This document shows positions 1-64,000 of a stretch of DNA of 64,000 bases, piece by piece. Below the pieces are notes generated by a model that saw only the letters and a program-made list of their open reading frames with translations, had not been told where the DNA came from and made no database searches. This stretch comes from Chitinophagales bacterium (GTDB lineage: Bacteria; Bacteroidota; Bacteroidia; Chitinophagales; LD1). The DNA lies in contig JAEUUZ010000059.1 in NCBI GenBank assembly GCA_016786765.1, positions 62,001-126,000 on the forward strand, written 5' to 3'. The translations under genes and the position numbers were made by a program. Each line of letters begins with the position of its first letter. Position 1 is the stretch's first letter.

Positions 1-761
1 ATTTAGGGCTAGAAGGACAAATTGCCGATAAGAACGTTGGACTGGGCGGTTTTTTTATTCAAGATCAAACCGGACCAACCGGACAAACAGGATTTGGCAT
101 TTCAGCTGCTTATCAGTTTCGATTTAATCAGCACGAATTGATGAACGAAGATCAAGTGCATTACAACACGTCTACACGCCACATGCTCACCATTGGTTTG
201 GGCATTAGTGTGATGCAGTATCGTTTACGTGCCGATAAGCTAAATCCCGATGTACAGAACGATCCAAGTCTCTCCACATTACGTGGGGCTCAATATTTTC
301 CGGATGCTTCATTGGGTATCTATTATCAATATCGCGAGTTTTTTTATGCCGGTTTTTCTGTACCACAATTGTTTGGATTGAACATTAAATATGGTGCAAC
401 GAATGGCTACAGCGAGATTCGAAAAGTGCAGCATATCAATGTTTTGTTAGGAGGGAAAATTCTTTTTGGTGAATATGAACGCGTTGCCCTCGAACCGGTT
501 GCCGCCTTGCGTTGGGTGAAAAATGCACCGTTACAAGCTGATATTGGGATGCGTGTAAAATTCATTAAAACGTTTTGGGTGGGAGCTACTTATCGAACAA
601 AATCGAAAGTGCTCTTCGATGCAGGTTTTGAAATTCTAAAAGTTGGGCGAGTATGTTATTCTATGGATTTCGAAGTCTCTAAGCTGAGAAAAGATGCCGG
701 TCTTTCGCATGAGGTTACCATTGCTTTTGTGATTAAGTCGGCTAAAAAGTACCGCTATTAA
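1..761 (+). CDS. PorP/SprF family type IX secretion membrane protein (5' truncated by window edge)
   Basis: The reading frame is open from base 3 to the stop at 761, so the gene begins before the window. The visible part reads from GLEGQIADKNVGLGGFF through TGPTGQTGFGISAAYQF, then alternating amphipathic strands to the C-terminus. Family knowledge: the 'GLGG..D.TGP....G...Y.Y' pattern is typical of PorP/SprF outer-membrane proteins, which accompany T9SS substrates and gliding adhesins in Bacteroidota. Inference: an outer-membrane beta-barrel partner of a T9SS cargo probably encoded upstream. The TTG/ATG at 138-143 is internal, not a real start. Confidence 0.8.
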   Translation, partial: LGLEGQIADKNVGLGGFFIQDQTGPTGQTGFGISAAYQFRFNQHELMNEDQVHYNTSTRHMLTIGLGISVMQYRLRADKLNPDVQNDPSLSTLRGAQYFPDASLGIYYQYREFFYAGFSVPQLFGLNIKYGATNGYSEIRKVQHINVLLGGKILFGEYERVALEPVAALRWVKNAPLQADIGMRVKFIKTFWVGATYRTKSKVLFDAGFEILKVGRVCYSMDFEVSKLRKDAGLSHEVTIAFVIKSAKKYRY

Positions 762-796
762 ATGTCTTTTTTGCTAAAGACTATGTTGTTTCATGC

Positions 797-3103
797 ATGA
801 ATAGAATTTCGTTTATTTCTTTTTCAAAGTGCATCTTCACAGGAATTGCAGCGATGCTTATCGTGGCTATTGTACTGAACCTCATTTTCCCTTTGCCCGA
901 TAAAATTGATTATTCTACAACAGTATATGCCGCTGATGGAACATTGTTGAATGCTTATTTGAGCAAAGACGATAAATGGCGCATTGCATCTGAAAAAAAC
1001 GAAATCAGCAAAGTATTACAAGTAGCATTGATGGCCAAAGAGGATAAGTATTTCCGTTACCATTTTGGCGTAAATCCTGTGGCTATTACAAAATCTGCAT
1101 TTGGGAATGTGTTTCATTTGAAACGGCTATCCGGTGCATCTACCATTACCATGCAAGTAGCGCGAATGTTGGAACATCGGCCCCGAACGATTTGGAGCAA
1201 ACTAGTAGAAGTTTTTCGCGCTGAACAATTAGAGTGGAAATATTCGAAAGATGAAATCTTGCAACTGTATTTTAATCTTGTACCTTATGGTGGCAATATT
1301 GAAGGGATTAAATCGGCTTCGTTAATTTACTTTCAAAAACCCCCACAACAACTGAGTTTGGCAGAAGCTGTAACCTTGTGTATTATTCCAAACCGACCGA
1401 ATGCTCACATACGTTATGGTGTTCCATTCTTAATTAAAGAGCGTAATCGATGGTTGCGAAAGTTTAAAGAAGAAAATACTTTTTCACCAAAAGCACTGGA
1501 TGAAGCCATGCTGGAACCACTGCAATTACAGCGTCACGAACTGCCTAAGTTTTCTCCGCATTTAGCGTATCGTTTGAAAAAATCCGGCTGCACAACCATC
1601 AAAACAAATATTCAGTTTAATCAACAACTCAAAATTGAGCAACTCACTCAAAATTATGTAGGCACGCTAAAAACATTGAATATCAAAAATGCTGCAGTTC
1701 TGGTTATCGATAATCGAAGTATGAAGGTAGTTGCTTATGTGGGTTCTGCCGATTATTACGATAAAACAGATGGCGGGCAAGTAGACGGAATACGCGCCAT
1801 TCGCGAACCGGGAAGTACGCTTAAACCATTGTTGTATGGACTTAGTTTCGATAAGGGTTTAATTACACCCAAAACTGTTTTGAAAGATATTCCTATCAAT
1901 ATCAATGGATTTAGTCCTGAAAATTTCGATAAATTGTTTCATGGTTATGTTACTGCCGAGTTTGCATTATCGAATTCTTTGAATATTCCTGCTGTATTAT
2001 TATTGAATAAATATGGCAAAGATGATTTTGCGAATACATTGTCGGGATTGCATTTTAAGAAGATAAAGCAAAACAGCGCAAAACTCGGTTTGTCATTGAT
2101 TCTAGGCGGTTGTGGCGTTTCGCTCGAAGAACTTACATTGCTCTATGCTTCATTTGCCAATAATGGAATGTATCGAAATGCTCGCTATATAAATGATGTT
2201 GCTGATGACGCTGCGCAAAAGGTTATTTCTCCATCAGCTAATTTCATGGTTACTGAAATCCTCTCGAATTTAGCTCGCCCCGATTTGCCGGCCAATTGGG
2301 AACAAACGACACACTTGCCAAAAATAGCTTGGAAGACGGGAACATCGTATGCTCGAAAGGATGCATGGAGTATTGGCTACAATAAGCACTACACGGTGGG
2401 GGTGTGGGTAGGGAATTTTTCCGGTGAAGGTGCTCCTGCGTTAAGTGGAGCAAATATTGCAACACCATTGTTGTTCAATATTTTCAATACTATCGATTAT
2501 AATTCGCCCAATGCTTGGTATGCTATGCCTAAGGAGTGTGGCGTACGATCGGTATGCAGCGAGTCGGGTTTAATTCCTGGAGAGCGATGTGAAAACGAAA
2601 CGGAAGATTTTTTTATTCCTATGGTGTCGTCCAATAAAATATGTGAGCACATTCAAGAAGTTTATTTAACAGCGGATGAGAGATATTCTTATTGCACTAA
2701 GTGTAGACCCGATCAGGGCTACAAAATAAAATACATGCGTACTACAGATCCGGATATGGTTCGTTTTTTTGATGCCGAGCATATTCCATACGAAAAAATT
2801 CCGCCTCATAACCCCGAGTGTTTTCAAATGACAAAAGAAGGAGATATTCGAATAATATCTTTAGTGAATAACACGGAATATTATATCGATAAAACAAATC
2901 CACAACCCTTGCTTTTACAAAGTGAAGCAAATGCGGATGTGAAAAAAATATTTTGGTATGTCAACAACAATTTCTTTAAACAATGTTTACCGAAAGAAAA
3001 AGTTTATTTTGTTCCTGCTGAAGGCCCTCAAATTATTTCATGTGTGGATGATCGTGGACGAAAATCAGAGATAAGAATTGTGGTAAAACTGGTAAATCTT
3101 TAG
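797..3103 (+). CDS. pbpC: Penicillin-binding protein 1C (bifunctional glycosyltransferase/transpeptidase)
   Basis: A 768-residue class A PBP for peptidoglycan polymerisation and cross-linking in the periplasm. There is one N-terminal membrane anchor (about residues 12-33). The GT51 domain shows EDKYFRYHFG with catalytic Glu82 and GASTITMQVARML at 113-125. The transpeptidase shows SxxK as STLK (Ser340), SLN near 394 and KTGTS at 513. The last ~200 residues contain several cysteines and match the PBP1C-specific C-terminal domain (BiPBP_C). Length is normal for PbpC. It starts 35 bp after the PorP-like gene and ends 8 bp before the next gene, so the three may be co-transcribed. Confidence 0.93.
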   Translation: MNRISFISFSKCIFTGIAAMLIVAIVLNLIFPLPDKIDYSTTVYAADGTLLNAYLSKDDKWRIASEKNEISKVLQVALMAKEDKYFRYHFGVNPVAITKSAFGNVFHLKRLSGASTITMQVARMLEHRPRTIWSKLVEVFRAEQLEWKYSKDEILQLYFNLVPYGGNIEGIKSASLIYFQKPPQQLSLAEAVTLCIIPNRPNAHIRYGVPFLIKERNRWLRKFKEENTFSPKALDEAMLEPLQLQRHELPKFSPHLAYRLKKSGCTTIKTNIQFNQQLKIEQLTQNYVGTLKTLNIKNAAVLVIDNRSMKVVAYVGSADYYDKTDGGQVDGIRAIREPGSTLKPLLYGLSFDKGLITPKTVLKDIPININGFSPENFDKLFHGYVTAEFALSNSLNIPAVLLLNKYGKDDFANTLSGLHFKKIKQNSAKLGLSLILGGCGVSLEELTLLYASFANNGMYRNARYINDVADDAAQKVISPSANFMVTEILSNLARPDLPANWEQTTHLPKIAWKTGTSYARKDAWSIGYNKHYTVGVWVGNFSGEGAPALSGANIATPLLFNIFNTIDYNSPNAWYAMPKECGVRSVCSESGLIPGERCENETEDFFIPMVSSNKICEHIQEVYLTADERYSYCTKCRPDQGYKIKYMRTTDPDMVRFFDAEHIPYEKIPPHNPECFQMTKEGDIRIISLVNNTEYYIDKTNPQPLLLQSEANADVKKIFWYVNNNFFKQCLPKEKVYFVPAEGPQIISCVDDRGRKSEIRIVVKLVNL

Positions 3104-3111
3104 AGAAACAA

Positions 3112-4491
3112 ATGGAACGTTATTTTAAATATTTTTCAATTGTAACGTCTGCGTTGTTAATGGTGTTATCCATTGTATTCTATTTACAGCGCAATATCAT
3201 GTACGATTCTTCCTTCTATCTGTTTGATATGTTGGAAACCAAAAGTTTTTGTATTCAACACTTTCGATATCCAGCTGTACTTTCTCAATTACTCCCTTTC
3301 CTATTTATTAAAGTCGCATTACCTTTACAATGGATCGCAATAGCCTATTCCTTAAATTTAGCTTTGATTGCAGTTGTACTTTCCTTATTAAGCGGGTATT
3401 GGTTGAAGAATTGGAAAGCCGCTGCAGCCATTGTACTATCTCCATTGCTCTTTAATTCCGAAATGTTTTTTTGGATGGTGGCCGAATCTCAATATTTGCC
3501 TTTGTATTGGCTGTTTATCTATGCTTTTATCGATAATTGTATTGGAAAGTCTTTACATCCTGTTCGGCTGCTATTGTTGCTTTTGCTTTTGTTTTTAGGC
3601 TTTACCATTCACCCGTTATCTATTTTTTGTTTTTTTGCTTTAATGCTGTATTTGCTTATTACAAAGCGTTACACAGAGCCCGTTTTTCTTTACACTATTC
3701 TATTTTCTGTTTTTGTCTTCATTTTAAAAACAAAAATGGTGTCGTATTCTAATTACGATAAAGGCGCTATGGAACATGTTGCCAATTGGAAAACACTTTA
3801 TCCGCATTATTTCAATATCTCCACCAATAAATTTTTGCTTTCGTTGCTTTGGAATAAATTACTAATGATTAGTGTATTCTTCGTGCTTGCTTTAGCGGTT
3901 TTTGTTCACCATCGAAAATATATTGCCGGATTGTTGTTTGCCGCTCTAGTATTGGGATTCATGTTGTTCACTAACGTTTGCTTTTACGATATTAAAGAAG
4001 GACAAGGCTTGTATTTCGAGAACTTGTATCAGCCGTTGGTGTTCATGTTGTTGGTTCCATTTGTATTTATTTTTAAGCAGAAATTTAGCAATAATGCTTT
4101 GTTGTTCTTGTTTGTTTTTTCTGTTCTGTTTGGACTCGGAAGAACAATAAAGGCATCAGAACATTATACGCAACGATTGTATTGGGAACGAGCGTTTATA
4201 AAGAAATATGAAGACAAAAAGCTGGTGATACACTCTTCGTTTGTGCCGATGGATTTGCTTGGCCAACCATGGTGTACACCTTTCGAATTTGCACTTCTAT
4301 CTGCTTTGGAAAATAAAAGAACCACTTCTCATTTGGTAACATTTGATGTATATGAAGTGCCCATAGAGCGCGTTATTCAGCCGCATGGGATAGTCCATCA
4401 AAATGGTTGGATTCCTTTTAGTAAGTTAGATAAGCGTTATTTTAATTTTACCGATACTACACACTGTTATTCGCGTGTTTCTCCTTGGTAA
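3112..4491 (+). CDS. Polytopic inner-membrane protein of unknown function
   Basis: A 459-residue protein with many hydrophobic helices over the first ~340 residues (roughly ten membrane spans) and a soluble C-terminal ~110 residues. The layout, with a short loop after the first helix, resembles GT-C-type glycosyltransferases or other sugar-lipid membrane enzymes, but I see no diagnostic catalytic motif and do not assign a reaction. It lies only 8 bp after pbpC, which suggests co-expression with a cell-wall gene. It converges with the M23 peptidase gene 6 bp downstream. Confidence 0.75.
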   Translation: MERYFKYFSIVTSALLMVLSIVFYLQRNIMYDSSFYLFDMLETKSFCIQHFRYPAVLSQLLPFLFIKVALPLQWIAIAYSLNLALIAVVLSLLSGYWLKNWKAAAAIVLSPLLFNSEMFFWMVAESQYLPLYWLFIYAFIDNCIGKSLHPVRLLLLLLLLFLGFTIHPLSIFCFFALMLYLLITKRYTEPVFLYTILFSVFVFILKTKMVSYSNYDKGAMEHVANWKTLYPHYFNISTNKFLLSLLWNKLLMISVFFVLALAVFVHHRKYIAGLLFAALVLGFMLFTNVCFYDIKEGQGLYFENLYQPLVFMLLVPFVFIFKQKFSNNALLFLFVFSVLFGLGRTIKASEHYTQRLYWERAFIKKYEDKKLVIHSSFVPMDLLGQPWCTPFEFALLSALENKRTTSHLVTFDVYEVPIERVIQPHGIVHQNGWIPFSKLDKRYFNFTDTTHCYSRVSPW

Positions 4492-4497
4492 AATAGC

Positions 4498-5835
4498 TTA
4501 GAACATTCGTTCTACAAACGTATTAGCTGCGGTTGTAATTTTAGCCTGACGTTCTTCTTCAATTTTCTTTAATGGATCTGCATCGTACGCTAAACCATCA
4601 ATCGTTGTTCGAAGGGCCTTGGTTTTAGCTAAGAAATTTGTTTTCTCTTTTCCGCCCAATGCATCGCTAAATTTCAAACTCTGACGGAATGGGTCAACTT
4701 GTTTGCCATCTCTCCAAAAACGATAACATACGTGCGGACCTGTAGCTAAACCGGTACTACCTACATAACCAATGGTTTCGCCCTGACGAACTTTTCTACC
4801 CGGACGAATACCTTTTCCAATTCTCGACATGTGCAAATACTGCGTTTTGTATTGTCCATTGTGACGAATCTTCACATAGTTCCCATTATACACACCGAAT
4901 TTTGCTTCTTCAATAACACCATCTGCAGTGGCTAGAATTGGAGTTCCATAAGCTGCAGCATAATCAGTGCCTAAATGCGCTCGGAAAACTTTGGCTACCG
5001 GATGAAAGCGATTTAAGTTGAAGCGCGAACTGATACGTGCAAATTTTACAGGCGATTTCAAGAACTGCTTTTTCATGCTATTCCCATTCTCATCAAAATA
5101 TTCCCCTTCATGCACTTTGTCTTTTTCGTGGTAGAAGGCATAATAATCTTTACCGTTGCTATTAAAAATGGCGGCAGAAATTTCACCTACACCCACCGAT
5201 TTTCCTTCCGCAAAATCTTCATCAAAAATAATTTTGAATTTATCGCCTTCATGCACTTTGTAGAAATCGACCGTGCACGAGAAAATGTCAGCCAAGCGAA
5301 CAGCCAATGTTGGCGGTATATCCAATACATCAAATGTTTCATAGAGCGAAGAGCGAATCACTCCGGCTACTTCTCGATGTTTGCGCTCAATCTGATTTTG
5401 TCCGCGGTGGATATATAACGAATCTTCTAGGTTAAATACTACATAATCGATTTTATTTTCTTCGTAAATAATTTTCTTCGGCACAAATCCGGTATCCGTT
5501 TTCTCGCCTAATACCGTATACTGATTGCCTGCTCTAATTTTATTGTAATTGAAAATTGATTTGGATTCGTTCATTAAAAAATGAACAGTTTGGTATGCAA
5601 CGTTATTTTTCAAAAGTATATCGGCAAACACTTCATTCTTCTGAACCTTTTGGCTCACTACAACAAATTCACTTAAGTTCAATCCGTACTTAATTTCCGG
5701 AGTTTTTGCCGAAGTGATGTTTTTAGTAATGGTTTTCAATTCTGCAATTTCTCCATGGCGTTCCAAATAGATACCAATCAAGAACGCTAACATCACAACC
5801 GCTGAAAGCGATAATCCCAAAACTACTTTTTTCAT
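4498..5835 (-). CDS. M23 (LytM/lysostaphin-type) metallopeptidase, membrane-anchored
   Basis: 445 residues with one N-terminal membrane segment (about 4-23), a long periplasmic region and a C-terminal LytM domain. Zinc-site residues are His287 and Asp291 in HLGTD and His335 in YLHM. The usual HxH motif reads H368-V-C370 (GPHVCYRFW), so the expected last histidine is a cysteine. I recall similar GPHVC motifs in other Bacteroidota M23 proteins, so this may be a lineage variant rather than an inactivated enzyme. Likely role: cleavage of peptide cross-links in peptidoglycan, or activation of a hydrolase. Its neighbour pbpC also acts on the cell wall. Confidence 0.88.
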   Translation of the reverse strand: MKKVVLGLSLSAVVMLAFLIGIYLERHGEIAELKTITKNITSAKTPEIKYGLNLSEFVVVSQKVQKNEVFADILLKNNVAYQTVHFLMNESKSIFNYNKIRAGNQYTVLGEKTDTGFVPKKIIYEENKIDYVVFNLEDSLYIHRGQNQIERKHREVAGVIRSSLYETFDVLDIPPTLAVRLADIFSCTVDFYKVHEGDKFKIIFDEDFAEGKSVGVGEISAAIFNSNGKDYYAFYHEKDKVHEGEYFDENGNSMKKQFLKSPVKFARISSRFNLNRFHPVAKVFRAHLGTDYAAAYGTPILATADGVIEEAKFGVYNGNYVKIRHNGQYKTQYLHMSRIGKGIRPGRKVRQGETIGYVGSTGLATGPHVCYRFWRDGKQVDPFRQSLKFSDALGGKEKTNFLAKTKALRTTIDGLAYDADPLKKIEEERQAKITTAANTFVERMF

Positions 5836-5933
5836 GTTAAAACAATTGAACCTTAAAGATAACGCTACACGCGTTTTTTCAGTATGTCTGTTTCCACAGT
5901 ATTATGGAGAAGTCGACTATAGTAGACGTTTAC

Positions 5934-8198
5934 TTACTTTGGTAGGGTATACCGTAATCCAAGAAAACCGCGTACTCCTTGCATCGAGGCATAGTTGTAA
6001 TTTGTGTCGAAAGTATATCCATTGGGATTATTAATTGGATCATCAACTTGTTTGTCAAATGGGTCAAACGCTCGCATGATAGGGTTTTTAGGTCGGAAGT
6101 TGAACAAGTTTTTTATCCCTCCATACAGTTCAAAACCATAATTGAATTTTTTAGATACTTGGAGATTGACAATACAAAACCATGGCGAATAGGAAGGTCT
6201 GTAGTCGTTCGCTAAAATCGGTAAACGCATTGGTCCGTTCCATTGCCCGGTAACATCAATCGCAAATCCTTTGGGAAGAGTATAACTTACGGCAAATGTA
6301 CCCGACCACTTGGGAGCATGGGTTTGGACGATTTTCCGCATATTACCCATACTGTCTTTTCTGTTTTGATACACATCCATATAAGTAATACCGGCTATTA
6401 CTTTCAATGGGAATTGAAATGTGGCTTCGATGTTGAGCGATATACCTCTCGATACTGCATGTCCATGGATGTTTGAAAAAATAATTTTATTCGGGTCGCT
6501 ATCGTAATCGCCAATAATTTTGTTCGTGAAATAGGAGTAAAATCCGGTAAAATCCGCAGTAAGCAAAACCGCTTTAGCGGGGATTCTCAATACATAATTT
6601 AAGTTTCCGTTATACGATCTTTCCGGATTTAGTTTTTCTGCTATCACTACATTTCTCGAGCCCGTAAGCGCTGCATGATCTTCCGTAAAAAGATTGACGA
6701 CTCGGAATCCTGTGCCGAAGCTTAGTCGAAATGTATGTTTTTTTGAAGGCGAGAATTTATAGGCAATCCTTGGCGAGTGAATTGCTTTATGTGTTACATC
6801 ATAATCGAACCTATAGCCCAGTAAGAGCTTGTGCATTAAATGTAGGCTCCATTCTTCTTGGATAAAAATACCCGGAAGGGGTGTTGTTAATGGATTGTTG
6901 GATTGTCCACTGTTTGCGGTAGTGGCAAGAGTATTATCGTCATAATAAGTGAAGCGAAAAGCAGCACCCAATAATAATGCATGCTTTTTGAATATCGTTT
7001 TATCCCAAAACATTTGTACAAACCCTACATGCTGTTTAGCCATGAAAGGGGTTATACCATAATATGAATTTTGATTGTGCCAGTTATACGAAAATTGCAA
7101 AGTCACATTTTCTTTTACCGGTAGGGGGTACAAGCCAATAAGCTCAATTCTGTGTGTGTAAATACTCTCCCCGTAAATGGAGTCAGTGCCACGCCATTCT
7201 TTACTCCAATTCAATTGCCCACCCCATCGGTCTTCAAAAACATATCGTGCAGCAATACTTGCTTTCCGCTGATACCGTTGTGCAATGCTCCATTTGTTGA
7301 AAAACGTAAACCTGTTTTGCAGAGTTACATCCGTAAATCCATCTTTGTTTTTATCGATGGGGTTTTGATAATTAAAGTAGTTGATACTGGCTAAAGCACT
7401 CGTTTTTTTTCCGGCATTCCATTTAGCAGCAGCATCTATATTAAACTCGCCCCAAGTGGTTAGCATCATGTCGCTGCTGAACACCGGAGCCAATTTCGGA
7501 TCTTTGGTAATCACATTAATGATGCCTCCCATTGCATCTGAGCCATAGAGCGAAGAAGCCGGTCCTTTCACCACTTCCATTCGATCTATGATACTGTTCG
7601 GTATTCCGCTTAAACCGTAAACACTCGAAAGTGCACTCACTATGGGCATACCGTCAATGAGAATCATAGTATATGGACCTTCCATTCCGTTAATGTGAAT
7701 ATCACCTGTATTACACACACTGCAATTGAGTTGCGGTTTAACACCGTTAATCATTCCTACCGATTCGAACAAGTTGGGTGTTGGGTTCTTTTGAAATAAC
7801 TTCTGCGTGTACACTTCAACCGGAATGGAGCTTTCCAGTCGGCTCACTTCTTTCATCGTTCCGGTAATCACAACATCTTCTATAAAGGAGACTTCTTTGG
7901 TCAGCAAAAGGTTGATGTGCGCTTGGTTGGAAAGGTCCAACAAAACGGTTGTATCTATTCTTTTGTATCCATTCGCAATGATAGTTATAGCCTGTTCTCC
8001 TGATGAAAGGTTGTCTATACTGAAATTGCCAAGACTGTCGGTATAAGCTATTTTAGCTAACGATGGCATGCTTACCGATATGTTTTTCAAAGGCCCCGAA
8101 CGATCGCCAACGGTTCCTGTAATACTTCCGTTTTGAGCGTAAGAGCCACTGTAAGTTACAATTAGCAAGAATATCGTTAATGTTCGGAGTGTAGTCAT
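5934..8198 (-). CDS. TonB-dependent outer-membrane receptor, likely metal-related
   Basis: 754 residues with a signal peptide (about 1-21), an N-terminal carboxypeptidase-regulatory-like beta-sandwich (about 23-100), then a plug (VVITGTM..., VKGPASSLYGSDAMGGIINV) and a 22-strand-type barrel to the C-terminus. A CxxC pair (Cys159, Cys162) lies in the plug just before GDIHINGMEG. It is transcribed divergently from a DtxR/MntR-type regulator, with a palindrome between them that looks like that regulator's operator. Inference: uptake of a metal, metallophore or cobalamin-like ligand under metal-responsive repression. The exact substrate cannot be read from sequence. Confidence 0.9.
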   Translation of the reverse strand: MTTLRTLTIFLLIVTYSGSYAQNGSITGTVGDRSGPLKNISVSMPSLAKIAYTDSLGNFSIDNLSSGEQAITIIANGYKRIDTTVLLDLSNQAHINLLLTKEVSFIEDVVITGTMKEVSRLESSIPVEVYTQKLFQKNPTPNLFESVGMINGVKPQLNCSVCNTGDIHINGMEGPYTMILIDGMPIVSALSSVYGLSGIPNSIIDRMEVVKGPASSLYGSDAMGGIINVITKDPKLAPVFSSDMMLTTWGEFNIDAAAKWNAGKKTSALASINYFNYQNPIDKNKDGFTDVTLQNRFTFFNKWSIAQRYQRKASIAARYVFEDRWGGQLNWSKEWRGTDSIYGESIYTHRIELIGLYPLPVKENVTLQFSYNWHNQNSYYGITPFMAKQHVGFVQMFWDKTIFKKHALLLGAAFRFTYYDDNTLATTANSGQSNNPLTTPLPGIFIQEEWSLHLMHKLLLGYRFDYDVTHKAIHSPRIAYKFSPSKKHTFRLSFGTGFRVVNLFTEDHAALTGSRNVVIAEKLNPERSYNGNLNYVLRIPAKAVLLTADFTGFYSYFTNKIIGDYDSDPNKIIFSNIHGHAVSRGISLNIEATFQFPLKVIAGITYMDVYQNRKDSMGNMRKIVQTHAPKWSGTFAVSYTLPKGFAIDVTGQWNGPMRLPILANDYRPSYSPWFCIVNLQVSKKFNYGFELYGGIKNLFNFRPKNPIMRAFDPFDKQVDDPINNPNGYTFDTNYNYASMQGVRGFLGLRYTLPK

Positions 8199-8225
8199 TT
8201 TAATGTTTACGCCATAAAATTAATA

Positions 8226-8243
8226 AGTTAGATTAATCTAACT
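8226..8243. promoter_or_regulatory. Perfect 18-bp palindrome, probable DtxR/MntR-type operator
   Basis: AGTTAGATTAATCTAACT is a perfect inverted repeat. It sits in the 81-bp gap between the divergent TonB receptor (start 8198) and DtxR-family regulator (start 8280), 28 and 37 bp from the two start codons. The TTAG-A-TTAA-T-CTAA core resembles DtxR/IdeR boxes (TTAGG..A..CCTAA). Inference: the regulator represses the receptor and probably itself from here. Confidence 0.65.
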
Positions 8244-8279
8244 ATTATTTTTTGTATTATTTATACTTATGTTTATTCC

Positions 8280-8927
8280 ATGAATTCCTATACCGAAGAA
8301 AACTATCTGAAAGCCTTGTTCATCCTATCTACCGAGGCAGGCGAAACCACCGTGAATGCTTTAAGCAAATCGCTGGAAATTAAAATGCCTACCGTAAATA
8401 GCATGATGAAAAAGCTTTCGGAAAAGGGTTTAGTGAATTATGAAAGCTACAAGCCTGTAAAACTCACCGAAAAAGGGAAGAAAGAAGCCGCTCTCATCAT
8501 CCGCAAACACCGTTTAACCGAAATGTTTCTAGTTGAAAAAATGGGCTTCGGTTGGGAGCAAGTACACGATATTGCTGAACAGGTGGAACATATTAAATCG
8601 CCTGCATTTTTCGATAAAATGGACGAGTTACTAGCGTACCCCAAAGTAGATCCGCACGGTTCTCCTATACCCGATAAGCATGGGAAAATTGTTTGGAAGA
8701 AGTATACCCCATTAAGCGAATGTATAAAGGGTCAAGCCGTTGTGTTGGCGGCAGTTACGCATTCGAGCGATGATTTCCTCAAGTTCTTAAACGCTCGAGG
8801 GTTGCATTTGGGGATATCGCTTAAAATAAAATCGATAGAACCCTTTGACGGTAGTATGGTGGTGAGCTACGCCAAGAAAACCGAAACATTAAGTTTAGTG
8901 GTTTGCGAGAAACTTTTAGTGGCATAA
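8280..8927 (+). CDS. DtxR/MntR-family metal-dependent transcriptional regulator
   Basis: 215 residues: an N-terminal winged helix (about 1-65, with the recognition region MPTVNSMMKKLSEKGLV), a dimerisation/metal-binding domain (HRLTEMFLVEKMGF, VEHIKSPAFFDKMDELL, DPHGSPIP), and a C-terminal FeoA/SH3-like domain (about 145-215). This matches the three-domain DtxR/IdeR/MntR family, which binds DNA when loaded with Fe2+ or Mn2+. Which metal is sensed cannot be decided here. The start at 8280 follows a strongly AT-rich leader. A bidirectional terminator-like hairpin begins at its stop codon. Confidence 0.9.
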   Translation: MNSYTEENYLKALFILSTEAGETTVNALSKSLEIKMPTVNSMMKKLSEKGLVNYESYKPVKLTEKGKKEAALIIRKHRLTEMFLVEKMGFGWEQVHDIAEQVEHIKSPAFFDKMDELLAYPKVDPHGSPIPDKHGKIVWKKYTPLSECIKGQAVVLAAVTHSSDDFLKFLNARGLHLGISLKIKSIEPFDGSMVVSYAKKTETLSLVVCEKLLVA

Positions 8928-8954
8928 AAAAGGACAACCGAAGTTGCCCTTTTT
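8926..8954. terminator. Bidirectional intrinsic terminator-like hairpin
   Basis: AAAAAGGACAAC, a CGAA loop and GTTGCCCTTTTT form a stem of about 12 bp with one mismatch. A-runs and T-runs on both sides suit termination of both the + strand regulator gene and the - strand yidC gene, which converge here. Confidence 0.7.
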
Positions 8955-8960
8955 GAGTTC

Positions 8961-10754
8961 TTATTTCTTGTTTTTCTCTTGTTGCTGTTTTTGAATGTCT
9001 TCAAACTTTTGTTGCCATTTTGATTTCTCTTTCGGGTTCTTTTTGTTGTGTTCAATTTTGGCACGAATCAAATCTTCTTTAATGAAGAATTTCTGAATCA
9101 ATGCTTGCTGACCAATAGAGATAACATTTTGCAATAAGTAATAATACGTAAGCGCTGCAGGGAAACTGTTGAACATAAACATCAAGAACAACGGCATAAT
9201 GTAAGGCATATACTGCATGCCCGGTTGCGTATTCTGCATACCGCTGTTCGCTTGTGAATAAGCCGCAAAGGCAATTGATGTTATGGTCATCAAAATGGTG
9301 AACAACGAAATGTGATCGCCAATTAATGGTAGTGCAGTACTGAACGTATAAATAGAATCGTAGCTCGATAAGTCGGTGGCCCATAAGAACGATTGCTGGC
9401 GAAGCTCAATCGAATTCGGGAAGAACAAATACATACTCATCAAAATCGGCAATTGCAATAACATAGGTAAACAACCTCCAAACGGATTGACCCCGGCTTC
9501 TCGATAAATCGTCATTTGCTCTGCGGCAATTTTCTGTTGATCGTCACCATACTTGGCTTTCAATGCATCCAATTCCGGCTTCATCGCTTTCATGTGAGCG
9601 GCCGATTTAATCGAACTCCAAGTCAATGGCGTAAGTAATAATTTCAACAATAACGTTAATAACAAAATAATGATACCGTAGTTGAAACCTGCTTTCTCTA
9701 GTATGTTGAACGTAGGAATGGTAAGGAATCGCGTGATGTATTTAATCCAATTAAACACAAAGTTATCGTAACCTAATTTGATGATATTCTCCAAATCCGG
9801 TCCGGCTTTTTTCAATACATCATATTTGTTGGGGCCAAAGTACCAAGCTAACTTATAGTCGCCTTTCCCGCCCTGCGTATTGATTTGAGCAGTCGCATCG
9901 TAGCGTTTCACGTAATACAACGAATCTTTTGCGTGATGGGTATTAAACGCGGCATTCTTGAATACGCCATCACCTAAAAGGGTGGCATTGAAGAATTGCT
10001 GTTTAAACGAAATCCACTCCACATCTTTCTCCGCTTTTGCCTCGTCTTTATCTTTCGTTTCATCTAAATGTTGAACATCATCGTCATTATATTTATAGTA
10101 CAATGCCGAATACGTTCGCTCTGTGGCTACATCGTGTTCCAAATTCAACAACTGACTTTTCCAATCCAATGCTATTGGCTTTTGAATGCCATTTACTTTC
10201 AAGTTGTAGTTTACTTTGTAGATGTCGTCACTTAACGTATAATTTTGCTCAATTACTGCTCCATTAGCCGCTTTGGCTATAAACGAAACGCCCGTTGCCG
10301 TTGCATTTTGGGTTTCGAAACGAATCGTATTTGTTTCTACTTTCTCTCCATTATTGTCGATAATATATTGGAAATGATTCGATTGTTCCGTGAACAAAAT
10401 CAATGGTTTCTTATTCCATGTTTTGTAGTCTTTTACTTCAACCGATTTAATATTTCCGCCAACACTGCTTAATGTTACTTTCAACTTTGCATTCTCAATT
10501 ACTGTTTCTTTTGCATCTCCACTTGTAGCAAAACCACCTAAAAGTGTAGCTTTCGAAGCAGAGTCTCCAACCATTTGTTGTGTACTATCAAGTGTCGTTG
10601 CGGTAGCAACTGCTTTAGTACTGTCGGTTTTTACTGCTGTAGTTTCTGCTGTTTTTGTCTTTTCTTTATCGTCTACCTTACTCTGAAAATAGAACATCCC
10701 CAAAACCAAAACTCCGAGGAGTATCGTTCCAATGACTGTGTTTTTGTTTTCCAT
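8961..10754 (-). CDS. yidC: Membrane protein insertase YidC
   Basis: 597 residues from the MENKNTVIGT start. An N-terminal membrane helix is followed by a large periplasmic domain (about 60-340). The conserved five-helix insertase core then follows (GIIILLLTLLLKLLLTPLTW, the cytoplasmic loop KAAHMKAMKPELDALKAKYG, NPFGGCLPMLLQLPILMSMY) and a basic, Lys/Gln-rich tail. It inserts and folds inner-membrane proteins, alone or with SecYEG. A longer in-frame reading from a TTG at 10778 was rejected because that codon overlaps a TACTTTTG promoter box. Confidence 0.95.
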   Translation of the reverse strand: MENKNTVIGTILLGVLVLGMFYFQSKVDDKEKTKTAETTAVKTDSTKAVATATTLDSTQQMVGDSASKATLLGGFATSGDAKETVIENAKLKVTLSSVGGNIKSVEVKDYKTWNKKPLILFTEQSNHFQYIIDNNGEKVETNTIRFETQNATATGVSFIAKAANGAVIEQNYTLSDDIYKVNYNLKVNGIQKPIALDWKSQLLNLEHDVATERTYSALYYKYNDDDVQHLDETKDKDEAKAEKDVEWISFKQQFFNATLLGDGVFKNAAFNTHHAKDSLYYVKRYDATAQINTQGGKGDYKLAWYFGPNKYDVLKKAGPDLENIIKLGYDNFVFNWIKYITRFLTIPTFNILEKAGFNYGIIILLLTLLLKLLLTPLTWSSIKSAAHMKAMKPELDALKAKYGDDQQKIAAEQMTIYREAGVNPFGGCLPMLLQLPILMSMYLFFPNSIELRQQSFLWATDLSSYDSIYTFSTALPLIGDHISLFTILMTITSIAFAAYSQANSGMQNTQPGMQYMPYIMPLFLMFMFNSFPAALTYYYLLQNVISIGQQALIQKFFIKEDLIRAKIEHNKKNPKEKSKWQQKFEDIQKQQQEKNKK

Positions 10755-10775
10755 ATTTACTGCGTATTGCGGGTG

Positions 10776-10783
10776 CAAAAGTA
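10776..10783 (-). promoter_or_regulatory. Bacteroidota -7 box (TACTTTTG) upstream of yidC
   Basis: On the minus strand TACTTTTG matches the TAnnTTTG -7 consensus, ending 21 bp before the ATG at 10754. No convincing -33 TTG is placed ahead of it. Confidence 0.45.
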
Positions 10784-10843
10784 TCCTTTTTCGGGAAAGT
10801 TGAAATAAATGATTTACAGACCCTAAAAATCTGTTAAATGGCG

Positions 10844-11968
10844 CTATACCATCTCTTTTAACTTCGCTACAGCAATGTCAACTTCCTCCTTTGTATTGTT
10901 TTTCGAGAACGAAAAGCGCACCGTTCTGCGGTTTTCATCGGCTTTTATGGCTTCTAACACATGCGAAGCTTGCATACTGCCGGAGGCACAGGCACTGGCA
11001 CCCGAAGCACAAATGCCCGAAATGTCCAAATTGAACAGCAAAAGCTCAGTTTTTTGATTGGCCGGAACCGAAACGCTTAACACGTGATATAAACTTCTGT
11101 TATCCGTGTAGCCGTTAAACACTATCCCCGGAATCTCAGCTTGCAATTGCGTTGCCATATAATCGCGAATCGATTCAATATGCACTCGGTATTGCTCGCC
11201 TTCCGTCATCCATAACTCCAAAGCTTTTCCTAAACCCACAATACCCACCACATTTTCCGTACCGGCTCGCATATTGCGCTCTTGGGCACCGCCTTCAATC
11301 AGCGGTTTAATGGCGTTATGGCCATTGATGTACACAAAACCAATGCCTTTCGGACCGTGGAATTTATGCGCAGAACCACTCAAAAAATGAACCTTTGTCG
11401 CCTGCACATCCATAGGATAATGCGCCACGGTTTGCACCGAATCGGAATGGAACAAAGCTCCGTATTTAGCACAGATTTCACCAACGTGTTGAATGTTGAG
11501 TAGAGTCCCAATCTCGTTATTGGCGTGCATCAACGATACCAATGTTTTTGTTTCGGGTTGAGCGGCTAACAATCTTTCTAAATGCGCTACATCTATATCG
11601 CCTTTCTCATTCACCTGCACATAGTCCACCACCACGCCTTTGCTGCCTTCGGTCTTCACCGTATGCAACACACAATGGTGCTCGGTGGGAGAGGAGACAA
11701 TGCGCTTCACCCCCAAATTCACAACAGCTTGCTTAATCACCATGTTGTTGCTCTCCGTGCCGCACGAAGTAAAAAACACTTCCGCAGCCGAGGCATTCAA
11801 ATATTTGGCTACAATTTTTCTGCTTTTTTCTACAGCGGCTTTGGCTTTTCTGCCATACTCGTGAATCGATGATGGATTTCCAAAATTATCCGTCAAATAA
11901 GGCATCATCTCCGCCAAAACCAAAGGGTCTATTGGTGTTGTAGCCGCATTGTCGAAGTAAATTTTCAT
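10844..11968 (-). CDS. Cysteine desulfurase (NifS/IscS-like, PLP enzyme)
   Basis: 374 residues from MKIYFDNAATT. It converts cysteine to alanine and a protein persulfide that feeds Fe-S clusters and thiolated tRNA or cofactors. Visible landmarks: His97 in TEHH, the NNEIG motif at 150-154, PLP lysine Lys202 in GSAHKFHGPKG, the RAGTEN substrate-binding motif near 234, and catalytic Cys327 in the SGASACASGS loop. The start at 11968 is preceded by GGAGG at 8-nt spacing; two in-frame codons further upstream overlap that site. It is 17 bp downstream of rimO on the same strand, a fitting neighbour because RimO needs Fe-S clusters and sulfur. Confidence 0.92.
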   Translation of the reverse strand: MKIYFDNAATTPIDPLVLAEMMPYLTDNFGNPSSIHEYGRKAKAAVEKSRKIVAKYLNASAAEVFFTSCGTESNNMVIKQAVVNLGVKRIVSSPTEHHCVLHTVKTEGSKGVVVDYVQVNEKGDIDVAHLERLLAAQPETKTLVSLMHANNEIGTLLNIQHVGEICAKYGALFHSDSVQTVAHYPMDVQATKVHFLSGSAHKFHGPKGIGFVYINGHNAIKPLIEGGAQERNMRAGTENVVGIVGLGKALELWMTEGEQYRVHIESIRDYMATQLQAEIPGIVFNGYTDNRSLYHVLSVSVPANQKTELLLFNLDISGICASGASACASGSMQASHVLEAIKADENRRTVRFSFSKNNTKEEVDIAVAKLKEMV

Positions 11969-11985
11969 CGCCATAACCTCCAATA

Positions 11986-13311
11986 TTAGTTGTGCGAAGC
12001 GGTTACAATTTCCCCATATAAATCAAATTCCTCGGCACTGGTAATCTTCACATCGGCAAAATCGCCAATTCGCACATAGGTTTTTTGCGCTTTCACCAAC
12101 ACTTCATTATCTACTTCCGGAGAATCGAATTCCGATCTACCAATAAAATAATCGCCTTCTTTTCTGTCGAATAACACCTTAAAGGTTTTGCCCACTTTCG
12201 CCTGATTGTTCGCCAACGAAATACTTTCTTGCACCCCCATCAACTCAGCCGCGCGCTCTTCTTTCAATTCGGCATCAATTTCATCTTCCATTTTAAAGGC
12301 ACGCGTACTCTCTTCATGCGAATACTGGAAAACCCCCAAACGCTCAAAACGCATCTCTTCTATAAACGATTTTAAATCTTCAAAGTCTTGCTCTGTTTCA
12401 CCCGGATAGCCCACCAACATGGTGGTTCGAATGGCAATGCCCGGCACTTTAGCGCGAATAGTATTAATCAAATCCTTGGTCTCCTGACGCGTAATATTTC
12501 TGCGCATAGACGTCAACACATGATCGCTCGCGTGTTGCAACGGCATATCCAAATACTTACACACCTTCGGGTTGTTCGCAATTTCGTCCAACACCTCCAA
12601 CGGAAATTGTGCCGGATACACATAATGCAAACGAATCCACTCAATACCTTCAATGGCTGAAAGTGCTTTCAATAAAGCATTCAACTGTCTTTTTTTCGAT
12701 AAATCAATACCGTAGTACGTCAACTCTTGCGCAATTAAAATCAACTCTTTCACGCCTTGTCCCGCCAGCTTTGTAGCCTCGGTCACCAGTTCGTCAATCG
12801 GACGAGAAACATGTTTCCCGCGCATCAACGGAATCGCACAAAACGAGCAGGTTCTGTTGCACCCTTCCGATATTTTTAAATACGCAAAATGTTTTGGTGT
12901 CGATAGAAACCGCTCACCCACTAACTCGTGCTTGTAATCGATTTTGAAATTCTTCAACAACCTCGGCAATTCAGCCGTTCCGTAGTAGGCATCCACTTCC
13001 GGAATTTCCGTTTCCAGGTTGTCTTTATAGCGCTGCGACAAACAACCCGTTACATACAACTTCTCAATTTTGCCGTCACTCTTCGCCTGCGCGTATTCCA
13101 AAATCGTATTCACCGATTCCTCTTTGGCTTTATCGATAAACCCGCAAGTGTTCACTATCACAATGTTTCGGCCCTTCTTCCATTTGTCGTGCACCACATC
13201 GTAGCCTCCATGTTGCAGGTGCGCCATCATCACTTCACTGTCCACCGTGTTTTTGGAACAGCCCAAAGTAATCACCGATACTTTATCCTTAACTATTGAT
13301 TTTGTTTTCAC
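11986..13311 (-). CDS. rimO: Ribosomal protein S12 methylthiotransferase RimO
   Basis: 441 residues from the GTG at 13311. It is a radical SAM enzyme that methylthiolates an aspartate of ribosomal protein S12. The N-terminal UPF0004 domain holds the second cluster cysteines (Cys18 in LGCSKN, Cys56 in NTCGF, Cys90 in VTGC). The radical SAM motif CNRTCSFC gives Cys151, 155 and 158. A TRAM domain closes the protein. The frame stays open upstream to an ATG at 13455, but those 48 extra residues do not resemble RimO and abut a dispersed repeat, so the GTG is preferred. Confidence 0.93.
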   Translation of the reverse strand: MKTKSIVKDKVSVITLGCSKNTVDSEVMMAHLQHGGYDVVHDKWKKGRNIVIVNTCGFIDKAKEESVNTILEYAQAKSDGKIEKLYVTGCLSQRYKDNLETEIPEVDAYYGTAELPRLLKNFKIDYKHELVGERFLSTPKHFAYLKISEGCNRTCSFCAIPLMRGKHVSRPIDELVTEATKLAGQGVKELILIAQELTYYGIDLSKKRQLNALLKALSAIEGIEWIRLHYVYPAQFPLEVLDEIANNPKVCKYLDMPLQHASDHVLTSMRRNITRQETKDLINTIRAKVPGIAIRTTMLVGYPGETEQDFEDLKSFIEEMRFERLGVFQYSHEESTRAFKMEDEIDAELKEERAAELMGVQESISLANNQAKVGKTFKVLFDRKEGDYFIGRSEFDSPEVDNEVLVKAQKTYVRIGDFADVKITSAEEFDLYGEIVTASHN

Positions 13312-13457
13312 GTTACGCTTACTGAGTTTAAGCCCCAAAAATGGCAATAAAATCGAGAAAAAAGCGAATTGTTTTATGTGCGAATGCGCATTGGCGAATC
13401 CCTCGGCTATTGTTGGTCGCCCTACCAACAATTTATTTAATTCATCAATCTCCATCA

Positions 13458-13567
13458 GGGCGTGTTCCCGCTAGGAAGCGGTAACCAGGCTATCCGCTGC
13501 AAGTCCTCGTGCCGCTAAGCAGCGGCCCTGCGGGCTTTCCGCTTCTATCCTTCACGCGGCATTGTGC
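13458..13567 (-). repeat. Dispersed structured intergenic repeat, copy A
   Basis: Read on the minus strand this starts GCACAATGCCGCGTGAAGG and contains box 1 (GGATAGAAGCGGAAAGCCC), a GCCGCT-GCTT-AGCGGC hairpin, box 2 (CAGCGGATAGCCTG), a second hairpin (CCGCT-TCCT-AGCGG) and an ACGCCC end. Its first 21 bases are identical to copy B (14427-14447). It occupies the gap upstream of rimO. Confidence 0.65.
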
Positions 13568-13597
13568 ATGCATTTAAGATTTTCTTCCATTTTCGTG

Positions 13598-13621
13598 CGG
13601 TCAGGTGTTTCCACCTGACCG
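13598..13621. repeat. GTCAGGTG hairpin repeat, copy 1
   Basis: GGTCAGGTG, a TTTC loop (GAAA on the minus strand) and CACCTGACC form a perfect 9-bp stem. It is one of four hairpins in the window with the same core and a GNRA-type loop. Confidence 0.65.
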
Positions 13622-13682
13622 TGAAGCAGCCATTAGAACACAAAAAAAAAATGTACTTCGATGTAGATTAAAGACTTTCTAA

Positions 13683-13706
13683 CTGTCCGGTGGAAACACC
13701 CGACAG
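13683..13706. repeat. GTCAGGTG hairpin repeat, copy 2
   Basis: CTGTCCGGTG, a GAAA loop and CACCCGACAG form a 10-bp stem with a single mismatch. It lies 61 bp from copy 1, in inverted orientation relative to it. Confidence 0.6.
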
Positions 13707-13723
13707 CATCGGAAAAGCAAAAA

Positions 13724-13757
13724 CTCCCGTTGTACATATCAACACGCACAACGGGAG
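13724..13757 (-). terminator. Intrinsic terminator for the lipoprotein gene at 13780-14289
   Basis: CTCCCGTTGT and ACAACGGGAG form a perfect 10-bp stem around a 14-nt loop. On the minus strand the stem is followed by TTTTTGC, 22 bp past the lipoprotein stop codon. Confidence 0.65.
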
Positions 13758-13779
13758 CAAGCAATTCAAAATATTTGTA

Positions 13780-14289
13780 TTAGTCTTCCGATAAGCCGAA
13801 ATATTTCATGGTGGCTTTATAGTCGGAGTAATCTACCGTTTCCTTTTTACCAAAAACAGCCGATGCCGGAGCAACCACATATTTTACTTTTTCGATAGTC
13901 TCACCGCTACCTGAGTAGGTCGAGCCATCAGCATCGTGAATTGAAGTAAAAACTTCTGTGGAATCAGGGTACATAGTACTATTGTAGCGCACTCTAGCCA
14001 TATAGTATGGCCCGAAACCCAACCCCGGTGTTGAAAACCAGTACCCTCCACTTTTATGGTACGCTAAAACCAAAGAACTATCAACTTCAGAAAAACGGAT
14101 AGGAATATTATTTGCTATACCTGCATTTACCGCTGTTAACGAAGCACCATCGAAAAGGTAAACTTTCACATTCGTGTTACCATCTTTACCGGCTGGTCCG
14201 GCTTCCTTTTTGCAAGCAGACATAAATACAAGGCCAAGCACTAAGGTTAAAGTGATAGCGGCACTTATTTGTTTTTTAAATGTTCCCAT
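13780..14289 (-). CDS. Hypothetical lipoprotein with collagen-like GPAGKDG segment
   Basis: 169 residues. A signal peptide ends in a lipobox (VFMSAC) followed by KKE, typical of Bacteroidota lipoproteins exported to the outer membrane or surface. Immediately after the cysteine there is a short GPAGKDG stretch, as in many lipoproteins where a Gly-rich linker precedes the folded domain. The rest (about 40-169) has no motif I recognise. It is probably a monocistronic gene, followed by its own hairpin terminator. Confidence 0.75.
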   Translation of the reverse strand: MGTFKKQISAAITLTLVLGLVFMSACKKEAGPAGKDGNTNVKVYLFDGASLTAVNAGIANNIPIRFSEVDSSLVLAYHKSGGYWFSTPGLGFGPYYMARVRYNSTMYPDSTEVFTSIHDADGSTYSGSGETIEKVKYVVAPASAVFGKKETVDYSDYKATMKYFGLSED

Positions 14290-14426
14290 AATTGATTTTT
14301 AAATGGTTAATAATTATGGATCAAAGATGCAGTAAGGAATAGAGATGTTCGCACTACAAATACTCTACAAAGGAGCAGTATTGTAAGAGATGTGATGTTG
14401 GTTTATAACTGTAAGTTCAAATGATA

Positions 14427-14524
14427 GCACAATGCCGCGTGAAGGATGCGAAAGGCTTGGTGCGTAACGCAGTGGAGCACGGGAGCGCAGCGCACCCTGT
14501 AGCAGCCTGACCGGAGGGCACGCC
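14427..14524 (+). repeat. Dispersed structured intergenic repeat, copy B
   Basis: Begins with the same GCACAATGCCGCGTGAAGG as copy A and ends AGCCTGACCGGAGGGCACGCC, but the internal boxes have diverged. It fills most of the 306-bp gap between the lipoprotein gene and the 99-residue membrane protein gene; I see nothing else in that gap. Confidence 0.55.
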
Positions 14525-14595
14525 TAAAATATATTGAACCTGCCGGAAGCAGAGCGGATGAATGCTGGCAAGATGCGAGCAATGGCGCAACAAAC

Positions 14596-14895
14596 TTACT
14601 GCTTGAAAATTTTATTGAAATTAAAGCCTAATAATGTTCCTGCCCAGTAGGTGATGAAAATACTTAGTAATATCGATAGAATGGTACTCACTATTGAAAA
14701 GACAAGCAGGTTCTCTATATAGTTGTAGCGTAGGAGTATTGTAAAAAGACCATTAAGTAAAATGGAAGAAATATTTCTTGCCAATAGCCAAACAACAAAG
14801 CCAATAGCTCCACTGGTAAACACACTTTTTCGCCTCCTTAGACCAGCTTCGGTAAATCCGAAAATAACGGCAAGAAGTAAAATTAATTCAACCAT
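14596..14895 (-). CDS. Small hypothetical membrane protein
   Basis: 99 residues with three probable transmembrane helices (about 3-16, 28-48 and 60-92) separated by a basic RRRK loop near residue 20. No family recognised. It lies 31 bp downstream of ftsY on the same strand and could be co-transcribed with it. Codon use looks like that of its neighbours. The assignment rests on an intact frame with a plausible membrane topology only. Confidence 0.55.
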   Translation of the reverse strand: MVELILLLAVIFGFTEAGLRRRKSVFTSGAIGFVVWLLARNISSILLNGLFTILLRYNYIENLLVFSIVSTILSILLSIFITYWAGTLLGFNFNKIFKQ

Positions 14896-14926
14896 AATTT
14901 GGGTTAAAAGGGTAGTAGCTTTGTTT

Positions 14927-15880
14927 CTACTTTAGCATCGAACTCACGAAAGCCTTGGCATTAAAGATTTGCAGCTTATCGATGGCTTCGCCTACACCAA
15001 TGTAGCGCACCGGAATTTTAAACTGATCGATGATACCGATAATTACTCCACCTTTGGCAGTACCATCTAATTTGGTAATGGCTAAACTGGTGACTTGTGT
15101 AGCAGCAGTGAAGTGTTTCGCCTGTTCTATGGCGTTTTGGCCTGTTGAGCCATCGAGCACCAACAGCACATCGTGTGGGGCATCGGGTACAATTTTTTGA
15201 ATAACGCGTTTGATTTTTTGAAGTTCGTTCATTAAATCTACACGGTTGTGCAAACGGCCTGCGGTGTCGATAATGATTACATCGGCATTATCGGCCACGC
15301 CTTTCTCCACTGCTTGAAAAGCCACAGAAGCAGGGTCGGCACCCATTTGTGAGCGGATCATTTCTACATTCGCCCGTTGTGCCCACACCTCTAATTGATC
15401 TACTGCAGCGGCACGAAACGTATCGGCAGCACCTAATATTACTTTTTTATTGAGTAGTTTGAATTGGTTCGCTAACTTGCCAATAGTAGTTGTTTTTCCG
15501 GCTCCGTTCACGCCCACCACCATTACAATGTATGGCTTACGGTTCACCAACAATTCTTCTAGCGATTGAATATCGTTCTTGCTATTTTCAATAATTAAGG
15601 TTGAAATTTCATCCCGAATTAACTCGTTCAATTCCGATGAAGTAGTGTATTTGTCGCGTGCAGCACGTTGTTCGATGCGGTCAATAATTTTGATGGTAGT
15701 ATCGAGTCCCACATCCGAAGAAACTAGCGCTTCTTCCAATCCGTCCAGCACATCTACGTCAATTTTCGATTTGCCGGCAATGGCCTTCGTGATTTTCGAC
15801 AGAAAGCCTTCTTTGCTTTTCTGCAACCCTTCGTCCAGATCGGTTTGTTGCTTTTTCGAGAAAAAATCAAAAATTCCCAT
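14927..15880 (-). CDS. ftsY: Signal recognition particle receptor FtsY
   Basis: 317 residues, a short FtsY without the long acidic A domain of enterobacteria. The N domain (about 20-100) is followed by the SRP-type GTPase G domain: P-loop GVNGAGKTT at 123-131, DTFRAAAVDQL at 153-163, DTAGRLHN at 205-212 and TKLDGTAKGG at 269-278. It docks ribosome-nascent-chain/SRP complexes at the membrane through reciprocal GTPase activation with Ffh. It is downstream of the DUF4295-L33-L28 unit but separated from it by a hairpin with a T-run, so its expression may be partly independent. Confidence 0.95.
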   Translation of the reverse strand: MGIFDFFSKKQQTDLDEGLQKSKEGFLSKITKAIAGKSKIDVDVLDGLEEALVSSDVGLDTTIKIIDRIEQRAARDKYTTSSELNELIRDEISTLIIENSKNDIQSLEELLVNRKPYIVMVVGVNGAGKTTTIGKLANQFKLLNKKVILGAADTFRAAAVDQLEVWAQRANVEMIRSQMGADPASVAFQAVEKGVADNADVIIIDTAGRLHNRVDLMNELQKIKRVIQKIVPDAPHDVLLVLDGSTGQNAIEQAKHFTAATQVTSLAITKLDGTAKGGVIIGIIDQFKIPVRYIGVGEAIDKLQIFNAKAFVSSMLK

Positions 15881-15913
15881 ACAATGGCTTTGGTTTGTTT
15901 TGTCTTAAATATA

Positions 15914-15949
15914 TAAAAAAAGCATCTCCAACCGCAGTTAAAGATGCTT
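15914..15949 (-). terminator. Intrinsic terminator after the rpmB-rpmG-DUF4295 unit
   Basis: AAGCATCT and AGATGCTT pair as an 8-bp stem; on the minus strand it is followed by a run of seven T. It lies 21 bp past the DUF4295 stop and 34 bp before the ftsY start. Confidence 0.65.
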
Positions 15950-15969
15950 CTATACATTTCATGATAGAT

Positions 15970-16137
15970 TTAGCTTTGTGCTTTAAGGAAATCTTGTACT
16001 TTATCTTTGTGTACAATTTTCTCTAAAAACCCATAAGAGCCTGATTTTCCTTTTACTGCTTTGATTACGCGAACATAATCTTTAGAGCCAACCTGAGCTC
16101 CCCGGTCGGTACGGGCATTCTTTGATATCTTTGCCAT
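15970..16137 (-). CDS. DUF4295 family small basic protein
   Basis: A 55-residue frame too short for many ORF filters: it begins MAKISKNARTDRG and ends IVHKDKVQDFLKAQS. It is rich in Lys and matches the DUF4295 family, which in Bacteroidota is almost always encoded directly after the L28 and L33 genes. It starts 6 bp downstream of rpmG. Inference from location and basic composition: a ribosome-associated protein; the function is not established from sequence. Confidence 0.88.
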   Translation of the reverse strand: MAKISKNARTDRGAQVGSKDYVRVIKAVKGKSGSYGFLEKIVHKDKVQDFLKAQS

Positions 16138-16143
16138 GGTTTA

Positions 16144-16332
16144 TTATTTAATTTCTTTGTGAACGGTTACTTTTTTCAAGATAGGGTTATACTTTTTCAA
16201 CTCGATACGCTCGGTTGTGTTCTTACGGTTTTTGTAAGTCATGTAACGAGACGTACCTGAAGCACCACTCGCTTTATGCTCGGTACATTCCAAAATTACT
16301 TGGATTCTGTTACCTTTTGATTTCTTTGCCAT
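16144..16332 (-). CDS. rpmG: 50S ribosomal protein L33
   Basis: 62 residues, [20 protein letters not shown]..., with the L33 core [21 protein letters not shown] and the basic C-terminus. It has only one of the zinc-ribbon cysteines (Cys16), so it is a C-minus, zinc-independent form. It lies between rpmB and the DUF4295 gene on the same strand. Confidence 0.95.
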
Positions 16333-16352
16333 TGTTCAATCAGTTTTTAAAA

Positions 16353-16595
16353 TTATTTCAATGTGATTTCGCCTTTCGCGCTCAACTCTTTCAAGTAAGC
16401 GTAAATTCCTTTTTTAGCGATATTTTTGATTGCAGAAGTAGATACTTTCAAAGTAACCCATTCGTCTAATTCAGGAATGAAGAATCTTTTCTTTCTCAAA
16501 TTCGGCAAGAATCTGCGTTTCGTTTTACGGTTGGAGTGAGAAACGTAGTTTCCGCTCATTGGCCCTTTTCCTGTTAATTCACAAAAGTTTGACAT
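16353..16595 (-). CDS. rpmB: 50S ribosomal protein L28
   Basis: 80 residues with the L28 landmarks [20 protein letters not shown] and [15 protein letters not shown]. It is the first gene of the short rpmB-rpmG-DUF4295 unit; the gap to rpmG is 20 bp. A large-subunit protein at the tRNA exit region. Confidence 0.96.
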
Positions 16596-16713
16596 AACTA
16601 TTTAATTATTCTTTTTTTCTAAGAGTTGGCAAATATCAAATTATTTTCCTGAATAACAAAAAATGTTTTAAAATGAGTTTCCAACAATTAAATTATCCTA
16701 TTTTCGCATCCGC

Positions 16714-17034
16714 ATGGAAGCAAGAACGCCAGAAGAGATAAAAAACGCAGTTATTGAGATGCTCAGGACCATTTTTGACCCGGAAATTCCCGTAAATATA
16801 TATGAATTAGGACTGATTTACGAGATTAATCTCATCAAAGAAGACGTGGTAGAAGTGGTGATGACGCTTACATCGCCTAATTGTCCGGTGGCGGGAACAC
16901 TACCTGGCGAAGTGGAACAGAAAGTAAAAAGCGTTTCCGGAGTAAGCGATGCGGTGGTGGAATTGGTGTTCGAACCGGCTTGGAACCAAGATATGATGAG
17001 CGAAGAGGCGAAATTAGAGTTGGGATTTTTGTAA
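16714..17034 (+). CDS. MIP18/DUF59 family Fe-S assembly protein (SufT-like)
   Basis: 106 residues with the DUF59 signature FDPEIPVNIYELGLIYEI and TLTSPNCPVAGTLPGEVEQKV, whose single conserved cysteine is in the SPNCP motif. Family knowledge: such proteins help Fe-S cluster maturation (SufT in bacteria, CIA2/FAM96 in eukaryotes). The sequence TATTTTCG ends only 7 bp before the ATG, so if it is the -7 box the message would be leaderless or nearly so. Genes needing Fe-S clusters or supplying sulfur (rimO, cysteine desulfurase, the 2Fe-2S reductase) are nearby. Confidence 0.88.
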   Translation: MEARTPEEIKNAVIEMLRTIFDPEIPVNIYELGLIYEINLIKEDVVEVVMTLTSPNCPVAGTLPGEVEQKVKSVSGVSDAVVELVFEPAWNQDMMSEEAKLELGFL

Positions 17035-17040
17035 AGGGGA

Positions 17041-17130
17041 AGCCGCTAGCTACTAGAAGCTAGAAAGGAGAAAAGAAACATTGTAAACAATATATAATCT
17101 AACAGCTAAAGGCTATAAGCTAGTGGCTCA
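17041..17130. repeat. AGCTA-rich inverted-repeat element, locus 1
   Basis: Two arms in inverted orientation flank about 38 bp of AT-rich DNA. The left arm begins AGCCGCTAGCT; the right arm, read in reverse complement, begins AGCCACTAGCT. The element fills the gap between the SufT-like and bacilliredoxin genes. The left arm matches locus 3 at 22 of 23 positions. Confidence 0.6.
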
Positions 17131-17143
17131 AAACTAAAAAAAT

Positions 17144-17557
17144 ATGTATCCAGCAGAATTAGTAGCACCTATGAAAGGCGAATTGACCAACGTAGGTTTC
17201 AAACAATTAGAATCGGCTCAAGATGTAGATGCCGCTTTGTCTTCAACAGAAGGCACAACATTATTGGTATTCAATTCGGTGTGCGGTTGTGCAGCAGGCG
17301 CAGCTCGTCCGGGGGTGAAATTGGCTTTACAGCATAGCAAACTGCCAACACAACTCGTTACCGCTTTTGCCGGTGTCGATAAAGATGCGGTAAACAAAGC
17401 GCGCGAGTATACGTTGCCTTATCCGCCATCTTCGCCATCTATGGCTTTGTTCAAAGACGGGAAATTGGTACACTTTATTGAGCGTCACCAAATCGAAGGG
17501 AATAATGCCCAAACTATTGCCGATCACTTGAAAAAAGTGTTTGACGTATATTGTTAG
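17144..17557 (+). CDS. Bacilliredoxin BrxA/BrxB (YphP/YqiW family)
   Basis: 137 residues beginning MYPAELVAPM, with the diagnostic Cys-Gly-Cys active site at 47-49 (FNSVCGCAAGAARPG) in a thioredoxin-like fold, and the conserved YPPSSPSMALFKDGKLVHFIERHQIEG segment in its second half. Family knowledge: bacilliredoxins remove bacillithiol from proteins after oxidative stress. The presence of the family suggests bacillithiol chemistry in this organism, but no bacillithiol synthesis gene is in the window. Confidence 0.93.
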   Translation: MYPAELVAPMKGELTNVGFKQLESAQDVDAALSSTEGTTLLVFNSVCGCAAGAARPGVKLALQHSKLPTQLVTAFAGVDKDAVNKAREYTLPYPPSSPSMALFKDGKLVHFIERHQIEGNNAQTIADHLKKVFDVYC

Positions 17558-17564
17558 GAGGTGT

Positions 17565-17591
17565 GGGAGTTGAGGGTTGTTGGTTGAGGGG
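17565..17591 (+). repeat. Degenerate heptamer tract (GAGGGTT-type), locus 1
   Basis: Units GGGAGTT, GAGGGTT, GTTGGTT, GAGGGGA follow in register directly after the bacilliredoxin stop. Related tracts lie at 35244-35280 and 36995-37053. Confidence 0.5.
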
Positions 17592-17675
17592 AAGGCTAAA
17601 GTGTATTCATTCTTCAGTATTTAAATCAACAAATCATAAATAGTAACATCGTAAATAAAAAATAAATCTCAGTTG

Positions 17676-18764
17676 ATGTCTCATTTTCATCGGCTCAAAG
17701 TGGCCAAAGTTGTTCAGGAAACAAAAGATGCAGTAGCGATTTCGTTTGATGTGCCGGCTGATTTAGCCAATAATTATAAGTACTTACCGGGTCAATATAT
17801 GACCTTGCGTTTAACCATTAATGGGGAAACGGTGAATCGTTCGTACTCCTTTTGCAGTTCGCCTTATCAAAACGAATTGCCCACTATTGCGGTAAAACGT
17901 GTGGAAGGAGGAAAGGCTTCCAACTTCATCGCCACAGCGCTCACACCGGGTGTTGAAGTGGAAGTAATGGAACCTATGGGGAATTTTCATTCGCCTATTC
18001 AAGCTTCGAACGCGAAGCATTATGTGCTTTTCGGAGGAGGATCGGGAATTACCCCTGTATTTTCAATCTTGAAATCGGTGTTGGCGGTAGAGCCAAACAG
18101 TAAGGTGACTTTGTTTTATGGCAATCGCGATACACAAAGCATTATTTTCCACGAGCAATTGAAGCAATTGGAAAGTGCAAACCCAACTCGCTTAAAAGTG
18201 GTACACATTTTAGATACCTCAGAAGCAGGCTGGTCGGGCTATACCGGTTTTATTACCAAAGAATTGGCGACAAAACTCTTACGCGAGAATACGGATATGA
18301 ATTTCGCGAATGCCGAGTTGTTTATTTGCGGTCCAACACCAATGATGAAAGCGGTAGAGACGGCTTTAGAGGATTTGCAGGTAGCGAAAGAAAAAGTACA
18401 TATCGAATATTTCACAGCCAAAGCAGAAGAAGATCGTGTGGCTGCAGATGTGGGTACAACCGATGCTTCGGCAGCGCCATTTACCGGTAAAACCAAAGTG
18501 AAGTTGATATTCGATGGCAATGAAGTGGAGTTTGATGTGTTGGAAAAAGAAACCATTCTGAATGCCGCATTGGATGCCGGTTTCGATCCGCCTTATTCGT
18601 GTATGGTGGCGGCTTGTTGCACTTGTAGAGCGAAATTGCTTTCCGGAAAAGTGGAAATGGACGACCGCGAATCGCTTACCGATGCTGAATTGTCGAAGGG
18701 GTATGTATTAACTTGCCAAGCGCATCCAAAAAGTCACGGAATTGTTTTAAATTTCGATATCTAA
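17676..18764 (+). CDS. Flavin/2Fe-2S oxidoreductase (PaaE/ferredoxin-NADP reductase type)
   Basis: 362 residues. An N-terminal FAD-binding barrel (RSYSFCSSP at 55-63) is followed by an NAD(P)-binding domain (FGGGSGITPV at 119-128, ICGPTPMM at 217-224) and a C-terminal plant-type 2Fe-2S ferredoxin domain with ligands Cys309, Cys314, Cys317 and Cys347. This order matches PaaE, the reductase of phenylacetyl-CoA epoxidase, and related phenol-hydroxylase reductases. No paaABC genes are nearby, so it may serve another oxygenase. One possibility, purely inferred, is that it passes electrons to a monooxygenase elsewhere. The ATG at 17676 is preferred to the TTG one codon earlier. Confidence 0.85.
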   Translation: MSHFHRLKVAKVVQETKDAVAISFDVPADLANNYKYLPGQYMTLRLTINGETVNRSYSFCSSPYQNELPTIAVKRVEGGKASNFIATALTPGVEVEVMEPMGNFHSPIQASNAKHYVLFGGGSGITPVFSILKSVLAVEPNSKVTLFYGNRDTQSIIFHEQLKQLESANPTRLKVVHILDTSEAGWSGYTGFITKELATKLLRENTDMNFANAELFICGPTPMMKAVETALEDLQVAKEKVHIEYFTAKAEEDRVAADVGTTDASAAPFTGKTKVKLIFDGNEVEFDVLEKETILNAALDAGFDPPYSCMVAACCTCRAKLLSGKVEMDDRESLTDAELSKGYVLTCQAHPKSHGIVLNFDI

Positions 18765-18776
18765 AATTCATACACT

Positions 18777-18956
18777 ATGGAAAAAAGATTGGTAAAAGGA
18801 GCTGACAAGAAGATATTCGGGGTTTGCAGCGGTTTAGGGAACTATTTTGAAGTTGATCCTACGGTGATTCGCATTGCCTTCCTATTGTTGTTTTTCGGAC
18901 TTGGAACAGGATTGCTGATTTACTTGATTTTGGCGGTGGTGATGCCTTCGAACTAA
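18777..18956 (+). CDS. PspC-domain membrane protein
   Basis: A 59-residue frame, MEKRLVKGADKKIFGVCSGL..., with the PspC signature (GVCSGLGNYFEVDPTVIRI) followed by one long hydrophobic helix (LLLFFGLGTGLLIYLILAVV). PspC-domain proteins take part in envelope stress responses, and short stand-alone forms are common in Bacteroidota. It starts 12 bp after the reductase stop, so it is probably co-transcribed with it. Confidence 0.88.
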   Translation: MEKRLVKGADKKIFGVCSGLGNYFEVDPTVIRIAFLLLFFGLGTGLLIYLILAVVMPSN

Positions 18957-19476
18957 ACAATGAGTAAGGGTAGCGCTGTTAACTTTAATGGCTTTGCTTT
19001 TGTTGTTTTCAGTTACTTTCGCTCAAGCATTACTTAAAGATTGTTGACGCATTGAGCGTTTTTAATCTGTTTTTATGGGTTTACACATGTTGTGTTGCTA
19101 CATATGCTTATATCGTTGATTTTTATTGCGTATTATTTAGCCTCAAGCTAATAGCTTTCCGGTTGAAATTTTTCTGCTTTCTGTTGAGTTTTGCTTCTGC
19201 TATTGTTCTTGCTCGTACTTTAATCTACTATGGCTTGTAAAGGAAAAAATTAGAGGCAGAGATTCCTTCTGTAAATAACTTCAACCCATTTTTTTATCGT
19301 TTAGTTGGATTTCATCTGAAAAGTTGTAAAATATTACACATTTACAGCTATATTGGGCGATTGTAAATGAATAAAAATCAACACCATTGTATTGTTTATC
19401 ACATTACAACGTTTGCCAACAATTCTTCATCTATTTGTTCAACGATTCGTTGACACTACTAAACCTATAATTTTAT
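18957..19476. other. 520-bp intergenic region before the giant T9SS protein gene
   Basis: AT-rich, with no convincing gene. It contains a 19-codon frame at 18988-19047 (MALLLLFSVTFAQALLKDC) that looks like a signal peptide cut off by a stop codon. A small ACGC-ATTGA-GCGT hairpin followed by five T near 19048-19065 could end transcription after the PspC gene. The 62-codon frame at 19052-19240 is cysteine- and phenylalanine-rich and looks spurious. The promoter of the downstream gene should lie in the last 150 bp. Confidence 0.4.
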
Positions 19477-22400
19477 ATGAAAAAAGCATTTACACTATTT
19501 GCCTTTTTATTGTTCGCTGTATCACAAATTGCTGTTGCACAAAACCAATCTGGAACTTCAGGATGGTCGGCAAGCTATACACATCAAAAAGTATTTATCG
19601 AAAATCAAGGTCAATTTGATGGAATGAGCGATAATGGGTCTACTATTACTTATGCTTCTGATTACGATAATACGCAATTTTTGTTTACGCCAAAGGGTGT
19701 AACCTACCGACTTACCTATTCTCGTCAACCCAACAAGGAGGAGCGTCAAGCCATTGAGCAACGAATGAAAAAAATGCAAGCAGAAGGGAAAGATATTTCG
19801 CACGATGATATAGAGCGCGAAGAACACCGATCGGTTTTTTATAAAGAGTTAATACATGCCGAATGGGTGAATGCCAATCCTAATCCAAAAATTATTGCCG
19901 AAGAAAAAACGTCACATTATTACACTTATACTTTACGCCAAGGCAAATTGGACCATGTTTCGGCTTTCCAAAAAATAACGTATAAAGATTTGTATCCGAA
20001 TATAGATGTAGTATACGAATTCCATCCAACAACAGGTATTGAATATTCATTTATTGTTCATCCGGGAGGAGATATGTCGCAGGTGAAAATGAGTTATTCC
20101 GGTGCTAACAGAGTAGAGTACGATAATGCTAACGGTGAAATTCGATTGTTAACTAACTTGGGGGTTATAACAGAGCATGCGCCCAAAACATTTTATAAGA
20201 ATAATCCTGCTCAAATAATTCCTTCTTCTTTTTCTTTAAATGGAAGTGAAGCCTCATTTGCATTGGGTAATTATGATAAATCGCAAGAGATTATTGTAGA
20301 TCCATGGGTAGCTGTTGCACCTACATTTGCGCGTGATTGGGATTGTGTTTGGGAAGTCGAGAAAGATGGTGCGGGTAATGCTTATTTGATTGGTGGTACA
20401 ATGCCAATGCAACTCTTAAAGTATAATACTGCAGGAGCGCTTCAATGGACGCATAGCACACCTTATGACACCACCTCATGGTTGGGAACATTTGCGGTAG
20501 ATTTTGCGGGGAATTCTTTTGTTACATTAGGGTCAGTTGCTCAAATTGAACGAGTAAATACAAGTGGTGGGCAAGTATGGAGTAATACCAGTCCGGGGGG
20601 ACTTTTAGGCAATACAGAGTTTTGGACTATCGCTTTTAACTGCGACCAATCTAAGTTAGTAATTGGTGGAACTGGCGGTCAGTTATTGAATATTTTGCCC
20701 TATATCTATGATGTTGATATGTCGTCAGGAAATATCACAGCTAGTGTTCAAGTTACAGGAGGTGCCTTATTTCCCACACAGGAAGTTCGAGCGATTGCTG
20801 CTTGCGGAAACGCAAAATATTGCTATCTCACACATGACTCCATTGGCTACATACAGCAAAGTTTCAATGCATGTGCCACTCCGGGTTCACTGCCTTTCCA
20901 CGCGAGCAATGGTTATTCTTTTGGTTATAAGTGCGAAAATTGGCGGTTAAACAATACCGGTATCGCGGCTATCCGCTATTATGGCGGTTATATGTATACC
21001 TGTCGAGGTAATCAAATTCATAAGCGTAATTTTAATAATGGTGCAATTATCGCAACAGCGACTATTCCAGGTGGAAACTGGGCAAGTAACCAGGTGCGTA
21101 ATTCAGGAATAGACATCGACAGTTGTGGTAATATATTTGTTGGTAGTGCGAATCAATTGGTGAAGTATGATGTTAATTTGAACCAATTAGCTACTTATCC
21201 TACTTCTGTAAACTTTAATATCTATGACGTAGCAGTAGGTGCTTCAGGTGATGTGATCGTGGGAGGTTCTACAGGAACATCTTCCTCAGGTGCCCGCCAA
21301 GGATATATTCAATCCATTGCAGCAGGGGCTTGTAAACCGGTTAGCATAATTTGTTGTAATACGAATATTTGTCAAGTACCGCAAAAGTGTACAACAGACG
21401 GACCGGTAACGTTAGTTGTTGCAACACCGGGAGGAACCTTTAGCGGTACTGGGGTAAATCCTACAACCGGAGTGTTTACGCCTTCAGTGGCGGGTGTTGG
21501 CGTACATAAAATTGTATATACTTTACCTTGTGGGGCTGACTCTATTTTTATTACGGTGAATAGCTGTACTGCCGTTTCAGTTTGTAAAGAAGCAAATGGT
21601 AATTTAACGGCTTCTGGTGGTACCGGACCATATACTTGGTCGTATTGGCAATATTCAACTTCGACAACTGTAACTAATGCGGCAACTTGTACTGCTTGTG
21701 GCGGTACTTGGAATGCACTTTTTGGTCAATGCTTAAATGGAATCTTCCCGGTTACTTCTTGTACCACACCTGCAGGTTGGGTTCAGTTTACAACAGGTGT
21801 AACCGTAACACCACCTGCCGGAAAAGATTCAATTCGTGTGGTTGATAATGCAGGAACCACTGTAGTTATGTATGGTTTAGCAACTGTGCCACTTTGTTCT
21901 CCTTGTCCTACCATAACTGTGACTGCAACGCCAACGAATGCTACCTGTGGTTTGTCGAACGGAAGTGCAACTACAACAGTATCGGGAGGAGCTTCACCTT
22001 ACACCTACACGTGGAGTAATGGCGGAGGATCAGGTTCCGGACTTTCAAATGTTTCTGCAGGAACCTACACTGTTACAGTGCGAGATATTAATCAATGTTC
22101 AGGAACTGCTACTGTAACTATTGGAACTACAGCCGGACCAACAGCAACCTCTACAAAAACCGATGCGAATTGTAATGGTGCAAATAATGGAACCATGACG
22201 GTGACAGCGAGTGGAGGAACAGGTACATTAACGTATACTTGGTCGCCAAACGTAAGCACAACAGCTTCAGCAACAGCATTACCTCCTAATACCTATTCTG
22301 TAACCGTAAGAGATGCCAATAACTGTACTGTGGTTACCTCGCAAACTATTGGGCAACCAACGGCTGTAACTATAGCAACATCAAATATCCCTGCAAGTTG

Positions 22401-25400
22401 TGGAGGAAACAATGGCTCTGCTACGGCTACACCAAGCGGAGGAACAGGTGCCTACACGTATGCTTGGACCGGAGGGGCAACAACCGCTACGGCCTCGAAT
22501 TTAGCAGCCGGAACCTACAGTGTTACCGTTAGAGATGCTAATTTATGTTCTGCAACGGCAAGTGTAACTGTTGGCACATCTTCAGCGTTAACTATTGCAT
22601 TAACTACAACGCAGCCAAGTTGCGGAAACAATAATGGTAAAGTAAAAGTTACCGTTTCTGCAGGAACTGGGCCCTATACTTATGTTTGGAGCAATGGTGC
22701 AGTATTGGATTCAATCATCAATTTAGCGCCAAATACTTATTCTGTAACTGTTACAGGTGCGGGTGGATGTACAGCTTCTGCAACAACAACACTAAATACT
22801 TCTTCAGCCATTACATTGTCAACTACTACAACTGCCGCTACTTGTGGCAGCAATAATGGGAAAGCCAAAGTAACAATACTGACTGGTACAGGACCATATA
22901 CATATTTGTGGAGTAATGTCGCAACAGCCGATTCTATTGTCAATGTTGCTGGCGGAGCTTATCAAGTTACCGTTACCGGGGCTGGCGGTTGTTCAGCTAC
23001 AGCTACTGCAACTATTGCTAATACAGGTGCTCCAACACTTACGTTGAATACTGTTAATGCAACTTGTAATGGATTGGCAAATGGAAGTGCCGAAGTAACC
23101 TCAGTTACCGGTGGCAATGCTCCGTATACATATTTATGGAATACCGGAGAAACAACGCAAGGTATTGTTAATAAACCTGCAGGAACCTATACTGTTACGG
23201 TAACCGGTAGTGCAGGGGGAAGCTCAACTACAGTTTATGCTGAAGATTTTGATGGTGCATCGGCAGCTAATTGGCAGTTAAATGTTGCTACAGGTGTGAA
23301 TGGAGCAGACCCTAATTTCTGGAAAATTGATGATGACGAAGGCGGTGTACTCCCTTCAGGATGTGGAGTGGCAAACAATGGAAACAAAACGTTATTTGTA
23401 ACAAGTGTATTTAATCCTACAGGAGGCGCAGCTTATGATGCCGGTGGGTTATGTGGAATTTTATTCTGTCCGCAGACAAACACTTCAGCAGTTTCTCCAT
23501 TAATTTCAACAGTTGGATTTTCCGGTCTTACATTGTCTTTCGACTTTATTGGCAATGGTGACGGTTTGTTAGATAATTGTTCTTTAGATTATAGTACCAA
23601 TGGTGGAGGAGCATGGACTAGTCTTTCTCTATCGCTGAAATCGGCAACATGTGGTGGTGGTCAAGGCCAATGGACAGCGTTCAGCACTGCACTTCCTGCA
23701 GCTGCCAATAATAATGCAAACTTGAAATTGCGTTTTGTTTGGACGAATAATGATGACGGAGTGGGTACAGATCCTTCATTTGCAGTTAATAACATACGAA
23801 TCACGCAAGCCGGCAGCGGTTCTGTTTGCCCTGCAATACAAAGTGTTACTATTACCCAACCAAATCCAATTGTAGCAAATGTAACCGCTGTTCAACCGAA
23901 TTGTATTGCTGCCAACGGATCGATTTCGTTAAGTCCTACAGGAGGTACAGCCCCTTACACATACACTTGGAGTGCCAATGCGGCTACAGGAAATAGTGCA
24001 ACTGCTTCAAACTTAGCTGCCGGTACATACACGGTTACTATTCAAGCCGGAGCATCTTGTCAGAAAGATACAACGATTACTTTAGTAGCGCCTAATGCAC
24101 CTAATGCAAATGCAGGTGTTGATACTTCATTGACTTGTGCAAGAACCAGTATTGGATTATTGGCTACTTCATCAACGGCAGGTGTTACGTTTGCATGGAG
24201 CAACGGAACAAACACTGCAAATACTTCAGTCTCATCATCAGGAACTTATACAGTAACTGTAACGAACACGATTAGCGGATGTACTGCATCAGATGCAGTT
24301 ATTGTAACGTTGAATAATACTTTGCCAACCGTTAATGCAGGTCTTGATACGGTCTTGAATTGTGTAAGAACTTCGCTCACTTTGCAAGCCACATCAACAA
24401 CAGCCGGTGCCACGTTTGCTTGGAGTAATGGTACGAACGCAGCAAACACAAATGTTTCAACGGCAAATACCTATACTGTTACGGCAACAAACCCTGCAAA
24501 TGGATGTACAGCATCAGATGTCGTTAATGTTACGCTAAATAATACGCCTCCAAATGTGAATGCCGGATTAGATCAGGTGCTCTCATGTACTTCTTCAACG
24601 GCAACCTTATCCGGAAGTTCAACAACGGCAGGTGTTACTTATGCTTGGAGCGGTCCGGGAATCGTATCGGGGGGTACAACTACAGCTCCGAATGTAAATA
24701 TCTCCGGTACCTACACACTTCAAGTAACTGATCCTGCCAATGGCTGTACTGCTTCTGATGCAGTGAATGTTACACCTGATGTAAATACGCCAAATATTGA
24801 TGCAGGATTAGATCAGGTATTAACGTGTTTAGTAACCTCAGTTACATTAACAGCAACATCTACAACTCCCGGTGTTACGTTCGCTTGGAGCAATGGAACA
24901 AACTCGGCTTCAACTTCGGTGAGTACAGCCAATACATACACGGTAACTGTAACTAATCCTGGGAATAGTTGTATTGCAGTAGATCAAGTGGTTGTTACAC
25001 AAAACACCCAAATTCCGGCTAATGTATCTGCCGGTTTAGACCAAGTGCTTACTTGTAATGTGTCTACTGCTTCCTTAACAGCTTCCTCTACTACACCAGG
25101 TGTTACTTATGCTTGGAGCAATGGCTTAGGAAATGCTGCTACCGCTACAACGTCATCAACAGGAACTTATACTGTTACAGTTACAGATCCTTCGAATGGT
25201 TGTACTGCAAGTGATGCAGTGGATGTTACCAATGGCGTTCAAGTCCTTTCAGCAACGATTACCGCCACCGATCCGAAGTGTAATAATTTTAACGATGGAA
25301 ATGCTGTTGCTCAAGTAACCGGAGGCACAGGACCATTCACTTATAGTTGGTCCAGTAATCCGAACGGAGGTAACGATTCTATTGCCGATAATTTGAGTGC

Positions 25401-26022
25401 ACCTCAATCGGTAAGTGTAACGGTAACAGATGTAAATGGCTGCTCTACCACTGCAACAGCAAACATTGCTAATCCTCCGGCACCTGTATTGACACTCTTA
25501 CCGCAAGATACTTCGGTTGAATATGGCTCTCCGGTGCAGTTAGTAGCTTCGCTATCTAATTTTACAGCTCAGTCTTATGCATGGAGTCCAAGCGGATTCA
25601 GTTGTACTGCTTGTCCTAATCCAATAGTGAATCCAAGCGCAGCAAATACAACGTATACCGTTACTGTAACCTACAACAATGGCTGTACCGTTTCTGCACA
25701 AACATTGGTAAAAGCAGAGGCGAATAATAAATTATATGTGCCGAATGCTTTCACACCAAACAAAGACGGAAACAACGATATCTTCAATGTGTTTGTATCG
25801 AACTACAAAGAATTTTCGCTTGCCATATTTAATCGTTGGGGCGAAAAAGTATTTGAAGGAACTACCCCTGAAGAAGTAGCCAACAGATTCCCTAAATACG
25901 GATGGGATGGTACTTACAAAGGTGCGTTGCAGCCTGTTGAAGTTTATGCCTATTATGCTACAGTTGTTTTCTTGAATGGTGAAGTCCAAAACTTGAAAGG
26001 AAGTGTTACTTTGATTCGATAA
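19477..26022 (+). CDS. Giant secreted repeat protein with SprB-type repeats and T9SS type B sorting domain
   Basis: 2181 residues. A signal peptide (1-22) precedes an N-terminal domain beginning VFIENQGQFDG that resembles the N-terminal module of other Bacteroidota cell-surface proteins. A propeller-like region with DSCGNIFVG motifs follows to about 620. From about 806 come eight SprB-type repeats (T..ATC...NG.ATV...GG..PYTY.WSNG). These are interrupted at about 1247-1450 by a MAM/jelly-roll-like module (YAEDFDG...NWQLN) and followed by five Ig-like repeats with AGLDQVLTC (about 1543-1920). The C-terminus (about 2085-2181, VPNAFTPNKDGNNDIFNV, FNRWGEKVFEG) is the gliding-type sorting domain. 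Likely a surface adhesin exported by the type IX system. No gliding genes other than the PorP-like fragment are in the window. Confidence 0.93.
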   Translation: MKKAFTLFAFLLFAVSQIAVAQNQSGTSGWSASYTHQKVFIENQGQFDGMSDNGSTITYASDYDNTQFLFTPKGVTYRLTYSRQPNKEERQAIEQRMKKMQAEGKDISHDDIEREEHRSVFYKELIHAEWVNANPNPKIIAEEKTSHYYTYTLRQGKLDHVSAFQKITYKDLYPNIDVVYEFHPTTGIEYSFIVHPGGDMSQVKMSYSGANRVEYDNANGEIRLLTNLGVITEHAPKTFYKNNPAQIIPSSFSLNGSEASFALGNYDKSQEIIVDPWVAVAPTFARDWDCVWEVEKDGAGNAYLIGGTMPMQLLKYNTAGALQWTHSTPYDTTSWLGTFAVDFAGNSFVTLGSVAQIERVNTSGGQVWSNTSPGGLLGNTEFWTIAFNCDQSKLVIGGTGGQLLNILPYIYDVDMSSGNITASVQVTGGALFPTQEVRAIAACGNAKYCYLTHDSIGYIQQSFNACATPGSLPFHASNGYSFGYKCENWRLNNTGIAAIRYYGGYMYTCRGNQIHKRNFNNGAIIATATIPGGNWASNQVRNSGIDIDSCGNIFVGSANQLVKYDVNLNQLATYPTSVNFNIYDVAVGASGDVIVGGSTGTSSSGARQGYIQSIAAGACKPVSIICCNTNICQVPQKCTTDGPVTLVVATPGGTFSGTGVNPTTGVFTPSVAGVGVHKIVYTLPCGADSIFITVNSCTAVSVCKEANGNLTASGGTGPYTWSYWQYSTSTTVTNAATCTACGGTWNALFGQCLNGIFPVTSCTTPAGWVQFTTGVTVTPPAGKDSIRVVDNAGTTVVMYGLATVPLCSPCPTITVTATPTNATCGLSNGSATTTVSGGASPYTYTWSNGGGSGSGLSNVSAGTYTVTVRDINQCSGTATVTIGTTAGPTATSTKTDANCNGANNGTMTVTASGGTGTLTYTWSPNVSTTASATALPPNTYSVTVRDANNCTVVTSQTIGQPTAVTIATSNIPASCGGNNGSATATPSGGTGAYTYAWTGGATTATASNLAAGTYSVTVRDANLCSATASVTVGTSSALTIALTTTQPSCGNNNGKVKVTVSAGTGPYTYVWSNGAVLDSIINLAPNTYSVTVTGAGGCTASATTTLNTSSAITLSTTTTAATCGSNNGKAKVTILTGTGPYTYLWSNVATADSIVNVAGGAYQVTVTGAGGCSATATATIANTGAPTLTLNTVNATCNGLANGSAEVTSVTGGNAPYTYLWNTGETTQGIVNKPAGTYTVTVTGSAGGSSTTVYAEDFDGASAANWQLNVATGVNGADPNFWKIDDDEGGVLPSGCGVANNGNKTLFVTSVFNPTGGAAYDAGGLCGILFCPQTNTSAVSPLISTVGFSGLTLSFDFIGNGDGLLDNCSLDYSTNGGGAWTSLSLSLKSATCGGGQGQWTAFSTALPAAANNNANLKLRFVWTNNDDGVGTDPSFAVNNIRITQAGSGSVCPAIQSVTITQPNPIVANVTAVQPNCIAANGSISLSPTGGTAPYTYTWSANAATGNSATASNLAAGTYTVTIQAGASCQKDTTITLVAPNAPNANAGVDTSLTCARTSIGLLATSSTAGVTFAWSNGTNTANTSVSSSGTYTVTVTNTISGCTASDAVIVTLNNTLPTVNAGLDTVLNCVRTSLTLQATSTTAGATFAWSNGTNAANTNVSTANTYTVTATNPANGCTASDVVNVTLNNTPPNVNAGLDQVLSCTSSTATLSGSSTTAGVTYAWSGPGIVSGGTTTAPNVNISGTYTLQVTDPANGCTASDAVNVTPDVNTPNIDAGLDQVLTCLVTSVTLTATSTTPGVTFAWSNGTNSASTSVSTANTYTVTVTNPGNSCIAVDQVVVTQNTQIPANVSAGLDQVLTCNVSTASLTASSTTPGVTYAWSNGLGNAATATTSSTGTYTVTVTDPSNGCTASDAVDVTNGVQVLSATITATDPKCNNFNDGNAVAQVTGGTGPFTYSWSSNPNGGNDSIADNLSAPQSVSVTVTDVNGCSTTATANIANPPAPVLTLLPQDTSVEYGSPVQLVASLSNFTAQSYAWSPSGFSCTACPNPIVNPSAANTTYTVTVTYNNGCTVSAQTLVKAEANNKLYVPNAFTPNKDGNNDIFNVFVSNYKEFSLAIFNRWGEKVFEGTTPEEVANRFPKYGWDGTYKGALQPVEVYAYYATVVFLNGEVQNLKGSVTLIR

Positions 26023-26042
26023 AAGTAAAATTGAAAATAACG

Positions 26043-26071
26043 AGGTCAGGTGGAAGCGCCTGACCTTTTTT
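26043..26071 (+). terminator. Terminator of the giant protein gene; also GTCAGGTG hairpin repeat, copy 3
   Basis: AGGTCAGGTG, a GAAG loop and CGCCTGACCT form a 10-bp stem with one G-T wobble, followed by six T. It shares the core of the other three hairpins in the family, here clearly placed as a rho-independent terminator 20 bp after the stop codon. Confidence 0.75.
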
Positions 26072-26164
26072 ATTTAAACACAATTCACATAAGTACGGTA
26101 CACATTTTGAGCAGCATAATTAATTCAAAAACTTCTCGTTTATTACTTATATTGTCTATAGAAA

Positions 26165-27520
26165 ATGCAAAGACGAAAATTTATTAAAGATACCCTCACC
26201 GGCTTACCGGTATTGCTTTTGGCGCCTTCATTATTGGCGAGCTCTTGTAAAAAGAACGATGGCAATAACAAGAACAAAACGATAATTGTAATTGGAGCCG
26301 GTATTTCGGGGTTAGCTGCCGCAAAGCAGTTAAAAGCAGAAGGGTTTAATGTGATTGTATTAGAGGCGCAAGAAAAAGTAGGCGGACGATTACGAACGGA
26401 TAGAAGTCTTGGTGTGGCTTTCGATGAAGGTGCAAGCTGGATTCACGGCATCAACGGAAATCCAATCACACCATTGGCTGCACAAGCCGGGATGGATACC
26501 TTTGAAACGGTAGACGAGAGTCGAGTATCGTATGATATTGGCGGTGTTTTGAGAAGTGCTGCAGCATACGATAATGGAGAAACAGAACTCTACTCCATTT
26601 TAAATTCAATGATGAATAGTGGCAATGCCAATCAAAGTTTCGAAACTGTTTTCAATAATTTATATCCATCAAAAGCGAATGATCGCCTTTGGCAGTTTTT
26701 CTTGTCTACCTATGTCACTTTTGATACTGGCGACTTGAATCAATTGTCATCATTGCTTTACAACGAAGGAGAAGAGTTTAGTGGTGTAGAGAAGATTGCA
26801 ACAAATGGATACGATACTATTCCGAATTATTTGGCGAATGGATTGAATGTGCAATTGAATCAGCGTGTGACTAAAATTGATTATACGGATGCGAAAATAA
26901 AGATAACACACAATGGAAATATAAGTGAGGCCGATTATGTTATCGTTACTGTTCCTTTAGGCGTTTTAAAAGCGAATAGAATTCAGTTTGCACCTGCGTT
27001 ACCCATCGATAAGCAATTCGCCATTAATAAGATAGGAATGAATTGTGTCAATAAATTCTTACTCACTTGGAATACGGCTTTTTGGGATGATGTCCAATAC
27101 ATTTCTTATACACCGGCTATAAAAGACAAATTCAATTATTTTGTGAATGTGAAAAAATTCCATCCTGCCGTAAATGCCTTGATGACCTTTGCTTATGCAG
27201 ATTATGCGCGGCAAACAGAAACCATGACGGATGCACAGATTATAGGTGAAGTAATGTCGCATTTAAAGGATATCTATGGCACAAGTATTCCTAATCCAAC
27301 AAATTTATTACGCACTAAATGGCAAACGAATGAAAATGCTTTTGGCGCATATTCCTATACTGCTGTAGGTACGGAAATGAAACATTTTGAAGACTTGGCG
27401 GCTACTATTAATAACAAGTTGTTTTTTGCCGGTGAACATACTGAAGTTGATTACTTTTCAACGGCCCATGGTGCTTATCTAAGTGGCTTACGCGAAGCGA
27501 ATAAAATCATCAATTTATAG
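26165..27520 (+). CDS. FAD-dependent amine oxidase, predicted lipoprotein
   Basis: 451 residues. The N-terminus has MQRRKFIK, a twin-arginine-like start, then a hydrophobic stretch and lipobox LLASSC followed by KKN, so the mature enzyme is probably a lipoprotein exported by Tat with FAD already bound. The FAD-binding dinucleotide fold IVIGAGISGLAAAKQL (about 41-56) and VGGRLRTD match the flavin monoamine oxidase family; the C-terminal FAGEHT...GAYLSGLREA closes the FAD site. The substrate (polyamine, aromatic amine or other) cannot be predicted. Oxidative deamination outside the cytoplasm is the likely role. Confidence 0.87.
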   Translation: MQRRKFIKDTLTGLPVLLLAPSLLASSCKKNDGNNKNKTIIVIGAGISGLAAAKQLKAEGFNVIVLEAQEKVGGRLRTDRSLGVAFDEGASWIHGINGNPITPLAAQAGMDTFETVDESRVSYDIGGVLRSAAAYDNGETELYSILNSMMNSGNANQSFETVFNNLYPSKANDRLWQFFLSTYVTFDTGDLNQLSSLLYNEGEEFSGVEKIATNGYDTIPNYLANGLNVQLNQRVTKIDYTDAKIKITHNGNISEADYVIVTVPLGVLKANRIQFAPALPIDKQFAINKIGMNCVNKFLLTWNTAFWDDVQYISYTPAIKDKFNYFVNVKKFHPAVNALMTFAYADYARQTETMTDAQIIGEVMSHLKDIYGTSIPNPTNLLRTKWQTNENAFGAYSYTAVGTEMKHFEDLAATINNKLFFAGEHTEVDYFSTAHGAYLSGLREANKIINL

Positions 27521-27527
27521 TTGTGCT

Positions 27528-27547
27528 GTCGGGTATTTCCACCTGAC
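27528..27547. repeat. GTCAGGTG hairpin repeat, copy 4
   Basis: GTCGGGT, a six-base ATTTCC loop and ACCTGAC pair with one G-T wobble. On the minus strand the loop reads GGAAAT, as in the other copies. It lies 8 bp after the amine oxidase stop. Confidence 0.55.
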
Positions 27548-27556
27548 TGCAATAAA

Positions 27557-27584
27557 AAAGCCGCCCCGTTTCCGGAGCGGCTTT
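27557..27584. terminator. Bidirectional terminator between amine oxidase and rpoC
   Basis: AAAGCCGC and GCGGCTTT flank an inner CCG/CGG stem with a TTTC loop. An A-run precedes the stem on the + strand (a T-run on the minus strand), which suits termination of rpoC 19 bp past its stop, as well as of the convergent amine oxidase gene. Confidence 0.7.
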
Positions 27585-27602
27585 CTGCTTTGGTTAAAGC
27601 AA

Positions 27603-30600
27603 TTATCCTAACAATTCGATTGACGAATCCGTTTGTTTTGCTTTTTCGCTAGCTTTGGTTTCCTCTTTGTTCGATACAAAAAGTTTATCAAATCTGCGTT
27701 GACCTGTTCCTGCAGGAATTCGTTTTCCAACGATAACGTTTTCTTTCAAACCTTCTAAGTAATCCTGTTTTGCAGCGATGGAAGCGGTTGACAATACTTT
27801 CGTTGTTTCTTGGAACGAAGCGGCAGAAATCCATGATTGTGTAGACAATGAAGCTCTTGTAATACCTTGCAATTGCGGTGTCGCTGTTGCAGGGATAGCA
27901 TCACGGTATTCTACCAATTTCTTATCTGCTCTTCTCAAGATAGAATTCTCTTCACGAATCTTACGCAATGAAACGATTTGCCCAGGTTTCAATGATTCAG
28001 AATCTTCAGATTCAGTAACCACTTTTTTATCGAACAACTCATCGTTCACCGACAACAATTCAAATTTGTTTACTGACTCACCTTCCAAGAATCTTGTATC
28101 ACCCGGATCTTCAACAATCATTTTGCTCATCATCTGACGAACAATCACCTCTACGTGTTTATCGTTGATCTTAATACCTTGTAAACGATATACCTCTTGA
28201 ATTTCATTCACTAAGTATTCTTGTACAGCATATGGTCCTTTGATATTCAAGATATCAGATGGTGTAATCGCTCCATCAGAAATTGGCGTTCCTGCTTTCA
28301 CGAAATCTTGCTCTTGTACCAAGATTTGTTTCGACAATGAAACTAAATATTTCGTAACAACACCATCTCTTGATTCGATGATAATCTCACGGTTACCACG
28401 CTTAATACCTCCGAATCTTACTACTCCGTCAATCTCTGCAACTAAAGCAGGGTTCGATGGATTTCTTGCTTCGAAAAGCTCGGTAACACGCGGAAGACCT
28501 CCCGTGATATCCTTCACTTTACCCATTACACGTGGAATTTTCGCAATCGTTTGTCCGATTCGAACTTCTTGTTTGTTATCTACAACGATATGCGCTCCTA
28601 ATGAAAGTGAATATGTTTTACCTTCTTTACCTGATTCGATAAAGATAGAAGGGATTTTCGTTTTGTCTTTCGACTCGATAATCACTTTCTCACGGTGACC
28701 TGTTTGCTCATCCATTTCATCACGGTACGTTACGTTTTCCACGATGTGCTCGAATTTCACAGTACCCGCTAACTCAGATACGATAACGTTGTTATACGGA
28801 TCCCACTTACAGATAACATCACCTTTTTTAACCGGTTTGCCATCTTTCACGAAGATTTGCGCACCATACGGAACGTGACTTGCGATTAATACTTTATCCG
28901 GATTATCATCTTTCAAAATTCTCACCTCACCTGTACGACCTATAACGATTCTCGCTTTTTCTCCGTTATCATCAATAGAATCGATAGCACGAACGCCATC
29001 TAATTGAATGATACCGTCAAACTTAGCTGTCATCTGCGATTCAGTAGCACTCATACTCGCGATACCCCCTACGTGGAAGGTACGAAGTGTTAACTGTGTA
29101 CCCGGCTCACCAATTGACTGTGCTGCGATAATGCCCACTGCATCTCCTTGTTCTGCCAAACGGTTGCTGGCCAAGTTTCTACCGTAGCATTTCACACAAA
29201 CACCTTTGCGCGATTCGCACGTTAATACCGAACGGATTTCAATTTCTTCAATACCTGAGTCTTCAATGATTCGAGCTACTTTTTCGTTGATGGCTGTACC
29301 AGCGTCAACTAACAATTCGTCAGTTTCAGGATGGTAAAGATCTTGAAGAGACGTACGTCCCAAAATTCTTTCGTACAATGGTTCTACCACATCATCGCCA
29401 TCTTTGATAGCCGAGATAGTGATACCTCTCAATGTTCCGCAATCTTCTTCGTTGATAACTACATCTTGTGCTACGTCCACCAAACGTCTTGTCAAGTAAC
29501 CCGCATCGGCTGTTTTCAAAGCCGTATCCGAAAGACCTTTACGCGCACCGTGGGTAGAGATGAAGTATTCCAATACCGAAAGACCTTCTTTAAAGTTCGA
29601 AAGGATTGGATTCTCGATTACCTCAGAGCCTGTAGATCCCGATTTACGTGGTTTAGCCATCAAACCTCTCATTCCTGAAAGCTGTTTGATCTGTGCTTTA
29701 GAACCCCTCGCTCCGGAATCCAACATCATAAATACAGAGTTGAAACCTTGTTGATCGGTAGTGATGTTTTTCATCAATACGTTAGTCAAACGGTTATCGG
29801 CTGCAGTCCAGATATCGACAACCTGGTTGAAACGCTCTTTCTCTGTGATGAAACCTTCTTGATACGATTCGAAAATCTCGTCAATTTTCGTTTGCGCATC
29901 AGCAATAATTTTATCTTTTTCAGCAGGAACAACCACATCTTTCAATTTGAACGAAAGTCCTCCTTTGAATGAATAGGTAAATCCTAATTTCTTAATATCA
30001 TCTAGGAATTTAGCTGTTGTTGGGATGTCGGTATCTGCCAAAATTTGACCGATAACATCTTTCAATTGCTTTTTACCTAACATTTTATTTATATAGCCAA
30101 CGCTTGCAGGAACGGCTTGGTTGAATAAAATTCTACCCAAAGTAGTTTCAATTACTTTGTACACCATTTCGCCTTTTTCGTTTTTCACACGCACACGGCA
30201 TTTCACCATTGCATGCAAATCGGCTCTGTTTTCGTTGAAGGCAATCGTTGCTTCTTCAGCACCGTAGAATGCTAATCCTTCTCCTTTCACCACTACATCA
30301 CCAATAGAACGTTTTTCTTTGGTCATATAATATAGACCAAGAACCATATCCTGAGATGGAAGAGTGATAGGTGTACCGTTTTGTGGGTTCAAGATATTGT
30401 GCGATGCCAACATCAACAATTGTGCTTCCAATACGGCAGCATTGCTTAGTGGTACGTGCACGGCCATCTGGTCACCATCAAAATCGGCATTGAACGCAGA
30501 ACAAACTAACGGGTGAAGTTGAATCGCTTTTCCTTCAATTAATTTTGGAAGGAAAGATTGAATCGACAATCGGTGAAGGGTAGGAGCACGGTTCAATAAG

Positions 30601-31943
30601 ATCGGATGCCCTTTCAACACATTCTCCAAGATATCCCAAATTACCGGTTCTTTGCGATCTACTAATTTCTTAGCCGATTTCACTGTTTTAACGATACCTC
30701 TTTCAATAAGTTTTCGAATAATAAATGGTTTGAACAACTCGGCTGCCATATCTTTCGGCAATCCGCACTCGTGCAATTTCAAATCCGGTCCTACAACGAT
30801 TACCGAACGACCAGAATAATCCACACGCTTTCCTAACAAGTTCTGACGGAAACGTCCTTGTTTTCCTTTCAATACATCGCTCAATGATTTCAATGCACGT
30901 CCGCCTTCCGCTTTAACTGCGTTAGATTTACGTGAGTTATCGAACAATGAATCTACAGACTCTTGTAACATACGTTTCTCGTTTCTCAAAATCACCTCTG
31001 GAGCTTTGATTTCGATCAATCGTTTCAAACGGTTGTTACGGATAATTACTCTTCTGTACAAATCGTTCAAATCCGAAGATGCGAAACGACCGCCATCTAA
31101 TGGCACCAATGGTCTCAATTCAGGTGGAATTACAGGTAAGTATTGAACGACCATCCATTCCGGACGGTTTTCGTGGTGTAGATTCGCCTCACGGAAAGCC
31201 TCCACAACGCTCAAACGTTTCAACGCTTCTGATTTACGCTGACGTGACGTTTCGTTGGCTGCAGCGTGACGCAAGCTGAATGACAATTCATCCAAGTTGA
31301 TACGCGACAACAATTCTTTTATGCCTTCTGCACCCATTTTCGCGATGAATTTGTTTGGATCTTCATCAGGTAATAAGTGATTATTTTTCAATTCTTCTGA
31401 GTCTAGGATAGAAGAGTATTCTTCTTCTGTCAACAAGTCCAAATACTGGATATTTCTTGTTTCTTCTCCTTTCTCGCCTTGTACTAATACGCCATTAGCC
31501 GCTTTACCCGGTTGGATAACTGCATAACGCTCGTAGTAAATAATCGTTTCTAATTTTTTAGAACCGCAACCTAATAAGTAACCGATTTTGTTTGGCAACG
31601 ATTTGAAATACCAGATGTGAACTACAGGCACCACCAATTTGATGTGTCCCATTCTTTCACGTCTTACTTTCTTTTCGGTTACTTCTACACCGCAACGGTC
31701 GCACACGATACCTTTGTAACGGATACGTTTGTACTTACCGCAATAACATTCGTAATCTTTGGTTGGACCAAACACACGCTCGCAGAACAAACCTTCCATT
31801 TCTGGCTTGTACGTACGGTAGTTAATGGTTTCCGGTTTTTTGATTTCTCCGTTCGAGCGTGAAAGAATCACGTCCGGAGAAGCAAGCGTGATAGTGACTT
31901 TGCTGTAGTCAAAACGCTTGATTGGGTCTTTTTTAAAGGCCAT
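27603..31943 (-). CDS. rpoC: DNA-directed RNA polymerase subunit beta'
   Basis: 1446 residues from [16 protein letters not shown]. The N-terminal zinc site [20 protein letters not shown], the active-site Mg motif NADFDGDQM (about residue 483) and the second zinc site ([13 protein letters not shown]) are all intact. It forms the clamp and half of the catalytic cleft of RNA polymerase. The usual upstream partner rpoB is absent: the next gene upstream on the same strand is a VOC-family gene. The longer frame to 31997 adds 18 residues not found in RpoC and was not used. A weak TATATTCG box lies at 32029-32036. Confidence 0.98.
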
Positions 31944-32028
31944 AGTGTTTAAAATTGTTTTGTAGTTAACGATCAATACCAAACCCGAAAGGGACAACGG
32001 TACTAACTATTCCCAAAATTGGGAGGGG

Positions 32029-32036
32029 CGAATATA
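32029..32036 (-). promoter_or_regulatory. Possible -7 box (TATATTCG) for rpoC
   Basis: On the minus strand TATATTCG differs from TAnnTTTG by one base and lies 85 bp upstream of the rpoC ATG, in the short gap after the VOC gene. The same octamer precedes rpsA at 35052-35059. If functional, rpoC has its own promoter. Confidence 0.3.
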
Positions 32037-32073
32037 ATGAAAATTACGATACCAATAGGGATTCTGTTAACGA

Positions 32074-32592
32074 TTATTTTGTAGTTACACAACCCATTTG
32101 TTGACCCATCTTATCGTATTCCACATCGTTGGGTTCCCAAAGCTCAATTTTGTTGCCTTCTAGGTCGATAATATGCACAAATTTACCATAATCGTAGGTT
32201 TCAATAGTATCGGCAATGGTAACACCATCTTTTTTTAGCTGCTCCACCAATGCGGTGAGATTGCCCACACGGTAGTTAATCATGAAATCTTTAGTGGAAG
32301 GCTCGAAATATTTTGTTTTTTCGTTGAACGGACTCCATTGCGTAAATCCTTTTTGTGTAGTGTCGGCACCTTGTCGCCATTCAAACACAGCACCATATTG
32401 GTTGGTGTTTAACCCTAAATTAACCTTATACCATTCTCTTAATTTCTTCGGGTCTTTGCATTTGAAGAAAATGCCACCTATACCGGTTACTTTTTTGTTT
32501 TCGTTGGCTTGTTCAACAATGGCCGTTTTGCAGGCAAAACCAAACCCGAAAGCGGTAGCCAAAGCCAAAGTGAAGAATGCTGTTTTTTTCAT
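32074..32592 (-). CDS. VOC (glyoxalase/bleomycin-resistance fold) family protein, exported
   Basis: 172 residues. An N-terminal signal (MKKTAFFTLALATAFGFGFAC) is followed by one VOC module: GIGGIFFKCKDPKKLREWYKVNLGL, then DFMINYRVGNLTALVEQLKK and VHIIDLEGNKIELWEP, whose final Glu is the usual metal ligand position. A cysteine at the signal end could be lipidated, but the lipobox is poor. Members act as isomerases, dioxygenases or antibiotic-binding proteins; the substrate is unknown. It occupies the place next to rpoC where rpoB is normally found. Confidence 0.82.
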   Translation of the reverse strand: MKKTAFFTLALATAFGFGFACKTAIVEQANENKKVTGIGGIFFKCKDPKKLREWYKVNLGLNTNQYGAVFEWRQGADTTQKGFTQWSPFNEKTKYFEPSTKDFMINYRVGNLTALVEQLKKDGVTIADTIETYDYGKFVHIIDLEGNKIELWEPNDVEYDKMGQQMGCVTTK

Positions 32593-32643
32593 GTGTTATC
32601 TATTGAGTTGTAAACGAAATGTATAAAATAGAAAAGTATAGGC

Positions 32644-32680
32644 AAAAAAAATCCCCGATTGTTTGCACAATCAGGGATTT
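32644..32680 (-). terminator. Intrinsic terminator after rpsA
   Basis: On the minus strand AAATCCCTGATTG, a TGCAAA loop and CAATCGGGGATTT form a 13-bp stem with one mismatch followed by a T-run. It lies 21 bp past the rpsA stop codon. Confidence 0.75.
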
Positions 32681-32700
32681 GTATTTTACGTGAGAACGAA

Positions 32701-34986
32701 TTAATGAGAAACCTTAGGCTCTAATGTTTTCGCTTCTTCCACCCATTTTTCAACAGTTGTTTCAGATGGTACAGCGTTCGTTAAGTTTTTCTCTGCATTC
32801 ACTTCAGCCATTTTAGCTGCAAGGTTTGCCGGTACTCTGTTTCTTAATTCTTTCACTGTATCAACACCAGATGCTTCCAATAACTCAGCAAATTGTCCTG
32901 CTACTCCTTTAATTCTGAACAAGTCAGCATGGTTCACCCATTTCAAAATCAATTTTTCATCGATTTCTGTAGCTTCAGCCAATGCTTTTCTGCCTTTTTT
33001 AGCACCACCTTCTTCCAGCAATTGCTCTACGAATTTGATACCAGCAGCGTTCAATTTCTCTTTGTACACCGGACCAACACCTTCGATATCTTCTACCGGA
33101 GTTCCTTTAGTGATTTCCGCTTTTTCAGCCTTTGGAGCTGCTTCTGCTTTCTCCGCTTTTGGAGTTGCTTCAGCTTTTTCCGCCTTAGGTGCTTTGCTTC
33201 CGCTATCCATTTTCTCTTTCAAGTCAGACAATGCAGCTAAATCACCGAAAGTCGATTTCTCTTGTCCTTTCTGAATGTCTTTCACTTTGCTAGTCGTTTT
33301 TTCACGCTCTACTTTTTTCTCTGTTTTCACAGCCTCTTCAGCATCACGTTGTGCTTCTTCCCAAGTTCTTGCGTGAGAAACATAAATTTTCTTATCGTTT
33401 CTGTTGAACTCAATTACTTTGAAAATTGCTTTTTCGTCAGCAACTAAAGAACCACCGCTTTCTTTAGCCAAGTGTTTTTTCGGTGCGAAACCTTCCAAAC
33501 CGTAAGGCAACATTACTGTAGCTCCTTTTTCTTCCACGTTCATTACAGATGCTTCGTGCACTGATCCAACCGGGAATACATTTTCGAAGCTATCCCATGG
33601 ATCTTCTTCGATTTGTTTGTGTCCTAACGATAATTTTCTGTTCTCTACATCAATATCCAAAACAACAACCTCTAATTCAGCACCCACTTTCGTGAATTCA
33701 CTAGGGTGGTTGAATCGTTTAGTCCACGACAAGTCGCTGATGTGAATCATTCCACCGATACCATCGTTTAATTCAACGAATACGCCATACGGAGTCAAGT
33801 TTTTCACGGTACCTTTGATACGTGTTCCAACAGGATATTCTGTAGCTATTTTAGCCCAAGGATCTTCTGTCATACGTTTCAACGATAACGACATTTTACG
33901 CTCTTCGCGGTCGATAGTCATTACAATGGCTTCGTGTGTTTCACCCAATTTGAAGAACTCGCGAGAGTTAGTTGGTGTTGATGACCAGCTTACTTCTGAA
34001 ATGTGGATCAAACCTTCTACACCCGGTGTAATTTCCAAGAAAGAACCGTAATCTTCGATGTTCACGATTTTTCCTGTCACTTTCGATCCTACTTCGATAG
34101 CAGCATCTAAAGTATCCCAAGGGTGCGGTTGCAATTGTTTCAAGCCTAAAGAAATACGTTTTTTGTTATCATCGTACTCTAATACAACCACGTTCAATTT
34201 TTGGTTCAATGTCAACACCTCGTTCGGGTGATTGATACGTCCCCACGAAATATCCGTGATGTACAACAATCCGTCAACACCTCCTAAATCGATGAATGCA
34301 CCGAAATCAGTAATGTTTTTGATAACGCCTTCAAGCACCTGACCTTTCTCTAATTTAGAGATAATCACTTCTCGTTGTTGTTCCATATCCGACTCAATCA
34401 ATGCTTTGTGCGATACAACAGCATTTTTAATCGCTTCGTTTACTTTCACTACTTTCAATTCCATTGTTTTACCAACGTAGATATCGTAGTCGGTAATTGG
34501 TTTCACATCAATTTGCGAACCCGGTAAGAAAGTCTCCAATCCAAATACATTGGCGATCAAACCTCCTTTCGTTTTGCTCAAGATTTTACCGTTAACAATT
34601 TCACCTGTAGCACAAGCTGCAACAATTTTCTCCCATGCTTTAAGCAATTTGGCGTTTTTGCGGCTCAATACCAAGGTTCCTTTTTTGTCTTCTTTGCTCA
34701 CAACGTAAACGTCATAAGTTTGTCCAACAAGCAAGTCCTCGTCACGGAATTCTGAAAGTGGCACTAAACCATCGGCTTTGTAGCCCACGTTTAATACTAC
34801 ATCTGCTCCGGTGATCGCAACTACAGTACCTTGAACAATTTCGTGGTCTGTAAGGCTTCTCAACGAAGGCGTGTACATTTCGTCATAACGTTTGAAGTCG
34901 GCCTCATCGTATGAAGAAACATTTCTTCTGTCAACGTTCCAGTTGAAGTCATCGTGTGGTGTTGACGTGATTAAATTTTCTGACAT
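32701..34986 (-). CDS. rpsA: 30S ribosomal protein S1 with C-terminal helix-hairpin-helix (DUF4332-like) tail
   Basis: 761 residues from MSENLITSTPHDDFNW. Six S1 OB-fold repeats span about 50-540 (for example GQVLEGVIKNITDFGAFIDLG and VGTRIKGTVKNLTPYGVFVE). A Lys/Glu/Ala linker with repeated PKAEKAEA units follows (about 595-625). The last ~135 residues contain DIEGVGPVYKEKLNAAGI and RIKGVAGQFAELLEASGV, two helix-hairpin-helix units like DUF4332. S1 recruits mRNA to the 30S subunit. S1 proteins without this tail are roughly 600 residues or shorter, so the tail is an addition. The upstream extension to 35160 is not S1-like and overlaps the promoter region. Confidence 0.93.
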   Translation of the reverse strand: MSENLITSTPHDDFNWNVDRRNVSSYDEADFKRYDEMYTPSLRSLTDHEIVQGTVVAITGADVVLNVGYKADGLVPLSEFRDEDLLVGQTYDVYVVSKEDKKGTLVLSRKNAKLLKAWEKIVAACATGEIVNGKILSKTKGGLIANVFGLETFLPGSQIDVKPITDYDIYVGKTMELKVVKVNEAIKNAVVSHKALIESDMEQQREVIISKLEKGQVLEGVIKNITDFGAFIDLGGVDGLLYITDISWGRINHPNEVLTLNQKLNVVVLEYDDNKKRISLGLKQLQPHPWDTLDAAIEVGSKVTGKIVNIEDYGSFLEITPGVEGLIHISEVSWSSTPTNSREFFKLGETHEAIVMTIDREERKMSLSLKRMTEDPWAKIATEYPVGTRIKGTVKNLTPYGVFVELNDGIGGMIHISDLSWTKRFNHPSEFTKVGAELEVVVLDIDVENRKLSLGHKQIEEDPWDSFENVFPVGSVHEASVMNVEEKGATVMLPYGLEGFAPKKHLAKESGGSLVADEKAIFKVIEFNRNDKKIYVSHARTWEEAQRDAEEAVKTEKKVEREKTTSKVKDIQKGQEKSTFGDLAALSDLKEKMDSGSKAPKAEKAEATPKAEKAEAAPKAEKAEITKGTPVEDIEGVGPVYKEKLNAAGIKFVEQLLEEGGAKKGRKALAEATEIDEKLILKWVNHADLFRIKGVAGQFAELLEASGVDTVKELRNRVPANLAAKMAEVNAEKNLTNAVPSETTVEKWVEEAKTLEPKVSH

Positions 34987-35051
34987 GATCAATAACCGTG
35001 TAGTATTTATTCTCGTCCACAGTCCACGAGTTTCGTTTTTAAATAAGGGTG

Positions 35052-35059
35052 CGAATATA
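35052..35059 (-). promoter_or_regulatory. Possible -7 box (TATATTCG) for rpsA
   Basis: Minus-strand TATATTCG followed by CACCC, 65 bp upstream of the rpsA ATG; identical to the octamer upstream of rpoC. One base off the TAnnTTTG consensus and no clear -33 TTG. Confidence 0.3.
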
Positions 35060-35109
35060 GCATTATTCTGCTTTAAAAGGAGATTTTTCGAGAAGAAAAG
35101 GGCGTTTTG

Positions 35110-35180
35110 CGGGCTTTTTGTTCCAATCTTTGTCCGTGGGAACGGCCAAAGGATTTCCACGTCAATCCCTAACGCGGGGA
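35110..35180 (-). repeat. Dispersed structured intergenic repeat, copy C
   Basis: Minus strand: CCCGCGTTAGGGATTGACG, GGAAATCC, a hairpin (CTTTGgCCG-TTCCCA-CGGaCAAAG), AGATTGGAAC and AAAAAGCCCG. The boxes align with copy D (36905-36990) while the hairpin arms differ in sequence but keep pairing. It lies just upstream of rpsA. Confidence 0.65.
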
Positions 35181-35243
35181 AATTTGTGTATGTAAGTGGC
35201 TGATTAGTAGCTTGTTGATCTGTTTTTTGATGATGCTCTATAG

Positions 35244-35280
35244 GAGGGTTGGGGGTTGAGTGTTGGGGGTTGGGGGAGGG
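35244..35280 (+). repeat. Degenerate heptamer tract, locus 2
   Basis: Units GAGGGTT, GGGGGTT, GAGTGTT, GGGGGTT, GGGGGAG in register. It lies between repeat copy C and the first long palindrome. Confidence 0.55.
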
Positions 35281-35292
35281 AACATTTCGAAC

Positions 35293-35320
35293 CCGTGGTG
35301 CGTGTCGACACGCACCACGG
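35293..35320. repeat. 28-bp perfect palindrome flanking the toxin-antitoxin module, copy 1
   Basis: CCGTGGTGCGTGTC followed by its exact reverse complement; the centre is GTCGAC. It starts 10 bp past the PIN-domain gene stop, so it could act as a 3' hairpin or terminator. Copy 2 at 36116-36139 shares the inner 24 bp. Confidence 0.7.
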
Positions 35321-35330
35321 ATTAGAATTC

Positions 35331-35744
35331 CTAGTCCGGTAGCGCAATAAATGCCTCTGGTGTCAGAATCGCAATAGTAGCTTTTTTATAGTCTTTTACG
35401 TTTCTCGTAATAATATTTGTCAGATTGTTTTCAAGTGCACAAGAATACTGTATTGCATCCTCAAAGTCGTTGAAGTCGGAAGCAATTGCCAGATCTATTG
35501 TTTTACTGTCAACGGATAGAACATGAACAAGCGTTTTAAACTTACCAATCAACTGTCTTGAATGTGTAGAAGAGTATTGCGAACGCAGCACATAATCTAT
35601 GTTTGAGAAAGAGAGAGATGAAACGTAGATTTTTACTTTTCTATTGTCGGCAAGCGAAAACAAAATCTCAGCCGTTTTATTGAAAGGCTTACGACCGGAT
35701 AATAAGTCTAAGCAGACATCTGTATCAACAAATACTTTTGTCAT
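35331..35744 (-). CDS. vapC: PIN-domain ribonuclease toxin (VapC-like)
   Basis: 137 residues with a PIN fold: VFVDTDVCLDLLSGR at the N-terminus with acidic residues Asp7, Asp9 and Asp13; DFNDFEDAIQYSCA in the second half with Asp and Glu for Mg2+; and IITRNVKDY near the end. PIN toxins cleave specific RNAs (tRNA or rRNA) when freed from the antitoxin. The gene starts 1 bp after the antitoxin stop, the usual antitoxin-first order. The pair sits between two long palindromes. Confidence 0.87.
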   Translation of the reverse strand: MTKVFVDTDVCLDLLSGRKPFNKTAEILFSLADNRKVKIYVSSLSFSNIDYVLRSQYSSTHSRQLIGKFKTLVHVLSVDSKTIDLAIASDFNDFEDAIQYSCALENNLTNIITRNVKDYKKATIAILTPEAFIALPD

Positions 35745-35745
35745 G

Positions 35746-35991
35746 CTATTTTGCGTATTTGTTTAATAAATGCTTCTTGTATTCTTTTTTAGCGTCAAAG
35801 TTCTTTGGTAAGTCAATAACTCCCGACAAACTTTTTACAAGCGGAGTAACTTCGTGCGTGTCGTTAGGCTCAACAAGTTTTCCGAGATACGATTCAATCA
35901 ATTTAGAAAGGCTGGTGTTCTTTTCTTTCGCATAGCTCTTTGCCAGTTCAATGATTGTATTGTCTAGCTTTAATGTCAGTTTAGTGTCCAT
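35746..35991 (-). CDS. Antitoxin of the VapBC-like pair (DUF6364-type)
   Basis: 81 residues from MDTKLTLKLDNTIIELAKSYAKEKNTSLSKLIESYL. This opening is a ribbon-helix-helix DNA-binding domain (KLTLKLDNTIIELAKSYAK), followed by a linker and a basic C-terminus (KEYKKHLLNKYAK) that would bind the PIN protein. It sits directly upstream of the toxin with a 1-bp gap. The frame is open for 16 more codons, but those residues are not family-like and the ATG at 35991 gives the normal length. Confidence 0.83.
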   Translation of the reverse strand: MDTKLTLKLDNTIIELAKSYAKEKNTSLSKLIESYLGKLVEPNDTHEVTPLVKSLSGVIDLPKNFDAKKEYKKHLLNKYAK

Positions 35992-36115
35992 GGTTGTTGT
36001 TTGTACGTGCAAATATAGTAAATTGTACGTAATGTTCAACGTTCAACGATTAAATGCGGTTTAGCAAGAGTGGCACAAGAACCCCACGCAAGTAGCTTTG
36101 TTGCATTCCTTTCCC

Positions 36116-36139
36116 GTGGTGCGTGTCGACACGCACCAC
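36116..36139. repeat. 24-bp perfect palindrome flanking the toxin-antitoxin module, copy 2
   Basis: GTGGTGCGTGTC followed by its reverse complement, preceded by CCC as in copy 1. It lies 76 bp past the stop of the secreted protein gene at 36215 and about 125 bp upstream of the antitoxin start. Confidence 0.7.
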
Positions 36140-36214
36140 TTATTAGATTTATAGATGTAATCACGAGTGAAAAACACTCGCGCTAGTTGAGAGCTTAATG
36201 CCATATGTCCTTTG

Positions 36215-36769
36215 TCACTTATTTTTTGGAATATCAGGAATATTAACACCAGTAAGTCTCACAATTGGACCATCTACTACAAATTTGCCTTCGAAATAAA
36301 CTTGATGGGCATCAACATAAAGAGATGAATTAATAATAGAATCTTTTTGTGCGCTCTTCATTCCAGTAAAAAAAGGGAATATAAACTCAATTTCACCCTT
36401 ATCTCCACTCTTCAATTTAATACCTTTGATTTCAGGATATAAAATATTGAAACTAACCATTTTTGTTCGCATTCTATTTTCTAATTGCCGAGGATCAGAA
36501 TAGTAACCAAAACCATCATAGATGTATACATCCTTTATAGAAGTTGAATCATTCTGAATCGTAATCATACAAGCATAGACTTTTTCATCATATGTTATCC
36601 TATGTAATTTCGTATTGTGAATTGTCAACTTCAATTTTGAATTTACATTACCGATTTTTACATCTAAACTACTTCTTAGATTCAGGTACCATAACTTATC
36701 TTTCTGAGAAAAAGTTACAGAATTAATGAAAGAGACAAAACAAATTGAAAGCAAAATTTTAATGTTCAT
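36215..36769 (-). CDS. Hypothetical secreted protein
   Basis: 184 residues with a signal peptide (MNIKILLSICFVSFINSVTFS). The remainder alternates charged and beta-type segments and contains KLKLTIHNTKLHRITYDEKVY; no family recognised. It is followed by a palindromic hairpin. The upstream neighbourhood (36.8-37.3 kb) is made of repeats, so the gene stands alone. Confidence 0.65.
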   Translation of the reverse strand: MNIKILLSICFVSFINSVTFSQKDKLWYLNLRSSLDVKIGNVNSKLKLTIHNTKLHRITYDEKVYACMITIQNDSTSIKDVYIYDGFGYYSDPRQLENRMRTKMVSFNILYPEIKGIKLKSGDKGEIEFIFPFFTGMKSAQKDSIINSSLYVDAHQVYFEGKFVVDGPIVRLTGVNIPDIPKNK

Positions 36770-36904
36770 TTCCTAGTGATTTATTGAGGTCTGGTTTTGT
36801 GTGATTACTATTTATCTTGTGTTTTGGTTCCTCATAAATTTCCATTTGGTTTATGTTCCAACACTTACCAAAGTAAACAATCTTCCTTATAACTTCAACC
36901 CCAC

Positions 36905-36990
36905 CGCAATGCCCGCGTTCGGGATAGGAACGGAAATCCTCTGGGGCTTCCGAGCGCCAGAGATTGGAGTGGATAGCCCGGGAAACGCCC
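36905..36990 (+). repeat. Dispersed structured intergenic repeat, copy D
   Basis: CAATGCCCGCGTTC, box 1 GGGATAGGAACGGAAATCC, hairpin CTCTGGgGCT-TCCG-AGCgCCAGAG, box 2 AGATTGGAGTGGATAGCCCG, then GGAAACGCCC. The two boxes resemble each other (GAT.GGA..GGA.A..CC), so the element looks like a duplicated half-site around a hairpin. Confidence 0.7.
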
Positions 36991-36994
36991 AAGG

Positions 36995-37053
36995 AGGTTG
37001 AGAGTTGAGAGTTGGGAGTTGAGAGTTGAGAGTTGGGGGTTGTTGGTTGAGGG
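36995..37053 (+). repeat. Heptamer tandem tract (GAGAGTT)n, locus 3
   Basis: About eight 7-bp units in register: GAGAGTT twice, GGGAGTT, GAGAGTT twice, GGGGGTT, GTTGGTT, GAGGGTG. It directly follows repeat copy D and is the longest of three tracts. It creates spurious Pro/Ser/Gln-rich reading frames on the minus strand. Confidence 0.65.
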
Positions 37054-37147
37054 TGCATTTTTCACATTTCGGGTCTTGGGTGGTCAATATCGTATTTGAT
37101 TTTTTTTGCTAAAACATTCTGCCTCTTAGAGACGAAAAGGCTCAATT

Positions 37148-37252
37148 GCTAACAGCTAATAGCTAGCGGCTAGAAGCTATCCCCAAACACTTGTTTCCGT
37201 TTGTTTTCTCTTCCTCTTTCTTGTGGCTATTAGCTAAAAGATAACGGCTAAC
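37148..37252. repeat. AGCTA-rich inverted-repeat element, locus 2
   Basis: The left arm GCTAACAGCTAATAGCTAGC and a right arm containing TGGCTATTAGCTAAAAG are in inverted orientation around about 40 bp of T-rich DNA. It occupies the end of a gap of about 525 bp (36770-37295) that otherwise holds repeat copy D and the heptamer tract. Confidence 0.5.
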
Positions 37253-37295
37253 AAAATCAGTATATATTAGCACCCTTTAAACACCAAACGGCTGA

Positions 37296-39770
37296 ATGAC
37301 CAACCCGCAACTTTCTCTGGCACACGATTTTGTTCAGTTTACGGATAAGAACATTTTCCTTACCGGAAAAGCGGGAACCGGGAAAACCACGTTTTTAAAG
37401 AACTTGCGCATGAACTGCCCGAAGCGCATGGCCGTGGTGGCGCCTACAGGTGTGGCGGCTATCAATGCCGGTGGGGTGACCATTCACTCGTTTTTTCAAT
37501 TGCCTTTTGGTCCGTTTATTCCGGATCGCAGCGAGCCTTCGGCCTTGGGTTCGCAGAATTCGCTGAGCAGCCAAATGCGTTTTAGTCGCGAGAAAATTAA
37601 ACTCATCAAAAGCCTTGATTTGTTGGTGATTGACGAGATCAGTATGGTGCGGGCCGATATGCTCGATGCCATTGATGCGGTGCTCAAACGTTTTCGCAAT
37701 CGCACCAAACCTTTTGGGGGCTTGCAGTTGCTGATGATTGGCGATTTACATCAATTGTCGCCCGTAATCAAAGACGAAGAATGGAACCTGCTGAAAAACT
37801 ATTATCCATCGGTGTATTTCTTTAATAGCCGCGCCTTGCAGCAAACCGACCCGATTACCATTGAGTTGAAGCATATCTACCGTCAGGCCGATCAATATTT
37901 TATTGATTTGTTGAATAAGGTGCGCGATAATCAACTCGATCATCATTCGCTGCAAGAACTGAACGAGCGCTACCAACCCGATTTCGAACCGCGTGACGAT
38001 GAAGGATACATTACCCTCACCACCCACAATGCCACGGCACAGCGCACGAATCAACACAAGTTGGAATCGCTGGTGGGGAAATCGTATTTCTTTACTGCCG
38101 AAATCAAAAACGAGTTCCCGGAATACATGTACCCCACTGAGCAGGAACTGGAAATGAAAGTGAATGCGCAGGTGATGTTTGTGAAGAACGATATTTCAAA
38201 AGAGAAGTTGTTCTACAACGGGAAAATCGGACAAATTACCCGTATTGCCGATGGGGTGATTTATGTCAAATGTCCGGGCGATTATGCCGAAATACCCGTG
38301 GGTATTGCCGAGTGGCAAAACATTCGCTACAAACTGAACGAAGAAACGAAAGAAATTACAGAGGAAGTGATTGGTTCTTTTCTGCAATTTCCTTTGAAAT
38401 TGGCCTGGGCCATTACCATTCATAAAAGTCAGGGGTTGACCTTTGAACGCGCTATTATTGATGCGGGGGCTTCGTTTGCACACGGACAAGTTTACGTAGC
38501 GCTTAGTAGGTGCAAGAGTTTTGAAGGTGTGGTGTTGCGTTCGCCTATAGTTTCTAATAGTGTGAAAACGGATAGAACGATTCAAGAATATACCAAAGAA
38601 GCGAATCAAAATTCACCCGATGCAGCGCATTTGAATGCCGCTAAACGTGGGTTTCAGACGGCCTTGGTGCAAGATTTGTTTGATTTGACCGATATTGAAA
38701 GACGATTCTTTCAGTTCCGAAAAATACTGCGCGACAATAGCAATACGGTTACGCACTTTGTGCTGGACGAAACAGAAAAGTTGTTCAACGATTTTCTGGA
38801 ACACAGCGTGAAAGTTACTGAGCGTTTCAAACCGCAATTGCAGCAGTTTGTGCAACAAGGCACCTTGCCCGAAATGCATGGCGAATTGCAAGACCGCATC
38901 AAACGTGCAGTGCCTTATTTTGTGCAAAAACTGGAAGTAGAATTACTGCACAGTTTATATGATTTAATTATTGAAACGGATAATAAAGACGTTAAGAAAT
39001 CGGCCAATGATGCCTTAGCGGCTTTACAACGCGAAGTGTTTCTGAAAGTGAAGGGCTTTAAAGCTTGTACGAACGGTTTTCAAACATTGAATTTACTGCA
39101 AGCCAACGCCAATGCGGATGCCGATTTCCAAGCCTCGGTGAAATTGCAACCGGCTAAAGCCAAGAAAGCCGCGCATACCGAAAACATGGCGCATGGCGAG
39201 TTATACTCCGAACTTAAAGCTTGGCGCGATGCCACCGCAGCAGAAAAAGACGCTTCTTCGTATATGATTTTGCCGCAAAAAGTATTGCTCGATTTATCGA
39301 ATCTATTGCCCACAACATTAGAGGAATTGGAGGTGGTGAAAGGTTTTGGAAAGATAAAAATCAAACAGTTCGGCAGCGAGGTGATTGAGATTATTGCCGA
39401 TTATGTGCGCAACAACGGCATTGTAAAACCGCAGTTGGAATTGGTGAAGAAAGAGCCGAAAGCCAAAGCGGAGAAAGTGGATACAAAGAAATTGTCGTTC
39501 GATTTATATAAAGCCGGTTGGAAAATAGAGGAGATAGCCAAAGAGCGTGCTCTGTCACCTCAAACTATTGAAGGGCATTTAGCGCATTATGTGGGAACGG
39601 GCGATTTAGATGTCTATACCTTTGTGCCCAAAGAGAAAGTAGAAGCTATTTCAAATTACTTGAAACGTAATCCTGATCAGACATTGAACGCTATAAAAGT
39701 GAGTTTAGGTGATGCCGTTTCTTTTACGGAGATTAAATTCGTTCAAAATTTTTTGAAACTCAACATCTAG
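37296..39770 (+). CDS. PIF1/RecD2-like superfamily 1 helicase with HRDC and HTH domains
   Basis: 824 residues. Helicase motifs: Walker A GKAGTGKTT at 24-32, Walker B VIDEISMV, GDLHQLSP (motif III) and the C-terminal UvrD_C_2 motif AITIHKSQGLTFERAIID. A central region (about 430-590) without known motifs follows. An HRDC-like domain (about 630-710, YSELKAWRD..., LEEVVKGFGKIKIKQFG-like) and a C-terminal helix-turn-helix domain (KAGWKIEEIAKERALSPQTI) close the protein. PIF1-like helicases unwind DNA and RNA-DNA hybrids and resolve G-quadruplexes; the G-rich tract just upstream is a coincidence worth noting only. The gene appears to stand alone. Confidence 0.9.
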   Translation: MTNPQLSLAHDFVQFTDKNIFLTGKAGTGKTTFLKNLRMNCPKRMAVVAPTGVAAINAGGVTIHSFFQLPFGPFIPDRSEPSALGSQNSLSSQMRFSREKIKLIKSLDLLVIDEISMVRADMLDAIDAVLKRFRNRTKPFGGLQLLMIGDLHQLSPVIKDEEWNLLKNYYPSVYFFNSRALQQTDPITIELKHIYRQADQYFIDLLNKVRDNQLDHHSLQELNERYQPDFEPRDDEGYITLTTHNATAQRTNQHKLESLVGKSYFFTAEIKNEFPEYMYPTEQELEMKVNAQVMFVKNDISKEKLFYNGKIGQITRIADGVIYVKCPGDYAEIPVGIAEWQNIRYKLNEETKEITEEVIGSFLQFPLKLAWAITIHKSQGLTFERAIIDAGASFAHGQVYVALSRCKSFEGVVLRSPIVSNSVKTDRTIQEYTKEANQNSPDAAHLNAAKRGFQTALVQDLFDLTDIERRFFQFRKILRDNSNTVTHFVLDETEKLFNDFLEHSVKVTERFKPQLQQFVQQGTLPEMHGELQDRIKRAVPYFVQKLEVELLHSLYDLIIETDNKDVKKSANDALAALQREVFLKVKGFKACTNGFQTLNLLQANANADADFQASVKLQPAKAKKAAHTENMAHGELYSELKAWRDATAAEKDASSYMILPQKVLLDLSNLLPTTLEELEVVKGFGKIKIKQFGSEVIEIIADYVRNNGIVKPQLELVKKEPKAKAEKVDTKKLSFDLYKAGWKIEEIAKERALSPQTIEGHLAHYVGTGDLDVYTFVPKEKVEAISNYLKRNPDQTLNAIKVSLGDAVSFTEIKFVQNFLKLNI

Positions 39771-39861
39771 TCTGGTTTCCTTTTAACAGATTGCATCCTT
39801 ATTCTGACCAAAATCAGTAAGAATTCGCACAAATGCGTCTTTTTTCTAATCTGTTGTACGC

Positions 39862-39869
39862 TACCTTTG
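39862..39869 (+). promoter_or_regulatory. -7 box (TACCTTTG) upstream of the secreted protein at 39893
   Basis: TACCTTTG fits the TAnnTTTG consensus and ends 23 bp before the ATG. No well-placed -33 TTG was found. The same octamer precedes the gene at 43504. Confidence 0.5.
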
Positions 39870-39892
39870 TCGTAAATTAAATTCAAAAATTT

Positions 39893-40549
39893 ATGAAAAA
39901 GACATTTGGTTCTCTCTTGTTGACTGTGATGGTAGTTATATCTGCTTCTGCACAGTTTGGTATGATGGGTGGCGCAGTGGGCACTCAGATTGTTGTTGCA
40001 AAGGTAAAATTGCTGGAAGGTGATCCATCTTCGTTGAAAGGCAAAAAAGTGAAAACTGTATTTACATTTACTGATGCATTAGTATCGAAGTACAAAGTGG
40101 GTTTCGGGAAAAAGATTCCTGAAAGTCAGTTTATTGACGATAAAAAGGCAAAAATCAACGATAAGGAACCGGGTAAAGGCGATGCTTGGGCTGCAAAATG
40201 GGAGGCAGATAAAGTGAATTTATATCCTAATGCTTTTCAGGTGAAATATAACGAAATGGGGAAGGAAACCGGAAGTTCAGCCACTTCGGAGGATGCAGAA
40301 ATTACACTCACCTTACACACTAATTATATTGAGCCCGGCTATTTTATTGGCATCGATAAAACGCCTGCTATCATTAACGTGGAATGTACTTTCACCGATA
40401 AATCGGGTGCTGTAATTGCGAAATATTTGATTTCTAATTGTCCGGGACAAGCTTTTGGTTTTGGCGATGTTGATACCGGAGCACGTATGTCGGAGGCCTA
40501 TGAGAAATTAGCGAAAGAAATTTTCAAAGCTATTTCAAAAAAATGGTAA
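39893..40549 (+). CDS. Hypothetical secreted protein
   Basis: 218 residues with a clear signal peptide (MKKTFGSLLLTVMVVISASAQ). The mature part contains KGKKVKTVFTFTDALVSKYKV, an acidic middle and a C-terminal GARMSEAYEKLAKEIFKAISKKW, a pattern seen in periplasmic or outer-membrane proteins whose C-terminal helix repeats EAYEKLAKE. No family is assigned. It is monocistronic: a promoter box lies just upstream and a strong terminator 21 bp downstream. Confidence 0.72.
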   Translation: MKKTFGSLLLTVMVVISASAQFGMMGGAVGTQIVVAKVKLLEGDPSSLKGKKVKTVFTFTDALVSKYKVGFGKKIPESQFIDDKKAKINDKEPGKGDAWAAKWEADKVNLYPNAFQVKYNEMGKETGSSATSEDAEITLTLHTNYIEPGYFIGIDKTPAIINVECTFTDKSGAVIAKYLISNCPGQAFGFGDVDTGARMSEAYEKLAKEIFKAISKKW

Positions 40550-40570
40550 TAATTGACTATTGACACATTG

Positions 40571-40601
40571 AAAGCCGTATTCGAAAGGATACGGCTTTTT
40601 T
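40571..40601 (+). terminator. Intrinsic terminator
   Basis: AAAGCCGTAT, loop TCGAAAGG, ATACGGCTTT: a perfect 10-bp stem followed by further T residues, 21 bp after the stop of the secreted protein gene. Confidence 0.85.
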
Positions 40602-40663
40602 GATTTAAGGAGTTTTGTCAATAAATATTCGAATAGTAGGCAAGCTATCGTTATATTCGTAAG

Positions 40664-41056
40664 GTGAACTTAAATGGTTTTAAGACATCGGCAGTTGTTT
40701 TGCTTACCTTTTTCTACAGTTTCTGTGCTGTTGGATTAGGGGTTAATGTGCATTACTGTCATGGAAAAATAGCTTCTGTAAGTATTGGATTTAGCAAAGA
40801 CGACTGTTGTTGCCAAAAGGAATCCAAACGAAAGTGTTGCTCAGACAAAGCAGTTGTTTTAAAGATTGAAAGTAAGCAGTTAAAGGCTTCTTCTTTTACG
40901 TGGATAGATAATTCTGTTTACATATTGCAACAAGTTAATCCCATAGCCTTTGACAGATGTATAATTTATAGTTATGCTAATGCTTCACTCGCCATTGGCG
41001 CTGATTACCCACCTCCATATCCTCTCTACATAGCGCATAGGAAATTTCGTATTTAA
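40664..41056 (+). CDS. HYC_CC_PP family protein (metal-related, membrane-associated)
   Basis: 130 residues from a GTG start. One hydrophobic helix (about 8-27) is followed by HYCHGK, a cysteine-rich stretch (DDCCCQKESKRKCC) and a PPPYP motif, the three elements that give the HYC_CC_PP family its name. Family knowledge: such genes in Bacteroidota usually lie beside a heavy-metal-associated protein and a TonB-dependent receptor, as here. Inference: binding or sensing of a thiophilic metal such as copper in the periplasm. Confidence 0.85.
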   Translation: MNLNGFKTSAVVLLTFFYSFCAVGLGVNVHYCHGKIASVSIGFSKDDCCCQKESKRKCCSDKAVVLKIESKQLKASSFTWIDNSVYILQQVNPIAFDRCIIYSYANASLAIGADYPPPYPLYIAHRKFRI

Positions 41057-41124
41057 AAAACTGTTTTAGGTCTGTTCAGGTGTCATGCTTTGGCACTTAT
41101 TTTTTATTGTTTTAAAACATAGAT

Positions 41125-41460
41125 ATGAAAACAAAGTTGCTATTATTCCTATTGGCCTTTATTGCACTTAACGGCTTCGCCCAAAGCACATTAGAGGTCG
41201 CATCATTCAAAGTGAATGGTGTATGTGAAATGTGCAAGAAAACGATTGAAAACGCTTTGCACATCGAAAGTGTGAAAGCTGTAAATTGGAATCCCGATAC
41301 TAAAATTGTAAAAGTAAAATTTGACGAGTCGAAGATTTCGTTGGATTCTATTCACCGAAGAATTGTAGCTGTTGGCTATGATACTGATAAATACAGCGCT
41401 ACCGACACTTCCTATTCTTCACTACATAAATGCTGTAAGTATGAACGCAAAACGAAGTAG
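41125..41460 (+). CDS. Secreted heavy-metal-associated (HMA) domain protein
   Basis: 111 residues. A signal peptide (1-19) is followed by an HMA fold with the metal-binding pair VCEMC (Cys34, Cys37), the typical GVCEMCKKTIENAL loop-helix, and the IVAVGYDTDKY end strand. Two further cysteines (HKCCKY) lie near the C-terminus. A periplasmic copper or other soft-metal chaperone is the likely role. Its last 20 bp overlap the start of the TonB receptor gene, so the two are translationally coupled. Confidence 0.88.
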   Translation: MKTKLLLFLLAFIALNGFAQSTLEVASFKVNGVCEMCKKTIENALHIESVKAVNWNPDTKIVKVKFDESKISLDSIHRRIVAVGYDTDKYSATDTSYSSLHKCCKYERKTK

Positions 41461-43408
41461 TACTGTTGTTGTACTTTCATTTGTGTTAGTGGAGTTTGCT
41501 ATGGCTCAGCATATTGATTCCGTGAACCAGATGAAGGAGGTCAATATAGTGCGGAAACAAGCAACACATATGGAAATGAAAACGCAAAATGTGGAGTTGA
41601 TTTCCTCGGCAGATTTACAAAAAGATGCCTGTTGTAATTTGAGTGAAAGTTTTATGCGCACGGGTGCTGTGGATATGCAATACAGCGATGGAATTTCAGG
41701 AGCGAAGGAGATACGTATGCTTGGATTGGCAGGAAACTATTTGCAAAGTATGTATGAAAATATGCCCGGTATACGTGGAATAAACGCCACATTCGGAATG
41801 GAGTATATGCCCGGACCTTGGTTACAGTCGATTCAAATCAACAAGGGAACTGGGAGCGTGGTCAATGGTTATGAGGCTATAACCGGACAAATGAATTTAG
41901 AATTGAAGAAGCCGCAAAGTGCCGAACGATTTTTTGCAAATGTATACATGAATCAAGATGCACGCACCGAAGTGAATTTGTATGGGGCAACAAAACTTGG
42001 TGAAAAACCATGGTATGTGATGGGGCTCGTACATGGCTCAGTGAATTGGGTAAAGATGGATATGAATAAAGACGGTTTTATGGATAACCCGTTACATAAG
42101 CGTTTCACGGCCATGAACCGTTGGTTTCATTTGAAGAAAGATGGAGGTATGTTTATGTTGGTGGGTGATGTGAATTTTGAGCAACGACAAACGGGTCAAT
42201 TGGCCTACGATTTCCGAACCGATTTTACCAAACAAGATGCATGGGGAAATCAGTTAAACACAAATCATGTGGCTTTGTTTTCAAAGACCTCATTTAATTT
42301 TTCACACGAGTCGAGTCTTGGAATTCAGTGGAAATACACTTTTCAGGACCAACATGGATTTATTGCCGACAAGCTATTGCGTTCTAGAGAGCATTTTGGT
42401 TATTTGAATCTTATTTATCAAAACGAATTTACAGAAGGTAATACGATTAAAGTGGGTGGTTCGGTTTTGGTGAATGCCGTTCAAGAATCGTTAGCTACCT
42501 ATTCTACGAAGCGAACAGAAATTGTGCCCGGTATTTTTTCGGAAGTTACCTTTAATCCTTTGAAAAAACTCAATATTGTTGGTGGTTTGCGGGTAGATCA
42601 CCATAATTTATTTGGAACATTTTTGTCGCCTCGATTGCATTTAAAATGGGACGCTCTTTATGCATTAACGATTCGCGCAAGTGCCGGAAGAGGGTATCGT
42701 ACGCCTAATTTGATTGCCGATAATTACGCCTATTTTTTTAGTCATCGGACAGTTCAATTTGGTCAGCTAAAACCTGAAATAGCTTGGAACTACGGTGTTT
42801 CGTTGGCGTACAAGTTTAATTTAGCATTCCGTGAGGGATGGATTCATGTAGATTTTTATCGCACCGATTTTGAGCGACAGTTAGTAGTTGATTTAGAGCA
42901 ACGAGATGAACTCAATATTTACACAGCTAATGGAAAATCGTATTCAAATTCCTTACAAGCTGAAGTAAGCTATGAAGTAGCTGAAGGCTTTAATGCGAAA
43001 TTGGCTTACAAGTGGGATAATGTGAAAGTGAACTATAAATCGGGTTTGGCGATACAGGCGTTGAAACCGCAACACAAAGTTTTAGTCGTTTTAGATTACA
43101 ATTGGGAGAAACCTCGATTGCTGTTTACAGCTAATTTTGTTTGGTACAGCAAGAGTAGAATCCCCGCTGTACATGCAGATGAGCATGTGCATGCCAACTA
43201 TCTTTACACGTTGAACATGCAAATTACGAAAAAGATAAAAGAACAATGGCAGGTATATGTTGGTGCTGAAAATATGTTGAATCAAATGCAACACAATCCT
43301 ATACTATCGGCTGAACAGCCTTTCAATAAAGCCTTTGATGCAACTTTAATTTGGGGTCCTATTCGAGGGGCTATGGTATATGCCGGTTTTCGATTCGTGC
43401 TGAAATAA
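41441..43408 (+). CDS. TonB-dependent receptor of a heavy-metal cluster
   Basis: 655 residues from MNAKRSSTVVV, with a signal peptide ending near residue 22. There is no N-terminal carboxypeptidase-like domain. The plug begins with MKEVNIVRKQATHM and contains the unusual DACCNLSESF (Cys64-Cys65) before IRMLGLAGNYLQSMYENMPG and GTGSVVNGYEAITGQMNLEL. The barrel follows to the C-terminal RFVLK. The CC motif in the plug and the neighbours (HMA and HYC_CC_PP proteins) point to transport of copper or another soft metal or its complex. The ATG at 41441 lies within the HMA gene end; an in-frame start at 41372 lies inside the HMA gene and was rejected. Confidence 0.9.
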   Translation: MNAKRSSTVVVLSFVLVEFAMAQHIDSVNQMKEVNIVRKQATHMEMKTQNVELISSADLQKDACCNLSESFMRTGAVDMQYSDGISGAKEIRMLGLAGNYLQSMYENMPGIRGINATFGMEYMPGPWLQSIQINKGTGSVVNGYEAITGQMNLELKKPQSAERFFANVYMNQDARTEVNLYGATKLGEKPWYVMGLVHGSVNWVKMDMNKDGFMDNPLHKRFTAMNRWFHLKKDGGMFMLVGDVNFEQRQTGQLAYDFRTDFTKQDAWGNQLNTNHVALFSKTSFNFSHESSLGIQWKYTFQDQHGFIADKLLRSREHFGYLNLIYQNEFTEGNTIKVGGSVLVNAVQESLATYSTKRTEIVPGIFSEVTFNPLKKLNIVGGLRVDHHNLFGTFLSPRLHLKWDALYALTIRASAGRGYRTPNLIADNYAYFFSHRTVQFGQLKPEIAWNYGVSLAYKFNLAFREGWIHVDFYRTDFERQLVVDLEQRDELNIYTANGKSYSNSLQAEVSYEVAEGFNAKLAYKWDNVKVNYKSGLAIQALKPQHKVLVVLDYNWEKPRLLFTANFVWYSKSRIPAVHADEHVHANYLYTLNMQITKKIKEQWQVYVGAENMLNQMQHNPILSAEQPFNKAFDATLIWGPIRGAMVYAGFRFVLK

Positions 43409-43457
43409 ATGGGTAAGTAGAATCACCTTTTCTATTATAATGCATGAGGGATATCAT

Positions 43458-43487
43458 TTGATGCTAACTTCATGCAGCATACCTTTG
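43458..43487 (+). promoter_or_regulatory. Bacteroidota promoter, TTG-N19-TACCTTTG
   Basis: TTG at 43458-43460 and TACCTTTG at 43480-43487 are spaced 19 bp, matching the -33/-7 promoter of Bacteroidota. The ATG of the T9SS cargo gene follows at 43504, giving a very short leader. Confidence 0.65.
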
Positions 43488-43503
43488 TAGCAAAATTTTA
43501 GCT

Positions 43504-44436
43504 ATGAAAATCAAAAAAGGTATTTTATTGTCGGCTTTACTTTCGATGAAGATGTTTTCTTTACCGCTTTTCTCGCAGTGTACACCGGATAATACGATTA
43601 ACATCGAAGGGATTTCTCCCAAGGTTTCGACTCCTGGATGTGTAAACTCTAGATATGAAAGAACTTTATTTTTTACTTACCGAAAGGATACTGTTATTTT
43701 TGGAATGACATTGGTTATAGATTCTATTTTCATTACACGTATCGATAATTTGCGGCCAGGTTTGTCTTATGCTGTGAATATGCCAAAACAAATATATTCC
43801 CCAAGTAGTAATTATTATCAGAATTGCATTAATGTGTTTGGAACGCCAACAAATGCACTAAAAGCATATGATACAGTTGCAGTAAATATTACGGCTTATG
43901 TCAGTGTTTTTGGAACAGTAAATCAGTTTCAAGATGTGATGTATGCAGTTTTGCCTGTGAATCCGGCACCAAATGTTGCTGTATTAAAAACAGGTAACAT
44001 CCTAAATGCTGTAATGGGTGCAACATCCTACAATTGGTTACTATGTGATTTTGGATATGCTACCATTCCTAACGAAAATGGATCTGTTTATACGCCTACT
44101 GTTTCCGGTAATTTTGCAGTGGAAGTCAATTTAAACGGGTGTATTGATACGTCTACATGTTACAATGTTAATGTAACCAATATTGCTGATGAAAAAGACC
44201 AAATGGGAGTTAACGTTTATCCAAGCTTGGTTGTGAATGATGTACAAATTCAACTTGCAGAAAACATCGATAGAATTGAAGTTTATGATCAACTTGGTCG
44301 CGAAGTTGGGCGATTGAATATTGAAAATAAGTTGGGCATCATTACAATGCCGTTTAATGAAAAATCGCGCGGAACGTACACTTTAAAGTTTTATTCCGGC
44401 AATCGAGTGATTGTTAGAAGAATAATGAAAGAGTAA
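43504..44436 (+). CDS. Secreted protein with T9SS type A C-terminal sorting domain
   Basis: 310 residues. A signal peptide (about 1-25) is followed by an unrecognised Ig-like region (about 30-225) with a VYTPTVSGNFAVEVNLNGC segment. The C-terminal ~75 residues (VNVYPSLVVNDVQIQL, IEVYDQLGREVGRL, GTYTLKFYSGNRVIVRRIMKE) form a Por secretion-type sorting domain. It should be exported by the type IX system and processed at the cell surface. Function beyond export is unknown. Confidence 0.85.
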   Translation: MKIKKGILLSALLSMKMFSLPLFSQCTPDNTINIEGISPKVSTPGCVNSRYERTLFFTYRKDTVIFGMTLVIDSIFITRIDNLRPGLSYAVNMPKQIYSPSSNYYQNCINVFGTPTNALKAYDTVAVNITAYVSVFGTVNQFQDVMYAVLPVNPAPNVAVLKTGNILNAVMGATSYNWLLCDFGYATIPNENGSVYTPTVSGNFAVEVNLNGCIDTSTCYNVNVTNIADEKDQMGVNVYPSLVVNDVQIQLAENIDRIEVYDQLGREVGRLNIENKLGIITMPFNEKSRGTYTLKFYSGNRVIVRRIMKE

Positions 44437-44454
44437 CGCTTACTGCAATGGAGA

Positions 44455-46134
44455 TTAACTCAGTCCAATGATTTTTCCGTTGTTATCGATATCCATATGT
44501 TCAGAGGCAGGAACAGCAGGTAATCCGGGCATACGCATAATTTCTCCTAGAATGGGAATAATAAAACCGGCCCCTGCCGCAAATTCAAATTCACGAACAT
44601 GAACAGTGAAGTTTTCCGGTCTACCTTTGAGCTCCATGTTATCGGAGAGTGATTTTTCAGTTTTGGCCACACACACCGGCAACTTGTCGTAGCCCAAGGT
44701 TTTAATGGTTTTTAGTTGCGTATGCGCTTTCGATGAGAACTCAACGGCTGCAGCACCATAAATCGTAGTTGCAATTTTGATGATTTTATCTTCAATGGAA
44801 AGCGACCAGTCGTACAAAGGTTTAAATTGATTTGATCCACTTTCTATGCTGTCGCAAACCGCTTGTGCAAGTTCAGTAGTTCCTTGTCCTCCTAATTCAA
44901 ACCCTTTTGCGACTATAGCTTTAACCCCATGTGTTGAACATTGGTGTTGCACAAACTCGATTTCTTCTGCAGTATCAGACGGGAAGTGATTTAATGCTAT
45001 AACAGGAGTAATGCCAAACTGTTTGCAATTTTCGATGTGTTTTTCGAGGTTCAAAAATCCTTTTGTTACTCGTTCTAATGAAGGCGTATTGTATTCTTCT
45101 TTCTTTGCACCACCATGATGTCGGAGTGCGCGAATGGTTGCCACTAAAACAATGGCATGGGGTTGTAAATGTCCGTAACCGCATTTTATATTCATGAATT
45201 TTTCTGCGCCTAAATCCGCACCAAATCCGGCTTCTGTTACTACATAGTCGGCTAACGATAAACCCATTTTTGTTGCAATGATGGTATTTGTTCCTTGTGC
45301 AATATTGGCAAACGGTCCTCCATGCAATAATGCAGGATTGCCTTCCAATGTTTGAACTAGGTTTGGTTTGATGGCATCTTTCAACAGCAATGCCATGGCA
45401 CCTTCCGCTTTTAAGTCGCGTGCGAAGATTGCTTTTTTATCAAACGTGAAACCAATGAAAATATTCCCCAATCTGATTTTTAAGTCATCGATACTTGTAC
45501 TCATACAAAGTATGGCCATGACTTCCGATGCAGGTGTAATATTAAATCCATCTTCACGAGGAATGCCATTGGCTGTACCTCCAATGCCGATAATAATTTG
45601 ACGAAGCGCTCGGTCGTTCATATCCATCACTCTTTTCCACTTGATGGTTCGCGGATCGATGTTCAGAGAATGTTCTTTGTTTTGAAGATTGTTATCGATG
45701 AGAGCTGCTAACAAATTATTAGCCTTTTCAATAGCCGAGAAATCACCCGTAAAGTGCAAATTGATATCCTCCATGGGAATCACCTGCGAATAGCCACCAC
45801 CGGCTGCTCCACCTTTCATTCCGAAAACCGGACCAAGCGATGGTTCACGCAAAACTGCAATGGCTTTCTTTCCTAGTTTGTTTAAGCCATCTGTAAGTCC
45901 AACAGATACCGTTGTTTTGCCTTCTCCTGCAGGAGTAGGATTAATAGCAGTGACTAAAATGAGTTTAGCTTTTTTGATTTTTTCTTCATCAATGAAGTGC
46001 AGCGGAAGTTTTGCCTTATGTTTACCATAGTATTGCAAATCATCTTCAACAATTCCAATTTTGTTGGCTATAATTTTAATGTGTTTGATAGTCGCTGCTT
46101 GGGCGATTTCAAGATCGGTTGGAAAATTTGACAT
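44455..46134 (-). CDS. fhs: Formate-tetrahydrofolate ligase
   Basis: 559 residues, full length. It makes 10-formyl-THF from formate, ATP and THF in one-carbon metabolism. Diagnostic segments: the ATP loop TPAGEGKTTVSVGL, then EPSLGPVFGMKGGAAGGGYSQ, NLHFTGDFSAIEKANNLLAA and FAAGAGFIIPILGEIMRMPGLP. Start MSNFPTDLEIAQAAT is typical. It converges with the T9SS cargo gene 18 bp away and has no folate-gene neighbours in the window. Confidence 0.96.
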   Translation of the reverse strand: MSNFPTDLEIAQAATIKHIKIIANKIGIVEDDLQYYGKHKAKLPLHFIDEEKIKKAKLILVTAINPTPAGEGKTTVSVGLTDGLNKLGKKAIAVLREPSLGPVFGMKGGAAGGGYSQVIPMEDINLHFTGDFSAIEKANNLLAALIDNNLQNKEHSLNIDPRTIKWKRVMDMNDRALRQIIIGIGGTANGIPREDGFNITPASEVMAILCMSTSIDDLKIRLGNIFIGFTFDKKAIFARDLKAEGAMALLLKDAIKPNLVQTLEGNPALLHGGPFANIAQGTNTIIATKMGLSLADYVVTEAGFGADLGAEKFMNIKCGYGHLQPHAIVLVATIRALRHHGGAKKEEYNTPSLERVTKGFLNLEKHIENCKQFGITPVIALNHFPSDTAEEIEFVQHQCSTHGVKAIVAKGFELGGQGTTELAQAVCDSIESGSNQFKPLYDWSLSIEDKIIKIATTIYGAAAVEFSSKAHTQLKTIKTLGYDKLPVCVAKTEKSLSDNMELKGRPENFTVHVREFEFAAGAGFIIPILGEIMRMPGLPAVPASEHMDIDNNGKIIGLS

Positions 46135-46211
46135 ACATTATTTTGAAACGCAAACATATTTAAAAATCAAAGTATAGCTGAATGCAACGATGTAAACTTT
46201 TGGGTTAAATG

Positions 46212-46883
46212 TTAAAGCAATTTAGCGAACGCAATAATGTCTTTCCCCTCCAATACTTTCCGATTTTCAGAACTGTTCACACAATTGAGCATGGCTATAC
46301 CGATTTCTGAAAGCGTGCAAAACATAGCCGGAGCAATTGCTCTGCCGATTGGGAAAAGCCAGTTAATGTATTTGTAAAAAGAAAGCGTATTTTTTAATCC
46401 TTCAGTAGGTTTGATGAAGCCGGGTCTGAAGGCAAAGACTTTACTAAATGGCAGTTTCATTAAATCGTTTTCTGTTTTCCCTTTCACTCTGCTCCAATTT
46501 GAACCGCCTTTTTCGCTTGAATTGGTTCCTGCACCGGAGACATAACAGAAACACAAATCGTTGTTTAACCTGCTGAGTGTGGTGGCAAAATATAGAGTGA
46601 GTGTGTAGGTCATTTTATAATAAGTTTCTTCATCTACACCTACTGACGTGGTTCCCAAACAAAAGAAGCATGCATTGTATCCTTGCAATTGTTGTTCGAT
46701 AGCATTTAGGTCAAAAAAATCGGCATGAATAATTTCTTTCAACTTTGGATGGCTTATACCACAAGCTTTTCGGTTGATAACGAGCACAGATTCTACATTC
46801 GAATCTAAGAGTGCTTCATGCAACACCCCTTCGCCAACCATGCCGGTTGCACCTGTGATAATGGCCTTTATTTTTTTGAGCAT
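46212..46883 (-). CDS. NAD(P)-binding Rossmann-fold protein (atypical SDR/epimerase type)
   Basis: 223 residues. The N-terminal GATGMVGEG dinucleotide-binding loop (about 10-18) and CYVSGAGTNSSEKG in the middle mark an atypical short-chain dehydrogenase of the NAD-dependent epimerase/dehydratase superfamily. No catalytic YxxxK is obvious. Substrate unknown. It lies 11 bp downstream of the DUF2306-type membrane protein on the same strand, so the two may form a unit. It is next to the sterol locus but may have no part in it. Confidence 0.78.
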   Translation of the reverse strand: MLKKIKAIITGATGMVGEGVLHEALLDSNVESVLVINRKACGISHPKLKEIIHADFFDLNAIEQQLQGYNACFFCLGTTSVGVDEETYYKMTYTLTLYFATTLSRLNNDLCFCYVSGAGTNSSEKGGSNWSRVKGKTENDLMKLPFSKVFAFRPGFIKPTEGLKNTLSFYKYINWLFPIGRAIAPAMFCTLSEIGIAMLNCVNSSENRKVLEGKDIIAFAKLL

Positions 46884-46894
46884 AAGAAGTATAA

Positions 46895-47527
46895 TTATTT
46901 TTTTATTTCATGTTGCTTCGACCATCTAGTAATAAGCGGAGCAATTAAAAACGTTGGTATAAGCCAAGCGATAATATTGGGTATAACAGTATTGTTTACA
47001 ACTAAGAATGCAGTAGTAGAAGCAATGTAGCTTCCCATCATACGTTGGATATGACCGGTTAACCAATAATTTTTGATATTCGATTTCCCTTTGAAATTTT
47101 CGTAATCTTTTTTGGCAAACAGTAAACAAATACTACCGAATACTAGTAGTACAATTCCAAAATAGTCTTGCTGAACTATATGATAAATCCCAAATCCAAT
47201 AAATGCAAATCCAAAAACTAAAATACTTCCTGTTAGAAGCCAGTCGATGTAACTAACATCTTGTATTTTCTTTTTGCTTAAATATCTATAACCGGTTAAA
47301 AGCATATAAATAGTGAAAATGGCAACGATGAATAAAAAATAGCTGGGATGTAGGTACGACATAGGGATGGCTACAATTGATGCTATCAGCATGGCATAAA
47401 AATAAATGTTGCCTAGCCATTTATGTCGTTTATCTCCCTTTTTGAGGGAAAGCACAATAATGCCTAACAGTATACTGGTACTGCCACCTGCGATATGAAT
47501 GAGCTGTAGTGTTTTGAAAAGTGTCAT
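46895..47527 (-). CDS. DUF2306-type polytopic membrane protein
   Basis: 210 residues from MTLFKTLQLIHIAGG, with about seven hydrophobic helices. The opening LIHIAGGSTSILLGIIVL and RHKWLGNIYFYAM are typical of DUF2306/YybH-like membrane proteins, in which conserved histidines suggest a heme or redox role; that function is not established. The frame continues upstream to 47716 into the oxidosqualene cyclase gene; the ATG at 47527 is the normal start. It is divergent from the cyclase gene with a 91-bp gap that must hold both promoters. Confidence 0.75.
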   Translation of the reverse strand: MTLFKTLQLIHIAGGSTSILLGIIVLSLKKGDKRHKWLGNIYFYAMLIASIVAIPMSYLHPSYFLFIVAIFTIYMLLTGYRYLSKKKIQDVSYIDWLLTGSILVFGFAFIGFGIYHIVQQDYFGIVLLVFGSICLLFAKKDYENFKGKSNIKNYWLTGHIQRMMGSYIASTTAFLVVNNTVIPNIIAWLIPTFLIAPLITRWSKQHEIKK

Positions 47528-47618
47528 GTAAATTGTTGTGGTAATAAATGCTTTATGAAAATTAGATAAAATGCTGTAAAAATCGATTTTATATCGATAG
47601 AAATTCCCATCTTTCGGA

Positions 47619-49775
47619 ATGAATTCTTTTTGGAAAGATTGGGCACTGTTAACGCACAAAGACCGACAGATATGGCGTTTTACAAAACAGGATGCAATTT
47701 CTGATGCATATCTCAAAGATGCAGCAATTGCGTTTGATTTTAATAAGCATGTAAATCCAAATGCAGCTGATTTAGTTTATCGAAATGCTAAATTGGAAGG
47801 TCAGGATATTGGAGAACGAAAGTCTAATTCCGTTGAAGATGCTTTACAACAAGCCATATATTTTTATTCGGCTATACAAACGGAAGATGGCCATTGGACA
47901 GGCGATTATGGCGGACCTTTATTTTTGTTACCGGGTTTAATTGTTGCTTCTGTTGTTACGGATACTCCACTACCCTCTGTTCATCAACGTTTGATTGCAC
48001 AGTATATTTTCAATCAGCAAAATAAAGATGGCGGCTGGGGTTTGCATATCGAAGATAGATCAACTGTTTTCGGCACAGTAATGAACTATGTTGCTTTACG
48101 TTTTTTGGGTTTTGATCTTTCTGATGAGCGTATGCAATTAGCGCATACATGGATACAGCAAACAGGTGGAGCAACCGGTATTCCATCGTGGGGTAAGTTT
48201 TATTTGTCTTTGTTGAACGTGTATGCATGGGAAGGGAATAACACATTACTGCCTGAGTTGTGGCTACTTCCAAAGGGATTACCTATTCATCCATGGCGTT
48301 ATTGGTGCCATACACGAATGGTATATTTGTCGATGAGCTATTGTTATGCCCATCGCATTCAAATTGCCGAATCGGAATTGGTTCATGCTATTCGGAAAGA
48401 AATTTATACTACGCCATATAATCAAATAAATTGGACAAAGGCTAAAGATGAGGTCAATGCTCTTGATGTCTATCACAAAGCATCGTCAATCCTAAATGTG
48501 TTTAATGCTTTCGCGAATTTCTATGAACGTTTTCCAATTCAACGATGGCGTAAAAAAGCGCTCGATTTTGTAAGTACATACATTGATGCAGAGGATGAGC
48601 AAACAAACTACATCAATATTGGTCCTGTCAATCAAGTAGTTAATTCTATTGCTGTGTGGCATAAGTATGGCAAAGAGAGCGAACAATTTCAAAAACATGT
48701 TGAGCGCTGGTACGATTATTTGTGGTTAGCTGAAGATGGCCTAAAAATGAATGGTTACAATGGTTCACAGCTTTGGGATACCGCTTTTGCCGTGCAAGCA
48801 TTTTGCGAATCAGATATGGCGCATTCATTTTTGCCTTCTATAGAAAACGCATATAGTTTTATTGATGACTCGCAAATCAAAACTGAGGTTCGTGATTTCA
48901 ACACCTACTTTAGGCATGCATCAGTAGGAGGGTGGCCATTCTCTACACGCGATCACAGTTGGCCAATCACTGATTGCACCGCAGAAGGCTTATTGGCTTC
49001 AATGGCTGTCCACTCCACCTTTCCGGAGCTTGAACGAAAGGTGAGTTATGAACGCATGTGTCAAGCGGTTGATTTAATTTTATCTTTTCAGAATGAAGAC
49101 AATGGTTGGGCTTCTTATGAATTGTCGCGCGGACCAAAATGGTTGGAAGTCCTTAATCCTGCAGCTGTTTTTGCTGATATTATGATTGATTATTCTTATG
49201 TAGAATGCAGCTCTTCATGTATTCAAGCTTTGCATGTGTTTCATCAACACTATCCAGAATATAAAACTAATCAAGTAAAAAATGCGATTGAAACCGGATT
49301 GCGATTTTTATTGTCGAAGCAACGTGAAGATGGGTCTTGGATTGGCTCTTGGGCGGTTTGTTTCACTTACGGAACTTGGTTTGCATTGGAAAGTTTAACG
49401 AAACAGGGGTATACCTATGCTAGTTCAAAATCGGTGAAAGGAGCATGCGATTTTCTTGTTGCAAAAGTAAAAGAAGATGGCGGATGGGGCGAATCCTTTG
49501 AATCTTGTGTTCGTAAAGAGTATATTCAGCATGGAACTTCACAATGTGTGAATACGGCATGGGCTCTATTATCTTTAATGGCTGCCGATTATCCGAATAA
49601 GCAACTCATCGATAAAGGAATACAGTTGTTGATTCAACGTCAAGTTCGGAATGGCGATTGGCCACAGGAAGCTATCAGCGGTGTGTTTAATTTCAATTGT
49701 ATGATTACGTATACATCTTACAGAAATGTTTTCCCCATATGGGCTTTGGCACGTTACATGCGAAAATATAATTAA
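47619..49775 (+). CDS. Oxidosqualene cyclase (sterol/triterpenol synthase)
   Basis: 718 residues. It cyclises 2,3-oxidosqualene to a sterol or other triterpenol. OSC rather than squalene-hopene cyclase identity is shown by the catalytic motif DCTAE (Asp452-Glu456; hopene cyclases have DDTA), by GGPLFLLPGL (98-107), GWGLHIEDRSTVFGTVMNYV (139-158), WCHTR (229-233), and the C-terminal GSWAVCFTYGTWFALE and YRNVFPIWALARY. Several QW repeats are present (134-140, 491-497, 568-574, 675-681). Tyr380 (NGYNGSQLWDTAF), His446 and Ile450 (DHSWPITDCTAE) match the Tyr/His/Ile set of plant cycloartenol synthase. The stop overlaps the convergent AraC gene stop. Product identity needs testing: bacterial OSCs make lanosterol, cycloartenol or arborane-type alcohols. 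Confidence 0.93.
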   Translation: MNSFWKDWALLTHKDRQIWRFTKQDAISDAYLKDAAIAFDFNKHVNPNAADLVYRNAKLEGQDIGERKSNSVEDALQQAIYFYSAIQTEDGHWTGDYGGPLFLLPGLIVASVVTDTPLPSVHQRLIAQYIFNQQNKDGGWGLHIEDRSTVFGTVMNYVALRFLGFDLSDERMQLAHTWIQQTGGATGIPSWGKFYLSLLNVYAWEGNNTLLPELWLLPKGLPIHPWRYWCHTRMVYLSMSYCYAHRIQIAESELVHAIRKEIYTTPYNQINWTKAKDEVNALDVYHKASSILNVFNAFANFYERFPIQRWRKKALDFVSTYIDAEDEQTNYINIGPVNQVVNSIAVWHKYGKESEQFQKHVERWYDYLWLAEDGLKMNGYNGSQLWDTAFAVQAFCESDMAHSFLPSIENAYSFIDDSQIKTEVRDFNTYFRHASVGGWPFSTRDHSWPITDCTAEGLLASMAVHSTFPELERKVSYERMCQAVDLILSFQNEDNGWASYELSRGPKWLEVLNPAAVFADIMIDYSYVECSSSCIQALHVFHQHYPEYKTNQVKNAIETGLRFLLSKQREDGSWIGSWAVCFTYGTWFALESLTKQGYTYASSKSVKGACDFLVAKVKEDGGWGESFESCVRKEYIQHGTSQCVNTAWALLSLMAADYPNKQLIDKGIQLLIQRQVRNGDWPQEAISGVFNFNCMITYTSYRNVFPIWALARYMRKYN

Positions 49776-50974
49776 TCTTCTTTCGTTTTGTTTTCTTTAC
49801 GCCATTCGGTAGGCGTTAGTCCTGTTGCGTTTTTGAAGAACGTGTTGAAGGTTGATTTCGAGTTAAAGCCACATTCATACGCAATGGCCACCAACGTGAG
49901 ATGTTCATATTGCGGGTCAATCATTCGCTTTTTAGTCTCTTCAATTCTGAATTCATTTACGTACTCAAAAAAGTTTTTCCCTAAATGATTATTGAGTAAT
50001 AATGTAATCTGGTGTTTCGGAATATTTAAGTTCTGGGATAAATCCATGAGCGTCAATTCCGGATTCAGAAAGGGTTTCTGCTCCGCCATGTAATGATTGA
50101 TTTTCTCAATCTGTTTTTGTTTTTCCGGTGTTAAGTCGGGTTGTTTTTCTTGGTTTACTTCTGCAGGAAGATTTTGCTCAATCGGTTTTTCTGTAACAAC
50201 AGCAGTGGGTTTGGTGAATTGCTGATTCACTGTATCGCTAATCATTCTGCGATAGGGTTCCTCATCTTCATTGAATTCCGATTCGTGTTTGAACAGGTTG
50301 GGTTGCTTGATGGAAAAGTAACTCACAGAATAGGTTAGAATCATTAAACCTATGCTCGGTATCACTTCCAAATCTTTTGAATCGGATCCTGCAAAGGCTG
50401 AGTAGAAGCGCGTAATGAAATAAATAATATATGTCACAACATAAATCACGGATATGTAATTCAACCAAAATAAACGGTTTGAAGTGGTGTCATACGAAAA
50501 CATGTTCATCTTAATCGAATTGCGAAAGCGCTGTAACCAAAGGAATACAAGTACAGTGTAGATGATGGATGTGATTAAGAAGAAAGTAGAAATAGAAATG
50601 CTTAATGCAAAAGCTTGAATCGAAAATTGATCTTTAAAAACGATAAAATAAATCGACACTAATACTAGAAACGGTGCAAAATGTAACAACTCGTATGGCG
50701 AGAAACGTTTAGACGGGTCGCTCAAATATTTTGTGTAGAGGAACAGAAATGGTCCAAACGTCAATGGAATTAAGCCAATGGAGAACTCAGCATCGAAAAA
50801 TTGTCCGTGTACTTGTTCAGTAGCAATTAAGAAGAATCGTAGTGCAATCGTTAATAACCATAAGATGAGAATACGGTCGTACGTTTTCTTTTTTCCTTTA
50901 GTATAAAAAAGAAAAGCAGAGAACAACGCTTGCGACAGCCCAATGTAACTGAATATGGTAATGTTGTTGATCAC
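49772..50974 (-). CDS. Membrane-anchored AraC-family transcriptional regulator
   Basis: 400 residues. About seven hydrophobic helices fill the first ~220 residues, followed by a charged linker and a C-terminal AraC DNA-binding domain with two HTH motifs (LTLMDLSQNLNIPKHQITLL and LTLVAIAYECGFNSKSTFNTFFK...TGLTPTEWR). Such 7TM-AraC proteins are common in Bacteroidota and may sense a membrane or lipid signal. The GTG start follows the DUF2147 stop directly (TAG-GTG), at the end of the operon that begins with squalene synthase. Inference: a candidate regulator of the isoprenoid/sterol genes. Confidence 0.88.
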   Translation of the reverse strand: MINNITIFSYIGLSQALFSAFLFYTKGKKKTYDRILILWLLTIALRFFLIATEQVHGQFFDAEFSIGLIPLTFGPFLFLYTKYLSDPSKRFSPYELLHFAPFLVLVSIYFIVFKDQFSIQAFALSISISTFFLITSIIYTVLVFLWLQRFRNSIKMNMFSYDTTSNRLFWLNYISVIYVVTYIIYFITRFYSAFAGSDSKDLEVIPSIGLMILTYSVSYFSIKQPNLFKHESEFNEDEEPYRRMISDTVNQQFTKPTAVVTEKPIEQNLPAEVNQEKQPDLTPEKQKQIEKINHYMAEQKPFLNPELTLMDLSQNLNIPKHQITLLLNNHLGKNFFEYVNEFRIEETKKRMIDPQYEHLTLVAIAYECGFNSKSTFNTFFKNATGLTPTEWRKENKTKED

Positions 50975-51403
50975 CTATTTATATCTTGTCCATTTTCTTG
51001 TTTTGCCTAAAAAGCGAAACCACCACCAGTAGCCTTTGATGTAGAGTACATCGTTTTCGATATACATTATGGCATTATAATCGCTACCTCCATCAAAATA
51101 ATAGTAATTGCCATCATTCCACGAAGTGCCGTTACGCTTACCTTTTAAGCCGGTTAAAACATCTATGCCTATTATCTTTCTGCTGCGTAGCTTTGGATTT
51201 TCGTTGTAGATATCTCTTCTGATTTCTCCATTTTCATCTAATGAATCTTTAACCCAAACTAGTTTTCCAAAAATCACATTGTTCTTCTCGTAAAATTGGA
51301 TGCGCATATCTTGGGCTTCGTTTGTCCATAATCCTTCTGTAATTGACGTTTGTGCAAAACAGTCAATTGATATGGACAATAAAACAATCAAAAAATATCT
51401 CAT
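50975..51403 (-). CDS. DUF2147 family secreted protein
   Basis: 142 residues with a signal peptide (1-17) and the DUF2147 pattern (EGLWTNEAQDMRIQFYEKNNVIFGKLVW, YDVLTGLKGKRNG-like core, ending KGYWWWFRFLGKTRKWTRYK). It probably forms a small secreted beta-barrel; the family has no agreed function. It lies 9 bp downstream of the polyprenyl synthase and directly upstream of the AraC gene, so it is a member of the sterol-side operon. Confidence 0.85.
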   Translation of the reverse strand: MRYFLIVLLSISIDCFAQTSITEGLWTNEAQDMRIQFYEKNNVIFGKLVWVKDSLDENGEIRRDIYNENPKLRSRKIIGIDVLTGLKGKRNGTSWNDGNYYYFDGGSDYNAIMYIENDVLYIKGYWWWFRFLGKTRKWTRYK

Positions 51404-51412
51404 CGTTTCAAA

Positions 51413-52378
51413 TTACTTTTCTCTGTTTCTCAGCAAATGTGCTAATTCAAACAATGGTTTTTTGTTTTCTTCCTTAGCGGTGATGGCTGTTAAATTCTTG
51501 ATGGCTTTTTTATAATACGCATCAATCAAATCTTCTGTGTATTTTTTTGCACCTGTTTGCTCCATCAACACTAAGATCTCTTTTACTTTCTTGCGTTTAT
51601 CTTTTTCAGTAAGCAATGCAGCAATTTTTTTGCGTTGCGTTGGATTAGCTAATTCAATGGCTTTCAATAAAAGAATGGTTTTTTTATTCAGAATAATATC
51701 GCCACCTGCCCGCTTTCCCACTTTCTTCGGATCTCCATAGGCATCTAAAAAGTCATCGTGAATTTGAAACGATAAGCCTAAGTTCAATCCAAATTCATAA
51801 ATATTCTTTTGCGATTTTTTATCGGCATCTGCAATCCATGCACCCATTTGCAGAGCACCCGCCAATAACACAGACGTCTTGCCTTTAATCATTTCCAAGT
51901 ATTCCGTTTCTGAAACATTATCTCTGGTTTCAAATTCCATGTCTTTCGATTGGCCTTCAATTACTTTAACCACAGTATCATTGAAAATCGCAAACAACTC
52001 TTGAATGTTGTCTTTCTTAATCTTTCCCAAATAGCCATACGATTGCGTAAACATCATATCTCCGGTGTTGATAGCTACATTGTTACCGTAAATCTTATGC
52101 ACTGTTGGATTTCCTCTTCGTGTAGTTGCCTTATCCATAATATCATCGTGCACCAAGGTAGAGTTGTGATATACTTCAACCGCCAACGCAGCCGGTAATG
52201 CTGTTTTTAAATTACCATTGAACAAATCGCAGCCCATTAAGGTGAGAGCCGGACGAATACGCTTACTGCTCATTGCCATAATGTATTGCATAGCTCGATA
52301 AACATCATAGCGTTCATCAAACGATTGTTCTGCATAATATTTTTCAAACATTGCCACTAACTCGGTATACGATTTCAT
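51413..52378 (-). CDS. Polyprenyl diphosphate synthase (FPP/GGPP-type)
   Basis: 321 residues, an all-helical class I trans-prenyltransferase. The first Asp-rich motif DDIMD (78-82) with RRG at 87-89, and the second, DDFLDAYGD, about 130 residues later, bind the allylic substrate and Mg2+. The first motif lacks the two-residue insertion of typical bacterial FPP synthases, and the residues four and five places before it (Ser73, Thr74) are small, a feature associated with longer products. The operon context suggests FPP supply for squalene synthase, but GGPP or longer is possible. It lies 84 bp downstream of the DUF1295 gene. Confidence 0.88.
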   Translation of the reverse strand: MKSYTELVAMFEKYYAEQSFDERYDVYRAMQYIMAMSSKRIRPALTLMGCDLFNGNLKTALPAALAVEVYHNSTLVHDDIMDKATTRRGNPTVHKIYGNNVAINTGDMMFTQSYGYLGKIKKDNIQELFAIFNDTVVKVIEGQSKDMEFETRDNVSETEYLEMIKGKTSVLLAGALQMGAWIADADKKSQKNIYEFGLNLGLSFQIHDDFLDAYGDPKKVGKRAGGDIILNKKTILLLKAIELANPTQRKKIAALLTEKDKRKKVKEILVLMEQTGAKKYTEDLIDAYYKKAIKNLTAITAKEENKKPLFELAHLLRNREK

Positions 52379-52462
52379 GCTTTTTTATTGAGGATGATTA
52401 ATTCGCCCCAATTTTAGCAAAATATTGACTTGTATTTATGTTTCCCACGCTTTTCCTTTACA

Positions 52463-53380
52463 TCAAAATAGTTTTGGCAGAAATCGTGGTGTCTTTTTGA
52501 TATAATCTTTGTAGCCCTCATATTTCTCGCTCGAAATACTCTCACTGAAATCGGCACTGCCCTGAAAAAGCAGAATTAACAATAATGCTCCGGTAACCGA
52601 CCAATTCAAATATCTGCCCGTTGCCACAATAGTGAACAAGAAAAAGGTAACCCAAATGCTTTGCTCCGAAGCGTAGTTCGGATGACGCACATACTTCCAC
52701 AAACCGTTATGCACAAAGCCTTTACTGTGATACTCTCCTAATGGTTCACCGGCATTCATTCTGCGATGTTTTTCGTTTTGATAAATCCACTGTTGTTGAT
52801 CAGCAATAGTTTCAAGTACTACAAAGCCTATGTAAACAATAGCCAAAATGTAATCACCAATCGTTAACTGCTGGCTATCGGCCTGAAATGCCAACACAGC
52901 AGGCAATGTGAACAGCCATATTAATGTGTTTTGATACAACGAAATAAACCCCAGATTAAAAATGGTCCATGTAAAACGATTTTGGAGAAAAGGCTTTTTT
53001 CGCAATACATCCCAACGATAATCTTCATGTCCTTCCCAGAATTTTAACTTGTAAGCACCTCTTCTGCCAAAGTTATAGGTAAGTCGAACGCCCCAAATAG
53101 TGGCTAATACAGCCATCAACACTAATCGCGGACTCCAATCACTTTCGTAAGCAAAGAGCCATGTATAGAGGATGGGCGTGATGCTCCACAATTTATCGAC
53201 CTGACTGCAATTGTTCGTTAATTCGCTTACAACAAAGCATGTTAATGCAACACCTAACATTAATAACCCCGAATGTTGTAGCATTTGAATTTGTAATGCA
53301 GAAAGCGGCTGATCAAATTGTATGGCTACAAAGGGAACTACAATAATCGTAACGATGAGAATGAAAATAGTTTTTAGCAT
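52463..53380 (-). CDS. DUF1295/steroid 5-alpha-reductase-like membrane protein, candidate sterol-modifying enzyme
   Basis: 305 residues with about eight hydrophobic segments. The C-terminal half carries the reductase/methyltransferase-superfamily motif YVRHPNYASEQSIW (about 230-243) and upstream ADQQQW (193-198), as in DUF1295 proteins related to steroid 5-alpha-reductase, sterol C14/C24 reductases and isoprenylcysteine methyltransferase. It lies 9 bp downstream of squalene monooxygenase in the same transcription unit. Inference: a reductase acting on the triterpenol or sterol product. Family members elsewhere often have no known substrate. Confidence 0.75.
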   Translation of the reverse strand: MLKTIFILIVTIIVVPFVAIQFDQPLSALQIQMLQHSGLLMLGVALTCFVVSELTNNCSQVDKLWSITPILYTWLFAYESDWSPRLVLMAVLATIWGVRLTYNFGRRGAYKLKFWEGHEDYRWDVLRKKPFLQNRFTWTIFNLGFISLYQNTLIWLFTLPAVLAFQADSQQLTIGDYILAIVYIGFVVLETIADQQQWIYQNEKHRRMNAGEPLGEYHSKGFVHNGLWKYVRHPNYASEQSIWVTFFLFTIVATGRYLNWSVTGALLLILLFQGSADFSESISSEKYEGYKDYIKKTPRFLPKLF

Positions 53381-53389
53381 ATCTAAATT

Positions 53390-54790
53390 TTAAAGTGCAA
53401 TCTGTTTTTTTCTAAATATTTTATTGCCCAAACGTAACCACATTTTTGTTGAATTGTTTTGTACTTCATTGTTCAAAAGTGGATAAATAATGGCATAAGC
53501 ATCGCCTACCATATAGTACGCATCAACCATTGAAGCTATTCCAGGATTTTTATTTACTTTCCTCATACCCCCTTTTGCTGCAACTGCAAAAAAGTGTTTA
53601 GCTAAAGTAATTTTGCTTTTTTCGATTCCTGAAAGTAAAGCAATAGGCTCTTCTGCTTGCTTTCCGCCTGCTGCTAAGTAATTGAAACAGGCCTCTTTCA
53701 AATCATGATTACTCATTACTTTGTAAAGCGCATCTGCTAAAATATTTACTGCTGTATTTTGAGTGCGTGAAGCATAGAATACACGAATCAATTCCATTCG
53801 TTCCTCAGTAGTTTCAATTGGTAACGTCTTCAATAATTGTTGTATGCTGTTTACATCACGGAGCGTAACTGTCATCCCACCACCGGTGAGCGGATGCCGC
53901 ATATTTAGCGCATCACCAAGCACCACAACACCGTCTTGCATAATTGGTTTACCCGGCAAATAATGGTTGGGCATTACTTTGAATTTTCCTTCTAGCATGC
54001 ATACATCAAAAGCTTTGTGCATACTCTCCGGAATACGACTGCGCACATGTTGGTGGAGGTATTGTACCAACTCCTCGCTTTTTCGCGGTGGTTGATGACC
54101 GGGGAAGTCAATTAAAAATCGGATTTCATTTTTCGTTATGGGGTAACATAAAAACGGTGAGGACTCAGTCAAAAATACATGTCCGTGTTCAGCAAATGGC
54201 AGCGGACAATCTTTCAAAACAATACCTAAAAAGTAACCCGTAACAGTTGCAGCTACTTCAGTGGTTTGTTTTCGGAATGTAGAAAAGAAGCCATCCATTA
54301 CGATGGTTAGTTTTGCATTTATTGCGATCGATTGTCCTGCTTTATCTCTGCAATAAATCCCTGCAATTCGATTTCCTTTTTCGTGGATGAACGTTTGCGC
54401 TTCCGCTTCAATTTTCTTGATATTATTGCCTTTTGTTAATTCATCACGCATTTTCTGTACAAATTTTCCATTCGTTAATCCCAAGCCGAATTTCCCTTCC
54501 GGATAAGCAATGTGTAATGGCGTATCGTCTTTCATAATGGTGTAGCCTGTTATGCGTTGGGCATCATACCCATCCAGCAAATGCTCTAATTGCATTGCTT
54601 TCAGTTGTTCAACACCATCGGGTTGCATCAATTCGCCAACAATACGATCTTGTTCGCGCCAATCTTTTTCAACAATAATTACTTTTAGCTTTTCATTTGC
54701 TAAGCTGCACGCCAAGGCTGCTCCTGCAACCCCGGCACCTATGATACAAATATCGGCATCATGGTGAGTGAGATGTGTTTCGTTCATCAT
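53390..54790 (-). CDS. Squalene monooxygenase (squalene epoxidase)
   Basis: 466 residues from the ATG at 54790. FAD-dependent oxidation of squalene to 2,3-oxidosqualene, the substrate of the cyclase gene in this locus. Visible motifs: GxGxxG as GAGVAG at 18-23, the DRIVGELMQPDG motif of squalene epoxidases at 48-59, and the FAD-phosphate motif GDALNMRHPLTGGGMTV at about 292-308. The enzyme normally needs a reductase partner. Its start overlaps the squalene synthase stop by one base (TAATG), so translation is coupled. The frame continues to 54856 inside the synthase gene; this extension was not used. Confidence 0.92.
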   Translation of the reverse strand: MMNETHLTHHDADICIIGAGVAGAALACSLANEKLKVIIVEKDWREQDRIVGELMQPDGVEQLKAMQLEHLLDGYDAQRITGYTIMKDDTPLHIAYPEGKFGLGLTNGKFVQKMRDELTKGNNIKKIEAEAQTFIHEKGNRIAGIYCRDKAGQSIAINAKLTIVMDGFFSTFRKQTTEVAATVTGYFLGIVLKDCPLPFAEHGHVFLTESSPFLCYPITKNEIRFLIDFPGHQPPRKSEELVQYLHQHVRSRIPESMHKAFDVCMLEGKFKVMPNHYLPGKPIMQDGVVVLGDALNMRHPLTGGGMTVTLRDVNSIQQLLKTLPIETTEERMELIRVFYASRTQNTAVNILADALYKVMSNHDLKEACFNYLAAGGKQAEEPIALLSGIEKSKITLAKHFFAVAAKGGMRKVNKNPGIASMVDAYYMVGDAYAIIYPLLNNEVQNNSTKMWLRLGNKIFRKKQIAL

Positions 54791-55956
54791 TAAAAAATTA
54801 TTGGATTCGTTAATCTTTGTCCGAGTGCCAGTTTTATTTGACAGATGCTTCCCCACATAGTAGCAGGAGTGTTTTTGCTGTCTTGCATTTTTTCTTCTAA
54901 CTCTTCAATGAAGTGAAGCATCATTTGTTTTGTGCTTTCGAAATCGCGTGTTTCCATCATGATTTTAGCCGATAAGCCTTTTCTGATTTTCACATTTTTG
55001 CGAAACACTTCCGGGTTGTCATAGAGTTCAACAAGCGTAGCAATGGCCATCAATTGCGGAATAGCGCAGAAACGGAAAATTTGCATGTTCTGCAATTGAC
55101 TCAAATAGTTGATACAATCGGGTAAATGGCGAATCGCATCTTCAATCATACAGTTCAAGCCTTTTAATGAAGTGCTGCTTTCGGGCATAGATTTGAAAAG
55201 CGATAACGCTGGATGATGTTTATCCCAAATTTCGTTGGGCCAGAAAATGCGGTTAACTTCAAAATCTTCCAGAAAATCGCGGGTGATATTAGTTTTCTGC
55301 AGAAACAAGCCCATAGAATTAGCGATGGTCATTTCTGAAGCCAATCCTTCTGCTTCAAAACCAGATGCGGAAAACAACTGACTTAAACCTTGTCCCACCA
55401 AACCTGCTACATAATGACAATAAATATCGTAGTCCTGAATGGTTGTAATTTTGTAAGAACCCGAATCGGCCATGCCATTCCCCATGCGGAAGCAGATATC
55501 GGAAATCACTTCCTTATATTCAGGTTTCAATTGAATGAATGAGCGCGTTACCTTATCGAAATGTTGTAACAACAAACGATAATCTTCCGTATCGCCAATG
55601 CCCGTCAATGTGAAATCAGATAAGTAACACGATTTGTAAAAATTGCGGAGTAAACGTTCTTTTTCCGTTTCGTCTAGTTTCATATCGTCTTCTACGGTAT
55701 CGAGTCCGCGCAGCACCAAATAGAAAATGCCTACCGCTTCCTTTAATTCTTGCGGTAATTGTTGAATCACAATGGCGAACGAACGCGATACCTTTGTGAG
55801 GGCATCAAAACAGAACGCCATATCAGATCGGGTAAGCGCAGCTTCTGCCAAATTGATTTCACCCTGTTTGGGTTTTTCGCTGATGGAAAATTTAAGTAAC
55901 GCCTTCAACTCAGAAGGGTGCGAAGCCGATTTTATTAAGTTTTTTAATGTGCTCAT
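54790..55956 (-). CDS. Squalene synthase (farnesyl-diphosphate farnesyltransferase, eukaryotic type)
   Basis: 388 residues. It joins two FPP and reduces the product to squalene. Diagnostic motifs: VSRSFAIVIQQLP (56-68), first Asp-rich motif DTVEDD (86-91), GMADSGS (161-167), DYDIYCHYVAGLVG (175-188), and KTNITRDFLEDF with second motif DFLED (227-231). These resemble ERG9-type enzymes rather than the three-enzyme HpnCDE route of most hopanoid bacteria. It has no evident C-terminal membrane helix, unlike most eukaryotic forms. First gene of the minus-strand unit; a TAGGTTTG box lies 20 bp upstream. Confidence 0.93.
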   Translation of the reverse strand: MSTLKNLIKSASHPSELKALLKFSISEKPKQGEINLAEAALTRSDMAFCFDALTKVSRSFAIVIQQLPQELKEAVGIFYLVLRGLDTVEDDMKLDETEKERLLRNFYKSCYLSDFTLTGIGDTEDYRLLLQHFDKVTRSFIQLKPEYKEVISDICFRMGNGMADSGSYKITTIQDYDIYCHYVAGLVGQGLSQLFSASGFEAEGLASEMTIANSMGLFLQKTNITRDFLEDFEVNRIFWPNEIWDKHHPALSLFKSMPESSTSLKGLNCMIEDAIRHLPDCINYLSQLQNMQIFRFCAIPQLMAIATLVELYDNPEVFRKNVKIRKGLSAKIMMETRDFESTKQMMLHFIEELEEKMQDSKNTPATMWGSICQIKLALGQRLTNPIIF

Positions 55957-55975
55957 ACGTTGTGTTTTAGTGATG

Positions 55976-55983
55976 CAAACCTA
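55976..55983 (-). promoter_or_regulatory. -7 box (TAGGTTTG) for the squalene synthase operon
   Basis: On the minus strand TAGGTTTG fits TAnnTTTG and ends 19 bp before the squalene synthase ATG (20 bp if the box edge is counted). No TTG is placed at the usual -33 distance. Confidence 0.45.
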
Positions 55984-56309
55984 GGCTAGGGGTAGCCCTT
56001 TGGCGTATGTATCGAGCAGCAGACGTATGCTTTTCCCATTTTTGTTTAAACGAACACTCAAAAAACTGAATATCAGTCTATTGTAAGTTTATTTTTGGCG
56101 GTCGAATGGAGCGATTTTGCGTATTCGAACGAAATGGGGCAGAAAATGACTATTTATAAAGCATTGATAATCATTTATGTGTAAATTTGACAAACGAAGC
56201 CTTTAACGAGGTAGTTTTGGGGCGTGTATTTGGTTTATCCGAACTTAAAACGGTTCAAAAAATCGAAACCTTAAGCTTTATGCGTAAATTCGCCTCGGAA
56301 AATAAATAC
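55984..56309. other. Intergenic region between the divergent sterol and mevalonate transcription units
   Basis: This gap of about 325 bp separates the divergent squalene synthase and IPP isomerase genes. It contains the upstream open frame of the isomerase, whose residues are not family-like, and no clear promoter for the isomerase. It is the natural place for shared regulation of both halves of the pathway; no clear palindrome was seen. Confidence 0.4.
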
Positions 56310-57323
56310 ATGAATTTAGACCCAACAGCCGAACAGCGGAAAAAAGATCACATTGATTTAGCGTTTCAATCGCAGATTCAAACGAACGAATTGGACCAAC
56401 GTTTTTACTACGAGCCGATGTTATCTGCGCATCCTTCTCAACCGCTTCAATCTTTTTCTTTTTTAGGAAAAACGATGAATGCCCCGATTTGGATTTCTTC
56501 TATGACGGGGGGAACCGGTCCGGCACGACATATCAACCAAAACCTCGGCCGGGTTTGCGGTGAATTTGGTTTAGGTATGGGCTTGGGTTCAACACGTGCA
56601 TTATTGGATAGCGATCAGTTTTTTGCCGATTTCGATTTACGTCAGTTGATTGGCAACGAACATCCTTTCTTTATTAATTTGGGTATTGCACAAGTCGAGA
56701 AATTATTAGCCACCGGAAGTTTTGAAAAAGCAATTGCGCTTACCGATAAGTTACAAGCTGATGGTATGTTCATTCATGTAAACCCGATGCAAGAATGGTT
56801 GCAACCTGAGGGGGATCATATTAGTCGTCCGCCTTTAGAAACCATTGCTGAAGTTTTGAGTTTGTATTCAAAGCCGGTGATCGTAAAAGAAGTGGGGCAG
56901 GGTTTCGGACCGGAAAGTATAAAAGCACTATTGCAAATGCCTTTAGTAGCCATTGATTTTGCAGCTGCAGGCGGAACCAATTTTGCGAAAATTGAATTGC
57001 TACGTTCCGATATGCAGAAGCAACAGATTTTTGATGCGTTTGCGAAAGTGGGGCATTCTGCAGCAGAAATGGTAGAATTTACGAATGCTGCAATAGCTGA
57101 ATTAGGCGATAAAGTAAAAGTGAAGGAGTTGATTATCTCGGGTGGAGTGAAAAACTACCTCGATGGCTATTATCTGATAAACAAATCGAAGCTTCCTGCT
57201 GTTTATGGTCAGGGAAGTGCGTTGTTGCAATATGCAGGTGAATCGTACGAAAGTTTAAAAGCCTACGTTGAAAGTCAAATAAAAGGATTAACTTTTGCCA
57301 ATGCTTTTTTGCGAATAAAGTGA
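56310..57323 (+). CDS. fni: Type 2 isopentenyl-diphosphate delta-isomerase (FMN-dependent)
   Basis: 337 residues from MNLDPTAEQRKKDHIDLAF. It interconverts IPP and DMAPP. The TIM-barrel family motifs are present: RKKDHI at the start, ISSMTGGTGPARHINQNLG, GMGLGSTRALL, HVNPMQEWLQPEGD, KEVGQGFG and AAGGTNFAKIE. The frame is open 41 codons further upstream to 56187, but the shorter start gives the normal length for the family. It heads the plus-strand side of the locus, divergent from squalene synthase and followed by HMG-CoA reductase 100 bp away. Confidence 0.93.
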   Translation: MNLDPTAEQRKKDHIDLAFQSQIQTNELDQRFYYEPMLSAHPSQPLQSFSFLGKTMNAPIWISSMTGGTGPARHINQNLGRVCGEFGLGMGLGSTRALLDSDQFFADFDLRQLIGNEHPFFINLGIAQVEKLLATGSFEKAIALTDKLQADGMFIHVNPMQEWLQPEGDHISRPPLETIAEVLSLYSKPVIVKEVGQGFGPESIKALLQMPLVAIDFAAAGGTNFAKIELLRSDMQKQQIFDAFAKVGHSAAEMVEFTNAAIAELGDKVKVKELIISGGVKNYLDGYYLINKSKLPAVYGQGSALLQYAGESYESLKAYVESQIKGLTFANAFLRIK

Positions 57324-57324
57324 T

Positions 57325-57365
57325 CAGTTAGCTTCTAGAGGCTAGCTTCTAGTAGCTAGGGGCTT
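57325..57365. repeat. AGCTA-rich element, locus 3 (single arm)
   Basis: Read on the minus strand it contains AGCCCCTAGCTACTAGAAGC, which matches the left arm of locus 1 (17041-17063) with one change in 23. It lies between the IPP isomerase and HMG-CoA reductase genes. Confidence 0.55.
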
Positions 57366-57384
57366 AATTAATTGTTTTAATTCA

Positions 57385-57392
57385 TAATTTTG
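57385..57392 (+). promoter_or_regulatory. -7 box (TAATTTTG) upstream of HMG-CoA reductase
   Basis: TAATTTTG fits TAnnTTTG and ends 31 bp before the ATG at 57424. A TTG at 57372-57374 is only 10 bp away and too close for a -33 box. It suggests a separate promoter for the mevalonate genes after the AGCTA element. Confidence 0.4.
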
Positions 57393-57423
57393 CAACAACT
57401 CGAACGAATTTAGTTTAAGGAAT

Positions 57424-58752
57424 ATGAGTAAAGAAATACAAGGTTTTTCGAAGATGTCCAAAAAGGAGAAGATCCAATGGATGGCGAAGAATTTCCTTTA
57501 TGCGAATCCGATTGATGTGATGAAAGAGTTTGCCGGTTTCTGGCACGACAACATCGAAGCACAAAAGCTTTTAGACGGATTCAGCGAAAATACATTAACG
57601 AACTTTCCGGTACCTTTCGGTATCGCACCAAACTTCATGATCAATGGCGAGATTTATGCTGTGCCGATGGTGATTGAAGAAAGCTCGGTGGTGGCTGCTG
57701 CTTCGAATGCCGCTAAGTTTTGGTTAAGTCGTGGTGGTTTTAAGGCAAAAGTGATTTCGTCTACAAAGGTCGGACAAGTGCATTTTCAATTTGATGGCGA
57801 TAAAGAAAAATTGTTTTTCCTTTTCAATACAGAAATAAAAGCAAAGTTACTCCAAGCGGTAAAACCCATTACAGCAAATATGGAGAAAAGGGGAGGGGGG
57901 GTGAAAGACTTGGAATTGATTGATTTCACATCTATAGAACCCGATTACTATCAAATTCGTTGCTATTTTGAAACAGTAGATTCTATGGGGGCGAATTTTA
58001 TCAATTCATGCTTGGAGGAATTCGGAAAGTCTTTGGTAGATATTATTTCGAATGATGCTCGTTTCAATTTGGAAGAGCAAAGCATAGAAGTAATTATGTG
58101 TATTCTTTCGAATTACACTCCGGAATGTGTGGTGAAAGCGGAAGTAGAATGTAATGTAGATGAACTCGGTTCTTTCGATGATGGAAAGATGAAAGCCCGC
58201 GAATTTGCGGCTCGTTTTGCAAAGGCTGTTCGCATTGCGCAAATCGATCCGTATCGCGCCACAACACATAACAAAGGAATTATGAATGGCATTGATGCCG
58301 TAGTGTTGGCTACAGGTAACGATTTCAGGGCCATTGAGGCTTGTGCACATACTTATGCAGCGCGCGATGGACAGTATAGAAGTCTATCGGAATGCACCAT
58401 TGAAAACAATATTTTCAATTTCAGTTTAACCATTCCATTAGCCGTTGGAACAGTAGGAGGATTAACTTCTTTGCATCCATTAGCGAAGCGTTCGCTAGAA
58501 GTATTAGGCAATCCATCCGCCCATCGCTTAATGGAAATTATTGCAACAGTTGGTTTGGCGCAAAACTTTGCTGCCGTGAAATCGTTGACTACAGTTGGTA
58601 TTCAGAAAGGACATATGAAAATGCACCTCACCAATATTTTGGCATCGTTCCAAGCAACGGATGCAGAAATGGAAAAAGCACGTCAGTATTTTGAAGACAA
58701 AACCGTTTCCGTTTCCGGTGTTCGTGAATATCTGTTAGACATCCGAAAATGA
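57424..58752 (+). CDS. Hydroxymethylglutaryl-CoA reductase (class II type)
   Basis: 442 residues. It reduces HMG-CoA to mevalonate, the committed step of the pathway. Visible landmarks: VIEESSVVAAASNAAKFW (about 83-100) with the conserved Glu, DSMGANFINSC (186-196), HNKGIMNGIDAVVLATGND (282-300) holding the catalytic Lys284 and Asp300, and GHMKMHL with His397. The length and absence of membrane segments match bacterial class II enzymes. The last four bases overlap the following GHMP kinase gene (ATGA). Confidence 0.94.
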   Translation: MSKEIQGFSKMSKKEKIQWMAKNFLYANPIDVMKEFAGFWHDNIEAQKLLDGFSENTLTNFPVPFGIAPNFMINGEIYAVPMVIEESSVVAAASNAAKFWLSRGGFKAKVISSTKVGQVHFQFDGDKEKLFFLFNTEIKAKLLQAVKPITANMEKRGGGVKDLELIDFTSIEPDYYQIRCYFETVDSMGANFINSCLEEFGKSLVDIISNDARFNLEEQSIEVIMCILSNYTPECVVKAEVECNVDELGSFDDGKMKAREFAARFAKAVRIAQIDPYRATTHNKGIMNGIDAVVLATGNDFRAIEACAHTYAARDGQYRSLSECTIENNIFNFSLTIPLAVGTVGGLTSLHPLAKRSLEVLGNPSAHRLMEIIATVGLAQNFAAVKSLTTVGIQKGHMKMHLTNILASFQATDAEMEKARQYFEDKTVSVSGVREYLLDIRK

Positions 58753-59675
58753 GTGCTGCCACTTTTTATGCTTCAGGTAAATTACTGCTCTCTTCCGAAT
58801 ACTTTATTCTCGATGGTGCGCAAGGACTTGCGATTCCTTCGGTCTACGGACAACGAATGGAAGCAACCAACTTGCAAACACACTCAAATAAACTGTCTTG
58901 GAAAGCATTTACATCCACTAAAACCCTGTGGTTGGATTTAGTTTTTGATAAGCGAACATTGCAAACAACTACCGATAGCAAAGAAGCCAAAATGCTCTCG
59001 TTAATACTCCAAAAAATTCGCGAACAACAACCCGATTTCTTGCTGAATGATAACGATATTGAAGTGGCTACATACCTTGAATTTCCTAATGCTTGGGGTT
59101 TAGGTTCCAGCTCTACGTTGTTGGCTTGTTTGGCGCAGTGGATCAACATCGATTGGTATACACTCTTAAAAGAAACGATTGGCGGTTCCGGTTATGATGT
59201 AGCTTGTGGATTAGCGAAAACGCCTGTTCTATATAGTATTGAAGCCGGTCGGCCGGTTGTGAAGTCTGTTGTTTTTCAACCCGAATTTTCGGAACAACTC
59301 TATTTTGCTTATTTGGGAAAGAAGCAGTTATCGTCACAAGGTATTCAGCATTATAAAGACAAAGCACAAGATAAAGCCGCAATTGCACTACAATTGTCAG
59401 CCATCACCACAGCAATGCTCAACTGCAATGAGTTGAATGCTTTTGAAACATTGTTAGAAGAGCACGAGTACATTATCAGTAATGCGTTGGGAATGGAACG
59501 TGTGCAGCAAAGTATTTTCCCTGATTATTGGGGAAAAGTGAAATCGTTAGGTGCATGGGGTGGCGATTTTGTTTTATTAACGAATAACAGAACGGAAAAA
59601 GAACTACGCGATTATTTACAACAAAAAAATATTGATGTTGTTTTTAGCTTTAGCGAATTAATATTGAAATCATAA
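58749..59675 (+). CDS. GYDIA-type GHMP kinase (candidate phosphomevalonate kinase)
   Basis: 308 residues. The GHMP kinase motifs are FYASGKLLLSSEYFILDG, PNAWGLGSSSTLLACLAQW (ATP loop), GGSGYDVACG (the GYDIA position), and GAWGGDFVLL near the C-terminus. Among Bacteroidota this subfamily regularly accompanies mevalonate genes. A distinct mevalonate kinase and a diphosphomevalonate decarboxylase are encoded downstream, so the missing step it would fill is phosphomevalonate phosphorylation. It starts within the HMG-CoA reductase stop region (4-bp overlap), implying translational coupling. Confidence 0.85.
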   Translation: MSAATFYASGKLLLSSEYFILDGAQGLAIPSVYGQRMEATNLQTHSNKLSWKAFTSTKTLWLDLVFDKRTLQTTTDSKEAKMLSLILQKIREQQPDFLLNDNDIEVATYLEFPNAWGLGSSSTLLACLAQWINIDWYTLLKETIGGSGYDVACGLAKTPVLYSIEAGRPVVKSVVFQPEFSEQLYFAYLGKKQLSSQGIQHYKDKAQDKAAIALQLSAITTAMLNCNELNAFETLLEEHEYIISNALGMERVQQSIFPDYWGKVKSLGAWGGDFVLLTNNRTEKELRDYLQQKNIDVVFSFSELILKS

Positions 59676-59677
59676 AT

Positions 59678-60727
59678 ATGAACACGATAAAAAAAGTAAC
59701 CTGGCAGAGTCCTTCAAACATTGCGCTCATCAAGTATTGGGGCAAACACGGCAATCAGTTGCCGAACAATCCTTCCATTAGTTTTACCTTGGAAGAGTGT
59801 TATTCTGAAACTACTTTGGCGATTGAGCCGAAGATAGGTTCGAGCAATGAAATTGAATTGCGTTTCTATTTCGATAAGAAAGAGAACTTAGCGTTTCGTT
59901 TGAAGATCTTGCAATTCTTCGAATCCATCCACAAAGAGTTTTCGTTTTTACGCGATTACTCGATTGTGATTCACTCGATGAATTCGTTTCCGCATTCATC
60001 AGGTATCGCTTCTTCTGCATCATCCATGAGTGCATTGGCGTTGTGTTTGTGTTCTATGGACGATATGCTGAACAAGCGCAAAACGCCTAAAGACGACTTC
60101 TTCGCTCGTGCATCACACTTTGCACGCTTAGGTTCAGGTAGTGCTTGTCGCTCAGTATATCCGGTAATGGCATCGTGGGGCAAAAACAAACACATCAAAA
60201 ATTCATCCGATAAATTTGCTACTGATTGCAGCGATTGGATTCATCCAATTTTCAAAACATTTCAGAATTCGATTCTGATTGCTTCTGCATCCGAGAAAAA
60301 AGTATCGAGCCGTGTGGGGCATTCATTAATGGAAACCAATCCGTTTGCTACCGCACGTTACAAGCAAGCCAACGATAATTTGAATACACTGATCAAAGCC
60401 TTAATGACAGGCGATCTAGATACCTTCGGAGAAATTGTTGAAACAGAAGCGCTTACGTTGCACGCTTTGATGATGTGCTCTACGCCTTCATTTACTTTGA
60501 TGACACCGAACACATTGGCGATGATTGAAGCCATTCGCGACTTCCGTGAAAGCTCTCAGATTCCGGTGTACTTTACTTTAGATGCCGGTCCGAATATTCA
60601 CTTGTTGTATCCAAATAAATTCAAAAGCAAAGTGCATGAATTTATTGATCTTGAGTTGAAACAATTCTGCGAGAACGGTCGCATTATTTTTGATGCCGTG
60701 GGCAAAGGTCCGAAATTAATTAAGTAA
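59678..60727 (+). CDS. mvaD: Diphosphomevalonate decarboxylase
   Basis: 349 residues. ATP-dependent decarboxylation of mevalonate diphosphate to IPP. Motifs: WQSPSNIALIKYWGKHGNQL at the N-terminus, HSSGIASSASSMSALAL (ATP loop), GSGSACRSVYPVMASWG, and TLDAGPNIHLLY near the end, which match the GHMP decarboxylase. It lies 2 bp after the previous GHMP kinase, within the same operon. Confidence 0.94.
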   Translation: MNTIKKVTWQSPSNIALIKYWGKHGNQLPNNPSISFTLEECYSETTLAIEPKIGSSNEIELRFYFDKKENLAFRLKILQFFESIHKEFSFLRDYSIVIHSMNSFPHSSGIASSASSMSALALCLCSMDDMLNKRKTPKDDFFARASHFARLGSGSACRSVYPVMASWGKNKHIKNSSDKFATDCSDWIHPIFKTFQNSILIASASEKKVSSRVGHSLMETNPFATARYKQANDNLNTLIKALMTGDLDTFGEIVETEALTLHALMMCSTPSFTLMTPNTLAMIEAIRDFRESSQIPVYFTLDAGPNIHLLYPNKFKSKVHEFIDLELKQFCENGRIIFDAVGKGPKLIK

Positions 60728-60750
60728 CAACAACGCACAATTCAGGGTTT

Positions 60751-61668
60751 ATGCAACGTAAGGCAATAGCATTTCAAACATTTCCATCCAAAGTACTTTT
60801 GTTCGGTGAACACATCATTAACAAAGGCGCACAGGGCTTGGCTATTCCTTCTCGCTTGTATAGCGGTAAACTCACCTATTCGAAAACTGATTCGGAGGAA
60901 GACAAAAATTCCAATCATTCGTTGGCCCATTTAGCAAAGTATATTATTGAACATCCTGAATTAGAAAAACATATTGCCATCAACGATTTTCTTACCGCCA
61001 TTGAACGCGGTTTAGTTTTCGATTCTAATATCCCACAAGGTTATGGCATGGGCAGTTCAGGGGCGCTGGTCGCTGCTGTGCTTTCTGCATACGGACATGC
61101 TGCAATATTGGATAGTGATATTCAATCCATCAAAAACTTTCTGGCGGCCATGGAAAGTTGCTTTCATGGACGAAGTTCAGGGCTCGATCCTATTGTAGCT
61201 TATTTACAGAAACCTTTGCTGGTGTCTATGAAAGATACACAAGTCGCCTTGTTCAAAAAAAGTCCTGCTCCGGTGTTTGATGTAAGTTTGTTTGATACCG
61301 GTGTGCCGCGCAAAACAGCCGATTGGGTGCGTTTGTTTATGGAACGCACACAACAGCATGCTTTTGGCGAAATCGTTGAAAAATCAATGCTTCCGGCCAA
61401 TCAAATGTGTATTGATGCGATGTTGAATTTGAAATATGTTCCGTTCTGGAAATCGCTGAAATTGATTTCGCAATTGCAGTTCGATTATATGCAAGACTTT
61501 ATACCAAAAGCATTTCACGGTGTATGGAAAAACGGCTTGCTCAATAATGAATATTACCTCAAAATCTGTGGTGCCGGTGGAGGTGGCTTTATTCTATGTT
61601 TTTCAAAAGCGAATACCGACTTATCCAACTTCCGCTTTGCAGAAAGACATGAAGTGATGAAATTCTAG
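60751..61668 (+). CDS. mvk: Mevalonate kinase
   Basis: 305 residues. It phosphorylates mevalonate. The N-terminal FPSKVLLFGEHIINKGAQGL, the ATP loop NIPQGYGMGSSGALVAAV, HGRSSGLDPIVAYL with the conserved catalytic Asp, and the C-terminal KICGAGGGGFILCF match the mevalonate kinase branch of GHMP kinases. It is the last gene of the operon, 23 bp after mvaD, and converges with the T9SS lipoprotein gene 5 bp away. Confidence 0.9.
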   Translation: MQRKAIAFQTFPSKVLLFGEHIINKGAQGLAIPSRLYSGKLTYSKTDSEEDKNSNHSLAHLAKYIIEHPELEKHIAINDFLTAIERGLVFDSNIPQGYGMGSSGALVAAVLSAYGHAAILDSDIQSIKNFLAAMESCFHGRSSGLDPIVAYLQKPLLVSMKDTQVALFKKSPAPVFDVSLFDTGVPRKTADWVRLFMERTQQHAFGEIVEKSMLPANQMCIDAMLNLKYVPFWKSLKLISQLQFDYMQDFIPKAFHGVWKNGLLNNEYYLKICGAGGGGFILCFSKANTDLSNFRFAERHEVMKF

Positions 61669-61673
61669 TACTA

Positions 61674-62252
61674 TTAACGCGCTACAACGATTTTCTTTTC
61701 GATTGTTCTTCCTTCAATGGTAAAGACTATAACGTAAGCTCCGTTCGGCAAGCTAGATACGGGTATTGTTTGGTTGCCCAATAAATCTTTTTGGGTGAAC
61801 TGCTCCCGACCCAACAAATCATACACTGCAATATTGTATGTAGAACAAGTGTAATTGCAAACAATTTTGATTGTATCCTTTACAATCTGTGGAACGAAAA
61901 TAGATGCAATGGCATTGTCTGCTCTAAATTGTATTGTTTTACTTGTATACAAACCATACGTTATTTTGTAGTAATACAGCGTATTGTAGTCACTTTTAGT
62001 GTCTCTAAAGGTAACTGTCCTGTTGTTACTGTCGGACAAGTTTACTTCACCAACAAAACCGAAAAATTTATTGTCGGTGCTCCTGTATACAAAAGCCCTT
62101 TCGGTTTTTTCACCTACATTAAATTTTAAATGCAAATCAATTTCGTTATCAAATTGTGAAATACAATCGAAATCAATAGAGGTCTGCTCTTGTTTTTTAC
62201 ATGAGGTAAATAGTACAATTAGACCTACAAAAATAAGATGAATACTTTTCAT
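61674..62252 (-). CDS. Lipoprotein with T9SS-like C-terminal sorting domain
   Basis: 192 residues from MKSIHLIFVGLIVLFTSC. The lipobox LFTSC precedes KKQEQ, so a lipoprotein signal is clear. The C-terminal ~75 residues (YNIAVYDLLGREQFTQKDLL...LPNGAYVIVFTIEGRTIEKKIVVAR) look like a T9SS type A sorting domain. Having both signals on one protein is unusual. The middle region is unrecognised. The frame is open upstream to 62315, but the family-like start is at 62252. Confidence 0.78.
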   Translation of the reverse strand: MKSIHLIFVGLIVLFTSCKKQEQTSIDFDCISQFDNEIDLHLKFNVGEKTERAFVYRSTDNKFFGFVGEVNLSDSNNRTVTFRDTKSDYNTLYYYKITYGLYTSKTIQFRADNAIASIFVPQIVKDTIKIVCNYTCSTYNIAVYDLLGREQFTQKDLLGNQTIPVSSLPNGAYVIVFTIEGRTIEKKIVVAR

Positions 62253-62284
62253 TTTGGGTTTTAAAAGTTGGCGGGCGAATGCAA

Positions 62285-62761
62285 TTATTTCTGCAAGAAA
62301 GCAGAGTACATCCACACTAATTTTTCTTGTGCACGGATATAATCGCTCATTAAGGCATTTGTTCCTTCATCGCCTGCATCACCCGATAACGTTAGCAATT
62401 CGCGTTGCAATGCAATAACAATTTTGAAGGAATGTAATATATCTTCCACCGCTTTCTTTCCATCGGTTACTTTACCGGCTTCAGTGATTTTGGCTACTTT
62501 CTTATAATCGGAATATTTGTGATTTGGGGAATGCCCAAGGGTGAGAATACGCTCCGCTACTTCATCTATCTTCAACACTAAATCGTTGTAGAGCTCTTCA
62601 AATTTCAAATGCAGTTCAAAGAATTTTTCACCTTTAATATTCCAGTGATACCCACGTGTATTCTGATAAAAAAGGGAATAGTTGGCTAACAACACATTCA
62701 ATTTTTCTGCTAATTTTTTGGATTTAGCACTGTCTAATCCGATGGCGTTAAGGTTTTTCAT
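62285..62761 (-). CDS. dps: Dps-family ferritin-like protein
   Basis: 158 residues from MKNLNAIGLDSAKSKKLAEKL. The Dps core is intact: NTRGYHWNIKGEKFFELHLKFEELYNDLVLKIDEVAERI with the inter-subunit ferroxidase His, His, Asp and Glu residues. It stores and oxidises Fe2+, and most Dps proteins protect DNA. The basic N-terminal DNA-binding tail is short. It is separate from the metal gene cluster at 40.6-43.4 kb. Confidence 0.93.
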   Translation of the reverse strand: MKNLNAIGLDSAKSKKLAEKLNVLLANYSLFYQNTRGYHWNIKGEKFFELHLKFEELYNDLVLKIDEVAERILTLGHSPNHKYSDYKKVAKITEAGKVTDGKKAVEDILHSFKIVIALQRELLTLSGDAGDEGTNALMSDYIRAQEKLVWMYSAFLQK

Positions 62762-62771
62762 ATTAATTGTT

Positions 62772-63257
62772 TTATGGAATTTTGTTGCCAATATAGGTAC
62801 ATGTTGTAGAACCTCCCCATTTCGTATACATTGCAGAGTAAAGATATCGAACGACATTATTACTCGTATCAAAATCTATAGCTTTTGAGGGTGGACTTAT
62901 AATATCTCCTTCTAGTCTAAAACTGTTTTTATTTCCGCTTAATGGGTAAAATAAATAACCCTGACAATTAATTTTGTCACCAGATAAATTGTCTTTAACA
63001 AATTCAAAAGTTACTAATGGGCTATTGACAACAGAATCCCAATAAGAGTCTTTAAAGTTTCCTGTACTATCCATCCAAACATTGTGCTTGTAGTAATGTG
63101 TGTAGCAACTATATTTTCCAACAATAGCATCTCGAAAATCGATAGTATCTTTAGGCGTATTGTTGTTTGAATTATTGTTGTTTACAATTTCCTTCTTCTT
63201 GCATGAACTTATGATCATCAACAATGCTGTCATTAACAAAAAAATCGTTCTAATCAT
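62772..63257 (-). CDS. Lipoprotein, tandem paralogue 1
   Basis: 161 residues from MIRTIFLLMTALLMIISSC, a lipobox followed by KKKE and an Asn-rich linker. The mature region has IVGKYSCYTHYYK, VWMDSTGNFKDSYWDSV and a C-terminal FDTSNNVVRYLYSAMYTKW...CTYIGNKIP. The same pattern is in the next gene. Function unknown. It starts 16 bp downstream of that gene, so the pair is probably co-transcribed. Confidence 0.72.
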   Translation of the reverse strand: MIRTIFLLMTALLMIISSCKKKEIVNNNNSNNNTPKDTIDFRDAIVGKYSCYTHYYKHNVWMDSTGNFKDSYWDSVVNSPLVTFEFVKDNLSGDKINCQGYLFYPLSGNKNSFRLEGDIISPPSKAIDFDTSNNVVRYLYSAMYTKWGGSTTCTYIGNKIP

Positions 63258-63273
63258 TTTACTATTGTTTTCA

Positions 63274-63702
63274 TTATTGAATTTTCTCTCCAATATACGT
63301 TTTTGACTCTGAGGAGAATTTGGTAGCAGAAATAGAATACACGTATTGAATTTTTTTGTGCGACTTATCGAAGGTGATGGATCGTACCGGTCCTCCGGGA
63401 TATTCACCAACTACATAGAATTCCGTGAGTCGCGAATCGGTGGGGTAGAATTCAACATTATCTATTCTTATCCTATCACTAGCGCCTCCTTTTTCAATAT
63501 GTACGGTATTGTAAACGGAATAAATAGTAGTATCGCTGCTGCTGCTATTCCAATGCCCTGTACTATCCGGCCCGTTGAAGTTACTTGTATATCTTCTATT
63601 GCATTTATAATCGCCAATAATTTGGTTACGGGTATATTCTTTGCAGCCGGTTAAAGCATATACAATTAAAATCGTAAGGAGCAAAATGGGGGCTTTTTTC
63701 AT
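63274..63702 (-). CDS. Lipoprotein, tandem paralogue 2
   Basis: 142 residues, signal MKKAPILLLTILIVYALTGC followed by KEY. It shares with the next gene downstream the opening IIGDYKC...Y, the DSTGHW segment and the C-terminal FDKSHKKIQYVYSISATKF...TYIGEKIQ. No known family. Upstream it faces the topoisomerase gene divergently across 158 bp. Confidence 0.75.
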   Translation of the reverse strand: MKKAPILLLTILIVYALTGCKEYTRNQIIGDYKCNRRYTSNFNGPDSTGHWNSSSSDTTIYSVYNTVHIEKGGASDRIRIDNVEFYPTDSRLTEFYVVGEYPGGPVRSITFDKSHKKIQYVYSISATKFSSESKTYIGEKIQ

Positions 63703-63860
63703 AATGGAGTAAGTTTCGCTACCGAAAATACACTAAATGCGCCTAAAATTATATGACTTTAGTCTGAATTGTCTTCTTTTCTCTCCATTGTGGATTACTA
63801 TTTCTGCCAAATTCATTTTGCTAATTAATTTAGCATCGAATTTCGATAAACGAGAAAAAG

Positions 63861-64000
63861 ATGGCAAAAGAACGGGAAAAGATAGAGGTGGAATACAATG
63901 AGGACAATATACGGTCGCTCGATTGGAAAGAACACATGCGTATTCGTCCGGGGATGTACATCGGTAAAACCGGTGATGGTTCTTCGGTAGATGATGGAAT
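63861..64000 (+). CDS. parE: DNA topoisomerase IV subunit B (ParE), 5' part only
   Basis: The window contains the first 46 codons ([20 protein letters not shown]...). [19 protein letters not shown] is the start of the GHKL ATPase domain of type II topoisomerases; the [20 protein letters not shown] form and [10 protein letters not shown] are typical of Bacteroidota ParE rather than GyrB. The gene continues beyond the window. Confidence 0.85.

Follow-up and report, generated by a model that had tools for sequence, protein, structure and literature searches.

A compact Chitinophagales locus encodes a sterol pathway, with cycloartenol as its predicted product, beside a mevalonate operon

A locus of about 14 kb (positions 47619 to 61668) in the window, which is the 64,000-nucleotide stretch of Chitinophagales bacterium DNA that we analyzed, carries intact genes for an oxidosqualene cyclase (OSC), an ERG9-type squalene synthase (SQS), a squalene monooxygenase (SQMO), and a prenyl diphosphate synthase, together with a five-gene mevalonate operon. 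We consider it highly probable that these genes specify the whole aerobic pathway leading from HMG-CoA to a sterol, with cycloartenol, the precursor of plant-type sterols, as the likely end lipid. Sterol pathways are rare in bacteria, and accounts of them often place the genes at scattered sites. The locus holds the following genes.

47619..49775, plus strand: OSC, predicted cycloartenol synthase, 718 aa (TIGR03463/TIGR01787, human LSS 1w6k, active-site residue table)
49772..50974, minus strand: AraC-type HTH regulator (Pfam HTH_18/HTH_AraC), with a 4-bp tail-to-tail overlap with the OSC gene
50975..51403, minus strand: DUF2147 protein, lipocalin-like (Pfam PF09917; PDB relative HP1028, 4inn, E=5.7e-5)
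51413..52378, minus strand: isoprenyl diphosphate synthase (Pfam polyprenyl_synt, 251 bits; motifs HDDIMD and HDDFLD)
52463..53380, minus strand: DUF1295 membrane protein (PF06966, 142 bits)
53390..54790, minus strand: SQMO, 466 aa (Pfam SE, 258 bits; human 6c6n)
54790..55956, minus strand: SQS, ERG9 type (TIGR01559; eukaryotic squalene synthase structures)
56187..57323, plus strand: type 2 isopentenyl-diphosphate isomerase (IDI2; TIGR02151, 194 bits, under cut-off; IDI-2 structures 1vcf and 2zru)
57424..58752, plus strand: HMG-CoA reductase (HMGR; TIGR00532, 273 bits, over cut-off)
58749..59675, plus strand: GYDIA-family GHMP kinase, putative phosphomevalonate kinase (NF040656, 345 bits, over cut-off)
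59678..60727, plus strand: diphosphomevalonate decarboxylase (MVD; TIGR01240, 179 bits, over cut-off)
60751..61668, plus strand: mevalonate kinase-like GHMP kinase (MVK; TIGR00549, 84 bits, best family, under cut-off)

A first-pass annotation had named ten of these genes, and all ten are open reading frames at the positions it assigned, with profile and structure matches that agree with the names and with every motif that it quoted present in the sequence. Its minus-strand run was incomplete, omitting the AraC-type regulator and the DUF2147 gene, and its identification of SQMO holds with a corrected start, which is 54790 and not the start of the longer frame. The TAATG overlap of SQS and SQMO is found at 54790, and the ATGA overlap of HMGR and the GHMP kinase is found at 58749 to 58752. 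Enzyme identities, catalytic motifs, gene order, and co-occurrence are read directly from the sequence. Profile, structure, and residue comparisons bear out the earlier reading that oxidosqualene cyclization is encoded and that the route from HMG-CoA is clustered.

The minus-strand run comprises six genes in the order SQS, SQMO, DUF1295, prenyl synthase, DUF2147, and AraC-type regulator, with gaps of -1, 9, 84, 9, and 0 bp. It ends tail to tail with the OSC gene and diverges from the mevalonate operon, and the prenyl synthase lies inside it. Because the tightly packed sterol run diverges from the mevalonate operon, precursor supply and sterol synthesis could be co-regulated at this locus. A Bacteroidota promoter motif gave 6 matches versus 6.4 expected by chance, and scans for sigma-70 promoters and terminators did no better than shuffles. 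Elsewhere in the window there are two matches to Flavo-1 RNA (RF01705), at 35103-35183 (minus strand) and 36913-36987 (plus strand), on opposite strands and about 1.7 kb apart.

An NCBIfam profile search placed the cyclase over the cut-off of TIGR01787 (679 bits) and below that of TIGR03463 (687 bits; cut-off, 851), and the narrower TIGR03463 2,3-oxidosqualene cyclase subfamily name was thus withheld. The squalene-hopene cyclase (SHC) equivalog TIGR01507 gave 249 bits, under its cut-off of 431. Pfam found both the N and C domains of SQHop_cyclase. The best solved structure was human lanosterol synthase (LSS; 1w6k), with 716 bits over 646 residues and 47% identity, and the match to an SHC structure was far weaker, at 147 bits. 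These values and the DCTAE motif with its catalytic Asp place the enzyme among the OSCs and not with the hopene type, in agreement with the first-pass annotation.

The criterion for a cycloartenol synthase is Y381/H449/I453 in human numbering (PMC4919349), and the window OSC has the full triad (Y/H/I). It also keeps D455, C456, H232, W387, F444, Y503, C533, W581, and F696. Among the bacterial producers surveyed, I453 always goes with cycloartenol and V453 always goes with lanosterol (PMC4919349). Every cyclase from the window's family with coverage of these sites has the Y/H/I triad, and the methanotroph OSCs in the comparison set have V453, as expected. Because the triad is complete, the predicted product of the window OSC is more likely cycloartenol than an arborane-type compound. 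The first-pass annotation had drawn an analogy to Eudoraea adriatica, whose OSC we take to be the bacterial enzyme that reportedly makes arborane triterpenols. We set this analogy aside, since the residues are of the cycloartenol-synthase type and the nearest experimental precedent, Fluviicola taffensis, makes cycloartenol.

The SQS scored 415 bits against TIGR01559 (cut-off, 287) and only 55 bits against HpnD, and it carries DTVEDD and DFLED; these features identify it as ERG9 type and not as part of an HpnCDE system, and its best structure matches are eukaryotic squalene synthases. The best structure for SQMO is the human squalene monooxygenase 6c6n (E=9e-73). SQMO has the SE domain and both FAD motifs (GxGxxG and GD), found as GAGVAG and GDALNMRHPLTGGG, which support its assignment to this family. 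The isoprenyl diphosphate synthase is a probable FPP/GGPP synthase. The gene previously called steroid-reductase-like turned out to encode a DUF1295 protein that matches PF06966 only and not PF01222 (ERG4/ERG24), and no DUF1295 gene was found near any other OSC, SQMO, or SQS locus examined. We therefore rejected a role for it as a sterol reductase.

In the mevalonate operon, HMGR and MVD exceeded their cut-offs, IDI2 and MVK matched their families best but under the cut-offs, and the phosphomevalonate kinase step is covered through the GYDIA family only, the kinase being assigned putatively from its position and the need of the pathway. The true start of the isomerase is probably downstream of 56187. 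HMGR is present in 29 of 30 genomes of the window's family, with or without OSC, and the operon (IDI2-HMGR-GYDIA kinase-MVD-MVK) is housekeeping in the family.

We infer the product and the end point of the pathway from the gene content. HMGR, the two GHMP kinases, MVD, and the type 2 isomerase would supply IPP and DMAPP, from which the prenyl synthase would make FPP. The ERG9-type synthase would condense two FPP to squalene, which the FAD monooxygenase would epoxidize with O2, and the cyclase would turn 2,3-oxidosqualene into cycloartenol. Cycloartenol, or a close isomer, would then be the end lipid, probably acting as a membrane sterol of a cell that lacks hopanoids. A search of the window genome found a single cyclase and no SHC. 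There was no match in this genome to ERG4/ERG24 (PF01222), for which six other genomes in the same search were all positive, or to Sterol_MT_C, in a search without a positive control. The sole P450 had no CYP51 match in NCBIfam, which may include no CYP51 model, and its matches were to generic terpenoid-type P450s, far below cut-offs. Since no genes for downstream demethylation, C-14 reduction, or side-chain methylation are evident in the window genome, cycloartenol is the likely end product.

Two other outcomes for the pathway have to be weighed. It is unlikely that the cyclase gives a different oxidosqualene product (lanosterol, parkeol, arborane, or another pentacyclic triterpenol). Banta 2017, by its title, describes a bacterial OSC producing arborane triterpenols, and at human position 450 the window OSC is unique in carrying Ser, where all other OSCs covering the site have Gly; this position directly follows the product-determining His449, and the substitution could change the product. 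Nevertheless, Y381, H449, and I453 are all in place, as in cycloartenol synthases, the I453-cycloartenol correlation is perfect among tested bacteria, and one tested cycloartenol producer belongs to the Bacteroidetes (PMC4919349). Still less probable is that the sterol genes, though intact, are not expressed or lead only as far as squalene or oxidosqualene, as the precedent of Corallococcus coralloides might suggest, where SE and OSC genes are intact and no sterol was detected (PMC4919349); this reading is countered by the retention of OSC, SQS, and SQMO together in 19 genomes with conserved active sites. The reading of a working route to cycloartenol remains the one that we prefer.

The 3.6-Mb window genome also has 11 matches to FA_hydroxylase (PF04116), on contigs C34, C46, C10, C60, C59, C5, and C19, five of them on C34, and one of these genes could act on the sterol. 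ERG4/ERG24-family reductases occur, isolated from the sterol cluster, in three related genomes: G006 (L155:9844-11160, minus strand), G008 (L156:10871-12214, minus strand), and G010 (L157:9443-10519, plus strand). They may modify the sterol further in those organisms.

Of 61 related genomes, 19 have an OSC, and exactly these 19 also have an ERG9-type SQS above the cut-off and a strong SQMO match; outside this set, G014 has a fragment of SQMO at the end of a contig. Seventeen of the 30 genomes in the window's family have OSC. Among 396 genomes drawn evenly from the phylum, only four further OSC matches spanned most of the protein, all of them distant (33 to 34% identity), and four more genomes had short, weak matches only. 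The OSC/SQS/SQMO set is thus rare in the phylum and common in the window's family. We considered and rejected a recent transfer of the OSC from a eukaryote to a bacterium, since the OSC fell in a bacterial clade apart from the human and plant OSCs (97), in a tree that included only two eukaryotic sequences, and its GC content resembles that of the remainder of the window (36 to 41% versus 35 to 44%).

Three distant genomes of the phylum (G328, G450, and G359) have an SQMO-like FAD domain fused to the OSC N terminus in one frame of about 1,150 aa (L107:6698-10201, plus strand; L108:8152-11568, minus strand; L109:7492-10959, plus strand). The L107 fusion matches Pfam SE with 73 bits and SQHop with 190 bits, and the OSC triad of the fusions is A/H/V. 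SdmB-, SdmA-, ERG24-, and P450-like genes lie upstream of the L107 fusion, and L108 is accompanied by a Sterol_MT_C methyltransferase. A literature search found no published SE-OSC fusion. An OSC-SQS-SQMO cluster from a metagenome-assembled genome labeled Competibacteraceae (L017) nested with the Bacteroidota locus L007, and L005 is labeled Chitinophaga pinensis; such conflicts of label and placement reflect either misbinning or transfer.

A genome of the same genus (G001, 87% complete) had no match to OSC, SQMO, or ERG9-type SQS. Its contig C69 carries MVK-MVD-GYDIA-HMGR-IDI2 divergent from a prenyl synthase about 165 bp away, with no sterol genes, and this prenyl synthase is 71% identical to that of the window. 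In the window, DUF1295-SQMO-SQS occupies the corresponding gap between the prenyl synthase and the mevalonate genes, and the prenyl synthase is flanked on its far side by DUF2147-AraC-OSC. In another genus, G008 has SQS-SQMO-DUF2147-AraC as one block apart from its mevalonate genes, and the window SQS and SQMO have their closest relatives in this genome (69% and 57% identity; trees, 100/100 and 99/100). The simplest reading is that a block like that of G008 ended up on both sides of the prenyl synthase in a mevalonate divergon that was already there; loss of the sterol genes in G001 is the alternative. We also considered discordant origins of OSC and SQS/SQMO and discarded them, as the window-G008 pair is absent from the OSC tree yet is not rejected there (p-AU 0.39).

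The clustering with mevalonate genes that the first-pass annotation emphasized is real, and none of the open-access papers that we searched describes a sterol-mevalonate locus, but the operon belongs to the family's housekeeping set. The linkage may be incidental, the sterol genes having landed by the housekeeping divergon without co-regulation, a reading that we would put somewhat short of an even chance. HMGR is kept irrespective of OSC, G001 has the divergon without the sterol genes, and the OSC-bearing genomes of genera g2 and g3 have HMGR elsewhere. However, in genus g4, HMGR and then the GYDIA kinase come directly after SQMO, all in one orientation, in G004, G010, and G014, and two further g4 genomes, G016 (HMGR cut by a contig end) and G007 (the two genes at ends of contigs), are consistent with this linkage. 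The sterol-mevalonate link is thus present in two genera in two different layouts, and such recurrence argues for selection. The position of the window prenyl synthase within the sterol run, with gaps of 9 and 84 bp, likewise speaks against an incidental linkage.

The AraC-type regulator has a membrane-spanning N-terminal half with five helices by simple hydropathy. The DUF2147 protein is probably exported, and its relative Hp1028 is counted among calycin-fold proteins (PMC7521688). The regulator adjoins DUF2147 in all seven genomes that have it at full length, and the pair lies beside SQS/SQMO in four of these (the window, G002, G008, and G038). In G048 the pair is elsewhere in a genome that has sterol genes, and in G050 and G055 it occurs without OSC, which we count against a sterol-dedicated role. 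Literature titles and abstracts contained nothing on DUF2147 and sterols. To our knowledge, no bacterial sterol regulation or transport is known outside the methanotrophs. We hypothesize that the DUF2147 protein is a sterol carrier and the AraC-type protein a sterol sensor. It is a rather doubtful extension of this idea that the locus forms a self-contained, regulated cycloartenol module, in which a membrane AraC-type sensor and the lipocalin-like protein are dedicated to envelope sterol sensing and carriage, and that such modules were joined to isoprenoid supply at least two times in the family.

The chemistry and the kinds of enzymes are already known, with an experimental precedent in the phylum. 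Fluviicola taffensis RW262 (SE, Fluta_3221; CAS, Fluta_3214) has cycloartenol as its sole sterol by GC-MS and no downstream genes (Wei et al. 2016, PMC4919349). It shares with the window the phylum, an I453-type OSC with SE, and the lack of downstream sterol genes, and its SE and CAS locus tags are seven apart; linkage to mevalonate, prenyl synthase, or AraC/DUF2147 genes is not reported there. The methanotrophs (Methylococcus and Methylotuvimicrobium) have a related OSC adjoining SQMO (L011 and L014; 52% OSC identity), but it is of the V453 lanosterol type, and SQS and mevalonate genes are not adjacent; C-14/C-4 demethylation genes and Bst transporters are reported for their loci (PMC10942540). 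Some myxobacteria (Stigmatella, Cystobacter, and Nannocystis) make cycloartenol by the same aerobic SE/OSC chemistry, but their sterol genes are described as spread through the genome (PMC10152446), unlike the single 14-kb locus of the window. The family's housekeeping mevalonate operon has the same genes as that of the window, in identical order in G001, whereas the window has SQS-SQMO-DUF1295 between the operon and the prenyl synthase. Eudoraea adriatica likewise has a Bacteroidota OSC by an SE gene and differs in product class (presumably arborane type). The two genes are G504DRAFT_2315/2316 (PMC4919349). The spread of a cycloartenol-type cyclase through over half of the genomes of a single family bears on whether molecules derived from cycloartenol are read as signals of plants or algae. 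The complete locus, the same-genus site without sterol genes, and the candidate regulator/carrier pair offer entry points to the role of an unmodified sterol in Bacteroidota. Compared to these known systems, the new details are the placement of sterol genes on both sides of a mevalonate divergon's prenyl synthase, the SQMO-HMGR layout in a second genus, and the linked AraC/DUF2147 pair.
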